Assembly (NCBI RefSeq): GCF_002864685.1
Contig: NZ_NMQZ01000001.1
Location: 62,001-126,000, forward strand
Source: Alloalcanivorax mobilis
Lineage (GTDB): Bacteria > Pseudomonadota > Gammaproteobacteria > Pseudomonadales > Alcanivoracaceae
Length of the DNA: 64,000 nucleotides
Direction: 5' to 3'
Shown piece by piece: positions 1-64,000 of the stretch; position 1 is the first letter of the stretch; each line of letters opens with the position of its first letter. Position numbers and translations under genes: made by a program. The notes beneath the pieces were generated by a model that made no database searches, was not told the DNA's origin, and worked only from the letters and a program-made list of their open reading frames with translations.

Positions 1-2
1 AG

Positions 3-605
3 GTCTACGCCCAGCAAGACGCCCTGAACCAGGCAGTGCGCGCGCAACTGATTCGCCAACTGGCCGGCAACGGCAAGGACGACGGCAGCCAGGCCACGTC
101 GCTGGAGGCGGTGGCCGCCGGCTTTATCGCCGATGCCGCCAATCTGCCCGACCAGGGCGCCAACGGCTGGGAGCTGACCGGCGAAACCGGCCTGCTCGAC
201 CAGCGCGGTTCGCTCGCCACCATCAAGATCGACAGTTACGAATTCACCGGCGGCGCCCATGGCATGCCCGCCACGCACTGGCTCAACTGGGACCTGGCCG
301 CCAATCAACGTGTCCGCCTCGCCGATGTCATTGAGCCCGGCCAGCAGGACGCGTTCTGGGCGCTCGCTGAACAGGCCCACGACCAATGGCTGAAGGACGA
401 AGCGGACGCCGACGATGACTTCCGCAAGGCGTGGCCGTTTCAGAAAACCAGTGACTTCCGGATCACCGACGACGGCATCGTGCTTTTATACGGCGCCTAC
501 ACCATCGGCCCTTATGTGATGGGCATGCCGGAACTGACCCTGCCGCGTGAGCAGCTCAGCGGCATCGTGAAAGAGCGCTACCTGAGCGCCGACAAACCGT
601 CCTGA
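3..605 (+). CDS. DUF3298 domain protein, C-terminal part
   Basis: This reading frame is open from the left edge of the window and ends with TGA at 603-605, so only the last 200 residues are seen and the true start lies outside. The segment contains a TGGAHG motif followed by a tryptophan-rich strand, then a helix-rich part, and near the end a GAYTIGPYVMG segment. Together these are the pattern of DUF3298 (RsiV C-terminal-like) domains found in periplasmic or lipoprotein-type envelope proteins. Exact function is unknown; some family members are anti-sigma factors, but no evidence here points to that role. It is convergent with the LysR gene downstream, with only 9 bases between the stop codons. 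Confidence 0.7.
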   Translation, partial: VYAQQDALNQAVRAQLIRQLAGNGKDDGSQATSLEAVAAGFIADAANLPDQGANGWELTGETGLLDQRGSLATIKIDSYEFTGGAHGMPATHWLNWDLAANQRVRLADVIEPGQQDAFWALAEQAHDQWLKDEADADDDFRKAWPFQKTSDFRITDDGIVLLYGAYTIGPYVMGMPELTLPREQLSGIVKERYLSADKPS

Positions 606-614
606 GAGCGCGCA

Positions 615-1499
615 TCAGCCCGATGATTCCCGACACAGCTGCAGCCAGCGCTCCACCCCCGGGCTGCGGTGTTTTTGCCGGTGCAGCACAAAATAAAACT
701 GGCGGCTGAAATCCCGCTCCGGCACGGCCAGTGGCACCAGGGAGCCGCGCCGAAACGCCTCGCGCAACGACACCCGGGACAGGCAACTGATGCCCAACCC
801 GGTTTCCACCGCCCGCTTGATCGCCTCGGTATGCTCCAGCTCCAGCAAAAGATTGAGGCTGGGCAGCAGGCCGTGCATGGCACGCTCGAAGGTTTGCCGG
901 GTACCCGAGCCCGGCTCACGGACGATCCAGGTGGCGGCGCGCAGATCGTGATCGTCCAAGGTTTTCTTGGCCGCCAGCGGATGATCCGGCGCGCAGAACA
1001 CCACCAGCTCATCATCGCGCCAGGGCAGCAGATCCAGGTCCGGGTGATTGATCTCGCCTTCGATCAGGCCCACGTCCAGGTCGAAGCCCAGCACCCGCTC
1101 GACAATGGCGCTGGTATTGGCCACTTCCAGTTTGACGCGCGCGTCCGGCTGCTCGGCCATATAGCGCGCCATGATGCTCACCGCCAGATAGTTGCCAATG
1201 GTAAGGGTCGCCCCCACCTTGATCGGACCCAGGTCGTGATGGGAGAGCAGGCTGACCTGCAACTCCAGCGCCTGCCCGAGCAGCGCTTCCGCCCGGGGCC
1301 AAAGCTGGCGGCCCAGCTCGTTCAAACGCAGGCGTTTGCCGGCGCGCTCGAACAGCTTGATGCCAAACTGGCTTTCCAGTTCCTTGAGCGCGCCGGAGGC
1401 GGCGGACTGGGACATACTCAGGTGCTCCGCCGCCCGGCTCACGTTTTCAAAATGGGCGGTGGCGAGAAACACTTCCAATTGGCGAAGGGTGTAGCGCAT
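615..1499 (-). CDS. finR: LysR-type regulator, FinR-like
   Basis: A 294-residue LysR-family transcription factor. An N-terminal winged helix-turn-helix occupies about residues 1-60 (MRYTLRQLEVF..., then SRAAEHLSMSQSAAS). It is followed by a co-inducer-binding domain. I chose the ATG at 1499 because family proteins begin MRYTLRQLEVF; an in-frame start 36 bases upstream would add an unlikely extension. The gene is divergent from a ferredoxin-NADP reductase gene with a 111-base shared gap. That arrangement is known for FinR of Pseudomonas putida, which is needed for fpr induction under superoxide and sulfite stress. The FinR assignment rests on sequence style and on this neighbour, so it is a family-level inference; the LysR assignment itself is secure. 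Confidence 0.8.
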   Translation of the reverse strand: MRYTLRQLEVFLATAHFENVSRAAEHLSMSQSAASGALKELESQFGIKLFERAGKRLRLNELGRQLWPRAEALLGQALELQVSLLSHHDLGPIKVGATLTIGNYLAVSIMARYMAEQPDARVKLEVANTSAIVERVLGFDLDVGLIEGEINHPDLDLLPWRDDELVVFCAPDHPLAAKKTLDDHDLRAATWIVREPGSGTRQTFERAMHGLLPSLNLLLELEHTEAIKRAVETGLGISCLSRVSLREAFRRGSLVPLAVPERDFSRQFYFVLHRQKHRSPGVERWLQLCRESSG

Positions 1500-1514
1500 C
1501 GTTATCACCATAAT

Positions 1515-1529
1515 CGATATCAAATATCG
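1515..1529. promoter_or_regulatory. Inverted repeat in finR-fpr intergenic region (candidate LysR box)
   Basis: CGATAT and ATATCG arms are separated by CAA, giving a perfect 6-3-6 palindrome. A further CCGATAT half-site lies at 1545-1551. LysR proteins usually bind dyads of about 15 bp containing a T-N11-A core, and the position between finR and fpr fits a FinR operator. A second weaker dyad, ATTCTC-N8-GAGAAT, lies at 1567-1586 closer to fpr and may be a promoter-proximal site. Binding is inferred only. Confidence 0.5.
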
Positions 1530-1610
1530 GAACATCCCATTTTACCGATATGAGAGAAACGGTTACATTCTCACCAATTGGAGAATTTTGGAATAAAGGC
1601 GCATTAGCTT

Positions 1611-2387
1611 ATGTCTAATTTGAATACTGAAACCGTGACCAGTGTCCGTCATTGGAACGACACGCTGTTCAGCTTCACCACCAGTCGGGACCCCGGTTTC
1701 CGCTTCAAAAACGGCCATTTCACCATGATCGGCCTGGAGCAGGACGGCGGCCGGCCGCTGCTGCGCGCTTATTCCATCGCCAGCGCCAACTATGAGGAAG
1801 AGCTGGAATTCTTCAGCATCAAGGTGCCGGACGGCCCGCTTACCTCACAGCTGCAGAAAATCCAGCCCGGCGACAAAATTTATGTCAGCCGCAAGCCCAC
1901 CGGCACCCTGGTGGCGGATCATCTGCTGCCTGGCAAACGCCTGTGGCTGCTCTCCACGGGCACCGGCCTGGCACCGTTCCTGAGCATCATCAAGGACCCG
2001 GAAGTCTACGAAAAATTCGATCAGGTGATTCTCACCCATGGGGTGCGCTACACCAACGAGCTGGCGTACCGCGACATCATCGAAAGCGAACTGCCCGATA
2101 ACGAGTTCTTCGGCGAACTGATCCGCGACAAGCTGCTTTATTACCCCACGGTCACCCGCGAGCCGTTCCGCAATCAAGGCCGGCTGACCGACCTGATGAA
2201 TGATGGCAAAATCTTCGACGATCTGGGCGTCCCCAAACCCAATCTGGAAGAAGACCGCTTTATGCTCTGCGGCAGCCCGGCCATGCTCAAGGATCTCACC
2301 GAGATTCTGGATGGCTGGGGATTCCGCGAATCCCGTGGCGGCCACATCCATGAGTACGTGATTGAACGGGCCTTCGTCGAGAAGTAA
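1611..2387 (+). CDS. fpr: Ferredoxin--NADP(+) reductase
   Basis: A 258-residue FAD enzyme that exchanges electrons between NADPH and ferredoxin or flavodoxin in the cytoplasm; it supports iron-sulfur repair and oxidative stress defence. FAD-binding residues are seen in RAYSIAS (about residue 48), the NADP-binding loop in STGTGLAPFLS, and a CGSPAM motif near the C-terminus. All are typical of bacterial subclass I FPRs, and the length matches the roughly 258-residue family. The C-terminus VIERAFVEK is also typical. It is divergently transcribed from the FinR-like regulator and ends in a strong terminator about 33 bases downstream, so it is probably a single-gene unit controlled by FinR. Confidence 0.93.
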   Translation: MSNLNTETVTSVRHWNDTLFSFTTSRDPGFRFKNGHFTMIGLEQDGGRPLLRAYSIASANYEEELEFFSIKVPDGPLTSQLQKIQPGDKIYVSRKPTGTLVADHLLPGKRLWLLSTGTGLAPFLSIIKDPEVYEKFDQVILTHGVRYTNELAYRDIIESELPDNEFFGELIRDKLLYYPTVTREPFRNQGRLTDLMNDGKIFDDLGVPKPNLEEDRFMLCGSPAMLKDLTEILDGWGFRESRGGHIHEYVIERAFVEK

Positions 2388-2420
2388 CGGTAAAGCGTTC
2401 CGAACAAGGCCCCAAAAAGA

Positions 2421-2450
2421 AAAGCCACGCACCTTTCGGCGCGTGGCTTT
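2421..2450. terminator. Bidirectional intrinsic terminator
   Basis: AAAGCCACGC (2421-2430) pairs perfectly with GCGTGGCTTT (2441-2450) around a 10-base loop. A-rich sequence precedes it and T-rich sequence follows it, so it can end transcripts in both directions: fpr on the plus strand and the DUF2383 gene on the minus strand. Confidence 0.85.
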
Positions 2451-2480
2451 CTTTATGGTTTTTCAGAATAAATAGAAATT

Positions 2481-2933
2481 TCAGTGGCCGGCACGGGCCG
2501 CGTCGCGCAGTGCTTTGACCTGATCGTGGTTGCGCAAAACACCCTGATACTGACGCTCCACCACCGCGCGCACATCGGCCGGCAGCTCGTTCTCCAGCGC
2601 CTTCTGATAACTCTTCTTGGCCACATCTTCGCCGCGTTCGCATTCATTGAGAATCGCTTCGTCGCTCTTGCCTGTCACCATCGACTTGAGGTCCACCCAG
2701 CGGCGGTGCAGTTCACCGGCCATGCTGGAGTGCTTCTCCGGATCGCCACCGCGGTCACGCACCATGCCTTGCAGCTCGGCGGCCGCCTGAGCACACTCCT
2801 CGGCGCGCTGGGCAAAGCTGGATTTCAACTTCGGATCCTTCAGGTCCTCGGCGCAAACACGAAACCCTTTCTCACCGTCTTTACTGGTTTCGATGAGATC
2901 ATTCAGTACGGACACTACGTCATCGCTGCTCAT
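2481..2933 (-). CDS. PA2169-family four-helix-bundle protein (DUF2383)
   Basis: A 150-residue soluble, charged, all-helical protein. It starts MSSDDVVSVLNDLIETSKDGE and has the GFRVCAEDL and EECAQAAAELQ segments typical of DUF2383/PA2169 proteins, a ferritin-like four-helix bundle of unknown biochemical role that is often linked with envelope or oxidative stress. The start at 2933 is chosen because AGGAG lies 7 bases upstream. An upstream in-frame ATG would add eight residues and would swallow that ribosome binding site. It is transcribed alone and shares the terminator with fpr. No metal-binding residues can be asserted from the sequence alone. Confidence 0.85.
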   Translation of the reverse strand: MSSDDVVSVLNDLIETSKDGEKGFRVCAEDLKDPKLKSSFAQRAEECAQAAAELQGMVRDRGGDPEKHSSMAGELHRRWVDLKSMVTGKSDEAILNECERGEDVAKKSYQKALENELPADVRAVVERQYQGVLRNHDQVKALRDAARAGH

Positions 2934-3260
2934 TGGAAAACTCCTTTTCCGGTACACAAAACGTCACATCAACCTTGCCGCCGTCGTTCGACTTTGGCGA
3001 GCCGATGTGGAGCTACCACATTGCGATCTCAAGGCATAAAACCAAAGCGTCAAGCGACAAGATTTACGTCATTTTTTTCACGATAGTTTTTTGCTTTGGC
3101 GGAAAAACCTGGAATTGCGAAAAGCGAAGAGGGCGTCGCCATCGTCAAGCGCGTCTCATCCCACGGATAAACCCGCCAACCCACGCAGCCTGAGCCCCGA
3201 TTCTTGCACGGCGGCGTTCACTCTGTATGGTGAGGCCTGAGTTTCCCGTCAGGACCCCCG
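2934..3260. other. Intergenic region without recognised gene
   Basis: This 327-base gap separates the divergent DUF2383 and monooxygenase genes. It is clearly richer in A+T around 3050-3115 than its surroundings, which fits a promoter zone, but I see no convincing promoter pair, repeat or RNA structure. No reading frame with a ribosome binding site was found. Confidence 0.5.
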
Positions 3261-4442
3261 ATGCGCCCTCAATCCATCGCCATTATCGGTGCCGGCACCG
3301 CCGGGCTGGCCAGCGCCCGCCTGTTGGCCGGGCAACACCACGATGTCACCCTGTTTGAACGGGCCGAAGAACTCAAACCGGTGGGCGCAGGGCTGCTATT
3401 GCAGCCTTCCGGGCTGGCGGCGCTCGATGACATGGGCCTGGGCGGCGACATGCGTCGCTATGGCCAGCCGATTCACGGGCTCTATGGCCACACACGCCAG
3501 GGCCGCGTCATCATGCGCACCGAATACCGTCACTTGGCCGCGAATCTGCAGGGCCTGGGCGTGCACCGGGCCAGCCTCTGCCATGTGCTGGCGGACGGCC
3601 TGACCCACCTGCCGGTGCGGCTGTGCATGGGCAGCGAGATCAGCGCCGTCGGCCACGACGCCAGCGGTGCCTGGCTGCAACACGAAGGCGCCGACCGGCA
3701 TTATTTCGACGCGGTGCTGGTGGCGAACGGCAGCCACAGCCGCCTGCGGCCGCCCGCCTGGGTGCGTTACGACCGGCTCTATCCGTGGGGCGCCATGTGG
3801 GCGATCGTACCCACCGACCACGATGACCAGGGCCTGCGCCAATGCTATGACGGCGCGCACACCATGGCCGGGCTGCTGCCCACCGGGCTGACCCCGAACG
3901 GGTCGTCACAGCGCTTACTGAGTGTGTTCTGGAGCCTGCCGGTGAGCAGCATGGCCTCCTGGCAGGCGTCGGACTTCGATTTCCCCGCCTGGAAGCACAG
4001 CGCCGCCAGCTTGTGGCCAGCCCTGGAAGGGGCGCTGGCCAGCGTTGAGCACGAGCACATGCTGTCGGCCACCTATCGGGACGTGATCATGCGCCGCTGG
4101 GGCGACGGCCGGCTGGGCTTTCTCGGCGACGCCGCCCACGCCATGAGCCCGCAACTGGGGCAGGGCGCGAACATGGCCCTGCTGGACGCCCAGGCCCTGG
4201 CCCGGGCGGTGGCGGCAAACCAGGATTGGCGCGCGGTCTGGCGGGATTTCCATCGCGCCCGGGCGCCGTCGATACGTTTCTATCAGAGCATGAGTCGCTG
4301 GCTGACGCCGGTGTTCCAATCCCACGGCACGCTGGCGCCCCGCCTGCGCGACGTTCTGTTCCCGCTGATGGATCGCGTACCCTGGCTGCGCCGCGAGATG
4401 GCCCGCACCGTGGCGGGCCTGAAAAGCGGACTGCTGCGCTAA
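3261..4442 (+). CDS. FAD-dependent monooxygenase (aromatic hydroxylase family)
   Basis: A 393-residue class A flavoprotein monooxygenase. The dinucleotide-binding GAGTAG is at residues 10-15 followed by an acidic strand end (LFERAE). The second FAD motif GDAAH is at 289-293 and continues as MSPQLGQGANMAL, which is standard for the salicylate hydroxylase/UbiH-like superfamily. Such enzymes use NADPH and oxygen to hydroxylate aromatic or related rings. The substrate cannot be read from the sequence: length and motifs suit several subfamilies, and the neighbours (DUF2383 protein, BCCT transporter) do not indicate a pathway. It appears monocistronic. Confidence 0.85.
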   Translation: MRPQSIAIIGAGTAGLASARLLAGQHHDVTLFERAEELKPVGAGLLLQPSGLAALDDMGLGGDMRRYGQPIHGLYGHTRQGRVIMRTEYRHLAANLQGLGVHRASLCHVLADGLTHLPVRLCMGSEISAVGHDASGAWLQHEGADRHYFDAVLVANGSHSRLRPPAWVRYDRLYPWGAMWAIVPTDHDDQGLRQCYDGAHTMAGLLPTGLTPNGSSQRLLSVFWSLPVSSMASWQASDFDFPAWKHSAASLWPALEGALASVEHEHMLSATYRDVIMRRWGDGRLGFLGDAAHAMSPQLGQGANMALLDAQALARAVAANQDWRAVWRDFHRARAPSIRFYQSMSRWLTPVFQSHGTLAPRLRDVLFPLMDRVPWLRREMARTVAGLKSGLLR

Positions 4443-4567
4443 GGAACCTCTGAATAACTCCCCGGGTGCGCTTCGCGGCAAACGGTTATCCTGTGCACAA
4501 ACCATAACGCCGCTCACAAGATGCGCGATCGCCCCGGCCCGCGCCGGCGTCTTCACAGGGGGAGCAT

Positions 4568-6100
4568 GTGACCCACACTCAGAGCCAGCCGGGAACCCTG
4601 AAGCACATCACTTTCTGGCCGGCGTTGATCGCCATGTTATCAGCGCTGACGTTGATCGCCGTGGATCAGGCGCGCTTCGTGCAAATCACCGCCGCGCTGA
4701 ACGCGCTGTTGATTGACCGTCTGTCTTTTTTGTTTTTGTATACCGCCCTCGGCCTGTTGCTGCTGTGCGTGGTGGTGTTTTTCTCACCGCTGGGCGGGGT
4801 CCGTATCGGCGGCGAAGGGGCGACCCGCATCTATTCACCGTTTCGCTGGTTCTCGGTGTCGCTGACCGCCGTGATCGCCATGGGCATTCTGTTCTGGGCG
4901 GTGGCGGAGCCGGTGGTGCATTTTCATGAGCCGCCCGGTTTCTCCGGGGCGCGCCCGGGCGGCGACGCGGCCTTGCACTTTGCTTTGTCCACCGTGTTCG
5001 TGCATTGGACACTGGCTCCGTACGCCATCTACACCGTGACCGCTTTGACCTTCGCACTGGGTTTCCACAATCGCGGCTACGATTTTTCCGTGGACGCCCT
5101 GTTGCGGCCCCTGTTCGGCGATCGTCTCGGCGGTCGCACCGGCGAGCTGGTGGATGCGCTGGTGTTGTTTTCCGTGGTGGTCGGCATGTCGGCGGTGCTC
5201 AGCGGCGGCCTGTTGTTGATCGGCGACGGCCTGCGGGTGCTGTTTGGCCAGCCCAAGTCGCCGCTGGTTTACGCTCTGATCTCCACGTTTATCGTCGGCG
5301 CCGCGCTGCTCTCCGCCAGCAGCGGACTGCGCGGCGGCATTCAGCTGCTGGCGCGCCTCAATACCGTGCTGTTTATCGCGCTGCTGATTTATCTTCTGGC
5401 GGTGGGCCCCGGCGCCTTCATCCTGCGGTTGGGCGGGGAATCACTGGGCGACTATCTGGGCGATTTTTTCGCGCGCCACCTGATGAGCCACGAACCCGCC
5501 ACCAGTCGGTGGTCCGGCTGGTGGACCACCGCCTTTTTTGCCAGCTGGTTCGCCTGGGCGCCGCTGTCCTGCCTGTTTCTTGGAAAAATCGCGCGGGGCT
5601 ACACCGTGCGCCAGTTTGTTCTGGTGAATCTGCTGCTGCCCTCGCTGTTCAGCGTGGTCTGGTTTTCCACGTTCGGCGCATCGGCGCTTTTTTATGACGT
5701 TCAGGATCATGGCGCGCTGTACCAGATTTACAAAACCGAAGGGCTGGCGGCGATGGCATATCAGCTTTTCAGCTACCTTCCGGGTAGTTTTCTGCTTGGC
5801 CTGTTCTTTATCTTCGCCTGCCTGATTTCTTTCATTACCGCCGCTGATTCCAACACCGATGTGATTGGCGGTCTGTGTACACGGGCGGTGACCGCCGGCG
5901 AAATGAATTCGCCTTTCGCGATCAAGTTTTTGTGGGCGTTGGTGATCGGCGCGGTGGGGTGGGGCAGTGCCACTTATCTGGGCGTGGACGGCATAAAAAT
6001 GCTGGCCAATCTGGCCGGCGTGCCCGGGCTGTTCATCGTGCTGGGCAGCGCCGGCGGGTTGATTCTGATGATGCTGCAAACGCGCCGGCTTAAGCGGTGA
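4568..6100 (+). CDS. BCCT family betaine/carnitine/choline transporter
   Basis: A 510-residue polytopic inner membrane protein with about 12 hydrophobic segments. The family signature region reads HWTLAPYAIYTVTA around residue 143. The tryptophan-rich segment WSGWWTTAFFASWFAWAPLS, around residue 315, matches the substrate-binding helix of the family. These transporters take up quaternary ammonium compounds such as betaine using sodium or proton gradients, commonly for osmoprotection. The start is a GTG at 4568 preceded by GGGGGAG; an overlapping ATG two bases earlier is immediately followed by a stop. The substrate is not determined. Confidence 0.88.
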   Translation: MTHTQSQPGTLKHITFWPALIAMLSALTLIAVDQARFVQITAALNALLIDRLSFLFLYTALGLLLLCVVVFFSPLGGVRIGGEGATRIYSPFRWFSVSLTAVIAMGILFWAVAEPVVHFHEPPGFSGARPGGDAALHFALSTVFVHWTLAPYAIYTVTALTFALGFHNRGYDFSVDALLRPLFGDRLGGRTGELVDALVLFSVVVGMSAVLSGGLLLIGDGLRVLFGQPKSPLVYALISTFIVGAALLSASSGLRGGIQLLARLNTVLFIALLIYLLAVGPGAFILRLGGESLGDYLGDFFARHLMSHEPATSRWSGWWTTAFFASWFAWAPLSCLFLGKIARGYTVRQFVLVNLLLPSLFSVVWFSTFGASALFYDVQDHGALYQIYKTEGLAAMAYQLFSYLPGSFLLGLFFIFACLISFITAADSNTDVIGGLCTRAVTAGEMNSPFAIKFLWALVIGAVGWGSATYLGVDGIKMLANLAGVPGLFIVLGSAGGLILMMLQTRRLKR

Positions 6101-6102
6101 AC

Positions 6103-6119
6103 GGCGGAGCGCTTCCGCC
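6103..6119. terminator. Possible hairpin between convergent genes
   Basis: GGCGGA and TCCGCC arms with a GCGCT loop sit in the 35-base gap between the BCCT gene and yheV, which converge. There is no T-tract, so the case for termination is weak. Confidence 0.3.
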
Positions 6120-6135
6120 ATGCACCCTTCAGACG

Positions 6136-6330
6136 TTATTTTTTGGGAAACTTCAGTTCCACGGTCTGCACATTGGCGTCGGCCGCCGGTGGCGCTGCGT
6201 CCAGGTCGCGGACCATGCCGCAGGCAATACACTCCATCCAGACATTATCCTGCTCTTCACAGCGCTGGATTTTGTCGATGGCGCCACAGGCCGGGCAGGT
6301 GGCGCCGGCGATAAACTGCCGTTTGCTCAT
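6136..6330 (-). CDS. yheV: YheV-like zinc-ribbon protein
   Basis: A 64-residue small protein with two CxxC pairs, CPAC at residues 12-15 and CIAC at about 35-38. This is the zinc-ribbon arrangement of the YheV/DUF2387 family, whose function is unknown. The start codon overlaps the end of prlC by four bases (ATGA), so the two are translationally coupled. The prlC-yheV adjacency is also known in Escherichia coli, which supports the name. Confidence 0.88.
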   Translation of the reverse strand: MSKRQFIAGATCPACGAIDKIQRCEEQDNVWMECIACGMVRDLDAAPPAADANVQTVELKFPKK

Positions 6331-8375
6331 GCCGGCTCCTGAGCGATGCCGCTGTGGCGCAGCAGCGGTTCGACGCTGGGCTCGCGGCCACGAAACGCCT
6401 TGAACAATTCCATCGGCTCTTCGCTGCCGCCACGGGCGAGAATCTTGGCGCGAAAGTCGCGCCCGGTTTCCCCGTTAAAGGGCCCCTCCTCTTCGAAGCG
6501 GGAATAGGCGTCGCTGGACAGCACTTCCGCCCATTTGTAACTGTAGTAACCGGCGGCGTAGCCGCCCGCGAAGATGTGGCCAAAGCCATTCTGGAAGCGA
6601 TTGAACGATGGTGGTTTGACCACCGCCACCTGTTCACGCACTTCGTCGAGCACGCCTTGAATATCAAGGCCGGGCTGGTATTCGGCGTGCAAGCGCATGT
6701 CGAACAAAGACAGCTCAAGCTGACGCATCATGCCCATGGCGCTTTGGAAATTTTTCGCCGCCAGCATTTTTTCCAGGGTTTCCTTGGGCAGCGGCTCGCC
6801 GGTTTCGTAATGGCCGGAAATCAGCGCCAGGCCTTCTTCGGTCCAGCACCAGTTTTCCAGAAACTGGCTGGGCAATTCCACCGCGTCCCAGGCCACCCCG
6901 TTGATGCCGGATATGCCGGCCACTTCCTGCTCGGTGAGCATATGGTGCAAGCCGTGGCCAAACTCGTGGAACAGCGTGACCACTTCATCGTGGGTCAACA
7001 ATCCGGGCTTACCCCCGGCCGGCGGCGCGAAGTTGCAGGTGAGATAGGCCACCGGGGTTTGCAGTGAGCCGTCCAACCGGCGGCGGCGCAGGCGGGCGTC
7101 GTCCATCCAGGCGCCACCCCGTTTGCCGGTGCGTGCGTACATGTCCAGATAGAACGCGGCGCGTACGCCACCGTCGTCGTCAATCAACTCATAAAAGCGC
7201 ACGTCCGGGTGCCAGAGCGCCACATCGTCACGCTGGCGGAAGCGGATGCCAAACAAGGTGCCGACCACGGAGAACATGCCCGCGATCACTTTCTCCGCGG
7301 GGAACCAGGGCCGCAGAGCCTCGTCGGACAAATCATAGCGGGCCTCGCGCAACCGCTCGCTCCAATAGCCCAGGTCCCAGGGCTGCAATTCGCCGGCCCC
7401 CTGTTCGGCGGCGAACGCGCGCAACGCTTGCAGTTCCTGCTCGGCCTGGGGGCGGGCGCGGCGTGCCAGGTCGTTGAGGAATGTCATCACCTCGTCCACA
7501 TCACGGGCCATCTTGGTGGCCAGGGACTCTTCCGCATAGTTGTTAAAACCAAGCAGCAGAGCCTGTTCATGACGCAGGCGGAGAATTTCGTTCATCACGT
7601 CGGCGTTGTCGTATTCACCGGCTTGCGGACCCTGGTCCGAGGCGCGGGTGGTGAAGGCGCGATACATTTCTTCGCGCAGTGCCCGGTTGGTGGCGTGGCT
7701 CATGACCGCGAAATAGACCGGGAAATCCAGGGTCAGCAGCCAGCCCTCCAAGCCCTCGGCGGCGGCCCGGTCAGCGGTGCCGGCCAGAGCCGTGTCCGGC
7801 AGGCCATCCAGTTCGGCAACGTCGGTGACGTGCTTTTTCCAGGCCTGGGTGGCGTCCAGCAGATTGTTCTCAAAACGGGTGGTCAGCTCGGAGAGCTGCT
7901 TGGCGTTTTCCATGTATTGCCGCTTCCGCCTGTCCGGCAGGGCCACGCCAGACAGGCGGAAGTCGCGCAGCGTGTTGTCGATGTCCTTGCGCTGGGCCGG
8001 CGTCAAGCGGGCGAATTCCTCGCTGTCGTGCAACGTCTGGTAGGCGTCGAACAGGGCACTGTTCTGACCCACCTCGGTGCCGTACTCGCTGAGCAGCGGC
8101 AGGCAGCCATTGTAGGCTTCGCGCAGCACCTCGTTCTGGGCCACCGCGTTGAGATGACCGACCGGACCGAACGCTTTACTCAGACGGTCGTCTTCCTCCG
8201 CCAGGGCCATCTCCAGGGCCCGGTAACTGAAATCCCGCGCCGCCAGAACGTCGTGAATACGCTGCCGACCCGCCGCCACCAGTTCCTCCACCGCCGGCTT
8301 CACGTGCTCCGGACGAATGTCGGCGAAGGGGGGCAGATCAGGATAATCAATCAGGGGATTGTTGGTCATGGTCAA
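6327..8375 (-). CDS. prlC: Oligopeptidase A, M3 family metallopeptidase
   Basis: A 682-residue cytoplasmic zinc peptidase that degrades oligopeptides, including cleaved signal peptides. The catalytic zinc motif HEFGH is at residues 470-474. A downstream segment (GINGVAWDAVELPSQFLENW) provides the third ligand region. Length and N-terminal sequence (NPLIDYPDLPPFADIRPEHV) match proteobacterial PrlC/OpdA. Two in-frame ATGs lie two codons apart at the start; the first is given. It overlaps yheV by four bases and forms a two-gene operon. Confidence 0.95.
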   Translation of the reverse strand: MTMTNNPLIDYPDLPPFADIRPEHVKPAVEELVAAGRQRIHDVLAARDFSYRALEMALAEEDDRLSKAFGPVGHLNAVAQNEVLREAYNGCLPLLSEYGTEVGQNSALFDAYQTLHDSEEFARLTPAQRKDIDNTLRDFRLSGVALPDRRKRQYMENAKQLSELTTRFENNLLDATQAWKKHVTDVAELDGLPDTALAGTADRAAAEGLEGWLLTLDFPVYFAVMSHATNRALREEMYRAFTTRASDQGPQAGEYDNADVMNEILRLRHEQALLLGFNNYAEESLATKMARDVDEVMTFLNDLARRARPQAEQELQALRAFAAEQGAGELQPWDLGYWSERLREARYDLSDEALRPWFPAEKVIAGMFSVVGTLFGIRFRQRDDVALWHPDVRFYELIDDDGGVRAAFYLDMYARTGKRGGAWMDDARLRRRRLDGSLQTPVAYLTCNFAPPAGGKPGLLTHDEVVTLFHEFGHGLHHMLTEQEVAGISGINGVAWDAVELPSQFLENWCWTEEGLALISGHYETGEPLPKETLEKMLAAKNFQSAMGMMRQLELSLFDMRLHAEYQPGLDIQGVLDEVREQVAVVKPPSFNRFQNGFGHIFAGGYAAGYYSYKWAEVLSSDAYSRFEEEGPFNGETGRDFRAKILARGGSEEPMELFKAFRGREPSVEPLLRHSGIAQEPA

Positions 8376-8552
8376 TCGCGGTTAAACCGCTCCTGCAATG
8401 GGTTTAAATCTCAGAGCTCAAAACATGGGGATTCGACGCCGCCGAAACAAGGGAACTCAGGGCACCGCGGGGCTCCGTTGCGGCGGGATCTCCCTTCCAT
8501 GGCGAGCACGGTGGAAGAGGGGGCGCCGGGGGAAGCGGCGCCGACAAAAATC

Positions 8553-9536
8553 TCAGAGTGCCCACATAAAAGACATATTGCCAAAGCTGAGCGGGTCACT
8601 GTCGCGGATCGGCGACGTGGAGTTCTGGACCGTCATGGTGAAACTGAAACCATCGGTGTGCAGGCCAAACCCGGCCACGGCGGTGCCAATGTAATCACGC
8701 GCTTGCACATCGTAATCGTCACCCTTGCGCTCAATGTAGGAGTAGCCCACATATTGACCGGAGAGGCCGACGAATACCTCCCAGCCAAAGCCGGGGTTGT
8801 CGAACAGACCGACCAGGGAGCCGGCGGTGCCGATGCCGGCGTAATCGGGAATGAAGTTGCCGGGAAGATTGCAGCCGAAGCGCACGAAGCCGCCGGCCTG
8901 GGCGTTGCCGTCGAAGTTATTGGCGTCCACGCCCCAGGCATAGCCCAGTTCGGTCTGATAGCCGCCGTCGCTGGTGTGCCGGAACAGCCGGTGGGCGTTG
9001 ATAAAGTAGGCCCCGCCGATCAGATCCTGCCCGAGCTGGTTGTCCCAGCCTTCCGGCTCGTTGGAGCCGGTGATGCGGTGCACGATCTTCTGACTTTCCT
9101 CGGCGCCGGAATCCGGGCCGACTATCCCGATTCGCACGCCATACCCGTACAGGCTGTCGGCGTCCCAGCTGAACAGCCCCAGTTCCAGGTTGGTGTAGCC
9201 CACGTAGGGCAAGTCGTTGTAATCCGGGGTTTCACGCTTGATGTCGTTGGGCGTGATCATGATCTGCTCCAGGCTCACCGTGAACGCGTGGCGCTCGCTG
9301 GCGGCGGAAATCCCGGGCAGAGGATCAAGCAGCCGGGCGGTGCCGCAGGTCAGGCCGCTCTCGCTCTCACACTGGGTGTGTCCTTCGTCCACCCAGCTGA
9401 ATCGCACCCCATTGGTGTAGTTCTTATCCTGTCCCAGAAAAACATCGTTATCCCAGGAAAACCCCAGGGTATCGGCTTGAGCATATGGCCCGGCAAGCAC
9501 CCCGAACATCAAGGCGGCAAGATAGAGGAACCTCAT
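8553..9536 (-). CDS. LpxR-like outer membrane lipid A deacylase family protein
   Basis: A 327-residue predicted outer membrane protein. It has an N-terminal signal peptide (MRFLYLAALMFGVLAGPYAQA), then the LpxR/DUF2219 hallmark SWDNDVFLGQDKNYTNGVRF directly after the cleavage site. The rest alternates polar and aromatic residues like a beta-barrel. LpxR of Salmonella removes the 3'-acyloxyacyl group of lipid A, and its catalytic Asn-Asp pair corresponds to the N-D of WDNDVF here. I take 9536 as start because GGGAGA lies just upstream and the signal peptide begins there; an alternative start six codons earlier is possible. Enzymatic activity is inferred from the family only. Confidence 0.8.
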   Translation of the reverse strand: MRFLYLAALMFGVLAGPYAQADTLGFSWDNDVFLGQDKNYTNGVRFSWVDEGHTQCESESGLTCGTARLLDPLPGISAASERHAFTVSLEQIMITPNDIKRETPDYNDLPYVGYTNLELGLFSWDADSLYGYGVRIGIVGPDSGAEESQKIVHRITGSNEPEGWDNQLGQDLIGGAYFINAHRLFRHTSDGGYQTELGYAWGVDANNFDGNAQAGGFVRFGCNLPGNFIPDYAGIGTAGSLVGLFDNPGFGWEVFVGLSGQYVGYSYIERKGDDYDVQARDYIGTAVAGFGLHTDGFSFTMTVQNSTSPIRDSDPLSFGNMSFMWAL

Positions 9537-9801
9537 AGATCTCTCCCACGACACAACAACATACAGATCTCCCCCGAGAGGCGGTCCGTGACGGCGGAAT
9601 CGCCCAAAACAAAAAATCAGCGGCGTGACTCGCGGAGCGCGTAAGGCGTTGGAACCTGAACAGGGCAGGACAAGAGAACGAGGCCACCCCCGTGGGCTCG
9701 ATAAGATCGTTCCGCGAACGCCGATTATTCTCCATGCATATCGGGGGCCACCGCCAGCGTCGCGCGATAAAGTTTGTAAAACCGACGCGGGCGCCCGGTG
9801 G

Positions 9802-11560
<1,759 letters not shown>

Positions 11561-12106
11561 TCAATCGCGTACCACGCGCCCGCTGTCCAGATCGATGATG
11601 GTGGAGGGCTTACCCCCGCCGGTGTCGCCGTTGACGACGAAATCCAGTTCGCCGCCCAGCCGGCGCGCCACATTGAACGCGTTGCGCGCCGGCGGCTCGC
11701 CGGCGCGGTTGGCGCTGGTCGAGACGATCGGCGTGCCCACCGCCGATGCCAGTGCCCGGGCGATGCCGTGCCCACTCACCCTGACCGCCACCTGGTCGTG
11801 GTGGCCGGTAATCCAGGCCGGCACCGAGGGCAGGGCGGGCAGCAGATAGGTCACCGGCCCCGGCCAGCGAGCCGCCAGCTCGGCCCGCTCGGCCTCACTG
11901 AGCCGCACCAGGCCCTCTAGCTGCCGCAAGTCGGCGGCCACCAGAATCAGCCCTTTCTCCGCCGGCCGCCGTTTGATCTTCAGCAGCCGCCGCACCGCCT
12001 GTTCGTTGAACGGGTCGCAACCCAACCCGTAGACGGTCTCGGTGGGGTAAGCGACAACGCCGCCGGCCTGAATGATACGGGCGGCACTCTGCAGATGCTG
12101 ATTCAT
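11561..12106 (-). CDS. tsaC: Threonylcarbamoyl-AMP synthase
   Basis: A 181-residue YrdC/Sua5-fold enzyme making L-threonylcarbamoyladenylate from threonine, bicarbonate and ATP. This is the first step in t6A modification of ANN-decoding tRNAs. The signature YPTETVYGLGCDPFN is at about residue 20. KRRPAEKGLI and VSTSANRAGEPP cover the nucleotide-binding region. The size fits the short TsaC type rather than the longer Sua5. It lies between dprA and hemF, the same order as in Pseudomonas except that no qor gene separates it from hemF. Confidence 0.94.
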   Translation of the reverse strand: MNQHLQSAARIIQAGGVVAYPTETVYGLGCDPFNEQAVRRLLKIKRRPAEKGLILVAADLRQLEGLVRLSEAERAELAARWPGPVTYLLPALPSVPAWITGHHDQVAVRVSGHGIARALASAVGTPIVSTSANRAGEPPARNAFNVARRLGGELDFVVNGDTGGGKPSTIIDLDSGRVVRD

Positions 12107-12218
12107 GATCGCTCCGGCGCTCGGCGCAGGGAACGGGCCAGCGCCTGGCGGGCCCGGTCAGGGGTGGCATTGAGCGCCCCACGGGCGCACAGCGCGGAAG
12201 GTACCCAAGCGCTGGGCG

Positions 12219-13274
12219 TCAGGCAAGCCCGGAGCGGCGCGCGTAACCGCCGGCCAGGCGCTCCACGCGGCCCTCCAGCTCCAGTTCGGCGAGCTGATCG
12301 GCAAGCTGCGCCGCCGACAATCCGGAGCGCACCTGCAGAGCATCCAGGTTATTGACGCCACCGGTAAAGTGTTTCAGCAAGGCGGGCTCATCGGCCAGCG
12401 CCGGGCTGTCGTCGATCAAGCGCTGGAAATCGCCGAACGCGCGCAGCAGATCGTCAACGTTCTCCAGCCAGTTGGCGCCGTCGCGCAGCAGCCGGTGGCA
12501 GCCCCGGCTCAGCGGATTGTGGATCGAACCGGGGATCGCGAACACCTCCCGGCCTTGCTCGGCGGCGGTGCGCGCGGTGATCAGTGAGCCGCTTCTCAAC
12601 GCGGCCTCCACCACCAGGGTGGCGAGGCTCAAGCCACTGATGATGCGATTGCGCTGCGGGAAGTGCTCGCGGCGCGGACGACTGCCGGGCGCGAATTCGG
12701 TGACCAGCGCGCCGCCACCCTCGACGATGGCATCGGCCAGGCCACCGTGGCGGGGCGGGTAAATGCGATCCGGACCGCCGCCCAGCACCGCCACGGTGGC
12801 GCCGGCACCGGCCAGCGCACCCCGGTGGGCGGCGCCATCCACGCCCAGGGCCAGGCCACTGGTGATCACGAACCCGGCGCCGGCCAGGGTGCGCGCGAAC
12901 CGAAACGCGTTGTCCAGGCCGTCCGCCGACGCGCCACGGGCACCGACCATGGCCAGTTGCGGCCGGCTCAGCGCGGCCACCTCGCCGCGCACCGCCAATA
13001 CCCCCGGCGCGTCGGGCAAATCGCTCAGCAAGGGCGGATAGTCGGCATCGCCAAGCGCCAGCCATCGCCAGCCCTGGCGCCGCAGGGTGTCATGCGCCTC
13101 GCTCAGGCGGCCGGGTTCCAGCAAAACGGTGGCGTCCCGGCCGGCCGGCAGATGGCGCCGGTATTCGCCGATCGGCAGGGTGCCGGGGGGATGGTCCCGC
13201 AGCACCCGGCCGAGCCGGGCGGAATCGGGCGTGAAGGCGGCGCACAGGGCCAGCCTGAGAAGTGAATCGTCCAT
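12219..13274 (-). CDS. dprA: DNA-processing protein DprA
   Basis: A 351-residue protein that binds single-stranded DNA and loads RecA during natural transformation. The Rossmann-like core has GARGASADG, SGLALGVDGAAHRGAL, the FPQRNRIISGLS signature and FAIPGSIHNPLSRGCH. A short winged-helix-like C-terminal domain (DALQVRSGLSAAQLADQLAELE) follows. It lies downstream of the LysM gene with a 43-base gap and upstream of tsaC. Together with the type IV pilus retraction genes elsewhere in this window, it is compatible with DNA uptake ability, although competence is not shown. Confidence 0.94.
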   Translation of the reverse strand: MDDSLLRLALCAAFTPDSARLGRVLRDHPPGTLPIGEYRRHLPAGRDATVLLEPGRLSEAHDTLRRQGWRWLALGDADYPPLLSDLPDAPGVLAVRGEVAALSRPQLAMVGARGASADGLDNAFRFARTLAGAGFVITSGLALGVDGAAHRGALAGAGATVAVLGGGPDRIYPPRHGGLADAIVEGGGALVTEFAPGSRPRREHFPQRNRIISGLSLATLVVEAALRSGSLITARTAAEQGREVFAIPGSIHNPLSRGCHRLLRDGANWLENVDDLLRAFGDFQRLIDDSPALADEPALLKHFTGGVNNLDALQVRSGLSAAQLADQLAELELEGRVERLAGGYARRSGLA

Positions 13275-13317
13275 CGCGCACCTCCTTGTGCGGTGGTCAT
13301 CGGTAACGTTGACCGGT

Positions 13318-14391
13318 TCAGTAACTGCCGGCCGGGCTCTCCACCAGATCGTTCATGTGCACCGGCCGTGTCGAGGTCATCACCAGTGCATAGCTGACCT
13401 TCTCGAACACCTTGAACAGCACCAGGGTGCCCGCTTTGGTGCGGGGCAGGCGGACCATTTCGTCGCGTTGACGATCACGCACCAGTTCGCCTTCCTGATA
13501 GATCTCCAGCACGTGGCCGGGTTCCATGCCCTCGCGCTCGCCCCGGTTGATCACCACCACCTCGTTGCGGGCGACGCTGTTGATGCGATCGAAGAAGCGG
13601 ATAATCCGGCCGGTGACTTTGTCGTTCGGGGCATGCGGGTAGAGCACCGCGCGCACCTTGCCGTCCGGGCGGGAGAACAGCCGGTCATCGACGCGCACGT
13701 CCTCCGAGGAGCGCACCAGTTCCAGGGTGGCCATGTCCTCTTCGTGGTCCTGCACGCTGGCCAGCGCCACCTGGCGGGCCTCGTAGCCGAGCACCTCGTC
13801 GGTGTTCGGATCGACGTATTCCTCGCCCACCCGATACAGCCCGTAACGGCGCTCAATCTGCTCCCAGAGGGTCACCGGATCGCGCGCATAGATGGTGTCA
13901 CCCATGCCGTACACGACCCGGCCATCTTGCCCACCGACCACATAGGGCGCCTGAGCGATGTCATCACGCTCCACCACCAGACCTTCCTTGAGATAGCTCT
14001 GGATGGCGCTCATCGGGATCGCCGGAATGGCGTCTTCGCGATCCAGCTCACGCACCCTCGGTGTCAGCTTGACGGTGCCGTCGGCGAGCCGGGTCTTGGC
14101 GGCCTCGCCCCGGTTCACGGTCAGCCGTGGCTGGCCATTCACCCAGGAAAGGCGGATTTCGTCGCCGGGATAGATCAGATGCGGGTTGTCGATGCCCGGG
14201 TTATCGTGCCAGAGTTCCGGCCATTGCCAGGGGTTCTCCAGAAAACGGCCACTGATATCCCACAGGGTATCGCCCTTTTTCACGTAGTAGACGTCGGGAT
14301 GGTTATCGCGCAAATCGACCGCCGCCAGCGCGCCCCCCGCCACCAGCAGACATATCCCCACGACCAGGATTCGCTGCAGCGATTTCATCAT
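13318..14391 (-). CDS. LysM domain envelope protein
   Basis: A 357-residue exported protein with an N-terminal signal sequence (MKSLQRILVVGICLLVAGGALA). A LysM peptidoglycan-binding domain follows at about residues 35-85 (YYVKKGDTLWDISGRFL ... WPELWHDNP ... IYPGDEIRL). The remaining 270 residues are a conserved domain of unknown fold rich in short beta-like strands. The same gene sits between dprA and def in Pseudomonas. It is divergent from def with a 183-base promoter region. A role in cell wall binding is inferred from the LysM motif. Confidence 0.87.
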   Translation of the reverse strand: MMKSLQRILVVGICLLVAGGALAAVDLRDNHPDVYYVKKGDTLWDISGRFLENPWQWPELWHDNPGIDNPHLIYPGDEIRLSWVNGQPRLTVNRGEAAKTRLADGTVKLTPRVRELDREDAIPAIPMSAIQSYLKEGLVVERDDIAQAPYVVGGQDGRVVYGMGDTIYARDPVTLWEQIERRYGLYRVGEEYVDPNTDEVLGYEARQVALASVQDHEEDMATLELVRSSEDVRVDDRLFSRPDGKVRAVLYPHAPNDKVTGRIIRFFDRINSVARNEVVVINRGEREGMEPGHVLEIYQEGELVRDRQRDEMVRLPRTKAGTLVLFKVFEKVSYALVMTSTRPVHMNDLVESPAGSY

Positions 14392-14574
14392 CAGCGGATT
14401 CCTTTTATCATTATAGGCGTTCGCACATGCGCAAACGCGCCCCCAGATCGAACACAGTCGTTACTGGATATTAGCAACGTGATCATATATTTAGCAACCA
14501 AAGCTAAGATGCTACTCCAGGTCGAGCGGCTGCAAAAAACCGTCCCGTCTGAAAGGCATTAACCCAGGATTCAC

Positions 14575-15081
14575 ATGGCAAAGCTGGAAATACTGGAATT
14601 CCCGGACCCCCGGTTACGCACCGTAGCAAAACCGGTGGAGACCGTGGATGACGCGCTTCGCAAACTGATCGACGACATGATCGAAACCATGTACGACGCC
14701 CAGGGCATCGGGCTGGCCGCCAGCCAGGTCGATGTGCACCAGCGGCTGCTGGTGATCGATGTCTCCGAGGAGCGCAACCAGCCGCTGGTCTTTATCAACC
14801 CGCGCATCACACCGCTGACCGGCGATCTGGCCCCCTACGAAGAGGGCTGCCTGTCGGTGCCGGGCTTTTATGAGAAAGTGGAACGGCCGGCGCGGGTGCG
14901 CATCGAGGCGCTGGGCCGCGACGGCGAACCCTTCGAAATGGAAGCGGACGGCCTGCTCGCCACCTGCATTCAGCACGAGATCGACCACCTCGACGGCAAG
15001 CTGTTCGTCGACTATGTGTCCCGGCTGAAACGGGACCGGATCAAGAAAAAGCTGCAGAAAGTGCAGCGTCAACGCGTCTGA
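14575..15081 (+). CDS. def: Peptide deformylase
   Basis: A 168-residue metalloenzyme removing the N-formyl group from nascent proteins. All three family motifs are present: GIGLAASQV (motif 1), EGCLSVPG (motif 2, metal-ligand Cys) and QHEIDHLDG (motif 3, two metal-ligand His and the catalytic Glu). Length is typical. It is the first gene of a def-fmt-rsmB-trkA block, with fmt beginning 9 bases after its stop. Confidence 0.97.
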
Positions 15082-15090
15082 GGCCCCCTT

Positions 15091-16044
15091 TTGCAACCTT
15101 TGCGTCTTGCCTTCGCCGGTACGCCGGATTTCGCCGCTGTCAGCCTGCAAGCCCTGCTTGAGACCGACCACCAGGTGGTGGCGGTGCTCACCCAGCCCGA
15201 TCGCGGCGCTGGCCGTGGCAAAAAAATCACGCCCGGCCCGGTGAAACAGCTCGCCCTGGACCACGGCATCCCGGTGCTGCAACCCAGCCACCTCAAGGGC
15301 GACGACACTCTCGCCGAGTTGCGTGCGCTGGAGCTGGATGCCCTGATCGTGGTCGCCTATGGCCTGATCATTCCACAGGCGGTGCTCGATCTGCCCCGGC
15401 TGGCGTGCGTCAACGTGCATGGCTCGCTGCTGCCACGCTGGCGCGGCGCGGCGCCGATTCAACGGGCGATCATGGCCGGCGACGGTGAAAGCGGCACCAC
15501 CATCATGAAAATGGACGCCGGCCTGGATACCGGCCCGATGCTGTTGCACGAAACGCTGCCCATCGGCGAGCACGAAACCGGTGGCCAACTGCACGACCGC
15601 CTCGCCAGCCAGGGGGCGCGCTTGCTGAGCCGTGTTCTGGAAGACCTGCCCGGCCATCTGGCCGGCGCCGAGACCCAGCCGGAGCAGGGCGTCACCTACG
15701 CCCACAAACTGAGCAAGCACGAAGCGCGGCTGGATTTTCGCCTGCCCGGGCGGGCCCTGGTGTGCCGGGTGCGCGCTTTTAACCCCTGGCCGGTCACCTG
15801 GACCGAACTGGCCGGCCAGACCGTGCGCGTCTGGGAGGCACGCGAGCATCGCGCCGACGACCAGCCCGGCGAGCAAGAGCCGGGCCGTATTCTCACCGTC
15901 AGCGACGCTGGCATCACAGTGGCCTGCGGCGATGGCGAGATTCTGCTGACCCACATCCAATTGCCCGGCAAGCGGCCCATGAGCGTGGCCGACGTACGCC
16001 GTGGCCACCCGGACCTGTTTCAACCGGGGGCCGCCCTTGTCTAA
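15091..16044 (+). CDS. fmt: Methionyl-tRNA formyltransferase
   Basis: A 317-residue enzyme that formylates initiator Met-tRNA using 10-formyltetrahydrofolate. The active-site motif HGSLLPRWRGAAPIQRAI is near residue 110 and GESGTTIMKMDAGLDTGP follows; the C-terminal OB-like tRNA-binding domain is complete. The start is a TTG at 15091 (LRLAFAGTPDFA follows closely), and I see no better start or strong ribosome binding site, which suggests coupling to def upstream. Its end overlaps the start of rsmB. Confidence 0.95.
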   Translation: MQPLRLAFAGTPDFAAVSLQALLETDHQVVAVLTQPDRGAGRGKKITPGPVKQLALDHGIPVLQPSHLKGDDTLAELRALELDALIVVAYGLIIPQAVLDLPRLACVNVHGSLLPRWRGAAPIQRAIMAGDGESGTTIMKMDAGLDTGPMLLHETLPIGEHETGGQLHDRLASQGARLLSRVLEDLPGHLAGAETQPEQGVTYAHKLSKHEARLDFRLPGRALVCRVRAFNPWPVTWTELAGQTVRVWEAREHRADDQPGEQEPGRILTVSDAGITVACGDGEILLTHIQLPGKRPMSVADVRRGHPDLFQPGAALV

Positions 16045-17356
16045 CGAACCCAAGGCCCTGGACCCGCGCCTGGCGGCGGTGCGCGTGCTCAACCGGGTGT
16101 TGCCCGGCAGCGGCGACGGCGCCAGCCTGCGCGAAGTACTGCGTGCCCAACCCCTTGAGGGCGGCCAGGCCGGTGGTCTGATGCGCGATCTGTGCTTCGG
16201 TGTCTGCCGCCACCTGCGGCCCCTCAATCAATGGCTCAACGAGCAACTGCAAAAGCCCCTGCAAGCCAGCGCCCAACCGGTACGGCTGGCGTTGCTGTGC
16301 GGTCTTTATGAGCTGTGGTTCAGCGAGCGCCCCGCCCACGCGGTGGTCAACGCCTACCCGGAGCTGTGCCGTGGCCTGCAGGCGCCCTGGGCCAGCGGCC
16401 TGGTGAACGCGCTGCTGCGCAAGGCCAGCCGCTTGACCGCCGAGCAGGCGTTCGCCGACTACAAGGAACCGGTGCGGCTGGCGCTGCCCGGCTGGCTGTG
16501 GAAACAATGGCAACAGGACTGGCCCGACCAGGCCACGGCCATCGGCGAGGCCAGCCTGGCGCCGCCGCCGTTCGGCTTGCGCGTGAACCGGCTCCGCCTG
16601 ACTCGCGAACACGCGCTGGCGACGCTGGGGGAGGGCGCTCGCGCCGGAACGCTGGCGCCGTGGAGCCTGTATCTGAGCCCACCGCGACCGGTGGCGGCGT
16701 TGCCCGGCTTCGAGCAAGGCGATTTCTCGGTGCAGGACGAAGCCGCCCAATTGCCGGCGGAGTATCTGCACGTGCCCGATCAGGGCCGGGTGCTGGACGC
16801 CTGCGCCGCCCCCGGCGGCAAGACCGGCCAGATTCTCGAAGCCTGGCCCGGCGCCCGCGTGACCGCCCTGGATCTCTCCGGCGCCCGCCTGGCGCGGGTG
16901 GCGCAGAACCTGACCCGCCTCGGCGCCGGCGCCGAACTGGTGCGCGGCGACGTCACCGACCCGGCCGGCTGGTGGGATGGCGAGCCGTTTGATGCCATTT
17001 TGCTCGATGCGCCCTGTTCCGCCACCGGTATTCTGCGCCGGCAACCGGACGTGAAGTGGCACCGGCGCCGCGAAGACCTGCCGGTACTGGCGGATTTACA
17101 AGCGCGCATGCTGGATGCACTATGGCCGCTGCTACGGCCCGGGGGCACTCTGGTGTACGCGACCTGCTCGATGATCCGGGCGGAAAACGACCAGCAGATC
17201 ACGGCGTTCCTGGCCCGCACCGGCGACGCCGTGGACGAAACGCCGCGCCCGGCGGACGCGCCGGCGGTCTCCGCGGGCTGGCAGTTACTGCCCGAAGACA
17301 ACGGGCCCGACGGTTTTTATCTGGCCTGCCTGCGCAAGCGGGAGGCGACAGCATAA
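16037..17356 (+). CDS. rsmB: 16S rRNA (cytosine-967-C5) methyltransferase
   Basis: A 439-residue S-adenosylmethionine-dependent methyltransferase for C967 of 16S rRNA. An N-terminal NusB-like RNA-binding domain covers about residues 1-140. The SAM motif DACAAPGGKTG is at 254-264, DAPCSATG at 324-331, and a second cysteine (catalytic) in the ATCS motif at about 377. I prefer the TTG at 16037, which overlaps the fmt stop and sits after a G-rich stretch, giving a length near the E. coli 429. A GTG or ATG start at 16001 would add 12 atypical residues. Confidence 0.93.
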   Translation: MSNEPKALDPRLAAVRVLNRVLPGSGDGASLREVLRAQPLEGGQAGGLMRDLCFGVCRHLRPLNQWLNEQLQKPLQASAQPVRLALLCGLYELWFSERPAHAVVNAYPELCRGLQAPWASGLVNALLRKASRLTAEQAFADYKEPVRLALPGWLWKQWQQDWPDQATAIGEASLAPPPFGLRVNRLRLTREHALATLGEGARAGTLAPWSLYLSPPRPVAALPGFEQGDFSVQDEAAQLPAEYLHVPDQGRVLDACAAPGGKTGQILEAWPGARVTALDLSGARLARVAQNLTRLGAGAELVRGDVTDPAGWWDGEPFDAILLDAPCSATGILRRQPDVKWHRRREDLPVLADLQARMLDALWPLLRPGGTLVYATCSMIRAENDQQITAFLARTGDAVDETPRPADAPAVSAGWQLLPEDNGPDGFYLACLRKREATA

Positions 17357-17377
17357 CGGGGTGACCCACCAGCGATC

Positions 17378-18754
17378 ATGAAGATCATCATTCTGGGCGC
17401 CGGCCAGGTGGGCGGCACCCTGGCCGAAAACCTGGCCGGGGAGCGCAACGACATTACCGTCATCGACATCGACGGTGAACGTTTGCGCGAACTTGGCGAC
17501 CGGCTCGACATCGGCACGGTGCAAGGCATGGGCTGCTACCCCTGGGTACTCAAGGAAGCCGGCGCCGAAGACGCCGACATGCTGATCGCCGTCACCAACT
17601 CCGACGAAGTCAACATGGTCGCCTGCCAGGTCGCCTACAGCCTGTTTCGCACGCCCTCCAAAATCGCCCGCATCCGCACCGCCCACTACACCACCCGCGC
17701 GGACAAACTGTTCAACGAAAACGCCATCCCCATCGATGTGATCATCAGCCCCGAGCAGGTGGTGACCGATTACATCAAACGTCTGATCGAACACCCCGGC
17801 GCTCTGCAAGTGGTGAACTTCGCCGGCGGCCGGGTGCAACTGGTGGCGGTACGCGCCTACTACGGTGGCCCGCTGGTGGGCAACGAGCTGCGCGAACTGC
17901 GCAAGCACATGCCCAACGTGGACACCCGCGTGGCGGCGATCTTCCGCCGCAACCGGCCGATCATTCCCGAGGGCAACACGGTGATCGAGGCGGACGACGA
18001 GGTGTTCTTCATCGCCGCCAAGAACGACATCCGCGCGGTGATGAGCGAACTGCGGCGCCTGGAGCATAACTACAAGCGCGTGGTGATCGCCGGTGGCGGC
18101 AACATCGGCTACCGGCTGGCGAAGAGCATCCAGCACCGCTACAACGTCAAGATCATCGAACGTTCACCGGCGCGCGCCGAATGGCTCGGCGAAAAACTGC
18201 AACACACCGTGGTGTTGCAAGGCCCGGGCACCGACCGCGACGAGCTGCTCAAGGCCAACATCGAAAACACCGACGTGTTCTGCGCGCTCACCAACGACGA
18301 CGAAGCCAATATCATGGCGTCCTTGCTGGCCAAGCGACTCGGCGCCCGCAAGGTGATGACCCTGATCGCCAACCCGGCTTATGTGGATCTGGTGCAGGGC
18401 CACGACATCGACATCGCCATCTCGCCGCAGCAGTCCACCATCGGCAGTCTGCTCACCCATGTGCGCCGTGGCGACGTGGTCAACGTCTATTCCCTTCGGC
18501 GCGGCGCCGCCGAAGCCATCGAGGCGATCGCCCATGGCGACGCCAAATCCTCCAAGGTGGTGGGCCGGGCGATTGAAGACATCGACCTGCCCGAAGGCAC
18601 CACCATTGGCGCCGTGGTGCGCGGCGAAAAAGTCCTGATCGCCCACGACGACATCGTGATCGAACAGAACGACCACGTGATTCTGTTTTTGATCGACAAA
18701 CGCCGCATCCGCGATGTGGAAAAACTGTTTCAGGTTGGGTTTACCTTCTTCTGA
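17378..18754 (+). CDS. trkA: Trk potassium uptake system NAD-binding subunit
   Basis: A 458-residue cytoplasmic regulator of the Trk potassium channel. It has two tandem RCK units, each a nucleotide-binding Rossmann domain plus a TrkA-C domain. The glycine motifs are [10 protein letters not shown] near residue 6 and [10 protein letters not shown] near residue 238. It gates TrkH in response to NADH and ATP. It lies 21 bases after rsmB, as in Pseudomonas, and is followed by trkH, so both subunits are encoded together here. Confidence 0.96.
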
Positions 18755-18769
18755 TGAAGTCACGCTTGC

Positions 18770-18797
18770 ACGCAACACGCAACACGCGACACGCAAC
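18770..18797. repeat. Tandem 7-bp repeat ACGCAAC, 4 copies
   Basis: Four head-to-tail copies of ACGCAAC (the third is ACGCGAC) in the 106-base trkA-trkH gap. A second array of a different 7-mer lies just downstream. No coding or regulatory role is evident. Confidence 0.85.
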
Positions 18798-18821
18798 CCC
18801 ACTGCGTGACGTCGCGCGTGC

Positions 18822-18842
18822 CAGCGTGCAGCGTGCAGCGTG
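18822..18842. repeat. Tandem 7-bp repeat CAGCGTG, 3 copies
   Basis: Three perfect copies of CAGCGTG end 18 bases before the trkH start. The preceding TGCCAGCG matches the reverse complement of the 8-bp unit repeated at 26472, so related sequence motifs recur in the window. Confidence 0.8.
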
Positions 18843-18860
18843 TCAGCGCGGGGTTATTCC

Positions 18861-20312
18861 ATGCACTTCGCCCTGATTTCAAAAATCCTCGGCCTGTTGC
18901 TGATGCTGTTCAGCTTTACCATGCTGATTCCAGCGGGGGTGGCGTTCTGGTATCAGGACGGCAGTATGACGCCGTTTATCAGCTCGTTCGCGATCACTTT
19001 TCTGTGCGGGCTGGCGTTGTGGTTGCCGTTTTTGCGTGCCCGGGCGGAGCTTCAGCCCCGCGACGGTTTCCTGGTGGTGACCTTGTACTGGACCGTGCTG
19101 GGCATGATCGGCGGCTTGCCGTTTATGCTCAGCCCGGAGCTCAATCTGAGCTTCACCGACGCCATCTTCGAATCCATATCGGGCTTCACCACCACCGGCT
19201 CCACCGTGCTCTCGGGGCTCGATTACCTGCCCCGGTCACTGCTGTTCTGGCGCGCGCTGTCCAACTGGCTGGGCGGCATGGGGGTTATCGTGCTGGCGCT
19301 GGCGATTCTGCCAATGCTGGGCATTGGTGGCATGCAGCTGTACAAAGCGGAAATTCCCGGCCCCAGCAAGGACGCCAAGCTGACGCCGCGCATCGCCGAA
19401 ACCGCCAAGGCTCTTTGGTACATCTATGTGTCGCTGACCGCCGCCTGCGCGGTGGCATTTCACTTCGCCGGCATGAGCTGGTTCGATGCCATCTGTCACA
19501 GTTTTTCCGCTCTCGCCACCGGCGGCTTTTCCACCCACGACGCCAGCATCGGTTACTTCGACAGCGGCCTGATCAACATCATCGCCGCTGGCTTTATTTT
19601 TCTGGGCGCGCTCAATTTCTCGCTGTTTTTTGTCGCCTGGAAAGACCGCTCCCTGAGCTCATTCATGCGCGATCCGGAATTCCGCTTTTTTCTGGGCCTG
19701 GAGATCGTTTACATCGCGGTGGTGACACTGGCCCTGATTGCCCACGGCACCTATGACGATTCCCGCACCGCGCTGCACCATGCCATTTTGCAAGTGCTGT
19801 CGCTGTCCACCGGTACTGGTTTCGTCAGTGCGTCGATCGGCACCTGGCCGACGTTCGTGCCGTTCCTGCTGATTCTTTCCAGTTTCATCGGCGGCTGCGC
19901 CGGCTCCACCGCCGGTGGCATGAAAGTGGTGCGCGCGGCGCTGGTGTTTCATCACAGCCAGCGCGAACTGCGCCGCCTGATCTATCCATCCGGCATTTTC
20001 GTACTGCGCTTCGGCGCGCGCTCGGTGAACGACAAAGTGCTGCAGGCGGTGTGGGGTTTTGTCGGCGTCTACATCACCATTTCGGTGTTGTCGGTGATCG
20101 CCGTGACCGCCAGCGGCGTGGATTTCACCACCGCCATGTCGGCGGTGGCCGCCAGCATCAACAACATGGGCGCCGGTATCGCCGGCATCAGCGGCAACTT
20201 CGGCGATTTGCCGACGGTAACCAAGTGGGTGCTGTGCGTGGACATGCTGCTCGGCCGCCTGGAAGTATTCACTATTCTGGTGCTGTTCATGCCCATGTTT
20301 TGGAGACAATAG
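18861..20312 (+). CDS. trkH: Trk potassium uptake system membrane subunit
   Basis: A 483-residue potassium channel subunit with repeated M1-P-M2 units. Selectivity-filter-like loops appear as GFTTTGS, ALATGGFS, STGTGF and NMGAGI, with the conserved glycines. The protein begins MHFALISKILGLLLML. I use the ATG at 18861 because upstream codons fall in the short tandem repeats. It ends 18 bases from the stop of the convergent amidohydrolase gene. Works with TrkA, encoded immediately upstream. Confidence 0.95.
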   Translation: MHFALISKILGLLLMLFSFTMLIPAGVAFWYQDGSMTPFISSFAITFLCGLALWLPFLRARAELQPRDGFLVVTLYWTVLGMIGGLPFMLSPELNLSFTDAIFESISGFTTTGSTVLSGLDYLPRSLLFWRALSNWLGGMGVIVLALAILPMLGIGGMQLYKAEIPGPSKDAKLTPRIAETAKALWYIYVSLTAACAVAFHFAGMSWFDAICHSFSALATGGFSTHDASIGYFDSGLINIIAAGFIFLGALNFSLFFVAWKDRSLSSFMRDPEFRFFLGLEIVYIAVVTLALIAHGTYDDSRTALHHAILQVLSLSTGTGFVSASIGTWPTFVPFLLILSSFIGGCAGSTAGGMKVVRAALVFHHSQRELRRLIYPSGIFVLRFGARSVNDKVLQAVWGFVGVYITISVLSVIAVTASGVDFTTAMSAVAASINNMGAGIAGISGNFGDLPTVTKWVLCVDMLLGRLEVFTILVLFMPMFWRQ

Positions 20313-20330
20313 TTCTGGCGCCAATAAACG

Positions 20331-21365
20331 TCAGCAAGCCGGCGGCGCCAACCGGTAGGTGCGCTCGGCGGTATCGTGGAACAGAGCCCGCTTTTCGCTT
20401 TCGCTGGCGTCGGCGGCAAGTCGTTTAAAGGCATTCCACAGCACCCCGTACGAACAGGACACCTGATCCACCGGGAAGTTACTCTCGAACATCGCCCGTT
20501 CGGCGCCGAACGCCTCCACGCACACCTGAATATAAGGCCGCCAGAGCTCCGCCAAGGTTTGCGAGTCCGGCGGAGCCGATCGCTCACTGAACGCGAAACC
20601 GCAGCTGTGCATGCCCAGCCCGCCCAGCTTGATGCGCACATTGGGGCAACCGGCCAGGGTCTCGATTGATCCGCGCCAGTGCTGAAAGACGTCTTTCGAG
20701 CGGCCCGCGTAGTCGCCAATACCGAGCACGCCGCCAACGTGATCGAGCACGATCACGGTGTCCGGAAAAGCTCGCGCCAGATCGATGAGGTCATCGATCT
20801 GGTGGAAATAGCACCAGCAATCGAAACTCAGCCCGAGCGGGGCCAGCCGCGCGAAGCCCTGCCGAAATTCCGGATCAAGCAGCAGTTGCGGCGGCACCAC
20901 CCGGCGGGTGGTGCGAATCGCTGGGTCCGGATCCCAAACGCTGGACTGGCGAATGCCCCGGAAATAGCCCTTGCCCGCCTCGATATGAGCCTGCAGGACC
21001 GTCTCCACCGCCGCCCCCTGGCGCAGATCCGCATGGCCGACGATCCCAGCGCAAACGCGCCCGCGGCTGGCCTCGGCGAAGCCACGCGCGAACACCGTTT
21101 CGCCTACCGGCCGCAGCGCCTCATCGCCGCTGGCGTAATACCCTTCGCTGCATTCCACGAACACGGTGGCGCGCACGTTGTGGCCAGAATTCAGATCGGT
21201 CTCGATCTCACCGCCCAGGTACACCGGGCGCGGCGGCCCCCAGAGATGATGATGCGGATCGATGATCGCCCGCTCAGGCTCAAGTACCGGCTCACGGTGG
21301 CGGGCCAGCCAGGCGGTGTCCGGGGCGGGCAAAATGACTTTGCGGCTTTCGCTATTGGCGGTCAT
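20331..21365 (-). CDS. Amidohydrolase family protein (amidohydrolase_2)
   Basis: A 344-residue TIM-barrel metal-dependent hydrolase. The N-terminal metal motif is DPHHHLW at residues 36-42. A conserved ending segment, ERAMFESNFPVDQ, is typical of the amidohydrolase_2 family (relatives of 2-pyrone-4,6-dicarboxylate lactonase and fucono-lactonase). The substrate is not known. It is divergent from a crotonase gene 260 bases away; both could belong to a degradation pathway, but no operon links them. Confidence 0.82.
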   Translation of the reverse strand: MTANSESRKVILPAPDTAWLARHREPVLEPERAIIDPHHHLWGPPRPVYLGGEIETDLNSGHNVRATVFVECSEGYYASGDEALRPVGETVFARGFAEASRGRVCAGIVGHADLRQGAAVETVLQAHIEAGKGYFRGIRQSSVWDPDPAIRTTRRVVPPQLLLDPEFRQGFARLAPLGLSFDCWCYFHQIDDLIDLARAFPDTVIVLDHVGGVLGIGDYAGRSKDVFQHWRGSIETLAGCPNVRIKLGGLGMHSCGFAFSERSAPPDSQTLAELWRPYIQVCVEAFGAERAMFESNFPVDQVSCSYGVLWNAFKRLAADASESEKRALFHDTAERTYRLAPPAC

Positions 21366-21625
21366 GGTGGTGTCCTGGAGTAGATAGCGGCCTTGGGCGG
21401 CCTCGGACTGCTCTCAAACAGCAAGACTCTTGACCCGCAACCAGGAAGGGCGCTTGATGGCAGCCCTGACATGCCCGGCGGCGGACAGCCCCGCACGCCA
21501 AGGCGCGGAAGCCATGGTCCGCTTCTCCGCCACTGCGAGCCCGACACAAAAACATACTCCGCGGTATCTTGCCGGTCCAGCATCCTCACGGGCTCGGCCG
21601 CCGCGCCACATGACGAGGACAGCCG

Positions 21626-22426
21626 ATGAGCGACCTGATCCAATACCAATGCCAAGAAGGCATCGTCACGTTGACACTGAACAGCCCGGAAACCCGCAAC
21701 CCGATCTCCGATCACGACATGATCGAGGCTTTGCTGGCGGCGCTGGAGCGCCTGGAAACCGACCCCGACGCCCGCGTGGCGATCCTCACCGGGGCCGGCA
21801 GCGCCTTCTCCAGCGGCGGCAATGTGAAAAAAATGGGCGCCGCCGGCGGCCTCAATGACACCCTGCCGGTGAAGACCCGGCTCAACTATAAGCACGGCAT
21901 CCAGCGCATTCCCCTGGCGTTCGAAAAGCTCGAAGTGCCGGTAATCGCCGCGGTCAACGGCCCGGCGGTGGGCGCCGGCTGCGACCTGGCGTGCATGTGC
22001 GATCTGCGCATCGCCGGCGAAAGCGCCTGGTTCGCCGAGAGCTTCGTGAAGCTGGGGATCATTCCCGGCGACGGTGGCGCCTGGTTGCTGCAACGGGTGG
22101 TGGGCTTTTCCAAAGCCGCCGAAATGGCGCTCACCGGTGATCGCGTCGGCGCCCAGGAAGCGCTGGCCTGCGGCCTGGTGTCCCGGGTGGTGCCCGACGA
22201 CCAGTTGCTTGCCGAAGCCCGCGCCCTGGCCGCGCGCATCGCCGCCAACCCCACCCACGCGGTGCGCATGACCAAGCGCCTGCTGTGGGCCGGCCGTTCC
22301 CTGCGCCTGGACGCGCTGCTGGAAATGTCCGCGGCGATGCAGGCCCTGGCTCACGCCACCGGTGATCATGGCGAGGCCATCGCCGCGTTCATCGATAAGC
22401 GCGAGCCACGCTTCACCGGCGAATAA
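21626..22426 (+). CDS. Crotonase superfamily (enoyl-CoA hydratase/isomerase-like)
   Basis: A 266-residue crotonase-fold protein. The oxyanion-hole segments are FSSGGNVKKMG and AAVNGPAVGAGCDLA. In classical enoyl-CoA hydratase the two catalytic glutamates lie in GCELA and in the QPE stretch before LG. Here the first is an aspartate (GCDLA) and the second position is phenylalanine (AESFVKLG), while an aspartate follows in IPGDGG. The reaction is therefore unlikely to be plain hydration and may be an isomerisation or another crotonase chemistry. GAGGACAGCCG precedes the ATG. The acyl-CoA substrate is inferred from the fold. Confidence 0.85.
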   Translation: MSDLIQYQCQEGIVTLTLNSPETRNPISDHDMIEALLAALERLETDPDARVAILTGAGSAFSSGGNVKKMGAAGGLNDTLPVKTRLNYKHGIQRIPLAFEKLEVPVIAAVNGPAVGAGCDLACMCDLRIAGESAWFAESFVKLGIIPGDGGAWLLQRVVGFSKAAEMALTGDRVGAQEALACGLVSRVVPDDQLLAEARALAARIAANPTHAVRMTKRLLWAGRSLRLDALLEMSAAMQALAHATGDHGEAIAAFIDKREPRFTGE

Positions 22427-22482
22427 CCGGCTTCCACGCGGGGCCCCGCGCCCCGCTCCTTCCCCTTCCCACGATCGCCCCC

Positions 22483-23739
22483 ATGACCCAGACAGTGACC
22501 GACGAACTGATTCCCCTGCATCGCCAACCCGGCTTCCCGCCTTTTGTCACGGCACGTCTGTTCGCCTCGCTGGCGATGCAGATTCAGGCAATCATCGTCG
22601 CCTGGCAGGTCTATGCGATTACCAAGGACCCCCTCACCCTCGGCTATGTGGGATTGGCCCAGTTTCTGCCCATGGTGATTCTGCTGTTGCCCGCCGGTGA
22701 TCTGGTCGACCGCGTCGATCGGCGCCTGCTGCTGCATCTGAGCTGGGCGGTTCAGGCGCTGTGCAGCGCCCTGCTGATCGGCCTGTCATTGCGCCCACCG
22801 GAGCACGCCGGCCCGTTCTACGCGGTGCTGGTGTTGTTCGGCGCCGCGCGCGCCTTCACCGGCCCGACCCTGCAAAGCCTGTTGCCGCAGATTGTTCCCA
22901 CCCCGGTGCTGGGGCGGGCCATCGCCCTGAACTCCTCGATCATGAAAATTTCGGTGATTGGCGGGCCGATGCTGGGCGGGCTGCTCTACACCTTTGGGGC
23001 GACGCTCTCTTACAGCGTGGTGCTGTTGTGCTTCGCCATCGCCATCGTGATGCTGTTTTTCGTCAGGGTGCTGTACAAGGGCGAACGGGTGGCCACCCAG
23101 AGCACCGCTTGGGCTCGCTTTACCGCCGGCATTGTGTATATCCGCGACAAGCCGATCATTCTCGGCATTATTTCCCTGGATCTGTTCGCGGTGCTGTTCG
23201 GCGGCGTGGTGGCGCTGCTGCCGATCTACGCCGACGAAATACTGCATGTCGGGCCCGAAGGGTTGGGCGCGCTGCGCAGCGCCATTGCGCTGGGCGCGTT
23301 CGTGATGGGCTTGTATCTGGGCATGCGGGCGATCCGCCGCCGCGCCGGGCTGGTGATGTTCATCGCCGTGGCGGTGTTCGGCGTGGCCAATCTGGTGTTC
23401 GCTTTGTCGGTGAACTTCTGGCTGTCTTTCGCCGCCTTGTTCGTCGCCGGCGCCGCCGACATGATCAGCGTGTATGTGCGGCTGACCCTGTTGCAACTGG
23501 CCACGCCGGACGAAATGCGCGGCCGCGTGAACGCGGTGAACATGCTGTTCATCGGCGCCTCCAACGAACTCGGAGAATTCGAATCCGGGGTCACGGCGTC
23601 CTGGTTCGGCACCGTGCCGGCGGCGGTGATCGGCGGGGTTGGCACTCTCGCGGTGGTGGCGACCTGGGCGTGGGCTTTTCCATCGCTGCGCAAGGTGAAC
23701 CGCATCGAGGATGTCGCCCGGCAAACGCCGGGCGCCTGA
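22483..23739 (+). CDS. MFS transporter (MFS_3/EntS-like exporter family)
   Basis: A 418-residue inner membrane transporter with 12 predicted hydrophobic helices and the cytoplasmic loop LPAGDLVDRVDRR typical of the MFS motif A. The general appearance fits the MFS_3 family that includes the enterobactin exporter EntS and several efflux pumps. The substrate is unknown; no siderophore genes are adjacent. It begins 56 bases after the crotonase stop and is co-oriented, possibly co-transcribed. Its stop is separated by one base from the stop of the convergent GNAT gene. Confidence 0.85.
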   Translation: MTQTVTDELIPLHRQPGFPPFVTARLFASLAMQIQAIIVAWQVYAITKDPLTLGYVGLAQFLPMVILLLPAGDLVDRVDRRLLLHLSWAVQALCSALLIGLSLRPPEHAGPFYAVLVLFGAARAFTGPTLQSLLPQIVPTPVLGRAIALNSSIMKISVIGGPMLGGLLYTFGATLSYSVVLLCFAIAIVMLFFVRVLYKGERVATQSTAWARFTAGIVYIRDKPIILGIISLDLFAVLFGGVVALLPIYADEILHVGPEGLGALRSAIALGAFVMGLYLGMRAIRRRAGLVMFIAVAVFGVANLVFALSVNFWLSFAALFVAGAADMISVYVRLTLLQLATPDEMRGRVNAVNMLFIGASNELGEFESGVTASWFGTVPAAVIGGVGTLAVVATWAWAFPSLRKVNRIEDVARQTPGA

Positions 23740-23740
23740 A

Positions 23741-24208
23741 TCACCGGCCCAGGGATTTGCCGAGATAGATGCGGTGGTAACCGTTCTCCTGGCGGCGCTG
23801 CAACTCCCGGTAGCCACGCTTCTGGTAGAACACCAGGTTTTCCACCATCGCCTCGTTAATGTACATATGCACTTCGGTCAGGCCGGCCTGAGCGGCCAGA
23901 TCCTCGGCCAGCCTCAGCAATCGCATGCCGGTGCCGTGGCCCTGGAAATCCGGGTCCACCGCCAGATTATTGAGCAACAGGGCGTCGCCCTCTTCCTCGG
24001 CCACCAGCACGCCGTGCAATGTCCAGCCTTCTTCCGCCACCCATACCAGCTGGCGCGCGATCACCGCCTTGTAATCATGGCGCATCGGCGCCGGCGGCAT
24101 GCCCATGCGCGCCACATAGGGCTGATAGGCCCGCATCACACAACGGGCGATCGCGCTGGCGTCCTGCCGTCTGGCGGGACGCAGGGCAATCACTTGCTCC
24201 TTATCCAT
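23741..24208 (-). CDS. GNAT family N-acetyltransferase
   Basis: A 155-residue protein with the GNAT acetyl-CoA-binding motif, seen as VDPDFQGHGTGMRLLRLAED around residue 90. A typical C-terminal segment (ENLVFYQKRGYRELQRR) follows. These enzymes transfer an acetyl group from acetyl-CoA to an amine, but the substrate is not predictable. It is monocistronic and converges on the MFS gene. Confidence 0.87.
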   Translation of the reverse strand: MDKEQVIALRPARRQDASAIARCVMRAYQPYVARMGMPPAPMRHDYKAVIARQLVWVAEEGWTLHGVLVAEEEGDALLLNNLAVDPDFQGHGTGMRLLRLAEDLAAQAGLTEVHMYINEAMVENLVFYQKRGYRELQRRQENGYHRIYLGKSLGR

Positions 24209-24524
24209 GGCTGCTCACCACTCCCTTTCCACCCACCCAAAGTGTTACTGCCAAAGTGCGATTCTGGCCCCTGGACGGGGCGGGAATCAAGGCGCGCCGA
24301 CGCTGTCTTTGACTCGAAGGCAAAGACCGGGCGAAACGATTTGCGGTTGAGAACGGGCACATTACCAGGCCGACCCAACGGCATGCCGCTTACCGATTTG
24401 GCTCAGGAAATCAGCCGCTTGCGCGCTGGAACGTGGGAGCAGCCGGGGGGAGTAGACCATGAATAAAAAAGGCGGCGGGTAGCCAGTACCCGCCGCCGAG
24501 CGAAACGCCAAGGCAGAATCGAAA
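24209..24524. other. Intergenic region between GNAT gene and alkB
   Basis: A 316-base region upstream of the GNAT gene and downstream of alkB. The right end holds the alkB terminator. A seven-codon ATG frame at 24459-24482 has a plausible ribosome binding site but lies within that hairpin, so I do not count it as a gene. I see nothing else to support a gene here. Confidence 0.5.
24465..24497 (-). terminator. Intrinsic terminator after alkB
   Basis: Read on the minus strand, GGCGGCGGGTA and TACCCGCCGCC form an 11-bp perfect stem with a 5-base loop, followed directly by six T residues. It begins 28 bases after the alkB stop, which is classic placement. Confidence 0.88.
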
Positions 24525-25673
24525 TCAGACGATGTTGTTAACGCGGCGACCATCGCGGAACAGTTGATCCAATTCACCTTCGTAATAGGCCTCCACGCGC
24601 GGGTTCATAATCCGCTTCCACAAGGGCGGAACCAGGGCCAGGACGTACATGGCCGCGTAGCCGCCCGGCAATTGCGGGCTCTCCTCGTAATGCCGCAGCA
24701 CCTGGTAGCGGCGTTTGGCGTAGGCGTGGTGATCGCTGTGGCGCTGCAGCTGAAACAGGGCCAGGTTGGTCAACAGATAGTTGGAGTTCCAGCTGTGCGC
24801 CGGCGTGACCCGCTCATAGCGGCCTTTGTCGTTGACGCGCCGGTGCAAACCGTAATGCTCGATGTAGTTGATCACTTCCAGGGTAAAGGCAGCCACGAAA
24901 CTCTGGGCCAGGAAGAACAGCACGCCCATCCAGCCGAACGCGAGGCCAAAGGCGAGCGTGAACAGGGCGGAAATAGCGTACCACCAGATCAGCTCATTGG
25001 CGGCGCTCAGGTTCTTTTTACCCTTGCGCTCCAGGTACTGCTTTTCCAGCTTCCAGGCATTCAGGAAGTTGTGCTTAAAGGCGCGCGGCAAAAACTGATA
25101 CACACTCTGATCATACCGCGAGGAGGACGCGTCTCCGGGGGTGGAGACATGCACGTGGTGGCCGCGCACGTGCTCCACCTTGAAGCCGGCGTAGGTCACC
25201 GATGCGAGCAACAGGCCGCCCATCCAGTTTTCCAGCTTCGCATCCTTATGCACGAACTCATGGCCCAGATTGATGGCGATAATGCCGCCCACGGTGCCGA
25301 TGGAGACGATCCAGCCCAGCGCGCCGAACCAGGAATAGCCGTTATTGACGAACACCCAGCCGGCGTAAAACAGCGCGCCGAACCAGACAAAGCCCATCAG
25401 AAACAGAAAGAAGGTGTACAGCCGCTCGCCGCTCAGCGAGGGCACCTGGACCTGCTCGTCCGGGTTGGAAGGGTCCTTGCCGATCAGATAATCCAGCAAC
25501 GGAATGATGCCAAACACCACGAAATACAGGAACCACGCCCAGTAGTCCTGAGTACCGGTGTCACGGCCCACCAGGGCACTGAACGGCAGCAACGGCAACA
25601 CCAGGGCCCAAAACCCCAGATACCCCCATTTTTTTATTTTCAGCATGGTATCGGAACGCATGGTCGCAAACAT
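24525..25673 (-). CDS. alkB: Alkane 1-monooxygenase
   Basis: A 382-residue integral membrane diiron hydroxylase that oxidises n-alkanes to 1-alkanols with rubredoxin as electron donor. The characteristic histidine boxes are present: HEFVH (residues 138-142), EHVRGHH (168, 172, 173), NYIEHYGLH (273, 277) and RHSDHH (312, 315, 316), with about six hydrophobic helices. The start at 25673 has GAGG 8 bases upstream; a frame open further upstream is not likely to be translated. It is divergent from a GntR-family gene, the same association as Alcanivorax borkumensis alkB2-gntR. Rubredoxin genes are not in this window, so its electron partners lie elsewhere. Confidence 0.95.
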   Translation of the reverse strand: MFATMRSDTMLKIKKWGYLGFWALVLPLLPFSALVGRDTGTQDYWAWFLYFVVFGIIPLLDYLIGKDPSNPDEQVQVPSLSGERLYTFFLFLMGFVWFGALFYAGWVFVNNGYSWFGALGWIVSIGTVGGIIAINLGHEFVHKDAKLENWMGGLLLASVTYAGFKVEHVRGHHVHVSTPGDASSSRYDQSVYQFLPRAFKHNFLNAWKLEKQYLERKGKKNLSAANELIWWYAISALFTLAFGLAFGWMGVLFFLAQSFVAAFTLEVINYIEHYGLHRRVNDKGRYERVTPAHSWNSNYLLTNLALFQLQRHSDHHAYAKRRYQVLRHYEESPQLPGGYAAMYVLALVPPLWKRIMNPRVEAYYEGELDQLFRDGRRVNNIV

Positions 25674-25710
25674 GACTTTCACCTCTTCGAGGAAAGTGAC
25701 AGTGAACAAT

Positions 25711-25730
25711 GGCAAGTTATCAGAATTGCC
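25711..25730. promoter_or_regulatory. Inverted repeat at the alkB promoter (candidate GntR operator)
   Basis: GGCAA and TTGCC arms separated by 10 bases span 20 bp and overlap the predicted -10 and spacer of the alkB promoter. A compact dyad AGTGACACT lies at 25753-25761 nearer the gntR start. Either could be the GntR site; the assignment is inferred from position only. Confidence 0.5.
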
Positions 25731-25741
25731 TGAATTGTCAA
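25714..25741 (-). promoter_or_regulatory. Predicted alkB promoter
   Basis: On the minus strand a perfect -35 box TTGACA (25736-25741) is followed by a 16-base spacer and TAACTT as -10 (25714-25719), giving a predicted transcript start about 35 bases before the alkB ATG. The -10 box is a weak match to consensus, as expected for a regulated promoter. Confidence 0.55.
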
Positions 25742-25805
25742 ACAACTCAATTAGTGACACTGCTCTAAGCCGCAACCATAATGGCGTGACCAACAAGGAG
25801 CGGAC

Positions 25806-26471
25806 ATGACCCTGAAAGCGGTGAGCCTCAGCGAACAGATCGCCGAGCACCTGGCGGAAGAGATCATTCTGGGGCGGCTGGCGCCCGGCGAACGGCTGCC
25901 GGAAACGGACCTGGCCAAGCAGCTTGATGTGAGCACTAACTCACTTCGAGAGGCCTTTCGTGTCTTGGAGAAGCGCCATTTGATCGATCTGCAGCCGCGG
26001 CGGGGCGCGCGCGTGTGCGAGGTCAACGAAGAGCAGGTCAACGACCTTTATGAGTTCCTGTTTCTGCTGCTCTCACACCTGGCGGCGGAGGCGGCCCGGC
26101 ACTGGCAGCCGGGGGAAATCGAGGATCTGGCGGCGATGCTACCGGAACTGACCCGCCACTATGAAAACAATGACATGCGTGGCGCCCACCGGCTGGCCTT
26201 CCGCTTCGTCGACATCGCCACCCACCGGTTTGCCCGCAACCACTATCTCGCCGCCGACATCACCGACCTGGTGCCTCTGCTCAAGCGCTTCTCGTACATC
26301 GCTCTACAAGAGGAAACCACCGAGTTCGATGTGTCCCTGAAAATCTTCCAACGGCTGCTGGAAAACGTGCTCAACCGCAACCCCGAGCAAGCCGCCGCCG
26401 ACATCCGCGAATACGGCGACAACCAGCGCCAGATCGTACTAAGGGCGATCGTCAAACGTGGCTCAGCCTGA
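25806..26471 (+). CDS. GntR family (FadR/FCD) transcriptional regulator
   Basis: A 221-residue regulator. The N-terminal winged helix-turn-helix (about residues 8-70) includes LAEEIILGRLAPGERL and DVSTNSLREAFRVLE. The C-terminal FCD-type all-helical ligand-binding domain covers about 90-215. AAGGAG precedes the ATG at a short distance. It is divergent from alkB over 132 bases, so it probably controls alkB. In A. borkumensis a GntR gene likewise precedes alkB2. The ligand and the direction of control are unknown. Downstream are a short tandem repeat and a terminator, so it is a single-gene unit. Confidence 0.9.
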   Translation: MTLKAVSLSEQIAEHLAEEIILGRLAPGERLPETDLAKQLDVSTNSLREAFRVLEKRHLIDLQPRRGARVCEVNEEQVNDLYEFLFLLLSHLAAEAARHWQPGEIEDLAAMLPELTRHYENNDMRGAHRLAFRFVDIATHRFARNHYLAADITDLVPLLKRFSYIALQEETTEFDVSLKIFQRLLENVLNRNPEQAAADIREYGDNQRQIVLRAIVKRGSA

Positions 26472-26535
26472 CGCTGGCACGCTGGCACGCTGGCACGCTG
26501 GCACGCTGGCACGCTGGCACGCTGGCACGCTGGCA
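26472..26535. repeat. Tandem repeat CGCTGGCA, 8 perfect copies
   Basis: Exactly eight copies of an 8-bp unit begin one base after the GntR stop codon and end just before a terminator. The unit is identical in every copy, which suggests recent slippage or expansion. Its position between stop codon and terminator means it would be transcribed. The reverse complement TGCCAGCG is also found once in the trkA-trkH gap. Confidence 0.95.
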
Positions 26536-26536
26536 G

Positions 26537-26571
26537 AAAAAAACCATCGCCGAAAGGCGATGGTTTTTTTT
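26537..26571. terminator. Bidirectional intrinsic terminator
   Basis: CCATCGCC and GGCGATGG form an 8-bp stem with a GAAA tetraloop, flanked by seven A on the left and eight T on the right. It ends gntR on the plus strand and the acyl-CoA dehydrogenase operon on the minus strand. Confidence 0.92.
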
Positions 26572-26618
26572 CTGCGTGTAGCGCAAAGCGCGTGCGCATA
26601 AGTAACGCAAAACGCCCC

Positions 26619-27758
26619 TCAGCGCCCGAGAATATCCCGGGCAATGATTTCTTTCATGATCTCACTGGTGCCGCCGTAGATGCGCTGAATACGTGCGTCG
26701 ACGAAATCCCGGGAAATCGGATATTCCTTCATATAACCGTAGCCGCCGAACAGTTGCAGGCATTGATCCGCCACCTTGCCTTGCAGTTCGGTGGTGGTGA
26801 GTTTGGCGATGGACGCATTGGTGGTGCTCAGTTCGCCACGCTCGTACTGATCGATGGACTGGGCGCAGAATGCGCGGTTGACCTGTACCTGGGCGTGCAG
26901 TTCGGCGAGCACGAAGCGGGTGTTCTGGAACTTGCTGATCGACTGCCCGAACGCCTGCCGTTCCTGGGTGTACTGCACGGTGCGTTCGATCATTCCCTCG
27001 CAGGCCGCCACCGCGCCGAGCGCCAGAATCAGCCGCTCACGGGGCAGTTCGTTCATCAGATTGAAGAAGCCCTTGCCTTCGCCACCGAGAATCTGGTCCA
27101 CGCCCACTTTCACGTTTTCGAAGAACAGCTCCGAGGTGTCGGCGGCGTGGTGACCCATTTTTTCCAGATTGCGGCCGCGCGAGAAACCGGGCAGGGAAGC
27201 GTCCACGGTGAACAGGGTCACGCCCTTGGCGCCGGCGGTGGGGTCGGTCTTGGTGGCGAGCACGATCACGTCGCAGTGCTGGCCGTTGGTGATGAACGTC
27301 TTCTGGCCGTTGATCACGAAACCGTCGCCGTCTTTGTCGGCGCGGGTTTTCATGCCCTGCAGGTCGGAGCCGGCGCCCGGCTCGGTCATGCCCACGGCGC
27401 CCACCGCTTCGCCGCTGACCATTTTCGGCAGCCAGGTCTGTTTCTGCTCTTCGCTGCCCAAGTGCAGAATGTACGGCGCGACGATGTCCGAGTGCACCGA
27501 CATGTTCGAGGCAAGCGCGCCAAAGCCCAGGCGCGAGGCCTCTTCCACCATTACCGCGGAAAGGCGGAAATCGGCGCCGAAGCCGCCGTATTGTTCCGGC
27601 ACGTCGACACACAAAAAGCCATTCTCACCGAGCAGGTTCCACAATTCCCGGGGAAACTTCTCGTCCCGTTCCCATTGGTCGTAATGCGGGGCGACTTCTT
27701 TTTCCAGAAACTTGCGGACGTTGTCGCGGAACAGTTCGACCTCGTTGTGATCAAGCAT
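26619..27758 (-). CDS. Acyl-CoA dehydrogenase, long-chain-like
   Basis: A 379-residue FAD flavoprotein. Signature segments are GAVGMTEPGAGSDL (FAD/substrate motif), QKTFITNG, and the C-terminal QLFGGYGYMKEYPISRDFVD ending RIYGGTSEIMKEIIAR. In medium- and short-chain enzymes the catalytic Glu sits where this protein has Gly (YGGTS instead of YEGTS). This matches the long-chain type in which the base comes from another helix, probably the Glu in AACEGMIERT. It is the last gene of a three-gene minus operon behind the SDR and the kinase-like gene, and likely acts on acyl-CoA from lipid or alkane breakdown. Substrate length is not proven. Confidence 0.92.
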   Translation of the reverse strand: MLDHNEVELFRDNVRKFLEKEVAPHYDQWERDEKFPRELWNLLGENGFLCVDVPEQYGGFGADFRLSAVMVEEASRLGFGALASNMSVHSDIVAPYILHLGSEEQKQTWLPKMVSGEAVGAVGMTEPGAGSDLQGMKTRADKDGDGFVINGQKTFITNGQHCDVIVLATKTDPTAGAKGVTLFTVDASLPGFSRGRNLEKMGHHAADTSELFFENVKVGVDQILGGEGKGFFNLMNELPRERLILALGAVAACEGMIERTVQYTQERQAFGQSISKFQNTRFVLAELHAQVQVNRAFCAQSIDQYERGELSTTNASIAKLTTTELQGKVADQCLQLFGGYGYMKEYPISRDFVDARIQRIYGGTSEIMKEIIARDILGR

Positions 27759-27866
27759 GGTTCACCTTTTCGTTGAAAGCGGAGTGGGCGGGAGTGCTCC
27801 CACCGGCCGGGCGACTATGGTAACCATCGGTGGCGGCGCGGTCGCCTGCCAGACGTAACCGGCCGG

Positions 27867-28646
27867 TCACGCGTTTCTGGCCATCAGGCCGCCATCCACC
27901 GGAATCACCGCGCCGGTCAGGTAGGAGGCCGCCGGTAAACAGACGCTCAGGGTCATGTGGGCGATCTCCTCGGGTCGGCCATAACGGCGCAACGCGGTGC
28001 GCCGGCGGGCGAACAGCGCCTTGTCGGCGGGATCGATAAAGCCGGTCATTTCCGTGTCGATGGGGCCGGGGCACAGACAATTCACGGTGATCCCCAGTTT
28101 ACCCAGGTCCACCGCCAGAGCCCGGGTGAAGCCCGCCACCCCGGCCTTGGCGGCGGCATAGGCGCTGTTGCCGGGGGTCGCGCCGAGCGCCTCGGTGGAG
28201 GCGATGTTGACGATACGCGGGTGCGCGGCCTGACGCAGGTGGGGCAGCGCGGCGCGCACCATCGACTGCTGGGCGGTCAGCAACACGGCGATGGCGCTGT
28301 GCCAGACCCGCCCGTATTGATCGTCTTCCAGCGCCGCGAAACCGGTGACGCCGGCGTTGTTGATCAGAATGTCGAGGCCGCCGAAGTGGCTGGCCACGCC
28401 GTCGACCACGGCGCGCACCCGGTCGTCGTCGGTGACGTCCAATGCCCAGGCGCGCGCCTCATGGCCCTGTTCGCACAACGCCTCGGCCACCACCCGCGCG
28501 CGCGCCGTGTCCCGATCAGTGACCGCCACCCGGGCACCCTGTTCGGCGAACACCCTGGCGGTGGCGCGCCCCATGCCGCTGCCCGCACCGGTAATCAATA
28601 CCACCGCGCCGGCCACCGACCGGCTCAACGTTGTGTCTTCCGCCAT
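27867..28646 (-). CDS. SDR family oxidoreductase
   Basis: A 259-residue classical short-chain dehydrogenase. The NAD(P)-binding TGAGSGMG is near residue 19, NNAG near 92, and the catalytic Ser-Tyr-Lys in NIASTEALG ... SAYAAAKAG. The C-terminal GAVIPVDGG matches the family. It lies between a kinase-like gene and an acyl-CoA dehydrogenase on the same strand, so a hydroxyacyl/ketoacyl oxidoreduction on a CoA ester is a reasonable but unproven guess. Confidence 0.9.
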   Translation of the reverse strand: MAEDTTLSRSVAGAVVLITGAGSGMGRATARVFAEQGARVAVTDRDTARARVVAEALCEQGHEARAWALDVTDDDRVRAVVDGVASHFGGLDILINNAGVTGFAALEDDQYGRVWHSAIAVLLTAQQSMVRAALPHLRQAAHPRIVNIASTEALGATPGNSAYAAAKAGVAGFTRALAVDLGKLGITVNCLCPGPIDTEMTGFIDPADKALFARRRTALRRYGRPEEIAHMTLSVCLPAASYLTGAVIPVDGGLMARNA

Positions 28647-28695
28647 TGGCTTTCTCCTCGTCGCGGCCGGCCGTGCCCGCTTCGCCAGGCCGGGG

Positions 28696-29733
28696 TCAAT
28701 CGATCCAGCTCAGTGCCCGCTCCAGCAATCTCACGGTGCTTCGGTGTAAGCGCTCACCTACTTCCCGGGGCGCCTGACCCGCGCAGGCGCGGGCGTAGGT
28801 GCCCTCCAGGATCAGGGCCAATTTGTAGCAGGCCAGCACCGCGTACCAATGAATCGACGAAACGTCGCGGTGCGAGTGCGCCTGATAGTGGCTGACCAGC
28901 TCCCCGGCATCGGGAAAGCCGTCCCACGGCGACACCGTCAGCCCTTCCACCACCGCTTCGCCGTGCTCCGGCCAGGTCGCCAGCAGCCAGCCCAGATCCA
29001 GCAGCGGATCGCCCACGGTGGTCAGCTCCCAGTCGACGATGGCGGCCAATTCGGCGCTGCGCGGTCGGTAGAGCACGTTGGAAAAATGGTAATCGCCATG
29101 CAGGATGCCCGGCTCGAATCGCGCGGGCAGGTGGTCTTGCAGCCAGCGGGCGATGCGTGCCACGCCGGGCAGGGCGCCGGCGCCGGGCCAGCCCTTGAAC
29201 GCCCGATAGCTCTCCAGTTGCCGTTGCCAGCGATCCACCTGGCGTTCCAGATAACCCTCCGGGCGGCCAAAGTCCTGCAAACCCACCGCCCGATAATCCA
29301 CCGCGCCCAGCGCGGCAATGCCCTCCACCAGGGCCAGCCCCATGCGACGGCGCATCGCCGGATCGTCGGCGTGCGGCGCCGGCAGGCCAGTGGTCGGGTT
29401 GAAGCCATCGATCGGTTGCATCAGGTAGAACGATACGCCGAGCACATCCTCGCCGGCGCAGGCGGCCAGCAACCCGGGATGGGGAACGTCGGTGTCGGCC
29501 AGCGCCGCCAGCATGGTCATTTCCCGGCGCATGGTGTCATTGGAGCCGGCCCGGGGATGAGCGGGCGGGCGGCGCAGCACGTACTCGCGATCACCACGGC
29601 GGAAGCGCACCAGAATGTTCTGCGTGCCACCGGCCAGCACGGCGGCCTCTTCAATGGCGCCCTCGCCCAGGCCCTGCTGGTCCATCCAGCGCGCCAGGCG
29701 GTCGAAATCGATCCGTGCCAGTCGATCATTCAT
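28696..29733 (-). CDS. Phosphotransferase of the APH/ACAD10-like kinase family
   Basis: A 345-residue protein kinase-fold phosphotransferase. The catalytic loop HGDYHFSN is at residues 212-219 (Asp 214 as base), and the metal-binding segment appears as IVDWELTTVGDPLLDLGWLL. This form, with DWE in place of DFG, is typical of the kinases related to the N-terminal domain of ACAD10/ACAD11 and to LvaA of the levulinate pathway. Such kinases phosphorylate the 4-hydroxyl of hydroxyacyl-CoA. It heads an operon with an SDR and an acyl-CoA dehydrogenase, the same classes of gene as in those pathways. The start is the ATG at 29733. Its promoter region carries a candidate TetR site. Confidence 0.85.
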   Translation of the reverse strand: MNDRLARIDFDRLARWMDQQGLGEGAIEEAAVLAGGTQNILVRFRRGDREYVLRRPPAHPRAGSNDTMRREMTMLAALADTDVPHPGLLAACAGEDVLGVSFYLMQPIDGFNPTTGLPAPHADDPAMRRRMGLALVEGIAALGAVDYRAVGLQDFGRPEGYLERQVDRWQRQLESYRAFKGWPGAGALPGVARIARWLQDHLPARFEPGILHGDYHFSNVLYRPRSAELAAIVDWELTTVGDPLLDLGWLLATWPEHGEAVVEGLTVSPWDGFPDAGELVSHYQAHSHRDVSSIHWYAVLACYKLALILEGTYARACAGQAPREVGERLHRSTVRLLERALSWID

Positions 29734-29770
29734 CGGCGGTTGCTCGCTATAGGTGCCGGGCCGGCCCTTT

Positions 29771-29786
29771 TAGGTCATTTGGATAA
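29771..29786 (+). promoter_or_regulatory. Candidate TetR operator, single site
   Basis: TAGGTCATTTGGATAA is found here, matching 15 of 16 bases of a motif in the inverted repeat at 30521-30549. It lies immediately downstream of a predicted minus-strand promoter and 39 bases before the tetR ATG, so binding could repress both divergent genes. Confidence 0.55.
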
Positions 29787-29794
29787 GCTGTATT

Positions 29795-29823
29795 TTTTTA
29801 CGTGTCGGTGGCATCGTTGTCAA
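29795..29823 (-). promoter_or_regulatory. Predicted promoter of the kinase-SDR-acyl-CoA dehydrogenase operon
   Basis: On the minus strand TTGACA (29818-29823, a perfect -35 box) is followed by a 17-base spacer and TAAAAA (29795-29800, four of six matches to -10). The predicted transcript start is near 29788, right beside the candidate operator at 29771-29786. Confidence 0.6.
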
Positions 29824-29824
29824 T

Positions 29825-30478
29825 ATGAACTCATCGCTTCCCCAACCCCGTCCCGGCGCCCGCGAGCAGATCAAGCGCGCCGCTCGCAACCTGTTCGCCG
29901 AACGCGGCATCGACGGCGTCACCGTGCGTGAAATCGTCGAAGCGTCCGGCCAGAAAAACCACGGCTCCCTGAGCTATTACTTCGGCACCAAAGAGGCGCT
30001 GGTGCGCGAACTGGTGGCCGATGGCGCCGGCCTGATCAATCTCCGCCGGCATGCCATGCTCGATCAACTGGAAGGGTCGCAGGCCGGTTTTGGCATCCGC
30101 GAAGTGGTGGAGGTGCTGGTCTATCCGTCGATCCACCTTACCGATGAGCAGGGCGAGGAAGACCACGGTTATGTGCGCTTTATCACCCTGCTCAGCATGA
30201 GCCACCGCCGGTTGTTCATGGAGGCCCTTGAAGAGGGCCTCAATTCCGGCTACCTGCGCTGCCTGGAGCACCTGCGCCGCTTGATGCCGGAGATCCCGGC
30301 CGCGGAGCGCAACCAGCGATTCATCTTTATCAATGTCTATCTCAACGGGGTGATTTCCGCCCGCGAAGCGGCTTTGGCCGAACACACCCGCGCCCAGCGG
30401 AGCTGGGCCTCCGAGTACACCACCCGCCACTTTATCCACACGCTCACCGCCATTCTCGAGGCGCCGCCCAGCCTGTAA
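29825..30478 (+). CDS. TetR/AcrR family regulator
   Basis: A 217-residue regulator. The N-terminal helix-turn-helix includes GAREQIKRAARNLFAERGID and TVREIVEASGQKNHGSLSYYF. The C-terminal ligand-binding domain is all-helical. It lies between the divergent kinase operon and the plus-strand SDR/phosphatase pair, with matching sequence motifs on both sides. A local repressor of this lipid-type pathway is therefore the simplest role; likely ligands are acyl-CoA or fatty acid derivatives, but this is inference. Confidence 0.9.
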   Translation: MNSSLPQPRPGAREQIKRAARNLFAERGIDGVTVREIVEASGQKNHGSLSYYFGTKEALVRELVADGAGLINLRRHAMLDQLEGSQAGFGIREVVEVLVYPSIHLTDEQGEEDHGYVRFITLLSMSHRRLFMEALEEGLNSGYLRCLEHLRRLMPEIPAAERNQRFIFINVYLNGVISAREAALAEHTRAQRSWASEYTTRHFIHTLTAILEAPPSL

Positions 30479-30520
30479 GAGGTCGGGTTGCGCGGCCGCG
30501 AAAAGCTGTGTAATGATCCT

Positions 30521-30549
30521 TAGGTCAATTATTTTATCCATATGACCTA
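30521..30549. promoter_or_regulatory. Candidate TetR operator, inverted repeat
   Basis: TAGGTCA (30521-30527) and TGACCTA (30543-30549) are inverted with 15 bases between. Read on the minus strand, the right half extends to TAGGTCATATGGATAA, nearly identical to the site at 29771. It lies 35 bases before the SDR start and just after a weak promoter-like pair (TTGCGC at 30488, AATGAT at 30512). Confidence 0.6.
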
Positions 30550-30584
30550 GGGCGGCACAGGCCGCTCCGCAGCGGAGAAAGGCG

Positions 30585-31403
30585 ATGTCGGACCCTTTGG
30601 ATTTCAGCGGCAAGACGGTGCTGGTGGTGGGCGGCTCCAGCGGCATCGGTAACGGCATCGCCCAGGCGTTTCGTGCGCGCGGCGCCCGGGTCCATGTGTG
30701 GGGCACCCGTGCCAGCGCGGCGCACTATCGGGCTCAGGCCGCGCCTCGCCAGGCCGGGTCTGGCCAGACCGGGTCTCGCCAGACCGGGTCTCGCCAGACC
30801 GGGTCTCGCCAGACCGGATCAGACCTGACAGGCCTGCATTACGATCAGGTGGACGTCAGCGATGCCGGCGCCATTGAGCGCTATGCCGCCCCCTTCGAGG
30901 CGCTGGACGTGCTGGTGCTCTCCCAGGGCGTGGTGCGTTATGGCCAGGCCGAGTTTGAAAGCGCGCCGTTTCGCGATGTGGTCGAGATCAACCTGAACAG
31001 CGTCATGACCTGCTGCATGCGCTTCTATCCACTTCTGAAAAGCACCGGTGGCAGCGTCATTACGGTCAGTTCCACCGCCGCGTTCCATTCCACTCGCGGC
31101 AATCCGGCTTACAATGCATCCAAAGCCGGCCTGGTTGGCCTTACCCGCACGCTGGGTGAAGCCTGGGCCCGTGACGGCGTGCGTGTTAACGGCATCGCGC
31201 CAGGCTTCGTGGCGACCAAACTCACCGAAGTGACCACCCGCGATCCGGAACGCACGGAGAAAGCGCTGCGGCGCATTCCGCTGCGCCGCATGGGCACGGT
31301 TGGCGAGATGGCGGGCGCCGCGCTCTTTCTCGCCTCGCCGCTGGCCAGTTACGTAATCGGTCAGACCCTGCCAGTGGACGGAGGCCTGGTTCTTGGCGGC
31401 TGA
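30585..31403 (+). CDS. SDR family oxidoreductase with internal repeat
   Basis: A 272-residue short-chain dehydrogenase. The cofactor motif GGSSGIGNG is near residue 16 and the active site VSSTAAFHSTRGNPAYNASK near 165, with PVDGGLVLGG at the C-terminus. Between the second and third beta strands (about residues 53-79) it carries a five-residue repeat (consensus GSRQT) that most SDRs lack, encoded by a 15-bp tandem repeat. The insert lies close to the cofactor pocket and could affect cofactor choice or simply be a tolerated loop. AAAGGCG sits upstream of the ATG. It is followed 28 bases later by a histidine phosphatase gene. Confidence 0.88.
   Translation: MSDPLDFSGKTVLVVGGSSGIGNGIAQAFRARGARVHVWGTRASAAHYRAQAAPRQAGSGQTGSRQTGSRQTGSRQTGSDLTGLHYDQVDVSDAGAIERYAAPFEALDVLVLSQGVVRYGQAEFESAPFRDVVEINLNSVMTCCMRFYPLLKSTGGSVITVSSTAAFHSTRGNPAYNASKAGLVGLTRTLGEAWARDGVRVNGIAPGFVATKLTEVTTRDPERTEKALRRIPLRRMGTVGEMAGAALFLASPLASYVIGQTLPVDGGLVLGG
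30741..30815 (+). repeat. In-frame 15-bp tandem repeat inside the SDR gene
   Basis: Five units of 15 bp: the first is degenerate, the second has one change, and the last three (30771-30815) are identical GGGTCTCGCCAGACC. Because the unit is five codons, copy-number change would not shift the frame but would lengthen a surface loop. Confidence 0.93.
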
Positions 31404-31431
31404 CCGCGCCCTGCAATGGAGACACTGATTC

Positions 31432-32106
31432 ATGGCCAAACTGTTTGTGGTACGACACGGGCAAGCCTCTTTTGGCGCCGAGGATTACGACGCCCTTTCC
31501 GATCTGGGGCGCCAGCAGGCACGCTGGCTGGGGGATTATTTCGCGGAACGGGGCATCCGCTTTCAACGCGCCATGAGCGGCAGCCTGAAACGGCAGCGCG
31601 ACACCGCCCGGGAGATTCTGTATCGCACCGAACTGGGCGAGCCGGAGCTGCAAACCGAGGCCGGCCTCAATGAATACGACGGCCATGCCCTGTATCGCGG
31701 TTTCACCGGCAACAGCGACATTGCCGCCCATCAGAAACGGGACGCGGTGGATTACTGGCGCACGTTCCGCGCGGCCTATCAGGGCTGGGTCACCGACGAA
31801 CTGCGCGGCGAGCACGAAAGCTGGGGGGAATTTGGTGAGCGTATCGAACAGGCCGTGGCGCGGCTGTGCGAAGGCGCCACACGGGAAGACAACCTGCTTC
31901 TGGTCACCTCCGGCGGCGTAATCGGCACCGCGATCAGCGGCATTCTGCGCACCGATCCGCTGTCCGCCATCGAGTTGAATTTTCAGTTCCGCAATACCGC
32001 GTTTTGCGAAATCGTCATCGCCGGCGAGCGGCGCCGCCTGATTACCTTTAATGCTTTGCCGCATCTGGATCGCCCGGACCGGAGGCAAGCGATTACCTCG
32101 GTCTGA
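31432..32106 (+). CDS. Histidine phosphatase family protein
   Basis: A 224-residue phosphoglycerate mutase-like enzyme. The phosphohistidine motif RHGQ is at residues 8-11, and typical later segments are RQRDTAREIL and VTSGGVIGTA. These enzymes hydrolyse phosphate esters through a phosphohistidine intermediate. It lies 28 bases after the SDR gene and likely shares its promoter. Placement in a cluster with a kinase-like gene raises the idea that it removes the phosphate from a phosphorylated intermediate or side product, which is speculative. Confidence 0.88.
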   Translation: MAKLFVVRHGQASFGAEDYDALSDLGRQQARWLGDYFAERGIRFQRAMSGSLKRQRDTAREILYRTELGEPELQTEAGLNEYDGHALYRGFTGNSDIAAHQKRDAVDYWRTFRAAYQGWVTDELRGEHESWGEFGERIEQAVARLCEGATREDNLLLVTSGGVIGTAISGILRTDPLSAIELNFQFRNTAFCEIVIAGERRRLITFNALPHLDRPDRRQAITSV

Positions 32107-32424
32107 GCGTCCCGATCCCTTCGATTTCCCTTCCGACCCCGCCACTGGCCAGTGCCTCCCCGGCCCGGCCAGTGGCCCGCTGATCGCTCGCCGGCAACCG
32201 CCGCCAGCGCGGCGAAGCGCGGACCTGCCCAACCTAAATAACCGCCAGACATTTAGCGCACGCCCCGGAAATCGTCGTAAGCGACGATAGCAACGCGAGC
32301 CGGAAACCTTATCGTGCATAAAGGAAGTTCCGACTGAAAAGGAAACCGATCTTACCCGACCGGGCGAGGGCGAGCGCTCCTCCGGATGACCATCAAGAAT
32401 GGCAAAATGCTTGAGGTATTCATC
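32107..32424. other. Intergenic region upstream of the TRAP binding protein
   Basis: A 318-base gap. A small perfect hairpin, ATCGTCG-TAAG-CGACGAT, lies at 32271-32288, without a T-tract. An A-rich purine segment precedes the start codon. I could not identify a promoter pair or gene. It may contain the promoter of the downstream gene. Confidence 0.5.
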
Positions 32425-33588
32425 ATGCAAAGAACAACAAAACGCGCCACCGTATTGCTGTGTGCTCTTGGCTTTTTTTGCGTCTCCTCAGTGGCCCTGG
32501 CAAGCACCACGCTGCGCTATGCCACCGGCTACCCGCCCGGCTCCCTGCCCGCCGACGCGGCACAGGAATACGCAAAGAAAGTGGAGCAATATTCCGATGG
32601 CGAACTGAAGCTGAAAGTCTATGCGCTGTCGCTTCTCAATGCCTCGGAAACCTCCGACGGTATTCGCAGTGGCATCGCCGACGGCGGCTATCTGCTGACC
32701 GTGTATTTCCCGTCCATGTATCCGCACACCAATCTGGTCAACGAGTCGTCAATGCAATTGTCGTTGTTTGATCAGGACCAGTTGAACGGTAAAGGAGCGC
32801 TGGCGTTCGAAGGGGCGATGGCGGAATTCACGTTCTTTCACTGCCCGGAATGCTTGAAGGAATATCAGGATCAGGGCCAGATCTATACCGCCAACGCGGC
32901 CAGTTCCAGCTATGGATTGCTGTGCAACAAGCCGGTCACCAATGAGGCACAACTGAAAGGGAAACGGCTGCGGGTGGCCGGCTCGCACTGGTCGCGCTGG
33001 TCTGATCGCTTTGGTGCCACCTCCATGTCGATGACCATCAACGACACCCTGGAAGCGCTGAGCCAGGGCGTGATTGACTGCACCATTTCGTCCGCGCCGG
33101 AGCTGATCAACCTGGGCCTGCTTGAAGCCGTCACCGACATCACCATGACGGTGCCCGGCGGCGTTTACGCCGGCGCCAACGCCGGCAGTTTCAACCTGGG
33201 CAAATGGCGTGGGCTGAATGAAAACCAGCGCCAGGCGATTCTGCGCGCCGGCGCGTACTTCACCGCCGCCACGCCGTGGAGCTATCTGGAACTGGAGCAG
33301 GAAGCCTTGCGGCGCGCCAAGGAAGGCGGCGCCACGCTGCACCAGGCCGACCCGGCGCTGGTGCAGGCCTCCCGGGAATTCACGGAAAAAGATCTCAACA
33401 CCATCATCGCCTATTACAAGGACAAACACGGTGTGGAACGCGGTGAAGAAATGCTGAAAACCTTCAAGGAACTGCTGACCAAATGGGTCGGGCTGGTTCA
33501 GCCGGTGGACAGCCTGGACCAGCTTGAAACCCTGTATTGGGACCAGGTGTTCTCCAAGGTGGACGCCAAAACCTACGGCATGGAATAA
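32425..33588 (+). CDS. TRAP transporter substrate-binding protein (DctP family)
   Basis: A 387-residue periplasmic solute-binding protein. The N-terminal signal peptide ends near VALAST, then TLRYATGYPPGSLP begins the mature domain. GLLCNKPVTNEAQLKGKRLRV and similar segments resemble the DctP family of carboxylate-binding proteins. The start at 32425 is preceded by GAGG at eight bases; two upstream in-frame ATGs would spoil the signal peptide. Neither the small (DctQ) nor the large (DctM) membrane subunit is nearby, so it is an orphan binding subunit that would need partners elsewhere. Confidence 0.82.
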   Translation: MQRTTKRATVLLCALGFFCVSSVALASTTLRYATGYPPGSLPADAAQEYAKKVEQYSDGELKLKVYALSLLNASETSDGIRSGIADGGYLLTVYFPSMYPHTNLVNESSMQLSLFDQDQLNGKGALAFEGAMAEFTFFHCPECLKEYQDQGQIYTANAASSSYGLLCNKPVTNEAQLKGKRLRVAGSHWSRWSDRFGATSMSMTINDTLEALSQGVIDCTISSAPELINLGLLEAVTDITMTVPGGVYAGANAGSFNLGKWRGLNENQRQAILRAGAYFTAATPWSYLELEQEALRRAKEGGATLHQADPALVQASREFTEKDLNTIIAYYKDKHGVERGEEMLKTFKELLTKWVGLVQPVDSLDQLETLYWDQVFSKVDAKTYGME

Positions 33589-33602
33589 CCCTCTGACCCG
33601 GT

Positions 33603-33628
33603 GCCGGCGGCGCTCGCGCGCCGCCGGC
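33603..33628. terminator. GC-rich hairpin between convergent genes
   Basis: GCCGGCGGCGC and GCGCCGCCGGC form an 11-bp perfect stem with a TCGC loop, directly between the TRAP binding protein and the stop codon of the OsmC gene. There is no T-tract, but it may stop transcription from both sides. Confidence 0.6.
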
Positions 33629-34078
33629 TCAGCGTTGCGGCCGCACCGAGACGTCGCTGCGCAGTGAGTTGGCGATGAAGCAGTTGCGATGGGCGCTGTC
33701 ATGCAGCCGGTTCAGCGTCTGCTCGTCCACATCCTCATCGAACACCGCTTTGGGGCGCAACTCGATCCGGGTAATCGCGACGCGCCCCTGGGCATCTTCT
33801 TGCACGGTGCCAAAGGGGCGATCCACATAACTGAGCACTTTCAGCCCCTTCTTCGCGGCGATGGCGAGAAACGTCAGCATATGGCAACTGGAGGTGGCGG
33901 CGATCACCGCTTCATCCGGATTGACCCGATTGTTGCTGCCGAGGAAATCCGGCGAAGCGGAAGCCTGCACCACCTCGCCGCCGGCGAAGGTCCACTCGTG
34001 GGCCCGATCAAAGGTGTCATGGTCGAAGCGGGCGGCCGGGGCCAGATGCCAGGCCACCGTAGCGGTGTGATCACTCAT
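33629..34078 (-). CDS. OsmC family protein
   Basis: A 149-residue OsmC/Ohr-fold protein. Two conserved cysteines appear in TSSCHMLTFL and AHRNCFIANSLRSDVS, consistent with thiol-based reduction of organic hydroperoxides. It belongs to the general OsmC group rather than clearly to Ohr. The start at 34078 has AAGGAGA upstream. It lies 70 bases downstream of a lipase-like gene on the same strand. Confidence 0.87.
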   Translation of the reverse strand: MSDHTATVAWHLAPAARFDHDTFDRAHEWTFAGGEVVQASASPDFLGSNNRVNPDEAVIAATSSCHMLTFLAIAAKKGLKVLSYVDRPFGTVQEDAQGRVAITRIELRPKAVFDEDVDEQTLNRLHDSAHRNCFIANSLRSDVSVRPQR

Positions 34079-34148
34079 CGCGGTTCTCCTTAGCAAGCAC
34101 TGGTTCCACCATGCTACCGGCCACCGCCGCTGGCAATACCGATTCGTG

Positions 34149-35069
34149 TCAGTGTTTGCCGGCCCGCGGGGGGGCCACCGTGACGTCTTCGCGTTCCTGT
34201 TCGGCCGGTTCTTGCGAGGGCGTGTCTTCCTCGCGAATCAGGTACTGCGCCACCACGGCGGCCACCCGTGGGCTGTACAGCAGAGCGCAATGGCCCAGAC
34301 CTGGCATCGGCCTGTTCTCGCGGGCGTCATCCAATATCGCGGTGCCCGCGGGCATAACGAAGTTGTCCATGGTGGAGTAAAGGCAATAGAAGCGGGCGCC
34401 ACCCGGGCAATCGCCGCCCTCCGCCAGTTCGGTGAGAAAAGGGCTGCGATAGCGCATTTGCGCCGCCGCCCCGCGCGCCGGAAACAACGCTGAAATGCGT
34501 GTGCCGTAATGCGGGCTGCCCAGGGTAATGACACGATCGATCTTGCCGGCCAGGCCCAGGTTCTTGATCGCATAGCGGCTTAACGGCCCACCCATGGAGT
34601 GACACACCAGATCGGCTTTGTCGGCGCCGGTGGCGCGCAGAATGCGCTCCACATGACGCGCCACCTGGGCGGCCAGCTTGCGGGCGTTGATGTGTGGCGG
34701 GGTGTAGCTCACCGCGTAAACGTTGGAAAATCCGGCGCGCCGCAGACGCCATTGCATCCACAGAAAATTGGCACTGTTGCCGCCATAACCATGCACCAGG
34801 ATCACCGGGCGCTGGCCGGGGCGCCGGGAACGGGCCGGCGAGGCGTCGTGAAACAAACGCAACGGATAGGTCGCCATCAGAAAAGTCAGGCTGGCGGATT
34901 CCAACAGCATGGCGCGCACCACCGCCGCCGCCTTGAGGGTTTCCGGCTCCTGGTCTTGAATCGGTTCGGGAAAGTTTCGCCGATCAAAATGCCAGACCAG
35001 AAAAAAAGCCAGGGTCACGTAGGTGGGGATCAAAGCCATCACCACCAGCGGTATCAGTAACCAGATCAT
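34149..35069 (-). CDS. Alpha/beta hydrolase, triacylglycerol lipase-like
   Basis: A 306-residue hydrolase anchored by an N-terminal membrane segment (MIWLLIPLVVMALIPTYVTL). The oxyanion segment VHGYGG is at residues 92-97, and the nucleophile elbow CHSMGG has Ser 158. A histidine for the triad is in GHCALL near the C-terminus, and an Asp candidate is in STMDNF. The domain resembles alpha/beta lipases. The ATG at 35069 has GGAG seven bases upstream; upstream in-frame codons add no membrane or catalytic features. It is divergent from the HMG-CoA lyase gene. Confidence 0.85.
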   Translation of the reverse strand: MIWLLIPLVVMALIPTYVTLAFFLVWHFDRRNFPEPIQDQEPETLKAAAVVRAMLLESASLTFLMATYPLRLFHDASPARSRRPGQRPVILVHGYGGNSANFLWMQWRLRRAGFSNVYAVSYTPPHINARKLAAQVARHVERILRATGADKADLVCHSMGGPLSRYAIKNLGLAGKIDRVITLGSPHYGTRISALFPARGAAAQMRYRSPFLTELAEGGDCPGGARFYCLYSTMDNFVMPAGTAILDDARENRPMPGLGHCALLYSPRVAAVVAQYLIREEDTPSQEPAEQEREDVTVAPPRAGKH

Positions 35070-35295
35070 CGGCAAGCTCCAGGGTCCGACCATGCCAGGC
35101 GGGAACCGGCAACGGGGTAGAGCACCGACACTAACCCGCGCCCGCCGGCCGCTCAACGCAGCCGGTCGGATCGTCCGACACTTGCGGCCATTGACGGCCC
35201 CCCCCGGGCAAGTGCAGGCGCCCGGACAGCGTGGCACACTGAGCGCCGCTGCCCGGCACTTTTCACCCCCCGGCACTTTTCAAGAGACGCTTATC

Positions 35296-36216
35296 ATGAA
35301 GGAACAGGTCATTATCAATGAGGTGGGGCTGCGTGACGGCCTGCAGAACCAGCCCATCACCGTGGACACCGACACCAAGGCGCGCATGGCGCAAGCGCTG
35401 GTGGACGCCGGCGTGCGCTATCTGGAACCGGTCAGTTTCGTCAGCCCCAAGGCGGTGCCGCAAATGGCCGACGCGGCGGCGCTGACCACCAGACTGCCCG
35501 ACGCAGCGGACGTTCATTACACCGCGCTGGTGCCCAATCTGAAGGGCTATCAACTGGCCAGACAGGCGGGTTACCCCACCGTGGCCCTGGTGCTCTCGAC
35601 CACCGACACCTTCAACCAGCGCAACCTGAACATGAGCCTGGAGCAGGCCGCGCAAAGCTGCGAAGCCATTCTTGCCGCCGCCCGCGCCGACGGCGTCGCC
35701 ACCCGCACCTACATTTCCGGCGCCTTCGCCTGCCCCTACGACGGTCCGGTACCGGTGAGCCTGCCGCAAGGCCTGGCGGCACGCATGTTCGAGGCGGGCA
35801 GTGACGCGGTGGCAATCGCCGATACCATCGGCGGCGGCAATCCTCTACAGATGAAGCACATCATGACACCGCTGATCCGGGACTTCGGCGCCGAGCGCTT
35901 CTACGTGCATCTGCACGATACCCGCGGGCTGGCGGCAGCGATGGCATGGCAAGCCGCGGATCTGGGCGTGCGTCGCTTCGACGCCTCGGTGGGCGGCCTG
36001 GGCGGCTGCCCGTTTGCTCCCGGCGCCACCGGCAATATGGCCACCGAGGATCTGGTCTATCTGCTGGAGAGCTGCGGCCTGGATACCGGCATTGATATCC
36101 AGCGCCTGCGCGAGGTCGTGGCCATCGCCCGGCAGGCCACCGACCGGCCGCTGGGCGGGCGCATTCTCAGTTGGATCGAAAGCCAGGAAACGCGCGGCAC
36201 GACGGTCTGCCTGTAA
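35296..36216 (+). CDS. Hydroxymethylglutaryl-CoA lyase
   Basis: A 306-residue TIM-barrel enzyme. The family start motif EVGLRDGLQNQ is near residue 8, with the catalytic Arg in LRDG. The active-site signature GGLGGCPFAPGATGN has the reactive Cys at residue 238. It cleaves 3-hydroxy-3-methylglutaryl-CoA to acetoacetate and acetyl-CoA in leucine breakdown. Other leucine-pathway genes are not adjacent, and related lyases can act on other acyl-CoA, so the exact substrate is family-level. The ATG at 35296 fits the known N-terminus; no better start exists upstream. Confidence 0.88.
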   Translation: MKEQVIINEVGLRDGLQNQPITVDTDTKARMAQALVDAGVRYLEPVSFVSPKAVPQMADAAALTTRLPDAADVHYTALVPNLKGYQLARQAGYPTVALVLSTTDTFNQRNLNMSLEQAAQSCEAILAAARADGVATRTYISGAFACPYDGPVPVSLPQGLAARMFEAGSDAVAIADTIGGGNPLQMKHIMTPLIRDFGAERFYVHLHDTRGLAAAMAWQAADLGVRRFDASVGGLGGCPFAPGATGNMATEDLVYLLESCGLDTGIDIQRLREVVAIARQATDRPLGGRILSWIESQETRGTTVCL

Positions 36217-36248
36217 CCGCGCGGCGCGGGGGCGGGCACCCCCTCGGC

Positions 36249-36797
36249 TCAGTGAATCTGGAACAGAATCTTCAGCAACTGAATGCCCAGCAGCACGATC
36301 AGCGGGCTCAAATCCAGCCCACCCATCGCCGGCAACAGCTTGCGGCAGGGCGCCATCACCGGCTCGGTGATCTGCACCACCACCCGCACCACCGGGTTGT
36401 AAGGGTCCGGCGCCACCCAGCTCAGAATCACCCGGATCAGCACCGCCCAGAAGATAAAGTTGAGTATCAGCGAGGCGAACTCACGCAGCGTATAGACCAG
36501 CAGCTGCGGACCGATGCCGGAGGGCAGGCCGCCATACTGGATGGTCAGCAGCACCATCACCTTGGCGACGATCAGGATCAGAATCAGCACCAGCGACGCC
36601 ACGTCCAGGCCACCGTAGCCCGGAATAATGCGGCGCAACGGTGCCAGCAGCGGGTTGGTGGCGCGCAGCACGAATTGGGAAATCGGGTTATAGAAATCCG
36701 CCCGTGCCAACTGCAGCACGAAGCGGGTCATGACAATGAAAATATACACGCTGAACGCGATATCAATCAGGAAAACCGCGGCACCCTGAGGGTTCAT
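36249..36797 (-). CDS. yggT: YggT family membrane protein
   Basis: A 182-residue membrane protein with two YggT repeats, each a pair of hydrophobic helices followed by a conserved segment. The repeated part is seen as FYNPISQFVLRATNPLLAPL and PYNPVVRVVVQITEPVMAPC, each ahead of an RKLLP/RRIIP-type stretch. The role is unknown; family members are linked to envelope or septum processes. GGAG lies five bases before the ATG at 36797. In Pseudomonas yggT directly follows proC; here ynfA lies between. Confidence 0.9.
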   Translation of the reverse strand: MNPQGAAVFLIDIAFSVYIFIVMTRFVLQLARADFYNPISQFVLRATNPLLAPLRRIIPGYGGLDVASLVLILILIVAKVMVLLTIQYGGLPSGIGPQLLVYTLREFASLILNFIFWAVLIRVILSWVAPDPYNPVVRVVVQITEPVMAPCRKLLPAMGGLDLSPLIVLLGIQLLKILFQIH

Positions 36798-36875
36798 GTG
36801 GACTCCAGACACTCCGTTTGGCGAAGAGTATTGGGGCAAACCGGAACGGTTTCAAATTTTGCCGGTGCACGGGTG

Positions 36876-37208
36876 TCAACCGGTGGTGCCGCGCGATCCC
36901 AGAACGATCACCGCCACGCCCAACAGACACAGCCCGGCGCCGGCCAGATCGGTGATCGTCGGGCGGACGCCGTCCACCAGCCACAGCCAGACCATCGCCA
37001 TGCTGATATAGACGCCGCCATAGGCGGCATAAACGCGCCCCGCGTCGGATGGGTGCAGGGTCAGTAGCCAGGCAAAGGCGGCCAGACACAGCGCCGCCGG
37101 CACCAACAGCCACACCGATCCGCCCTGGCGCAGCCACAGCCAGGGCAGGTAACAGCCGAGGATTTCCGCCAGCGCGGTGAGCATGAACAACGCGGAGGTC
37201 TTGAGCAT
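36876..37208 (-). CDS. ynfA: YnfA family small membrane transporter-like protein
   Basis: A 110-residue integral membrane protein with four hydrophobic helices and the UPF0060/YnfA segments [14 protein letters not shown] and [20 protein letters not shown]. Relatives resemble small multidrug resistance exporters. The ATG at 37208 is chosen from the family N-terminus ([18 protein letters not shown]). It sits between proC and yggT on the same strand, an insertion relative to the usual operon. Confidence 0.9.
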
Positions 37209-37259
37209 GGTGCTCTCCAAACCGGCCAGCGCCGGCCATACCGGCACCGGGTTTTGGCT

Positions 37260-38069
37260 TTACTCGGCGAGCTGCTCGGAGCGTTCACGCGCGGCGGCAA
37301 CGGCGGCCTGAACGTGCTCGCGGAAGCCCGCTTCCTCGAACACCTCAAGCGCAGCGGCGGTGGTGCCGCCCGGGCTGGTCACCCGCTGGCGCAACACGTC
37401 CGGGCCGGCTTCGCTGGTGATCGCCAGTTGAGCAGCGCCCCAGGCGGTCTGCAGCACCAGCTGGCGGGCGGCATCGGCGCCCAGGCCCTGCGCCTTGGCG
37501 GCGTCGATCAGCGCTTCCATGAGCAGGAAAAAGTAGGCCGGCCCGGAGCCGGAAACAGCGGTGACCGCGTCCAGCTCTTTCTCTTCGTCGAACCAGAAGG
37601 TCAAACCCACCGCGGCCAGGATCTGGCCGGCCATTTCTTTCTGTTCGGCGCTCACGCCCTCGGCGGCGTACAAACCGGTGGCGCCGGCCTGCACCAGCGC
37701 CGGGGTGTTGGGCATGCACCGCACGATCGGCGCCTCACCCAGCCATTGTTTCAGGTTGGCGACGGTGACACCGGCGGCAATCGAGATCACCAGCGGCTGG
37801 CGCTCGGTGATGATCTCGCGCAGCGCGGCGCAGGCATCGCCCATCACCTGGGGCTTCACCGCCAGCACCAGCACATCCACGCGCCGCGCTACCTCCAGGT
37901 TGTCGTCGGTGACGTGCACCCGGTGCAGGCGGGACACCTCGTCGAGGCGATCCGGGGAAGGATCGCTCATCCAGATGCGTGCCGGCCGGATGCCCTTGGC
38001 GACCATGCCGCCGGTCAGGCTGGTGGCCATGTTGCCCGCGCCGATAAAACCGATCAGTTGCTGTGCCAT
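37260..38069 (-). CDS. proC: Pyrroline-5-carboxylate reductase
   Basis: A 269-residue NAD(P)H-dependent enzyme catalysing the last step of proline synthesis. The N-terminal cofactor motif FIGAGNMATSL is at residues 7-17, with the signature ITSEAGPDVLRQRVTSPGGTTAAAL at the C-terminal part (first 20 residues are the key stretch). Start 38069 gives the usual length. It follows yggS, with a 48-base gap, and belongs to the yggS-proC-ynfA-yggT set. Confidence 0.95.
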   Translation of the reverse strand: MAQQLIGFIGAGNMATSLTGGMVAKGIRPARIWMSDPSPDRLDEVSRLHRVHVTDDNLEVARRVDVLVLAVKPQVMGDACAALREIITERQPLVISIAAGVTVANLKQWLGEAPIVRCMPNTPALVQAGATGLYAAEGVSAEQKEMAGQILAAVGLTFWFDEEKELDAVTAVSGSGPAYFFLLMEALIDAAKAQGLGADAARQLVLQTAWGAAQLAITSEAGPDVLRQRVTSPGGTTAAALEVFEEAGFREHVQAAVAAARERSEQLAE

Positions 38070-38117
38070 ACCTGTGTCGTCCTTTTGTTGTGCCGCCGGC
38101 ACACCGCTGCGGGTGTG

Positions 38118-38813
38118 TCAGTGCGGTTCCCTGGCCGGGCGCGGGCCAAACAGGGCGGTGCCCAGGCGCACCAGGGTGGCGCCCTCGTCGATGGCGACCG
38201 GAAAGTCCGCGCTCATGCCCATGGAAAGCGTGTCGAGGGCGGGCATTGTATTGCGCAAATGTGACAGTGTCATGGCGAGGCGGTGGAAGGCGGCCCGATT
38301 GCCGTCCTCGGCATCGGCACGGGGGATCGCCATCAGGCCGCGCAGGCGCAGACGTGGCCACTGATGAAAGCGGGCCGCCAGCGCCGCCACCTGACCCACG
38401 GCCACCCCGGCTTTGCTGTCCTCGTCGTCCAGATTGACCTGGATACAAACATTCAGCGGGCCGAGCGCCGCCGGCCGTTGGTCATTCAAACGCTGGGCCA
38501 GCCGCTCCCGATCCACCGAGTGCACCCAGTGGAAATGGGCGGCGATATCGCGGGTCTTATTGGACTGAATCGGGCCGATGAAATGCCACACCAGGCCGCG
38601 CCCGGCCAGCGCCGGCATCTTGCCGAGCGCTTCCTGCAGATAATTTTCACCAAAGTGCCGCTGGCCCTGATCCGCCAGCGCGGCGATTTCGCCGGCGTCA
38701 CGGGTTTTGCTCACCGCCAGCAGAGTCACCGAGGTGGGATCACGGCCGGCGGCCGCGCAGGCGTCCTGGATTCGTGCGCGAATCGAGGTCAGGGGGGTGG
38801 AGGGTTCAGGCAT
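38118..38813 (-). CDS. yggS: YggS family pyridoxal phosphate homeostasis protein
   Basis: A 231-residue PLP-binding protein of the alanine racemase-like TIM-barrel fold. The PLP-binding Lys is in LLAVSKTRD (about residue 36), and HFIGPIQSNKTRDI and LRLRGLMAIP are typical motifs. It buffers free PLP. It is divergent from pilT, separated by 152 bases, as in Pseudomonas (PA0394/pilT). Confidence 0.94.
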   Translation of the reverse strand: MPEPSTPLTSIRARIQDACAAAGRDPTSVTLLAVSKTRDAGEIAALADQGQRHFGENYLQEALGKMPALAGRGLVWHFIGPIQSNKTRDIAAHFHWVHSVDRERLAQRLNDQRPAALGPLNVCIQVNLDDEDSKAGVAVGQVAALAARFHQWPRLRLRGLMAIPRADAEDGNRAAFHRLAMTLSHLRNTMPALDTLSMGMSADFPVAIDEGATLVRLGTALFGPRPAREPH

Positions 38814-38965
38814 GATTGAATGACTCAGGGTCTGCGGTTACTTTAACGGTGTTACTCACTGCGACTTTTTACTGAGCCGCCACTGAGCCGCCGCCAACAC
38901 GACTGGCGGCATCATAGCAGAGGCCCCGGGGAGCCTCTCCAACCTCAAAAACAACACAGACGCCC

Positions 38966-40000
38966 ATGGATATCACCGAACTGCTTGCCTTCAGCGCCAA
39001 GAATGGCGCTTCGGATCTGCACTTGTCGGCCGGTCTGCCACCCATGATCCGGGTGGACGGCGACGTGCGCCGCATCAATCTGCCGCCGATGGAACACAAA
39101 GAGGTCCACGCGCTGATCTACGACATCATGAACGACAAGCAACGCAAGGATTTCGAGGAATTCCTGGAAACCGACTTCTCGTTCGAGGTGCCCGGCGTGG
39201 CCCGCTTCCGGGTCAACGCCTTTAATCAGAACCGGGGCGCCGGCGCGGTGTTCCGGACCATTCCCTCCAAGGTGCTGTCGATGGAAGATCTGGGCATGGG
39301 CAAGGTGTTCCAGAACATCGCCGCGTTCCCGCGCGGCATCGTGCTGGTCACCGGCCCCACCGGCTCGGGCAAGTCCACCACCCTGGCGGCGATGATGGAC
39401 TACATCAACAACACCCGCTACGAGCACGTGCTGACCATCGAGGACCCGATTGAATTCGTGCACGAATCGAAGAAGTGCCTGGTCAACCAGCGCGAGGTGC
39501 ACCGCGACACGCTCGGCTTCGCCGAAGCGCTGCGCTCGGCGCTGCGGGAAGACCCGGACATCATTCTGGTCGGCGAAATGCGCGATCTGGAGACCATCCG
39601 GCTGGCCCTCACCGCCGCCGAGACCGGCCACCTGGTGTTCGGCACCCTGCACACCACCAGCGCCGCCAAGACCATCGACCGGGTGGTGGACGTGTTTCCC
39701 GCGGAAGAGAAATCCATGGTCCGCTCAATGCTCTCGGAATCATTGCAGGCGGTGATTTCACAAACGCTGATGAAGAAGAACGGCGGCGGCCGGGTGGCCG
39801 CCCACGAAATCATGATCGGCACCCCGGCGATCCGTAACCTGATCCGCGAAGACAAGGTGGCGCAGATGTATTCGGCGATCCAGACCGGCGCCGGGCTGGG
39901 CATGCAGACGCTGGACCAATGCCTGCAAGGGCTGGTGCAGAAAGGCCTGGTGTCCCGGGAAGTGGCCCGGGAAAAAGCCAAGAACCCCGACTCGATCTGA
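38966..40000 (+). CDS. pilT: Type IV pilus retraction ATPase
   Basis: A 344-residue hexameric ATPase driving pilus retraction and twitching. The Walker A motif GPTGSGKS is at residues 130-137, with the aspartate box and Walker B (LVGEMRDLETIRLAL). The His box GTLHTTSAAKTIDR follows, and the retraction-specific AIRNLIRE motif lies near the C-terminus. The length is identical to Pseudomonas PilT. It is followed by pilU 11 bases later. Confidence 0.97.
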   Translation: MDITELLAFSAKNGASDLHLSAGLPPMIRVDGDVRRINLPPMEHKEVHALIYDIMNDKQRKDFEEFLETDFSFEVPGVARFRVNAFNQNRGAGAVFRTIPSKVLSMEDLGMGKVFQNIAAFPRGIVLVTGPTGSGKSTTLAAMMDYINNTRYEHVLTIEDPIEFVHESKKCLVNQREVHRDTLGFAEALRSALREDPDIILVGEMRDLETIRLALTAAETGHLVFGTLHTTSAAKTIDRVVDVFPAEEKSMVRSMLSESLQAVISQTLMKKNGGGRVAAHEIMIGTPAIRNLIREDKVAQMYSAIQTGAGLGMQTLDQCLQGLVQKGLVSREVAREKAKNPDSI

Positions 40001-40011
40001 CGGACCCCGCT

Positions 40012-41133
40012 ATGGAATTCGATGACCTGCTGAAACTGATGGTGCAAAAAGGCGGCTCCGACCTGTTTATCACCGCCGGCGTGCCACCCAGCATGAAGAT
40101 TCACGGCAAGGTGGTGCCGGTGACACGCAATGCCCTGACCCCGGACATGACCCGGGATCTGGTGCTCAACGTGATGAGCGAGAAGCAGCGCAAGGAATTC
40201 ATTGAGCACCACGAGTGCAACTTCGCGATTTCCGCGCGCGGCATCGGCCGGTTCCGGGTCAGTGCCTTTTACCAGCGCAACCTGGTGGGCATGGTGCTGC
40301 GCCGCATCGAGACCAAGATTCCCAACGTGGATGAATTGCGCCTGCCGCCGATCATCAAGGATCTGGCGATGACCAAGCGTGGCCTGCTGATCTTCGTGGG
40401 CGCCACCGGCACCGGTAAATCCACGTCGCTGGCGGCGATGATCGGCCACCGTAACCGCAATTCCAAAGGCCACATCATTTCCATTGAGGACCCGATCGAA
40501 TTCATCCACCAACACCAGGGCTGCATCGTTACCCAGCGCGAGGTGGGCATCGATACCGAATCGTTCGAGGTGGCCTTGAAGAACACCCTGCGCCAGGCGC
40601 CGGACGTGATCCTGATCGGCGAGATCCGCAGCCGCGAAGTGATGGATTACGCGATCGCCTTCGCCGAGACCGGCCACCTGTGCCTGGCCACCCTGCACGC
40701 CAACAATGCCAACCAGGCGCTGGATCGCATCATTCACTTCTTCCCCGCCGACCGCCACGGTCAGTTGTGGATGGACATGTCGCTCAACCTGCGCGGCATC
40801 GTTGCCCAGCAGTTGATCCCCACCCCGGACGGCAAAGGCCGCCGCGCCGCCATCGAAGTGCTGCTCAATACCCCGCTGGTGGCCGATCACATTCGCAAAG
40901 GCGAGGTGCACCTGCTCAAGGCGCTGATGAGCAAATCCCGAGAGCAGGGCATGCAGACCTTCGATCAGGCGCTCTACGACCTGTACGACGCCGGTGAAAT
41001 CACCTACGAAGACGCCATCGCCCACGCCGATTCGCCCAACGATCTGCGTCTGATGATCAAACTGGCCAACGAAAGCGACGCGTCCAGCCTCGACCACGCC
41101 ACCCGCGGCCTGAGCATCGACGACAGCGAGTGA
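40012..41133 (+). CDS. pilU: Type IV pilus retraction ATPase PilU
   Basis: A 373-residue PilT paralogue with Walker A GATGTGKS at residues 130-137. It also has ILIGEIRSREVMDYA as Walker B region and LATLHANNANQALDR as His box. Unlike PilT it lacks the AIRNLIRE motif and has LLNTPLVADHIRKGE in that region. It assists PilT. The ATG at 40012 has a close fit to the family N-terminus and sits 11 bases after the pilT stop. Confidence 0.95.
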   Translation: MEFDDLLKLMVQKGGSDLFITAGVPPSMKIHGKVVPVTRNALTPDMTRDLVLNVMSEKQRKEFIEHHECNFAISARGIGRFRVSAFYQRNLVGMVLRRIETKIPNVDELRLPPIIKDLAMTKRGLLIFVGATGTGKSTSLAAMIGHRNRNSKGHIISIEDPIEFIHQHQGCIVTQREVGIDTESFEVALKNTLRQAPDVILIGEIRSREVMDYAIAFAETGHLCLATLHANNANQALDRIIHFFPADRHGQLWMDMSLNLRGIVAQQLIPTPDGKGRRAAIEVLLNTPLVADHIRKGEVHLLKALMSKSREQGMQTFDQALYDLYDAGEITYEDAIAHADSPNDLRLMIKLANESDASSLDHATRGLSIDDSE

Positions 41134-41332
41134 CCCCACGCCGGCCCGGCGCCGGTGTGTTCCCCAATCTTTTACGATCCCGCCTTGAAGCCGGCGGACC
41201 GCGCACCAATCGCTGTGGTATGAAGACGTATGCGATGACCAGGGCTTTTGTCGTCAACGGGCTCTTCACGCCCACCGGCGCAGGGTGTTGTTCGCATCGT
41301 CATACGGTTCCGACCACCGACAAGGAGGCTTT

Positions 41333-41758
41333 ATGAACAAGTTCGCATCCGCCCATTGGGAAGGCGACATCAAGAAAGGAAAGGGCACCATTTCCACCCA
41401 CAGTGGTGCATTGAAGGAACAGCCTTACGGCTTTAATACCCGCTTCGAGGATGAGCCAGGCACCAATCCCGAAGAGTTGATTGGCGCCGCCCACGCCGGC
41501 TGTTTTTCAATGGCGCTGTCGCTGGAACTGGGCAACGCCGGTTTCACCGCCAAGAGCATCGACACCAAAGCGAAGGTCACGCTGGAAAAAGACGGTGACG
41601 GTTTTGCCATCACCAAAATCCACCTTGATCTGAAGGCCTCCGTGCCCGGTATCGATGACAAGCAATTCCAGGACATCGCCAACGGCGCCAAAAAAGGCTG
41701 CCCGGTGTCCAAGGTACTGAACGCGGACATCTCCCTGGACGCCGAACTGACCGACTGA
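41333..41758 (+). CDS. OsmC family peroxiredoxin
   Basis: A 141-residue OsmC-fold protein. Cys residues occur in AAHAGCFSMALS and GCPVSKVLNADI, the typical OsmC pair, acting in reduction of organic hydroperoxides. AAGGAGG precedes the ATG at 41333 at good spacing. It is close to, but not the same as, the OsmC gene at 33629. It starts a set of redox-defence genes running to about 46 kb. Confidence 0.92.
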   Translation: MNKFASAHWEGDIKKGKGTISTHSGALKEQPYGFNTRFEDEPGTNPEELIGAAHAGCFSMALSLELGNAGFTAKSIDTKAKVTLEKDGDGFAITKIHLDLKASVPGIDDKQFQDIANGAKKGCPVSKVLNADISLDAELTD

Positions 41759-41831
41759 AGCCACCTGGCCAGCCCGGCGAAGCGGGCTGGCGCCAGGCAG
41801 AGCGTGAATCCAACAGGAGAGGAGAAAAACG

Positions 41832-42332
41832 ATGAGTGATGTGCGGTTCAATGGCGAAGCGGTGCCCGTGGATGGCGACTTTCCCGGGGCTGGCGAGGCG
41901 GTGCCTCCGTTTACCCTGACCAACAGCGACCTTCAGGACGTGACGCTCGGCGACTACGCCGGCAAGCGCAAAGTCCTCAATATCATCCCCAGCATCGACA
42001 CCGGCATCTGTGCCAATTCCACCCGTAAATTCAATGAATACGCCAGTGGCCTGGACAACACCGTGGTGCTGGTGGTGTCGGCGGATTTGCCGTTCGCCGC
42101 CAGCCGCTTTTGCGGCGCGGAAGGGCTCGGCAACGTGACCACCCTGTCCACGTTTCGCCACCCGGAATTTCAGCGCAATTACGGCGTTGCCATTACCGGC
42201 GGCCCGCTGCACGGCTTGTGCGCCCGCGCCGTGGTGGTGCTGGACGGCAACGACAAGGTTCTGCACAGCGAGCGGGTGGCGAACATCGACCAGGAACCGG
42301 ATTACGACGCGGCGGTAAAAGCGTTGAGCTGA
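41832..42332 (+). CDS. tpx: Thiol peroxidase
   Basis: A 166-residue peroxiredoxin. The peroxidatic Cys is at residue 60 ([10 protein letters not shown], where T and C keep the TxxC spacing) and the resolving Cys at residue 94 (SRFC). Both match the Tpx family, which reduces peroxides with thioredoxin. AGGAGAGGAG lies upstream. It is 73 bases after the OsmC gene. Confidence 0.95.
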
Positions 42333-42349
42333 ACCGCGCCGCCCACCTC

Positions 42350-43207
42350 TTACGACGGGTCGGTCAGGGTGCCGTTGCGGTAATCCCGCAACGCCTGATC
42401 GAGCTGCTCCTGGGTGTTCATTACAAACGGTCCGTATTGCGCCACCGGCTCCTTGATCGGCTTGCCGGCCAGCACTAACACCCGGGCGCCGCCGTTGCCG
42501 CCGAGCAGGGTGACGCGCTCACCGTCGGTGAGCGTTGCAGTGTGTTGATCGGCGACCGGCTCGCCGGCCACGCTCAGATCTCCCTCGAACACGTACAGCA
42601 AGGCGTTGTGACCGGCGGTCACCGGGATCGCCACCGATTCGCCAGGGCGCAGTGTCACGTCCAGATAGAGCGGCTCGGTGCTGCCACCGGTGACCGGTGC
42701 CACCAGGCGCTCGCCGGCGATCTCCACCTCGCCAGCAATCGCCTTGATCTGGCCGCCGCCGCCGAGATCCAGGCGCGGGATCTCACGGTCGGCGATGTCC
42801 CGGTAACCGGCCGCTTTCATCTTCTCCGCCGCCGGCAGGTTGATCCACAATTGAAAGCCACGCAGCAGGCCGTCCTGCTGTTGCGGCATTTCTTCATGAA
42901 TAATGCCGCGTCCGGCGGTCATCCATTGCACGCCACCCTGCTTCAGATCGCCTTCGTTACCGAGATGATCCCGGTGCCGCATATGGCCTTCGATCAAATA
43001 CGTGACGGTCTCGAATCCACGATGCGGGTGCGCCGGAAAGCCGGCCAGGTAATCGTCCGGATTGTCGGAGGAGAAAGCGTCGAGCATCAGAAACGGGTCG
43101 AGCCGCACGCTGGGGTTGTGGCCGAGCGCGCGCTTGAGCCGCACGCCGGCGCCATCGGACGTTTCCAGCGCCCGGAAGGTATTGAGTACACGACGTTCTT
43201 CCATCAT
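42350..43207 (-). CDS. Pirin family protein
   Basis: A 285-residue double-cupin protein. The metal-binding motif FPAHPHRGFETVTYL is present with later His/Glu ligands (GHMRHRDHLGNEGDL, GIIHEEMP). Many bacterial pirins are quercetinase-like or regulate redox metabolism; activity cannot be told from sequence. The start at 43207 has GAGG upstream. It converges on tpx and follows the hydroquinone reductase gene on the same strand. Confidence 0.9.
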   Translation of the reverse strand: MMEERRVLNTFRALETSDGAGVRLKRALGHNPSVRLDPFLMLDAFSSDNPDDYLAGFPAHPHRGFETVTYLIEGHMRHRDHLGNEGDLKQGGVQWMTAGRGIIHEEMPQQQDGLLRGFQLWINLPAAEKMKAAGYRDIADREIPRLDLGGGGQIKAIAGEVEIAGERLVAPVTGGSTEPLYLDVTLRPGESVAIPVTAGHNALLYVFEGDLSVAGEPVADQHTATLTDGERVTLLGGNGGARVLVLAGKPIKEPVAQYGPFVMNTQEQLDQALRDYRNGTLTDPS

Positions 43208-43241
43208 TGCCACCTCGCCTTTTATCGCTCTTGCAGCGGCT

Positions 43242-44228
43242 TTAAACGCCGCGAATGTGCCGCTCGCCCAAACGCTCACGATCGTGCGGGGCTGAATAAT
43301 CCAGCCGTGGGCCGATCGGGATGATGCCGTGCGGGTTCACCGTTGGATGGCTGCGAAAATAGTGGTTGCGGATGTGCGCCATATTCACCGTTTCGGCCAC
43401 ACCGGGCAGCTGATACACCTCGCGCAGCAGGCCGTTCAGGTTTGGGTAATCGGCAATGCGCTTGCGGTCGCATTTGAAATGAGTGACGTACACCGGGTCA
43501 AACCGCACCAGCGTGGTCCACAGCCGCAGGTCCGCCTCGGTGAGCGTGTTGCCGACCAGATAACGGCTCTCGCCCAACCGCTGCTCAAGCTGCTCCAGAG
43601 TGTCGAACAGCGCCTGCACTGCTTCGTCGTAGGCCGCCTGGCTGGTGGCGAAACCGGCCTTGTAGACGCCGTTGTTCACGGTGTCATAAACAAGCGCATT
43701 GACCTCATCGATGGCCGGGCGCAGATCCTCTGGGTAATAGTCGCCGGGGCGCGCGCCGAGATCGTCGAAGGCGGTGTTGAGCATGCGGATGATGTCCGCC
43801 GACTCGTTGCTGACGATGGTCTCGCGCTGCTTGTCCCACAGCACCGGCACGGTGACTCGCCCGGTGTAGTGGGGATCGGCCTTCAGGTACAACTGATAAA
43901 GCTTGTCCAGCCGGTACAACCGGTCGCCGGTGGCACCGGGAAAATCGCCGCCCAGCTCCCAGCCGTTTTCCAGCATCAGCGGGTCCACCACCGACACCGG
44001 TATGTGCTGTTCCAGCCCTTTCCAGGCGCGCATCACCAACGCACGGTGCGCCCACGGGCAGGCGTAGGACACGTACAGATGGTAACGGCCGCTCTCAGCC
44101 TTGAAGCGATCATCGCCATCGGCGCTCAGCCAATGGCGAAACTGGCTTTCGGAGCGCTTGAAACGGCCTCCGGTGCTCTTGGTGTCGTACCATTGATCCT
44201 GCCATTTTCCCTCTACCAGCAAACCCAT
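43242..44228 (-). CDS. Glutathionyl-hydroquinone reductase (Xi-class GST family)
   Basis: A 328-residue glutathione transferase of the YqjG/PcpF type. The catalytic motif CPWAH is at residues 57-61 with Cys 57. A C-terminal helical domain follows (YLVGNTLTEADLRLWTTLVRF, first 20 residues are the key part). It removes glutathione from glutathionyl-hydroquinones. The start ATG at 44228 is preceded by AAGGAGAG, part of which is contributed by a tandem repeat. The pirin gene follows 34 bases later and may be co-transcribed. Confidence 0.92.
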   Translation of the reverse strand: MGLLVEGKWQDQWYDTKSTGGRFKRSESQFRHWLSADGDDRFKAESGRYHLYVSYACPWAHRALVMRAWKGLEQHIPVSVVDPLMLENGWELGGDFPGATGDRLYRLDKLYQLYLKADPHYTGRVTVPVLWDKQRETIVSNESADIIRMLNTAFDDLGARPGDYYPEDLRPAIDEVNALVYDTVNNGVYKAGFATSQAAYDEAVQALFDTLEQLEQRLGESRYLVGNTLTEADLRLWTTLVRFDPVYVTHFKCDRKRIADYPNLNGLLREVYQLPGVAETVNMAHIRNHYFRSHPTVNPHGIIPIGPRLDYSAPHDRERLGERHIRGV

Positions 44229-44236
44229 AGGGCTCT

Positions 44237-44296
44237 CCTTCGTTGTGCGTGCCTTCGTTGTGCGTGCCTTCGTTGTGCGTGCCTGCGTTGTGCGTG
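44237..44296. repeat. Tandem 15-bp repeat upstream of the hydroquinone reductase
   Basis: Four copies of a 15-bp unit (CCTTCGTTGTGCGTG; the fourth has one change). It ends 9 bases from the start codon on the minus strand. On that strand the last unit reads CACGCACAACGAAGG, and its AAGG end merges with GAGAG to form the ribosome binding site. Confidence 0.93.
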
Positions 44297-44309
44297 CGTC
44301 AAGCCCGCC

Positions 44310-44936
44310 TCAGGCGGACGTTTTCTCATCGAACTGTTGCAATTGCGCGGCGATCCGCGCCTGGGCGCGCAGCAGCGCCTGGTTCTTCACGTCTTCACCA
44401 ATGTTCAGCCCTTCGGCGTAAACGAATTCCACATCGGTGAGGCCAATAAAAGCGAGGATCGTTTTCACGAACTGCGTGGAGGTTTCATGGGGCTGCCCCT
44501 GGTGAATACCACCGTGGGTGGCGAACACCCTCACCGGCTTGTCCGCGACCAGGCCCACCGGACCCTGCTCGGTGTACTTGAAGGTCAGCCCGGCGCGGGC
44601 GATGTGGTCGAACCAGGCTTTGAACTGGCTGGGTACGCTGAAGTTGTACATGGGCAGGCCGATCACCACCAGGTCGGCGTTGTTCAACTCCTCGACCAGA
44701 GAGTCCGATTGTGCCAGCACCGCCCGCTGAGCGTCGTTGAGCGTGTCGCTGAAACCGCGCAAGGCACCGGCGCGCTCCAGATCCAGATGCGGCACGCCGT
44801 CGGTGATCAGGTCACGGACCACCACCCCGGTGCCGGGGTGCGCCGCCTGATAACCCTCGATAAACCGCCGCGCCAACTGGCTGGACTGCCCCTGGTCACC
44901 GAAAATGCTGTTTTGCAGGTACAAAATGCTGGCCAT
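44310..44936 (-). CDS. azoR: FMN-dependent NADH-azoreductase
   Basis: A 208-residue flavodoxin-fold FMN enzyme. The N-terminal segment ASILYLQNSIFGDQGQSSQL and the MYNFSVPSQFKAWFDHIARA segment match the AzoR family, which reduces quinones and azo compounds with NADH. GGAGA lies before the ATG at 44936. It is divergent from a LysR gene, which suggests induction by quinones or electrophiles. Confidence 0.93.
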   Translation of the reverse strand: MASILYLQNSIFGDQGQSSQLARRFIEGYQAAHPGTGVVVRDLITDGVPHLDLERAGALRGFSDTLNDAQRAVLAQSDSLVEELNNADLVVIGLPMYNFSVPSQFKAWFDHIARAGLTFKYTEQGPVGLVADKPVRVFATHGGIHQGQPHETSTQFVKTILAFIGLTDVEFVYAEGLNIGEDVKNQALLRAQARIAAQLQQFDEKTSA

Positions 44937-45006
44937 CTTTATTCTCCGTGTTCTGACCGGGCCGCGACCCGGCATGGGGGTAAGTGTGCGATGACCCCAT
45001 TGTCTT

Positions 45007-45018
45007 TTCTGATCAGAA
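45007..45018. promoter_or_regulatory. Perfect 12-bp palindrome between azoR and lysR
   Basis: TTCTGATCAGAA is a complete palindrome in the 128-base gap between the divergent azoR and LysR genes, and is a candidate binding site of the adjacent regulator. Confidence 0.5.
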
Positions 45019-45064
45019 GATATAAAACGGCATGAATTCGCGATATATGGCCAACTGATTCGAT

Positions 45065-45970
45065 ATGTCGACCAAAATCACCCTGGACCAGTGGCAAGCG
45101 TTGATCGCCGTGGTGGACGAGGGCGGCTACGCCGCCGCCGCCGAAGCCCTGGACAAGAGCCAATCCGCGATCAGTTACGCGGTGCAGAAAATCGAAAGCG
45201 AACTGGGCGTGCGCGCCTTCGCGCTCGAGGGCCGGCGCGCCAAACTTACCGAAACCGGTGATCTGCTCTATCGTCAGGCGAAAATGCTGGTGGAAGAAGC
45301 CGGGCGCATCGAGAAAACGGCGATTCAGTTCGGCCACGGCTGGGAGCCCATGGTGCGACTCACCGCCGACGGTCTGTTTCCCAACGATTACGTGCTGTGC
45401 GCCCTGGCGCAACTGGCCGGCGAGAGCCCGCTGACGCGGGTGGAATTCCTGCAGACGGTGCTCTCCGGAGCCGAAGAGGCGCTGCTGCGCCATGAAGCGG
45501 ATGTGGTGATTACCGGCCACGTGCCGCCGGGTTTCATGGGCGATCACCTGCTGCGCGTGCGCTTCGTGGCGGCGGCGGCGCCTTCCCATCCTCTGCACCA
45601 TCAGGGCCCGCTGGAGCTGGAAGACCTGCGCCCGCACCGCCAATTGGTGATCCGTGACGCCGGCCGCCGGCGCGTCGATTCCGGCTGGCTGGGCGCGGAG
45701 CAACGCTGGACCTTCTCACTGGGCGAGGCCCGCCGTGCCGCCCTGGTGCGCGGCCTGGGGTTCGCCTGGGTGCCGGAGACCGAGATCGGCGATGACCTCG
45801 CCAACGGCGCGCTGCGCCCGTTGCCTCTGAGCCAGGGCGCCGAACGCTATCACGATCTCTATCTGGTCTACGCCGAGGGCCAGTACGCCGGGCGCGCCGC
45901 CCGCTATCTGGGAGATCGCATCAAAGAGGGCGTTACCCAGGGCCTGCCCGAATCGCTCGCCCCCGTCTGA
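45065..45970 (+). CDS. LysR-type transcriptional regulator
   Basis: A 301-residue regulator with an N-terminal helix-turn-helix (residues 8-65: WQALIAVVDEGGYAAAAEAL and SQSAISYAVQKIE) followed by a substrate-binding domain. It is divergent from azoR and is a probable regulator of that gene. No known subfamily could be assigned confidently. The hotdog-like gene follows 37 bases later on the same strand. Confidence 0.9.
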   Translation: MSTKITLDQWQALIAVVDEGGYAAAAEALDKSQSAISYAVQKIESELGVRAFALEGRRAKLTETGDLLYRQAKMLVEEAGRIEKTAIQFGHGWEPMVRLTADGLFPNDYVLCALAQLAGESPLTRVEFLQTVLSGAEEALLRHEADVVITGHVPPGFMGDHLLRVRFVAAAAPSHPLHHQGPLELEDLRPHRQLVIRDAGRRRVDSGWLGAEQRWTFSLGEARRAALVRGLGFAWVPETEIGDDLANGALRPLPLSQGAERYHDLYLVYAEGQYAGRAARYLGDRIKEGVTQGLPESLAPV

Positions 45971-46007
45971 TTCACCGCCCCGACCGGGCCATCACCCAGA
46001 GACCACC

Positions 46008-46721
46008 ATGACCGACGCCAATATTCACATTGCCACCCGCTTCAATGGCCCGCCGGGTTCCGCCAATGGCGGCTATATCTGCGGCTGCCTGGCCGAACAC
46101 ACCGGCGCCGCCTGCGTGGAAACGCGCCTGATGGCGCCACCGCCGCTGGCCACCGATTTGCCGTTGCGACGCGATCAGGACGAGCTGTTCGCCCTGCACG
46201 GGGAGCGCCCGGTGGCCCGCGCCCGCCGCGCCGAGCTGCCGCCCATAACGGTGCCGGCGGCGCCCACCCTGGCCGAGGCGCGCGCGGCGGAGCAGCACTT
46301 CGTCGGCTTCACCGAGCACGCCTTCCCCGGCTGCTACGTGTGCGGCCCGCAACGCCAGGACGGGCTGCGCCTGTTTCCCGGCTGGCTGGACGACCGGCGC
46401 GCGGTGGCCTGCGCCTGGACCCCGGGCAACGAGCTCGGCGACGGGCACGGGCGGGTGGCCTTGCCGCAGCTTTACGCGGCGCTGGATTGCCCGGGCTCGT
46501 TCGCGCTGGCGCGCGATCCTGGCAACTGGGTGGTGCTCGGCAGTTTCACCGTGCAGGTGGACGAGGCACCGCGCCTGGGCGAGGATCATGTGATCCTCGG
46601 CTGGGCGGAAGGCCGCGATGGCCGGAAACTGTTCGCCGGTACCGCGGTCTTTGATCCACGGGGCCGCTGTCTGGCCAAAGCCCACGCGGTGTGGGTGCAA
46701 ATTCCCGCCGGCTCCCGTTGA
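46008..46721 (+). CDS. Hotdog-fold thioesterase-like protein with a CxxC motif
   Basis: A 237-residue protein of uncertain function. The N-terminal FNGPPGSANGGYICGCLAEH resembles acyl-CoA thioesterase/hotdog starts, and TVQVDEAPRLGEDHVILGWA and ...GRCLAKAHAVWVQ resemble the second half of such folds. It has a CYVC pair (Cys 109 and 112), giving HAFPGCYVCGPQRQDGLRLF, which is not a standard catalytic feature. I do not recognise a specific activity. It is downstream of a LysR gene and may be in the same unit. Confidence 0.55.
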   Translation: MTDANIHIATRFNGPPGSANGGYICGCLAEHTGAACVETRLMAPPPLATDLPLRRDQDELFALHGERPVARARRAELPPITVPAAPTLAEARAAEQHFVGFTEHAFPGCYVCGPQRQDGLRLFPGWLDDRRAVACAWTPGNELGDGHGRVALPQLYAALDCPGSFALARDPGNWVVLGSFTVQVDEAPRLGEDHVILGWAEGRDGRKLFAGTAVFDPRGRCLAKAHAVWVQIPAGSR

Positions 46722-46782
46722 CGCCACCGTGGCGGCGGCGACCTATACTGGCGTGGTGAATGATCACCAACGGAGAGAGACC

Positions 46783-47313
46783 ATGCGTGCGTTCGCCCTG
46801 ATGTTGGTACTGCTCATGAGTGGCTGTGTCAGCCCGGTGGTGGTTGACCATCGTGCCGGCACCGACTACAGCCGTTACCAGACCTACGCCATCGACCCGC
46901 CCTCCGGCGACAGCGAAATGCTCAGCCTGGACGGCCAGCGGGTGCAGCAGGCGGTGAAGGAAACCCTCGCCAACGGGCCGCTCAAAGCGGCGGACAAGGA
47001 TCAGGCGGATCTGCTGCTGCGCTACCAGTTCACGCCGGTGGAGCGCTTCAGCGGCAATACCTTCTCATTCGGGCTGGGCTTCTGGCGCAACAACTATGGC
47101 CTGAGCACCAGCACCCCGGTGGAGGGCGAGACCGAGAAGGAATATCGCCTGCAACTGGCACTGGTGGAGCCGGGTAGCAAGGAAGTGGTCTGGCAGGCCA
47201 CCAGCCGCGATACCCTCTATCTGGAAATGAACAGCCAGCACCGGCTGGAACGCATCAACGCCATGGTCACGGAAATGTTCAAACGCTACCCGCCCGGGGC
47301 CAGCGCAAAGTAA
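46783..47313 (+). CDS. DUF4136-type lipoprotein
   Basis: A 176-residue probable outer membrane lipoprotein. The signal ends in a lipobox LLMSGC with the acylated Cys at residue 15. The mature domain begins SPVVVDHRAGTDYSRYQTYAI, typical of DUF4136 (first 20 residues are the relevant part). AGAGAGA precedes the ATG at 46783. Function is unknown. It ends inside the 3' end of the convergent histidine kinase gene. Confidence 0.85.
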   Translation: MRAFALMLVLLMSGCVSPVVVDHRAGTDYSRYQTYAIDPPSGDSEMLSLDGQRVQQAVKETLANGPLKAADKDQADLLLRYQFTPVERFSGNTFSFGLGFWRNNYGLSTSTPVEGETEKEYRLQLALVEPGSKEVVWQATSRDTLYLEMNSQHRLERINAMVTEMFKRYPPGASAK

Positions 47314-48604
47314 CCGTCAGCCCGCCGCCGGCGGTGTCACCCAGCTCGACCCGGCCGCCGGTGCGCGCCATGATGGTGGCGACAATCGCCAGCCCCAGCC
47401 CCTGACCGCCACCCCGGCCGCGCCAGCCCCGATCCAGCGCCCGCTGGCGCTGTCCAGGGGTCAACCCGGGGCCATGATCTTCCACCACCACCGCGCAGCC
47501 GTCCTTGCCCAGCGGTTCGCAGCGCAGCGTCAGCGCCGCCCCGGCGGGGCTGTGCCGCACCGCATTCTCGAGCACATTGCGCACCGCGATGCGCACCAGC
47601 CCCTCCGGCGCCGCCGGCAGCAGATCGTCACCGCCGCGCGCGCTCACCCGCAGGCCGTGATCGTTGATCACGCCAGCCAGCTCCGCCAGCACCCCCGCCA
47701 CCAGCTCCGACAGCGGCGGGCAGGGCGTGCCGCTGACCGGCGCGCCGTCTTCCCGTGCCAGTGCCAGCAGTTGATCCAGGCTGCGCCCCAGGCGCAGCGC
47801 CGCCTGCTCGGCGGCAACCCGGGCGCGCTCGGATTTTTCTCCTTCGGTGAGGCCGGCCACCTGAAGCTGGGTGCGGATCGCCGCCAGCGGCGTGCGCAGT
47901 TCATGGGCCAGATCGTCGGTCAGGCGGCGCTCGCGGGACAACGCTTCGCGCACCCGCGCCAACCAGCCGTTCAGGGTCGCCACCATCGGCATCAGTTCCG
48001 CCGCGCCACGGGGTCCGCTCAGCGGTGTGTCATCGTCCAGACCGCGCTCGGCGATCTGCCGGCGCAGCCCGGCCAGCGGTTGCAGCGCCCGGCCCACCGC
48101 CCACCACACCAGCGCCAGGCTGGCGAGCAGGCCGGCGGCCAGGCTGATCAGCAACACCAGTGCCACCTGGCGCATGAAATCCGTACGGCCGCGCATACGC
48201 TCCGCCGACGCCACTTTCAGCGCGCCCTGGGTAATGGTGTAAACCCGCCATTGCTCGCCGCCCACCTGGCGCTCGGCAAAGCCGTCCGTGGCGGTCGCCA
48301 GGCGCCCGCGCGGGGCGCCGGCGGAACGGGCCAGAATCTCACCACGCAGGCCGCTCACCTCGCAGGCGATGCCGCCCAGTGGCATGCCGCCACGATCCTT
48401 CAACTGGATGCCGCCACGCGCGGCCTGCTCGTCCACCAGCGACACCACCATCTTGGCGGAGGCCGCCAGCCGCTCATCGAGCACCGTGGCCAGCCGGCTC
48501 TTCACCTCGCCATGCAGCCACAACGCCAGCAACAGCCACAGCAGCGACAGGCTCAGCCCGATGCCCACCAGCAAACGGCCACGCAGACGTGCCGGGCCGA
48601 TCAT
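47279..48604 (-). CDS. Sensor histidine kinase (two-component)
   Basis: A 441-residue inner membrane sensor kinase. It has an N-terminal membrane segment, a periplasmic domain of about 120 residues, a second membrane helix (VALVLLISLAAGLLASLALV) and a HAMP-like linker. The phosphoacceptor His 234 is in LAHELRTPLAAIR, and the ATP-binding parts are NVLENAVRHS and EDHGPGLTPG with GQGLGLAIV. It forms an overlapping pair with the response regulator gene. Its last 35 bases overlap the lipoprotein gene on the other strand. The signal is unknown; divergent disulfide-bond genes suggest redox stress. Confidence 0.92.
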   Translation of the reverse strand: MIGPARLRGRLLVGIGLSLSLLWLLLALWLHGEVKSRLATVLDERLAASAKMVVSLVDEQAARGGIQLKDRGGMPLGGIACEVSGLRGEILARSAGAPRGRLATATDGFAERQVGGEQWRVYTITQGALKVASAERMRGRTDFMRQVALVLLISLAAGLLASLALVWWAVGRALQPLAGLRRQIAERGLDDDTPLSGPRGAAELMPMVATLNGWLARVREALSRERRLTDDLAHELRTPLAAIRTQLQVAGLTEGEKSERARVAAEQAALRLGRSLDQLLALAREDGAPVSGTPCPPLSELVAGVLAELAGVINDHGLRVSARGGDDLLPAAPEGLVRIAVRNVLENAVRHSPAGAALTLRCEPLGKDGCAVVVEDHGPGLTPGQRQRALDRGWRGRGGGQGLGLAIVATIMARTGGRVELGDTAGGGLTVTLRWPRAGSV

Positions 48605-49263
48605 GGCGGGCTGCCCAGCCGGTAACCTTCGCCACGCACGGTTTCGATCAGCCGGTCACCGAGCTTGCGGCGCAGGCTGTGGATGTGCACCGCCAGGGCG
48701 TTGCTTTCCACCCCGCCGGTCCAGCCGTAGACACGGTCGGCCAGTTCATCGGCGGTCAACACCCGCCCCCGGCTTTGCAACAACGCCAGCAGCAGCGCCC
48801 GCTCCCGACGCGGCAACGGCACCAGACGCTCGCCGCGCCACAGTTCCTGACGCGCCGGATCGAAGCGCAACTCGCCGTACTCGATCAGCGGCGAGGTTCG
48901 CCCCTGGGCACGCCGCAGCAGGGCGTGCAAGCGGGCCGCCAGTTCACTGAGGTCAAAGGGTTTGATCAGATAATCGTCGGCGCCGGCGTTGAGCCCGAGC
49001 ACGCGGTGGTCGACGCCATCGCGGGCGGTCAGCACCAGCACCGATTCCGAGCGGCCCTGGCGCCGCCAGCGGCGCAACAACGTCACGCCGTCTTCATCCG
49101 GCAAGCCCAGATCCAGCACCACCGCGTCGAAATGCACGCTCAACAACGCCGCCGTGGCGGCGGCGGCGCTCTCCACCCAGGCGACCGTGAAGCCGTGCGC
49201 TTCCAGGCCCACCTGAACGCCATCGCCGAGCAGGGCATCGTCTTCAACCAACAACACATGCAT
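48601..49263 (-). CDS. OmpR/PhoB family response regulator
   Basis: A 220-residue regulator. The receiver domain has LVEDDALLGDG and the phosphoacceptor Asp 51 in VVLDLGLPDEDG, with the conserved Lys in DYLIKPFDL. The C-terminal winged helix includes RRERALLLALLQSRGRVLTA and SNALAVHIHSLRRKLGDRLIE. It overlaps the kinase gene by four bases. It is divergent from the TlpA/DsbG pair over about 120 bases, so it likely regulates them. The same gene arrangement, TCS with thiol:disulfide genes, is known in Pseudomonas (PA2476-PA2480). Confidence 0.92.
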   Translation of the reverse strand: MHVLLVEDDALLGDGVQVGLEAHGFTVAWVESAAAATAALLSVHFDAVVLDLGLPDEDGVTLLRRWRRQGRSESVLVLTARDGVDHRVLGLNAGADDYLIKPFDLSELAARLHALLRRAQGRTSPLIEYGELRFDPARQELWRGERLVPLPRRERALLLALLQSRGRVLTADELADRVYGWTGGVESNALAVHIHSLRRKLGDRLIETVRGEGYRLGSPP

Positions 49264-49383
49264 GGGGAAATCTTCGTCGCGTGATCGTTCGGATAATCGG
49301 CCACAGAGTAATCCGGCGGTGATTAACCCGGCGTTAATAGTGGCGCCGGATGCTCACCCCCAATCTTAACCTGGAGAGGCCCC

Positions 49384-50193
49384 ATGACGACCGTATCCCT
49401 GGGCCCGTTGGCCATTCCGCTGGCGCCATTGCCGTGGCTGGTGGCGGTGATGGTCGCCACCCTGGTCGCCGCGCGCCGCAAGCGGCGCGGCCACCCGGGC
49501 GATGCCGAGCCCCTGATTATCTGGCTGGCGGCGGCGGCGCTGATCGGCGCGCGGGCGGCGTTCGTGCTGCGCTATCAGGACCAGTTCACCAGCGTGCTGG
49601 CGATGTTCGACCTGCGTGACGGCGGCCTCTGGTGGCCCGGCGCCCTGGCCGGGCTGGCGGCGGGTATGGCGCTGGCCGCATGGCGGCGCGCGGCGGTGGG
49701 CGAGGCCCTGCACGCCAGCCTCTACGGTGCCTTGGCCGCGGTGCCGGTGGCGGCGGTGGTGGTGTTGCTCAACCCCGCCGGCACCCCCGCTCCGGACGTG
49801 ACGCTTTATCGCCCCGACGGCGGCGATGTCAGCCTGCACCAGGCCCGTGGCCCGGGCGTGACGCTGGTCAATCTCTGGGCCACCTGGTGTCCGCCGTGCC
49901 GCCGCGAGATGCCGGTGCTGGAAGCCGGGCAGCATCACTATCCCCGGGTGCGCTTTCTGTTCGCCAACCAGGGTGAAGACGCGGCCACCATGGCCGCTTA
50001 CCTGAGCGATGCCGATCTTGAGTTAAACGGCGTTTACCTGGACCCCCACGGCGATCTGGCCCGGGCCTGGGGCAGCGGCGCCTTGCCCACCACGGTGCTG
50101 CTCAACGGCGCGGGCGAGGTCATCGATCACCACATCGGGCCACTGTCCGCAGCCGGCCTTCAGCACTTTTTGCAACCCCACCTCAAGGAGTAG
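49384..50193 (+). CDS. TlpA-like thioredoxin protein with membrane N-terminal domain
   Basis: A 269-residue fusion. Residues 1-135 are an integral membrane part with several helices whose LIGARAAFVLRY and DGGLWWPGALAGLAAGMALA segments resemble a degenerate prolipoprotein diacylglyceryl transferase core, but the catalytic His-Gly of the enzyme is absent. Residues about 140-269 form a TlpA/thioredoxin domain with active-site CPPC at 169-172 and a cis-proline segment GALPTTVLL. The periplasmic thioredoxin part likely reduces disulfides, the membrane part may shuttle electrons. It is 7 bases before a DsbG-like gene. Direction of the reaction is inferred. Confidence 0.8.
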   Translation: MTTVSLGPLAIPLAPLPWLVAVMVATLVAARRKRRGHPGDAEPLIIWLAAAALIGARAAFVLRYQDQFTSVLAMFDLRDGGLWWPGALAGLAAGMALAAWRRAAVGEALHASLYGALAAVPVAAVVVLLNPAGTPAPDVTLYRPDGGDVSLHQARGPGVTLVNLWATWCPPCRREMPVLEAGQHHYPRVRFLFANQGEDAATMAAYLSDADLELNGVYLDPHGDLARAWGSGALPTTVLLNGAGEVIDHHIGPLSAAGLQHFLQPHLKE

Positions 50194-50200
50194 ACAGGAC

Positions 50201-50761
50201 ATGCTTAAACCGTATTTCAACGCCTTACTGGTGGCGGCCTTGATGGCGCTGCCCTGGCCGGCCTTCGCCGCCGCCAATCAGGACCGGGTGCTGGCGCTTC
50301 TCGAGAACGCCGCCTGGGTGGCGGAGGGCGCGGATCAGCCGGAGCGGGTGGTGTACACGTTCACCGATATGAACTGCCCTTACTGCGCGCGCCAATGGCA
50401 GGCCATGCAGCCGTATCTGCAGCGCGAGGACAATGCCACCCAGGTGCGGCATATTCTGATCGCCCTGCTGCGGCCCACCAGCCTGCCCAAAGCCGCCGCG
50501 GTACTGGCCGCCGATGATCCGGCCGCCACCTTCGCACAGGCCGAGCGCCATTACGGCCAGCAAGGCGCCGGCCCGGCGCCGTTGAAAACCGTTCCCGCCG
50601 AGCTGGAAAACCAGATTCAGGGCAACACCATTCTGATGATGCGGTTGGGCTTGAAGGGGACACCCGCGACGCTGTTTCTGGACCCGGACGGCAAGCTGCA
50701 AGTGGCGCCCGGGGTGCTCAGTGACGACGCCCTGCGCCGCTATGTGTTCCAGGTGGAGTGA
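50201..50761 (+). CDS. DsbG-like periplasmic thiol:disulfide protein
   Basis: A 186-residue exported thioredoxin-fold protein. The signal peptide ends near AFA (residue 23). CPYC (59-62) is the active site and GLKGTPATLFLDPDG has the cis-proline. It is short, lacking the N-terminal dimerisation domain of E. coli DsbG/DsbC, so it is more like a monomeric DsbA-type or the short DsbG of Pseudomonas. It starts 7 bases after the TlpA-like stop. No DsbD gene is adjacent, so the membrane protein upstream may be its electron partner. Confidence 0.85.
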   Translation: MLKPYFNALLVAALMALPWPAFAAANQDRVLALLENAAWVAEGADQPERVVYTFTDMNCPYCARQWQAMQPYLQREDNATQVRHILIALLRPTSLPKAAAVLAADDPAATFAQAERHYGQQGAGPAPLKTVPAELENQIQGNTILMMRLGLKGTPATLFLDPDGKLQVAPGVLSDDALRRYVFQVE

Positions 50762-50776
50762 GCGTTACCGCCGGGC

Positions 50777-52060
50777 TCAGTCGCCGCCACGCCAGCTTAA
50801 CCGGCCATGGCAGAGGGTGAGCTTAACGATGCCCGGCAAAGTGGCGTCCAGCCAGGGGGAGTTACGACCGGCGGAAAGCCAGTGGCTGGCCATGGCGCGG
50901 GTGGCGCCGGCGTCGAGCACGCAGAGGCTGGCTGGGCGACCGGTTTCCAGTTGCCCGGCCTGAATCCCCAGGCAACGCGCTGGCGCGGCGGTGACCGCAT
51001 CGAGCGCCCGGGCCAGGGGCAGATCGCCGTCGCTGACCAGTTTAAGCACCAACGGCAGCAGCGTATCCAGCCCGGAAATGCCGGGCCGGGTGGCGGGAAA
51101 CGGCGCCGCCTTGCTGGACGAGCCCACCGGCTGATGCTGGGAGCAGATCGCGTCGATGGTGCCGTCCGCCACCGCCGCCAGCAGCGCTTGCCGGTCGGCG
51201 CTGCCGCGCAGCGGCGGAATCACATGACAGTGGCTGTTGAAGCCTTCCAGGGCGTCTTCATCGAGCAACAGATGATGAATGCTGACATCGGCGCTTACCG
51301 GCAAACCACGGCGGCGTGCCTCGCGCAGCAGATGCAGGGATTCACGGCTGGAGATCTGCTGGAAGTGGGCGCGCACGCCGGTGGCTTCCACCAGCAGCAG
51401 ATCGCGGGCCAGGTCCACCGACTCGGCCACCGCCGGGATGCCCGGCAGGCCCAGCCGCGCCGCCACCGGCCCGTCGTGGGCGCAACCGCCGGCGGCCAGG
51501 GCGGCGTCCTGGGGGCGGAACATCACCGGCAAATCAAAGGTCGCGGCGTACTCCAGGCAGCGCTTGAGAATCAGAGCATCGGCCACTTTGGCGCCGGCCT
51601 GGCCGACGGCGATGCAGCCGGCGCGCGCCAGCGTGAACATCTCCGCCAGTTGGGTGCCTTGCAGCCCCTGAGTCATGGCGGCAATCGGCAGCACCCGCGC
51701 GAAGCCGGCGTGGCCGGCCTGTTCGCGAATCAGGCGCACCACCGCGGCACTGTCCACCGGCCCGCAATCCGGCTGGGCCGCCAGATGGGTAATGCCGCCG
51801 GCGGCGGCGGCGCGGCTTTCCGATGCGATGTCGCCAGTGCGGCCGCTGCCCGGCAGCGACAAATGCACGCAGGCGTCCACCAGGCCGGGCAGCACCCAGT
51901 GGCCCTCGGCCTCGATGATCTCGGCGCCGGGCGCATCCAGGCTGGCGCCGATGCGCACCAGACGGCCTTCATCGATCAACAGATCGGCGATCTCGTCGCG
52001 GCCGGAGGCGGGGTCGATGACCCGGCCCTTGCGAATCAGAAGATGGGCTTTACCGGCCAT
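50777..52060 (-). CDS. pyrX: Inactive dihydroorotase homologue PyrC'
   Basis: A 427-residue dihydroorotase-like protein. The usual metal motif HxHxR is altered ([10 protein letters not shown]), and the region normally giving the metal-bridging Lys/Glu reads VMFRPQDA; the end motif DHAPH is ICSQHQPVG. So the catalytic ligands are mostly lost, although one His pair (IHHLLLDE) is present. In Pseudomonas an inactive PyrC' binds aspartate carbamoyltransferase as a structural subunit, and the same role is likely here. It overlaps pyrB by 11 bases. A separate active pyrC must exist elsewhere. Confidence 0.92.
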
Positions 52061-53063
52061 CGAGGTCTCCTTGGGGCTGCCCGTGGGCGCTCTCCTGGCC
52101 GCTGATCGCCATCGACATCACCGCCATGCGCACCGCGATGCCAAAGGTCACCTGGTTAAGAATCACCGAGCGCGGTCCGTCGGCCACTTCCGAGGCGATT
52201 TCCACGCCCCGGTTGATCGGCCCCGGGTGCATCACGATGGCGTCCGGCCGGGCGTGGCGCAGCTTGTCGTTGTTGAGGCCGTAGAGACGGTAAAATTCGC
52301 CCTCGCTGGGCAGCAGGGCGGAGTCCATGCGCTCTTTCTGCAGGCGCAACATGATCACCACGTCGACGTCCTTGAGGCCCTGGATCATGTCGGTGAACAC
52401 GGTCACACCGAGCGCTTCCACATCGCGGGGCAGCAGGGTTTTGGGGCCGATAAAGCGGACTTCCTCGGCGCCCAGAATATTGAGCGCGTGCGCCTGGGAG
52501 CGGGCCACCCGCGAGTGCAGGATGTCGCCCACCACCGCCACCTTGAGGCCGGCGAAGCCGCCCTTGTAATGGCGGATCGTGTACATGTCCAGCATCGCCT
52601 GGGTGGGGTGGGCGTGGCGGCCGTCGCCGGCGTTGATCACCGCCACCCGGGGCGTGACCTGCTCGGCGATAAAGAACGGCGCGCCGGAATCCTGGTGGCG
52701 CACCACGAACATGTCGGCGGCCATCGCCTCCAGGTTGCGCAGGGTGTCCAGCAGGGTCTCGCCCTTGCTGGTGGCGGACTTGGCGATGTCCAGATTGAGC
52801 ACGTCGGCGCTGAGCCGCTTGGCCGCCAGCTCGAAGGTGCTGCGCGTGCGCGTGCTCGATTCGAAGAACAAATTGACCACCGTCTTGCCGCGCAGCAGCG
52901 GCACTTTCTTGATGGCGCGGTCACCCACGTCCACGAAGCTGGCGGCGGTGTCGAGAATTTCTTCGAGCAGGGAACGGGAAAGGTGTTCGACGGAAAGGAA
53001 GTGGCGCAGCTTTCCGTCTTCTGTGAGCTGCACGCGGGAGGAGGGCGGCGGCGCTAGTGTCAT
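52050..53063 (-). CDS. pyrB: Aspartate carbamoyltransferase, catalytic subunit
   Basis: A 337-residue enzyme making N-carbamoyl-aspartate in pyrimidine synthesis. Motifs are [15 protein letters not shown] (carbamoyl phosphate site), [11 protein letters not shown] and the ending [12 protein letters not shown]. The N-terminal extension is typical of the class with an inactive PyrC' partner. It overlaps pyrR by 4 bases and PyrC' by 11, forming the pyrR-pyrB-pyrC' operon known in Pseudomonas. Confidence 0.96.
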
Positions 53064-53581
53064 TCGTCGGGCCTTATGGTTCTAACCTCCGCGACCAGGG
53101 GCGCGGGTCCGCGTAATTCTACCCGCTGATGGGGCGGCAATGCCAAAGTTTCCCCGCAAATATCGGGACGAATTGGCAATTCCCGATGGCCGATGTCGAA
53201 CAGCACCACCAGCCGGATCGACGCCGGGCGGCCGTAATCGAACAGCTCGTTCATGGCCGCGCGTATGGTGCGGCCGGTCATTAGCACGTCGTCCACCAGT
53301 ACGATGTGCGCGCCGTCCACCTCGAAGGGCAGATCGGAAGGCTTGACCGAACGCTTCAGGCCGCGGGTATCAAAGTCATCGCGGTAGAAGTTCACGTCCA
53401 GCGAACCGATCGGCAACGGCTGCGCCAGGCGCTCGTTCAGCGCCGCCGCCACCCAGGCGCCGCCGGATTGAATGCCCACCAGGCAAGGCGGCTCGCCCGG
53501 CAGCGCCGCCAGCGCGTCGGCGATCTCCCCGAGCCGGGTTTCAATCTGTTCTTCACTCCAACGCAACGGGCCTCTCCTCAA
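53060..53581 (-). CDS. pyrR: Bifunctional pyr regulator/uracil phosphoribosyltransferase
   Basis: A 173-residue type I phosphoribosyltransferase with the PRPP motif [15 protein letters not shown] at about 96-110. It may act as uracil phosphoribosyltransferase and as a regulator of pyrimidine genes. Start and overlap with pyrB (ATGA) are clear. I see no obvious attenuator structure upstream. Confidence 0.93.
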
Positions 53582-53694
53582 ACAGGTCAGGCCGCTAAGA
53601 GTAGCAGAAGCGGGCGGCCGCTACGCCACTGTCAGAACGGCCGGTCTCGTTTACCCTGTGCCAGCGACGCAACCGCTCGACACAGGAGGAAGGC

Positions 53695-53901
53695 GTGCAA
53701 CAACCGATTACCGGGTTTCACCGTGACGCCGACGGCGACTGGGTCGCGGAGCTGGCCTGCGGCCACACCCAGCATGTGCGTGATCGCCCGCCCTGGAGCG
53801 AGCGCCCCTGGACACGCACCGCTGCGGGGCGCGCGGGCATGCTGGGCCAGCCCTTGAACTGCCCGCATTGCGAGCCACCCGGGCGCCATCCGTCGCCGTG
53901 A
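53695..53901 (+). CDS. DUF3565 family small protein
   Basis: A 68-residue protein, beginning with GTG after AGGAGGA (53684-53690). Motif CGHTQHVRDRPPW with later Cys pair CPHC gives a probable metal-binding site. It matches the DUF3565 family. The ligand and role are not known. It precedes a DUF2780 gene on the same strand within an insertion in the pyr-ruvX region. Confidence 0.78.
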   Translation: MQQPITGFHRDADGDWVAELACGHTQHVRDRPPWSERPWTRTAAGRAGMLGQPLNCPHCEPPGRHPSP

Positions 53902-53979
53902 CGGCACGCACCCAAGCACGGTGCGTTTTGGTTTACAATCCGCGTTTTACAGCCCATCAACGTCAAGGAAGGAACCAGG

Positions 53980-54552
53980 ATGTCCATGTTCTCCAAAGCC
54001 CTCACCGCCACGGCACTGTGTGTTGCTTTCATCGGCCCCGCCCACGCCTTCGATCTGAAAGGCCTGACCGACTCCGCCAACAAGGCGGTCAGCGATGCCT
54101 CCGACAGAGCCAACAGCGCCACCGGCAAGGCACAGTCTTCCATTGATCAGGCCAGCGGCCAGTTCAAGGTGGCCGGCGATACCGCCTCTCTGGTCAGCCA
54201 GCTCACCGACCAGCTCGGCGTCACCAAGACCCAGGCCGCCGGTGGCACCGCGGCGCTGTTGTCGATGGCCAAGTCGAACCTGTCCGGCAATCAGTTCAGC
54301 GGCATCACCGACCAGGTATCCGGCCTCACCGGCCTGCTCGGCAGCGGCGAAAGCAGCGGTGGCGGCCTGGCCAGCTCGATCCTGGGCAACGTGCAAAGCC
54401 TGAAGGGTGTGCAGAGCGCGTTCAGCGCCCTGGGCATGAGCCCGGACATGATCGGCCAGTTCGCCCCGGTGATTCTCAAGTTCATGGGCAGCGAGGGCGT
54501 CGCCGGCAATCTGCTCGGCAGCCTGCAAAGCCTGTGGGCACCGGCGGCCTGA
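53980..54552 (+). CDS. DUF2780 exported protein
   Basis: A 190-residue exported protein. An N-terminal signal peptide (MSMFSKALTATALCVAFIGPAHA has a typical end) is followed by a Ser/Ala/Gly-rich helical region, then a segment with SQLTDQLGVTKTQAAGGTAA and LGMSPDMIGQFAPVILKFMG. These are DUF2780 patterns (the listed parts are each 20 residues or fewer). Function is unknown. AAGGAAG precedes the start. It converges on fic with a GC-rich palindrome between. Confidence 0.8.
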   Translation: MSMFSKALTATALCVAFIGPAHAFDLKGLTDSANKAVSDASDRANSATGKAQSSIDQASGQFKVAGDTASLVSQLTDQLGVTKTQAAGGTAALLSMAKSNLSGNQFSGITDQVSGLTGLLGSGESSGGGLASSILGNVQSLKGVQSAFSALGMSPDMIGQFAPVILKFMGSEGVAGNLLGSLQSLWAPAA

Positions 54553-54561
54553 ATCCGGTTT

Positions 54562-54587
54562 CCGGTGAGCGCGGCCGCGCTCACCGG
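54562..54587. terminator. GC-rich 26-bp perfect palindrome between DUF2780 gene and fic
   Basis: CCGGTGAGCGCGG directly followed by its reverse complement CCGCGCTCACCGG gives a 13-bp stem. It overlaps the last codons of fic on the minus strand and follows the DUF2780 stop by ten bases. No T-tract is present. It may terminate both transcripts or be a target of an enzyme. Confidence 0.55.
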
Positions 54588-55969
54588 CGTCTGACTTTCG
54601 TTGCCCTGCGCCGGTTCGCCCCGTTAAAGCCGGCGCGCAACCGCTCAGCGGCGTCGGCCCGAGCGACGTATTCCACGGTTTTCCCCACCCGATAGGGCGC
54701 CAGCACCTGCAATTTTTCCAGTCTGCGCAGGTCCGCCCGGGCGGTGTTCTCGGAAACATCGAACAGATTCTTTAATTGTTTCGCGGTAAAGCTGCTGCCC
54801 GGTTTTTTTAACGCTTGTCTGAGCAGCGAGCCCTGGCGGTAGTTGAGTTGACTCCCCAATCCCATGTCGGCCAGCCACGCCAGCAGCTCCAGGTACTCCT
54901 TGTGCTTGACCTTCACATACTCAAGAAAATCATCAATCGCGCGGCGGACAACGCCGAGCTGGTAAACAATGAAATAGGTCAGGTCCGCGTCGTCGGTTTC
55001 GGTGAACAGGTAAGCCTGGCCATACTGAATCGGCGCCGTCTTTAACAAAGAACTGATGGAAATGTACTCGAAGGTCCAATACCCGGCTTTCAGCATGTAC
55101 CAATAAAACAGCGCCCGGGCCGTTCGCCCGTTGCCATCCACGAACGGGTGCTCGTAGCCCAGCATGAAGTGCAGAATCACAGCCTTTGCGGCGGGATGGA
55201 TGAACGTGCGCCCGTCACGACCGTCGTGGTTATAATTGGCGAACCCGCAGAGCGCGTCGAGCCGGGCGGGAATCCGCTCAGCGTCCGGCGGCTGGTGCAC
55301 CACGTCCCCGTCACGGTCCACCACCACCACATCGTCGCCCTGACGCGGCTCACCGGGGATCACACCGACACGATCCGTGCTCGCCGTGGCCAATTCATGA
55401 AAGCGAAAAATGAGGTCCAGTGACAACGGCTCGTCCCGGGCCCGCCTGACCTCCCGCATCAGCTGATAATTATTGAAAATCATCCGCTCATCTTCGTTAC
55501 GCGGACGCCGCTCACGCACCAGCATTTCCCGGGCCACCTTGCGGGTGGTCGCCGCGCCCTCAAGCTGGGCGCTGGAGATCGCCTCCTCCATCATCAAGGT
55601 CTCGACCAGATACTGCTCACGCTCGCCCGGGCTGGAAAGGCCGGCCTCGGCGCCCTGCAAGGCAGGTGCGCAAAGCCGGTCAATCTGGTGCAGCACGCTC
55701 TCCGCCATATCGGTGACGCAAAACTGGAACGGCTGCCCCCCGGCGGTACTCAACGACAGCGGTTTCAGCAGATTACGGCGCGCCAGTTTGATCGCCGCCC
55801 ACACCACCTCTTTATCGTGGGAGGCGGGCAGACGCCGGCGCAAATCGTGCCAATGCAGATAGCGCCCTTTTGCGTCGACGGCGCCATGGCGCTCTATTTC
55901 AGCCAATACAGCAGGCTGCTTTTCTTCTAAAATTCGTTTTAGGTCAGGGGGTTGGCTTATTTCTGCCAT
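54581..55969 (-). CDS. Fic family protein (class II, with C-terminal HTH)
   Basis: A 462-residue AMPylator-type protein. The N-terminal Fic_N-like region carries the inhibitory helix motif S-x-x-x-E-G (Ser 133 to Glu 137-Gly 138; SSAQLEG), placing it in class II. The catalytic motif HPFVDGNGRTAR is complete at residues 274-285 (HxFx(D/E)GNGRxxR). A winged helix-turn-helix-like domain is at about 395-445 (FTAKQLKNLFDVSENTARAD). So it probably adds AMP or another nucleotide to an unknown target and is self-inhibited. The ATG at 55969 lies right after a promoter and palindrome; no ordinary ribosome binding site is seen. It sits between pyrR and ruvX, an insertion relative to Pseudomonas. Confidence 0.9.
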   Translation of the reverse strand: MAEISQPPDLKRILEEKQPAVLAEIERHGAVDAKGRYLHWHDLRRRLPASHDKEVVWAAIKLARRNLLKPLSLSTAGGQPFQFCVTDMAESVLHQIDRLCAPALQGAEAGLSSPGEREQYLVETLMMEEAISSAQLEGAATTRKVAREMLVRERRPRNEDERMIFNNYQLMREVRRARDEPLSLDLIFRFHELATASTDRVGVIPGEPRQGDDVVVVDRDGDVVHQPPDAERIPARLDALCGFANYNHDGRDGRTFIHPAAKAVILHFMLGYEHPFVDGNGRTARALFYWYMLKAGYWTFEYISISSLLKTAPIQYGQAYLFTETDDADLTYFIVYQLGVVRRAIDDFLEYVKVKHKEYLELLAWLADMGLGSQLNYRQGSLLRQALKKPGSSFTAKQLKNLFDVSENTARADLRRLEKLQVLAPYRVGKTVEYVARADAAERLRAGFNGANRRRATKVRRR

Positions 55970-55973
55970 CTTC

Positions 55974-55997
55974 AACTCAATTTTCGTAAATTGAGTT
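55974..55997. promoter_or_regulatory. Perfect interrupted palindrome at the fic promoter
   Basis: AACTCAATTT (55974-55983), TCGT, AAATTGAGTT (55988-55997): two 10-bp arms. It ends 5 bases before the fic start codon and overlaps the predicted transcript start, as expected for an operator. Confidence 0.7.
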
Positions 55998-55998
55998 A

Positions 55999-56027
55999 TA
56001 AATACGCCGGCAGTGACTCGCCGTCAA
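55999..56027 (-). promoter_or_regulatory. Predicted fic promoter
   Basis: On the minus strand TTGACG (56022-56027) is followed by 17 bases and TATTTA (55999-56004). Its -10 box borders the palindrome. It lies in the 64-base gap between the ruvX stop and the fic start. Confidence 0.55.
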
Positions 56028-56033
56028 GAAAAC

Positions 56034-56438
56034 TCAAGGCGCCAGCGGCTCGGCGCCGTTCAAATAGCCCTCGGCGATCACCGCCGCCGCCATCGAATCC
56101 ACTTTCGGGTCCGGGCCGCGGGTGCCGGTGCGCTCGCGAGCCTCGCGGGTGGAGAGCCGCTCATCGACCATCCAGACACGGGCGCCGAAGCGGCCGTGCA
56201 GCCGCCGGGCGAATTTACGGGCCCGCTCACTGGACGGGCTTTCGGTGCCGTCCATGTTGAGTGGCAGCCCCACCACCAGGCAATCGGGCCGCCATTCACG
56301 CAGCAGCGCGTCGATGCGGTCCCAATCCGGTTGGGTGTCCTTGCAGGGCAGGGCGGGCAACGGCGTGGCGGTGCCGAGCAGGTCGTTGCCGCTGGCGACA
56401 CCGATTTTTTTGGTGCCGTAGTCGAAGGCGAGAATCAT
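56034..56438 (-). CDS. ruvX: Holliday junction resolvase-like RuvX/YqgF
   Basis: A 134-residue RNase H-like protein. Motifs are [15 protein letters not shown] (catalytic Asp 6), [19 protein letters not shown] and an Asp in [10 protein letters not shown]. It processes the 5' end of pre-16S rRNA in E. coli. The ATG at 56438 fits the family, but there is no clear ribosome binding site; a GTG immediately upstream is possible. It follows yqgE by 56 bases, the normal Pseudomonas order. Confidence 0.92.
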
Positions 56439-56494
56439 CACGGTGCGGGCTATCCGGCGAATTGAGGGGGAGAGGGGAACGGTGGCGGCGCGGC

Positions 56495-57058
56495 TCAGCC
56501 GTGGCCGACCTGGGTGGCGATCAGGCTCATGTCGACGCCGAGGCCGGCGGCGGCACTGCGCCAGCGCTGGCCAAAGGGCGTCTCCAGCACCAGCTCCGGG
56601 GTGGAGGGGACGCTGAGCCAGACGTTGTCCGCCAGCTCCCGTTCCAACTGACCCTGATCCCAGCCCGCGTAGCCCAGGCACACCAGGGTGGCGGCCGGGC
56701 CCTCGCCCAGGGCAATCGCTTCCAGGATGTCCCGGGAGGTGGTCAGGCACAGGCCGTCCGCCAGGGCGATGCTGGAATCCCAGCGGCGCGCGGTGGCGCG
56801 GTGCAGCACGAAGCCGGAATCTTGCTGGATCGGGCCGCCGGCCACCACCTGGTGGTGCTCGGAGGGCGGCACCTCCACGTTGATTTCCATGTCGGCGAGA
56901 ATGTCGTTGATCGACAGCGCCACCGGACGGTTCAGCGTCAGCCCCATGGCGCCCTCCTCGCCGTGCTCCACCAGATAGGTCACGGTGTGCTCGAAGTCGG
57001 GGTCGTCCATCTGCGGCATGGCAATCAGCAGTTGATGTTTCAGTTGCGCTTGGTCCAT
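56495..57058 (-). CDS. yqgE: YqgE/AlgH family protein
   Basis: A 187-residue protein of the UPF0301 family. N-terminal [32 protein letters not shown] and [12 protein letters not shown] are diagnostic. Its exact function is unknown; AlgH affects alginate regulation in some Pseudomonas. Start at 57058 fits the length. Confidence 0.95.
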
Positions 57059-57125
57059 GGCGACAGTATCCGGCTCCGGCGCGGGCAGGGCAAGCCGCAC
57101 GCGGCCGGGCCCGGGCGGCGCCTGA

Positions 57126-57995
57126 TCAGCGCGATGAAACGCGGCGGTTGGCGTCGAACTTCCAGGTGCGGATGATTTCCAGCACATCCATGTGCTCGCG
57201 CATTTCCGTGTCGAACGGTTCAAACGGCGCCGCCAGACGCACGCTTTGAATCGCCGCCTGATCCAGGAAATCGTGGCCGGAGGACTGCAGAAGGCGGATC
57301 TCGTTGATCTTGCCCTGGCGGTTCAGCGCCACCATCAGACGCACCGCCCCGAAGGTGTTGCTGGTCAGCGCCCGGGGCGGGAAATGCCGGGTGCCAGCGG
57401 CCTCCACCCGGCGACGGAAGCTGTCGATATACAGCGCTTCGTAATGGGCCTTGGCGGACACCGATGTCAGCCGCCGCACCCGGGGGCGCTTGGCATAGGC
57501 CTGCTTCTGCTCATCGAGACGCGCCTGCAGGCTGGCGATCTCGCGGCTGAGCTGATCGATGCTGTCGTGATCGGCGTGCCGGCGCGGGTCCGGCTCACGC
57601 TTGTCTTTTTGCTGGCTGGCGGTGGCGCGCTCGCTGGCCGCGCGGGTGACGATGATCTTCTGCCGGGTAACCGGCTGGGGGGCACGACTGGTGGGCTCTT
57701 CAAGCTGAACCCGGCGGGTGTCCGGGTCGCTGAACAGGGCCTGTTCCGGGGTGGTGAGTTCGCGCTTTTTGTCCTGGTCGCCGGCACCCTGCTGGTTGGC
57801 CTGGGCAATGAAATCCGCCTGATCGGGCCGTTGTTCAGAGCGATGCGCGGCCAGGGTCACTTCCAGGGTGTGCGGCGCGGCGCGGCGCGGCTCCGGCATG
57901 AAACCGACGCCAAACAGCAGGACGCCATGCACGGCGAGCGCCAGAAACAACGTAAAACCGAGCCGGTCGGCACTGGTAACCTGCGGTGCAGCCAT
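57126..57995 (-). CDS. tonB3: TonB-family energy transducer (TonB3-like)
   Basis: A 289-residue inner membrane-anchored protein. A single N-terminal helix covers about residues 12-32 (with the conserved His 23). A charged, coiled-coil-prone linker is rich in Arg, Gln and Asp. The C-terminal TonB domain (RLMVALNRQGKINEIRLLQS ... MDVLEIIRTWKF) is in two parts. No ExbB/ExbD genes are near. In Pseudomonas the gene at this position (PA0406, tonB3) is needed for twitching motility, and the location beside gshB and pilG is the same here. The ATG at 57995 gives the membrane helix a normal position. Confidence 0.85.
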   Translation of the reverse strand: MAAPQVTSADRLGFTLFLALAVHGVLLFGVGFMPEPRRAAPHTLEVTLAAHRSEQRPDQADFIAQANQQGAGDQDKKRELTTPEQALFSDPDTRRVQLEEPTSRAPQPVTRQKIIVTRAASERATASQQKDKREPDPRRHADHDSIDQLSREIASLQARLDEQKQAYAKRPRVRRLTSVSAKAHYEALYIDSFRRRVEAAGTRHFPPRALTSNTFGAVRLMVALNRQGKINEIRLLQSSGHDFLDQAAIQSVRLAAPFEPFDTEMREHMDVLEIIRTWKFDANRRVSSR

Positions 57996-58114
57996 GATCC
58001 TATTCCGGCTCTTGGGCCGGTCGCCCCAGAATGAATCCCACGAAACGGCGCCATTGTCCGCCGTTCGCCGGCGGGCCGCCACGACCCGCCGCGCATTTTG
58101 GCATGCCGACTCCG

Positions 58115-59065
58115 CTATTGCTGACGCAGCGAAAGCAGGGTATCGAACAATTGGCCGGCGATGTTAAGCCCGTAGATCTGGTCCAGTTCGCGCATGCAGG
58201 TGGGGCTGGTGACGTTGATCTCGGTGAGATAATCACCAATCACATCCAACCCGACAAAATACAAACCGCGCTCGCGCAACGTCGGGCCCACCTGTTCGCA
58301 GATCCAGCGATCACGGTCGGTGAGTTCGCGGCCCTCACCGGTGCCGCCGGCGGCCAGGTTACCCCGCAACTCACCCTTTTTCGGCACCCGGGCCAGGGCG
58401 TAGGGCACCGGCTCACCGTTGATCATCAGAATGCGTTTGTCCCCGGCGGTAATGTCCGGAATGTAGCGCTGCGCCATGATCGGCGTTTTGCCGTGCTCGG
58501 TGAGCACTTCGATGATCACGCTGAGGTTCGAGCTGCCCGGCTCGATGCGGAAAATATTGGAGCCGCCCATGCCGTCCAGGGGCTTCATCACAGCGTCACC
58601 GACTTCCTCTACAAACGCTCTGAGCAGATCGCCGCGACCGGACACCAGGGTCGGCACGCAGCATTGGGGGAAGTCGGTGGCGAACAGCTTCTCGTTACTG
58701 TCACGCACGCTGGCCGGCCGGTTCACCACCATCACGCCTTCGCGCTCGACCTTTTCCAGCAGGTAGGTGGCATAGACGTATTGCGCATTGAAGGGCGGGT
58801 CCTGGCGCATCAGGATCATGTCCAGGCTGGCCAGGTCGCGGGGCGCGGCCTCGCCCAGGGTGAACCAGTTCTGGTTGTCGTCGGCGACGCTCAGGTCGCG
58901 GGTCATGCCCGAGACCCGGCCTTCACGCATGAACAGGTCGGCGGGCTCCATGTAGTGGAGGCTCCAGCCACGGCGCTGCGCTTCCAGCAGCATGCCCAGG
59001 GTGGTGTCTTTCCAGGGCTTGATATGGTCGATGGGGTCCATAACCACGCCAACGTTAAGGCTCAT
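58115..59065 (-). CDS. gshB: Glutathione synthetase
   Basis: A 316-residue ATP-grasp enzyme joining gamma-glutamylcysteine and glycine. N-terminal NVGVVMDPIDHIKPWKDTTL, KPLDGMGGSNIFRI and VGLDVIGDYLTEINVTSPT are typical. GGAG lies five bases before the ATG at 59065. It is divergent from pilG over 278 bases, as in Pseudomonas. Confidence 0.96.
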   Translation of the reverse strand: MSLNVGVVMDPIDHIKPWKDTTLGMLLEAQRRGWSLHYMEPADLFMREGRVSGMTRDLSVADDNQNWFTLGEAAPRDLASLDMILMRQDPPFNAQYVYATYLLEKVEREGVMVVNRPASVRDSNEKLFATDFPQCCVPTLVSGRGDLLRAFVEEVGDAVMKPLDGMGGSNIFRIEPGSSNLSVIIEVLTEHGKTPIMAQRYIPDITAGDKRILMINGEPVPYALARVPKKGELRGNLAAGGTGEGRELTDRDRWICEQVGPTLRERGLYFVGLDVIGDYLTEINVTSPTCMRELDQIYGLNIAGQLFDTLLSLRQQ

Positions 59066-59343
59066 CTTCACTCCACCGGAAACAGGGATGACGGGCCATG
59101 TTAACAGCGCTCTTAAGTGCCCGCTACGGGACCGTTTTCTCAACTCTCACAGGGCCTTATGGATTGATTGTAGAATCTATGTTAAAACCCCGGCTTGGGC
59201 TGATCCACCCAACGGAGCAACGGCACGGCGCCCCTCAGAGCGCTCGGCGGGCTGTTCCCGGCCCCGCCTATCGCAATATAAAAAAGGCTCATAATTACAA
59301 TACTTTGCGGCCTGTAACGGTTCACGGCTAAAGGCAGTTCTCC

Positions 59344-59721
59344 ATGACTGACAACTTCCAAGATCTCAAGGTGATGGTGATCGACGATTCCAAGACCATT
59401 CGTCGCACCGCGGAAACCTTGTTGAAAAAAGCGGGTTGTGAGGTGATCACCGCCACCGATGGGTTCGATGCGCTGGCCAAGATCGCTGATAGCAAGCCGA
59501 GCATAATCTTCGTGGACATCATGATGCCAAGGCTGGATGGCTATCAGACCTGCGCGCTGATCAAGAACAACAGCGCGTTCAAGGGAACCCCGGTGATCAT
59601 GCTCTCCTCCAAGGATGGACTGTTCGACAAAGCCAAGGGGCGCATCGTAGGCTCCGACGAGTATCTGACCAAACCGTTTTCCAAGGACGAACTGCTCGGC
59701 GCGATCCGCCAGTATATGTAG
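59344..59721 (+). CDS. pilG: Twitching motility response regulator PilG
   Basis: A 125-residue single-domain receiver. The acidic cluster IDDSKTIRR, phosphoacceptor Asp in IIFVDIMMPRLDGY, and Lys in YLTKPFSKDE are typical of CheY-like proteins and the sequence matches PilG. It signals to pilus extension in the Pil-Chp system. It starts the cluster. Confidence 0.96.
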   Translation: MTDNFQDLKVMVIDDSKTIRRTAETLLKKAGCEVITATDGFDALAKIADSKPSIIFVDIMMPRLDGYQTCALIKNNSAFKGTPVIMLSSKDGLFDKAKGRIVGSDEYLTKPFSKDELLGAIRQYM

Positions 59722-59867
59722 CGGACGTGAACCAACGGCCGGCGCCCGGGTGGCCCGGCCACGCGCGGAGCCCGATGTCTGGAACGCGGGCAATGGCGGC
59801 GCACGGCTTGCCGGCGCGCGGCCACGGGCTTGCTCTCGCCGCGGTGCTCAAACCTGAAGAGGAAAAG

Positions 59868-60236
59868 ATGGCACGCATTCTTATTGTCGATGATTCTCCC
59901 ACCGAGACCTATAAGCTGCGGGAGATTCTGGAAAAGCATGGGCACCACGTGCTGGAGGCCGCCAATGGCGCCGACGGCGTGGCGATGGCCCGCTCCGAAT
60001 TGCCGGATCTGGTGCTGATGGACGTGGTGATGCCGGGTTTGAATGGCTTCCAGGCCACCCGCCAGCTCACCAAGGGGGCGGACACCGCGCACATTCCCAT
60101 TGTCATCGTCACCACCAAGGACCAGGAAACCGACCGGGTGTGGGGTAAGCGCCAGGGTGCCCGCGACTACCTGACCAAGCCGGTGGACGAAGACGTATTG
60201 CTAAAGACCGTCGAGCGCCAGCTCGCCGGCCAGTGA
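59868..60236 (+). CDS. pilH: Twitching motility response regulator PilH
   Basis: A 122-residue CheY-like receiver with LIVDDSPTETYKL, phosphoacceptor Asp in LVLMDVVMPGLNGF and YLTKPVDEDV. It acts with PilG in controlling pilus retraction. GAAGAGGAAAAG precedes the ATG at 59868. The 146 bases after pilG are GC-rich with no clear signal. Confidence 0.95.
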   Translation: MARILIVDDSPTETYKLREILEKHGHHVLEAANGADGVAMARSELPDLVLMDVVMPGLNGFQATRQLTKGADTAHIPIVIVTTKDQETDRVWGKRQGARDYLTKPVDEDVLLKTVERQLAGQ

Positions 60237-60249
60237 GAGCCCGAAGCCG

Positions 60250-60801
60250 ATGAGCGTCACCGCCTCCGCCGCCTTTATCAAACTGGCGGATTATCTGGCG
60301 CGCTGCCGGGCCCGCGCCGCCGACCTGCCGATGCGCGAAGACGCCGTCCACTATTGGAGCGGCGTCGGTTTCACGCTGGAGGGCCGGCGCTTCGTGGCGC
60401 CGCTGGACGAGGTGGCGGAAATTCTGTCGGTGCCCGCCTATACGCGCATACCGGGGGTGCTGGGGTGGATGAAGGGGGTCGCCAATGTGCGCGGCCGCCT
60501 GATGACGGTAATGGATTTAAGCCGTTTTCTTGGCAAGGCATCGGACTTGCAAGAGAAACGGCGGCGGCTGCTGGTGCTGGATCGGGACGATCTTTACACC
60601 GGCGTGATCGTCGATGAAGTGCTTGGCATGCAGCACTTCCCGGCGGACGACCATGTCGCCACACCCACCGCCGGGGAGGAGCCGGATGTCGGCCCCTACC
60701 TGAGCGGCGGTTACCAGAGGGACGGGGAATACTGGTCCGTGTTCAGCCTTGCCAGGCTGGCGCAGGACCCGCGCTTTATGCAGGCGGCCCGCACCGGCTG
60801 A
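60250..60801 (+). CDS. pilI: CheW-like adaptor PilI
   Basis: A 183-residue CheW-domain protein linking the chemoreceptor PilJ to the kinase ChpA. CheW features include AEILSVPAYTRIPGVLGWMK, GVANVRGRLMTVMDL and VIVDEVLGMQHF (each within the family). It begins 13 bases after pilH. Confidence 0.93.
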   Translation: MSVTASAAFIKLADYLARCRARAADLPMREDAVHYWSGVGFTLEGRRFVAPLDEVAEILSVPAYTRIPGVLGWMKGVANVRGRLMTVMDLSRFLGKASDLQEKRRRLLVLDRDDLYTGVIVDEVLGMQHFPADDHVATPTAGEEPDVGPYLSGGYQRDGEYWSVFSLARLAQDPRFMQAARTG

Positions 60802-60868
60802 GGGCTTGGTCGCGCGGGGGACGCAGGGGAAATAAGAAAAGGGCCAAAACAAGGCCAGGAGCCAGACT

Positions 60869-62890
60869 ATGAAGTTCATTCCGGGAAAGCTGTTGCGTGG
60901 GCGGGGGCGCGCGGGCAGCAATCCGCTCAACATCGCCTTATACATCGGGCTGGCCATTTTCGTGGCGCTGGCTTTGGTCAACTTTCTGCTCGCGGCGACG
61001 CGCGCCAACCAGGCCCAGGAAAACATTACCCGGACCTCGGAGATGCGCGTGGTCTCCCAGCAGATCGCCAAGAACGCCCTGGAGTCGGCGTCCGGTAACG
61101 CCGCCGCGTTCAAGTTGCTGGAGCGCTCCCGGTCGGATTTCCAAGGCGCCTGGGATGTGGTCAAGGAAGAGCCGGTCAGCCAGCCGGCGGTGAAGCAGCG
61201 CCTGCAGAAACTCTGGAACCAGGTGCGCGAGAACACCGATACCATCGTCACCGGCCAGGCCACCGTGCTTAAGCTGAACGAGGTCGCCGACTCCCTGGCG
61301 CAGGCGATTCCCCAGCTGCAATCCGAATACAAAGCGGTGGTGGAAATTCTGGTGGACAACCAGGCCGCCGCCGAGCAGGTCGCCTTTGCCCAGCGCCAGT
61401 CATGGCTGGCGGAGCGCATGCTGCGCTCCATCTCGCGAGTACTGGAGGGCGATGACAACGCGGTGATCGCCGCCGACAACTTCGGTCGCGACGCCACCGA
61501 GTTCAGCCGGGTGGTGCAGGGCATGCTCAATGGCGACGCCGCCATGGGCATCAATCAGGTCACCGACGTGGAAGCGCGCAAATACCTGAACCGGGTCGCC
61601 AAGCTGTCCGATGAATTCATCAACCAATCGGTCGGCGCGATTCTCGAAACCGCGCCGGAACTGTTCCAGGTTCGCAACGCCGCCGACGGCATTTTCACCA
61701 CCTCCCAGGATCTTCTGCAGGAGTCTTCCAACCTCAACGAACAGTTCGAGCTCAACACCACCGGGCTGTTTCCGTCATTGTGGCTGGGCGCGGTGTGCTC
61801 GATCATCGCGGTGTTGCTGTTCTTCCTGATCATGCTGCAAGGCAACCGCGAAGCGGCGCGCCGCAAGGACGAGCTGGAAAGCGAGAACCAGCGTAACCAG
61901 GCGGCGATTCTGCGTCTGCTCGACGAGCTCGGCGATCTGGCGGACGGTGACTTGACCGTGGAAGCGACGGTGACCGAGGACTTCACCGGCGCCATCGCCG
62001 ACTCCATCAACTATTCCATCGACCAGCTGCGCAGCCTGGTGCAAACGATCAACCACTCCGCCGTGCAGGTGGCCTCGGCCGCCCAGGAAACCCAGTCCAC
62101 GGCCATGCACCTGGCGGAGGCCTCCGAGCACCAGGCCCAGGAGATCGCCGGCGCCTCGGCGGCGGTGAACGAAATGGCGGTGTCGATTGACCAGGTATCC
62201 GCCAACGCCGCCGAGTCCGCCGCGGTGGCGGAAAAAGCAGTGGCGATCGCCAACAAGGGCGCGGAAGTGGTGCAGGCCACCATCCACGGCATGGACACCA
62301 TCCGCGAGCAGATTCAGGAAACCTCCAAGCGGATCAAACGCCTGGGTGAATCCTCCCAGGAGATTGGCGACATCGTGAGCCTGATTAACGACATCGCCGA
62401 CCAGACCAACATTCTCGCTTTGAACGCCGCCATCCAGGCGTCCATGGCCGGGGAAGCGGGCCGTGGCTTCGCGGTGGTGGCCGATGAAGTGCAACGCCTG
62501 GCGGAACGCTCCGCCGCCGCCACCAAGCAGATCGAAACGCTGGTGAAGACGATTCAGACCGACACCAACGAGGCGGTGATTTCCATGGAAGCCACCACCG
62601 CCGAGGTGGTGAAAGGGGCGCGCCTGGCCCAGGACGCCGGTGTGGCGCTGGAAGAAATCGAAAACGTATCGAAAAACCTGGCGGACCTGATCCAGAACAT
62701 TTCCAACGCGGCGCGCCAGCAGGCGGCGTCCGCGGGCCACATTTCCAACACCATGAACGTGATTCAGGAAATTACCTCGCAGACCTCCGCGGGCACCACC
62801 GCCACCGCCCGATCCATTGGCGATCTGGCGGAAATGGCCCAGGAAATGCGCAACTCGGTGGCCGGCTTCCGCCTGCCGGAACCCTCCTGA
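60869..62890 (+). CDS. pilJ: Type IV pilus methyl-accepting chemoreceptor PilJ
   Basis: A 673-residue chemoreceptor. Two membrane helices are at about 22-45 and 304-324, enclosing a periplasmic PilJ-type domain. After the second helix a HAMP-like part is followed by the cytoplasmic signalling coiled coil. The conserved hairpin tip is seen in [20 protein letters not shown] and [20 protein letters not shown], with ALNAAI as the core. It sends signals to ChpA through PilI. It ends with VAGFRLP, and pilK begins 32 bases later. Confidence 0.95.
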
Positions 62891-62922
62891 GCCGGCGTTG
62901 AGCCGACGCCGGGGATGACGCC

Positions 62923-63798
62923 ATGGGTTTCGCCGTGACAGATCGCTGGTCGATCAAGAACACCCCTTCGATGAACGCCGAGCAATTTCAGTTGTGGCAG
63001 GCGTTGCTCGAGGAGCGCACCGGCATGACGCTGGCGCCTGAGCGCAAGCCGTTCCTGGAGACCAGCCTCAACATCCGCATGCGCGAACTGGGGCTGGAGG
63101 ATTACGACACCTATTATCAGCAGTTGGTGGTGGGGGCCACCGAAGCGCGCGCCATGGAGTGGTCGATCCTGGTGGACCGGCTCACCGTGCAGGAAACCAG
63201 TTTCTTCCGCCATCCGGGTTCGTTCGCGCTGGTCGAGGATTACGTGTCCCAGTTCGCCCGTGAGCGCGCCGCCGGCACATCATTGAATGTCTGGAGCGTT
63301 GGCTGCTCCACCGGCGAGGAAGCCTATTCGCTGGCCATGCTGATCCATGAGCGTTTCGCCGAAAGCGACAAACAGCTGTTTTACGGCATCACCGGCACCG
63401 ACATCAGCCTGCCGACCCTGTCCAAAGCGCGCCGCGGGTTGTTTGGCCGGCGCCGCGTGGAGCAGGTCGATCCGCTGCTGCGCGAGGCCTATTTTCAGCC
63501 CACCGACGCTCATACTCTGCAGGTCAATGCGGTGTTGCGTGAGCGGGTCTGTTTCGCGCACCTGAACGTGCTCAATCTGGACCAGGCGCCGATGGACGAC
63601 ATGGATCTGATTTTCTGCCAGAACATGCTGATCTACTTTCGCCGCTGGCGTAAGCGTCAAATCGTGACGCGGCTGGCGGACCGTCTGGCACCCGGGGGGT
63701 TATTGGTGCTGGGCCCGGGGGAGGTGACCGACTGGCACCACCCGGAACTGGAGCGGGTATCGTTTCCCGACACCCTGGCGTTCCGCCGCCGGGTATAA
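62923..63798 (+). CDS. pilK: CheR-like methyltransferase PilK
   Basis: A 291-residue SAM-dependent glutamate methyltransferase acting on PilJ. The SAM motif WSVGCSTGEEAYSLAML is in the middle, preceded by the CheR N-domain with ETSFFRHPGSFALV. The C-terminal part contains DLIFCQNMLIYF. The first ATG is used; a downstream ATG at 62971 (MNAEQFQLW) is an alternative matching the core better. Confidence 0.93.
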   Translation: MGFAVTDRWSIKNTPSMNAEQFQLWQALLEERTGMTLAPERKPFLETSLNIRMRELGLEDYDTYYQQLVVGATEARAMEWSILVDRLTVQETSFFRHPGSFALVEDYVSQFARERAAGTSLNVWSVGCSTGEEAYSLAMLIHERFAESDKQLFYGITGTDISLPTLSKARRGLFGRRRVEQVDPLLREAYFQPTDAHTLQVNAVLRERVCFAHLNVLNLDQAPMDDMDLIFCQNMLIYFRRWRKRQIVTRLADRLAPGGLLVLGPGEVTDWHHPELERVSFPDTLAFRRRV

Positions 63799-63818
63799 CA
63801 AAAGTCCGGGGAGACTTT

Positions 63819-64000
63819 ATGAGCAGCGACCGTCATGACTATCTGGCACTCGACTGGGTTCGCGGGGAGATTCAGGAGACGCTGAACCAGGCCCGCGCGG
63901 CCCTGGAAGCCTACGTGGAGAATCCGGAGGATTCCACGCGCATGCGCTTCTGCCAGACCCATCTGCATCAGGTCTATGGGACCCTCCAGATGGTCGAATT
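63819..64000 (+). CDS. chpA: Chemotaxis-like histidine kinase ChpA, N-terminal fragment
   Basis: The frame begins at 63819 after GGGGAG and runs to the window end, giving 60 residues. It starts MSSDRHDYLALDWVRGEIQE and contains TRMRFCQTHLHQVYGTLQMV, the typical start of the multi-Hpt kinase ChpA. The rest of this large hybrid kinase lies outside the window. It is the last gene of the pil-chp cluster seen here. Confidence 0.92.
   Translation, partial: MSSDRHDYLALDWVRGEIQETLNQARAALEAYVENPEDSTRMRFCQTHLHQVYGTLQMVE

Follow-up and report, generated by a model that had tools for sequence, protein, structure and literature searches.

A conserved 16-bp motif flanking a tetR gene in Alloalcanivorax mobilis: probable operator of a small regulon for a kinase-plus-dehydrogenase pathway

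Two copies of a 16-letter motif flank a tetR gene in the window, the 64,000-nucleotide stretch of the Alloalcanivorax mobilis genome that was analysed here, and it is very probable that the repressor which this gene encodes binds to that motif. The sites themselves, their conservation, their co-occurrence with tetR and the gene content around them can be read directly from the genomes; from these we infer, with considerable confidence, that a PsrA-like TetR repressor binds a 16-bp imperfect palindrome, represses its own gene and the promoters of neighbouring enzyme genes, and is released by an acyl-CoA of the pathway. The likely inducer would be an acyl-CoA that the kinase/dehydrogenase pathway either produces or uses up. 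A third site, before a fatty-acid-type enzyme gene elsewhere in the genome, makes a small regulon for this unusual kinase-plus-dehydrogenase pathway testable.

Table 1. Features of the window (positions counted from its first letter)
Feature	Position	Strand	Remarks
Operator S1, TAGGTCATTTGGATAA	29771..29786	+	between tetR and the kinase operon; counterparts in 57/64 loci
Operator S2, TAGGTCATATGGATAA	30534..30549	-	upstream of SDR gene SDR2
29-bp element TAGGTCA-N15-TGACCTA	30521..30549	.	contains S2 as its right part
Promoter-like TTGACA-N17-TAAAAA, kinase operon	29795..29823	-	from sequence; just upstream of S1
tetR	29825..30478	+	217 aa; TetR_N and weak TetR_C_30 match; nearest solved fold PA3006, presumably PsrA
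APH-type kinase	28696..29733	-	345 aa; similar to the ACAD11 kinase domain
SDR gene SDR1	27867..28646	-	259 aa; apparently second gene of the kinase operon
Acyl-CoA dehydrogenase	26619..27758	-	379 aa; without the ACAD11 phosphate-binding motif
SDR gene SDR2	30585..31403	+	272 aa; behind S2
Histidine-phosphatase-superfamily gene	31432..32106	+	224 aa; 28 bp after SDR2
GntR gene	25806-26471		in the window

The two 16-mers, S1 and S2, differ by a single base and lie in opposite orientation on either side of tetR (Table 1), at the coordinates and on the strands given in the initial annotation. When up to three mismatches are allowed, the 16-mer has two matches in the window; 100 shuffles gave a mean of 0.18, with two or more matches in 2 of the 100. 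The pattern TAGGTCATNTGGATAA occurs at exactly three sites in the 4.1-Mb genome (G000), for a chance expectation of about 0.008 (by arithmetic, with equal base frequencies). Chance or a recent duplication of the 16-mer could be argued from the two shuffles that reached two matches at that tolerance, but three exact genomic sites and conservation in 57 of 64 homologous loci make such an origin hardly credible.

The third genomic site, S3 (TAGGTCATCTGGATAA), is found on another contig (C47:26196-26211) and is followed, 44 bp on, by a gene for a 420-aa ACAD11-type acyl-CoA dehydrogenase; each of the three genome-wide sites stands upstream of pathway-type genes. A looser pattern, TNRNNCANNTGGATAA, recovers the same three sites and one more, TGATGCAACTGGATAA on contig C19, about 135 bp past an SDR match, which is probably a chance occurrence (the pattern read backwards, as a control, gives none). 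The initial annotation had proposed a local regulon on both sides of the regulator: homologous loci do keep the core of the motif upstream of tetR, but because S3 lies on another contig the regulon is not only local.

For comparison with relatives, one set of 57 genomes combined that of A. mobilis with those of 12 congeners and of other members of the order. Outside its own genome, tetR had its best match in this set at an E-value of 5.5e-20, and none of the 12 congeners carries a close homologue: across most of the protein the best of them reach 27-32% identity, exceeded only in short helix-turn-helix stretches, and hence there are no near-identical intergenic regions to compare. TetR paralogues of the genus (about 25-32% identity across the bulk of the protein) were considered as orthologues and rejected, the 12 congener loci compared (3.2-3.6 kb each) having no kinase, SDR or dehydrogenase match; a locus from another genus of the order (L018) does have a dehydrogenase match. 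Among 390 genomes of the order there is one further tetR homologue, at 54% (G240); the kinase gene divergent from it is at 68%. When 84,980 species were scanned with an alignment of two sequences, 168 relatives emerged, 80 of which were kept; the 64 loci analysed are 63 of these (L055-L117) together with the G240 locus (L054), while 17 (L118-L134; 28-40% identity) were left out. Loci were chosen by protein similarity only, not by the motif.

Conservation of the motif where the tetR cluster is kept was an outcome on which the initial annotation had staked its reading, and the exact core CANNTGGATAA stands upstream of tetR in 57 of the 64 loci. Counting both strands, the core has 74 matches in 12,285 bp of tetR upstream DNA versus 4 in 835,563 bp elsewhere; read backwards, it has none upstream of tetR and one elsewhere. 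Flanking positions that played no part in the selection are likewise constrained, with T at -5 in 57/57, always A or T at -4, and always A or G at -3. The seven loci without the core are L116, which has one mismatch, and L067, L088, L101, L102, L106 and L115, all six placed apart from the main group in the tree, whose midpoint rooting serves for drawing only.

Within the motif, the right half TGGATAA is nearly invariant and the left half varies by lineage (TTATCCA, TAATTCA, TAGGTCA, TAAATCA and others), largely following the tree. The loci nearest the window, four from Parvibaculaceae and two from Ectothiorhodospiraceae, share the left half TAGGTCA, which is also found in L081 and L087; the window TetR sits on a long branch, and where it falls relative to its closest rows is modestly supported (90/75). 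One clade of 17 rows, mostly sphingomonads, differs from all other loci among the 57: every row has the perfect palindrome TTATCCA-NN-TGGATAA, as expected of a TetR dimer site, and binding by a dimer is predicted. In the window, the dimer encoded by tetR would occupy the imperfect palindrome TAGGTCA-NN-TGGATAA, although TAGGTCA matches the other palindrome half poorly (3/7), which counts against the palindrome reading.

The genes around tetR also recur. A kinase homologue lies on the strand opposite tetR in 50 of the 64 loci, an SDR2 homologue (at least 48%) is present in 45, and an ACAD11-type dehydrogenase (at least 60%) in 56; all three occur together in 40. SDR2 adjoins the kinase gene in many relatives, and SDR1 homologues are found near tetR in L059, L060, L064 and L065. 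The window is unlike its relatives in having SDR2 on the other side of tetR, with an operator of its own, and the ACAD11-type dehydrogenase on another contig.

Enzyme genes that occur apart from the regulator offer a control. In four congeners (G005-G008) genes for the kinase (63-64%), SDR2 and an ACAD11-type dehydrogenase are present, yet no tetR homologue exceeds about 31% across most of its length; the core is missing from the enzyme clusters of all four (a 14-kb stretch each), where the best match upstream of the kinase gene has three mismatches. The motif therefore tracks the regulator and not the enzymes, in a control that is small (n = 4, all one genus). Some other control must act on these congener kinase-SDR2-dehydrogenase genes (L171-L174), since they lack a close tetR homologue. 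The same comparison bears on whether another regulator of the pathway binds the motif, tetR being merely its neighbour: binding by TetR is a prediction, and a GntR gene does lie in the window, but the motif adjoins homologues of the window tetR at locus after locus and is lacking from enzyme clusters without a close one, so that we consider another regulator very unlikely.

How the proposed repressor would act depends on where the sites fall relative to promoters. The TTGACA-N17-TAAAAA promoter that the initial annotation assigned to the kinase operon is there as a pair of hexamers on the minus strand beside S1 (29823-29818 and 29800-29795), with a perfect -35 TTGACA and a -10 TAAAAA that agrees with TATAAT at 4/6 positions, and S1 lies 8 bp downstream; a stricter scan reported no promoter in 29600-30700, its rule demanding that the -10 end in T, whereas TAAAAA ends in A. 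S1 would cover the expected start of the kinase-operon transcript and occupies the stretch 39-54 bp ahead of the tetR start, which makes repression of both probable. S2 ends 35 bp ahead of the SDR2 ATG, in keeping with its earlier description as just before the SDR start, and no convincing promoter was seen there; its role would be repression of SDR2 and the phosphatase gene. At S3, TTGACT and TAAAGT stand 16 bp apart and the spacer between them holds most of the site, which would place the repressor within a promoter-like TTGACT-N16-TAAAGT before the ACAD11-type dehydrogenase gene.

These arrangements raise the question of whether the repeated element is itself promoter sequence, a conserved -10 or -35, instead of a repressor site. 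A possible kinase -10, CATTAT, overlaps TGGATAATG in 22 of the 57 core loci and is spaced 17 bp from a -35 resembling TTGNCA/TTGCAT; a CATTTA version occurs in 5 more, and TTGAC stands beside the core in most. However, the conservation of CANNTGGATAA goes beyond that of a promoter hexamer, a promoter would not explain why one clade has a perfect palindrome, and S1 is found downstream of the window's promoter-like hexamers, S3 in a spacer; we judge a promoter element to be very improbable. The possible kinase -10 in those 22 loci (within L062-L114) falls within the operator or at its margin, and where possible kinase promoters overlie the operator, tetR would have a very short leader.

Two tandem repeats were also observed in the window. 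One, within SDR2 (30745-30817), is an in-frame 15-bp repeat of 4.9 copies that encodes QTGSR and may be length-variable; the other (26471-26535) is a perfect 8-bp repeat, ACGCTGGC, of 8.1 copies starting from the end of the GntR gene.

The second 16-mer does form part of a TAGGTCA-N15-TGACCTA inverted repeat, as had been pointed out, but the exact repeat is present in only 4 of the 64 loci (L055-L058). What is conserved is the 16-mer, and its TGGATAA half most of all, rather than the exact N15 repeat, and we do not claim the latter as the recognised unit because a symmetric covariation test came out negative. The repeat may instead reflect two overlapping dimer sites, a suggestive and post hoc reading. 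Extended in this way, the repressor model would take the 29-bp element as the functional operator, made of two overlapping 16-bp sites offset by 13 bp and bound cooperatively by two dimers, with S2 nearest the full form and S1 and S3 as partial forms; we give this extension somewhat less than an even chance. The pattern TA...CR..TG.......CR..TG...TA is matched at offset 13 in 10 of 70 upstream regions, and at no other offset between 9 and 20 does it match any; four of the ten (L101, L102, L208, L209) lack TGGATAA. Among the core loci a TG occurs at offset 13 in 44/57 and at offset 14 in 11/57, usually as TTGAC, and reported precedents are FadR of Sulfolobus (two dimers) and DarR (overlapping palindromes). 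Yet the pattern was written after several sequences had been seen, S2 misses it by one base (T for the second C), and S1 lacks the second element; no covariation links the outer half-sites to the left half (36 unique pairs, P 0.98), and the downstream TTGAC may simply be the tetR -35 hexamer. At the position of the second element, S3 has TGGATAA, S2 has TGACCTA and S1 has neither. The divergent homologues at L101 and L102 carry a 29-bp element of the same layout.

The regulator itself is a recognisable TetR protein. It matches PF00440 (TetR_N) at 48.2 bits versus a cut-off of 24, a domain also matched in 37/37 homologues scanned; TetR_C_30 falls below cut-off in the window protein and matches 31/37 homologues at E up to 0.01. 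An AlphaFold2 model (mean pLDDT 89.5) shows an all-helical fold whose top structure matches are TetR-family regulators, the closest being PA3006 of Pseudomonas aeruginosa (PDB 2fbq; Foldseek E 2.8e-08, TM 0.76/0.78), which we take to be PsrA, and the next NicR2. PsrA, a TetR regulator linked to fatty-acid metabolism, is thus likened to the window protein by the closest solved fold and a weak NCBIfam match, but identity is only about 21%, and the score against the PsrA equivalog NF053516 is 41.2 bits, far below its cut-off of 300. The modelled fold and the gene content point to an acyl-CoA or fatty acid as the ligand.

On the enzyme side, the window kinase belongs to PF01636, its HGDYHFSN fits the HGDxxxxN catalytic motif, and it matches the ACAD11 kinase domain (8v3v) at E 3.2e-30, with better PDB matches in 9o56 and 3dxp; the S3 enzyme matches the dehydrogenase half of ACAD11 at E 1.6e-70, with a better match in 4hr3. 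PMC12440821 reports R626, H634 and R637 of ACAD11 as phosphate-binding residues and D753 as catalytic. The segments RLGGGRMHHAMR and LADGPTEVH of the S3 enzyme align with these four, all of which are conserved, once the chain numbering is shifted by one throughout; the chain in 8v3v has N at the D753 place, and HCMR reads HAMR in the S3 enzyme. The 379-aa dehydrogenase of the window has neither H.MR nor DGP.EVH and so lacks the ACAD11-type residues; its best PDB matches are 2pg0 and a long-chain acyl-CoA dehydrogenase. The genome-wide site and the ACAD11-type residues together mean that the motif led to the kind of enzyme that partners such kinases, and a regulon of three sites predicts the unlinked dehydrogenase that would partner the kinase. 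The pairing of the window kinase with the S3 dehydrogenase is a guess, because the genome has other kinase and acyl-CoA dehydrogenase genes free of the motif; the two enzymes would act on a 4-hydroxyacyl-CoA. Enzymes of the S3 type occur near tetR in L088, L101, L102 and L106 (63-72% identity), all four without the core. Contigs C37 and C45 of the same genome, among others, carry these further genes, there as APH-type kinase genes with acyl-CoA dehydrogenase genes and without the operator, and a locus on C37 (L157) has HCMR and no ADGPxEVH match.

Homologues of tetR also occur in nine plasmid records, all below 60%, of which five were compared (the other four being further Sulfitobacter pontiacus records). 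None of the five has an exact TNRNNCANNTGGATAA; a 29-bp element of the same layout is present on those of Sulfitobacter (L208, as TAATTCA-N15-TGAATTA) and Caulobacter (L209), and absent from the plasmid loci of Paraburkholderia, Tistrella and Sphingomonas (L210-L212). On the S. pontiacus plasmid L208, tetR lies between two APH-type kinase genes with an IS66 element nearby. In 24 genomes with a homologue, TWRNNCANNTGGATAA marks the tetR site in each and 13 other sites. Five of the 13 were looked at: three stand before catabolic genes, namely thiolase and HpcH/HpaI (L203), enoyl-CoA hydratase and acyl-CoA dehydrogenase (L205), and thiolase and luciferase-like genes (L206), and two look like chance, one lying between converging genes and one inside a reading frame (L204, L207). 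The backwards-read control gave 8 matches in the same genomes, and therefore many of the other eight sites may be chance. A bolder proposal, which we advance tentatively as having perhaps one chance in three, is that a new acyl-CoA-responsive TetR family, scattered unevenly among alpha-, beta- and gammaproteobacteria and in part apparently spread by horizontal transfer, governs bacterial ACAD10/11-like 4-hydroxy-acid catabolism through a 29-bp two-site operator with a 13-bp offset, the operator alone identifying the unlinked dehydrogenase.

The system is a TetR regulon, ordinary in kind; for a bacterial pathway of kinase plus dehydrogenase it supplies a concrete operator, a group of regulators and predicted targets, and inducer screening on the regulon would be a route to the physiological substrate. 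A survey of 33 regulator groups (PMC5343134) lists FadR, PsrA, FadP, LiuR and LiuQ for fatty-acid and branched-chain catabolism. Among titles and the beginnings of abstracts, with few subscription papers, we found no TetR regulator of a bacterial kinase/ACAD10-11-like cluster, and no regulator of such a pathway except LvaR, which is of a different type. Bradyrhizobium blr7984 was set aside on its description in PMC5017801, its neighbours being glutathione transferase, hypothetical and dehydrogenase genes.

Known systems resemble the proposed one in different respects. FadR of Sulfolobus acidocaldarius is reported to have four genomic sites, to be released by acyl-CoA and to bind as two dimers; FadR and DarR are TetR-family precedents for semi-palindromic or overlapping sites, likened here by binding mode and not by operator sequence, with a two-dimer mode suggested for the window operator. 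Mammalian ACAD10/ACAD11, the counterpart described in two papers from 2024 and 2025, resemble the window kinase in their kinase domain and the S3 enzyme in their dehydrogenase half, but are kinase-dehydrogenase fusions of 4-hydroxyacyl-CoA catabolism, whereas the genes here are separate and unlinked and the substrate is predicted. The lva operon of Pseudomonas putida shares with the window a divergent regulator beside genes for a kinase (LvaA) and an acyl-CoA dehydrogenase (LvaC); its regulator LvaR has a sigma54 interaction domain and activates the operon (PMC10164729), in contrast to the TetR-type repressor proposed in the window, so TetR would represent a different mode of control for similar enzymes.
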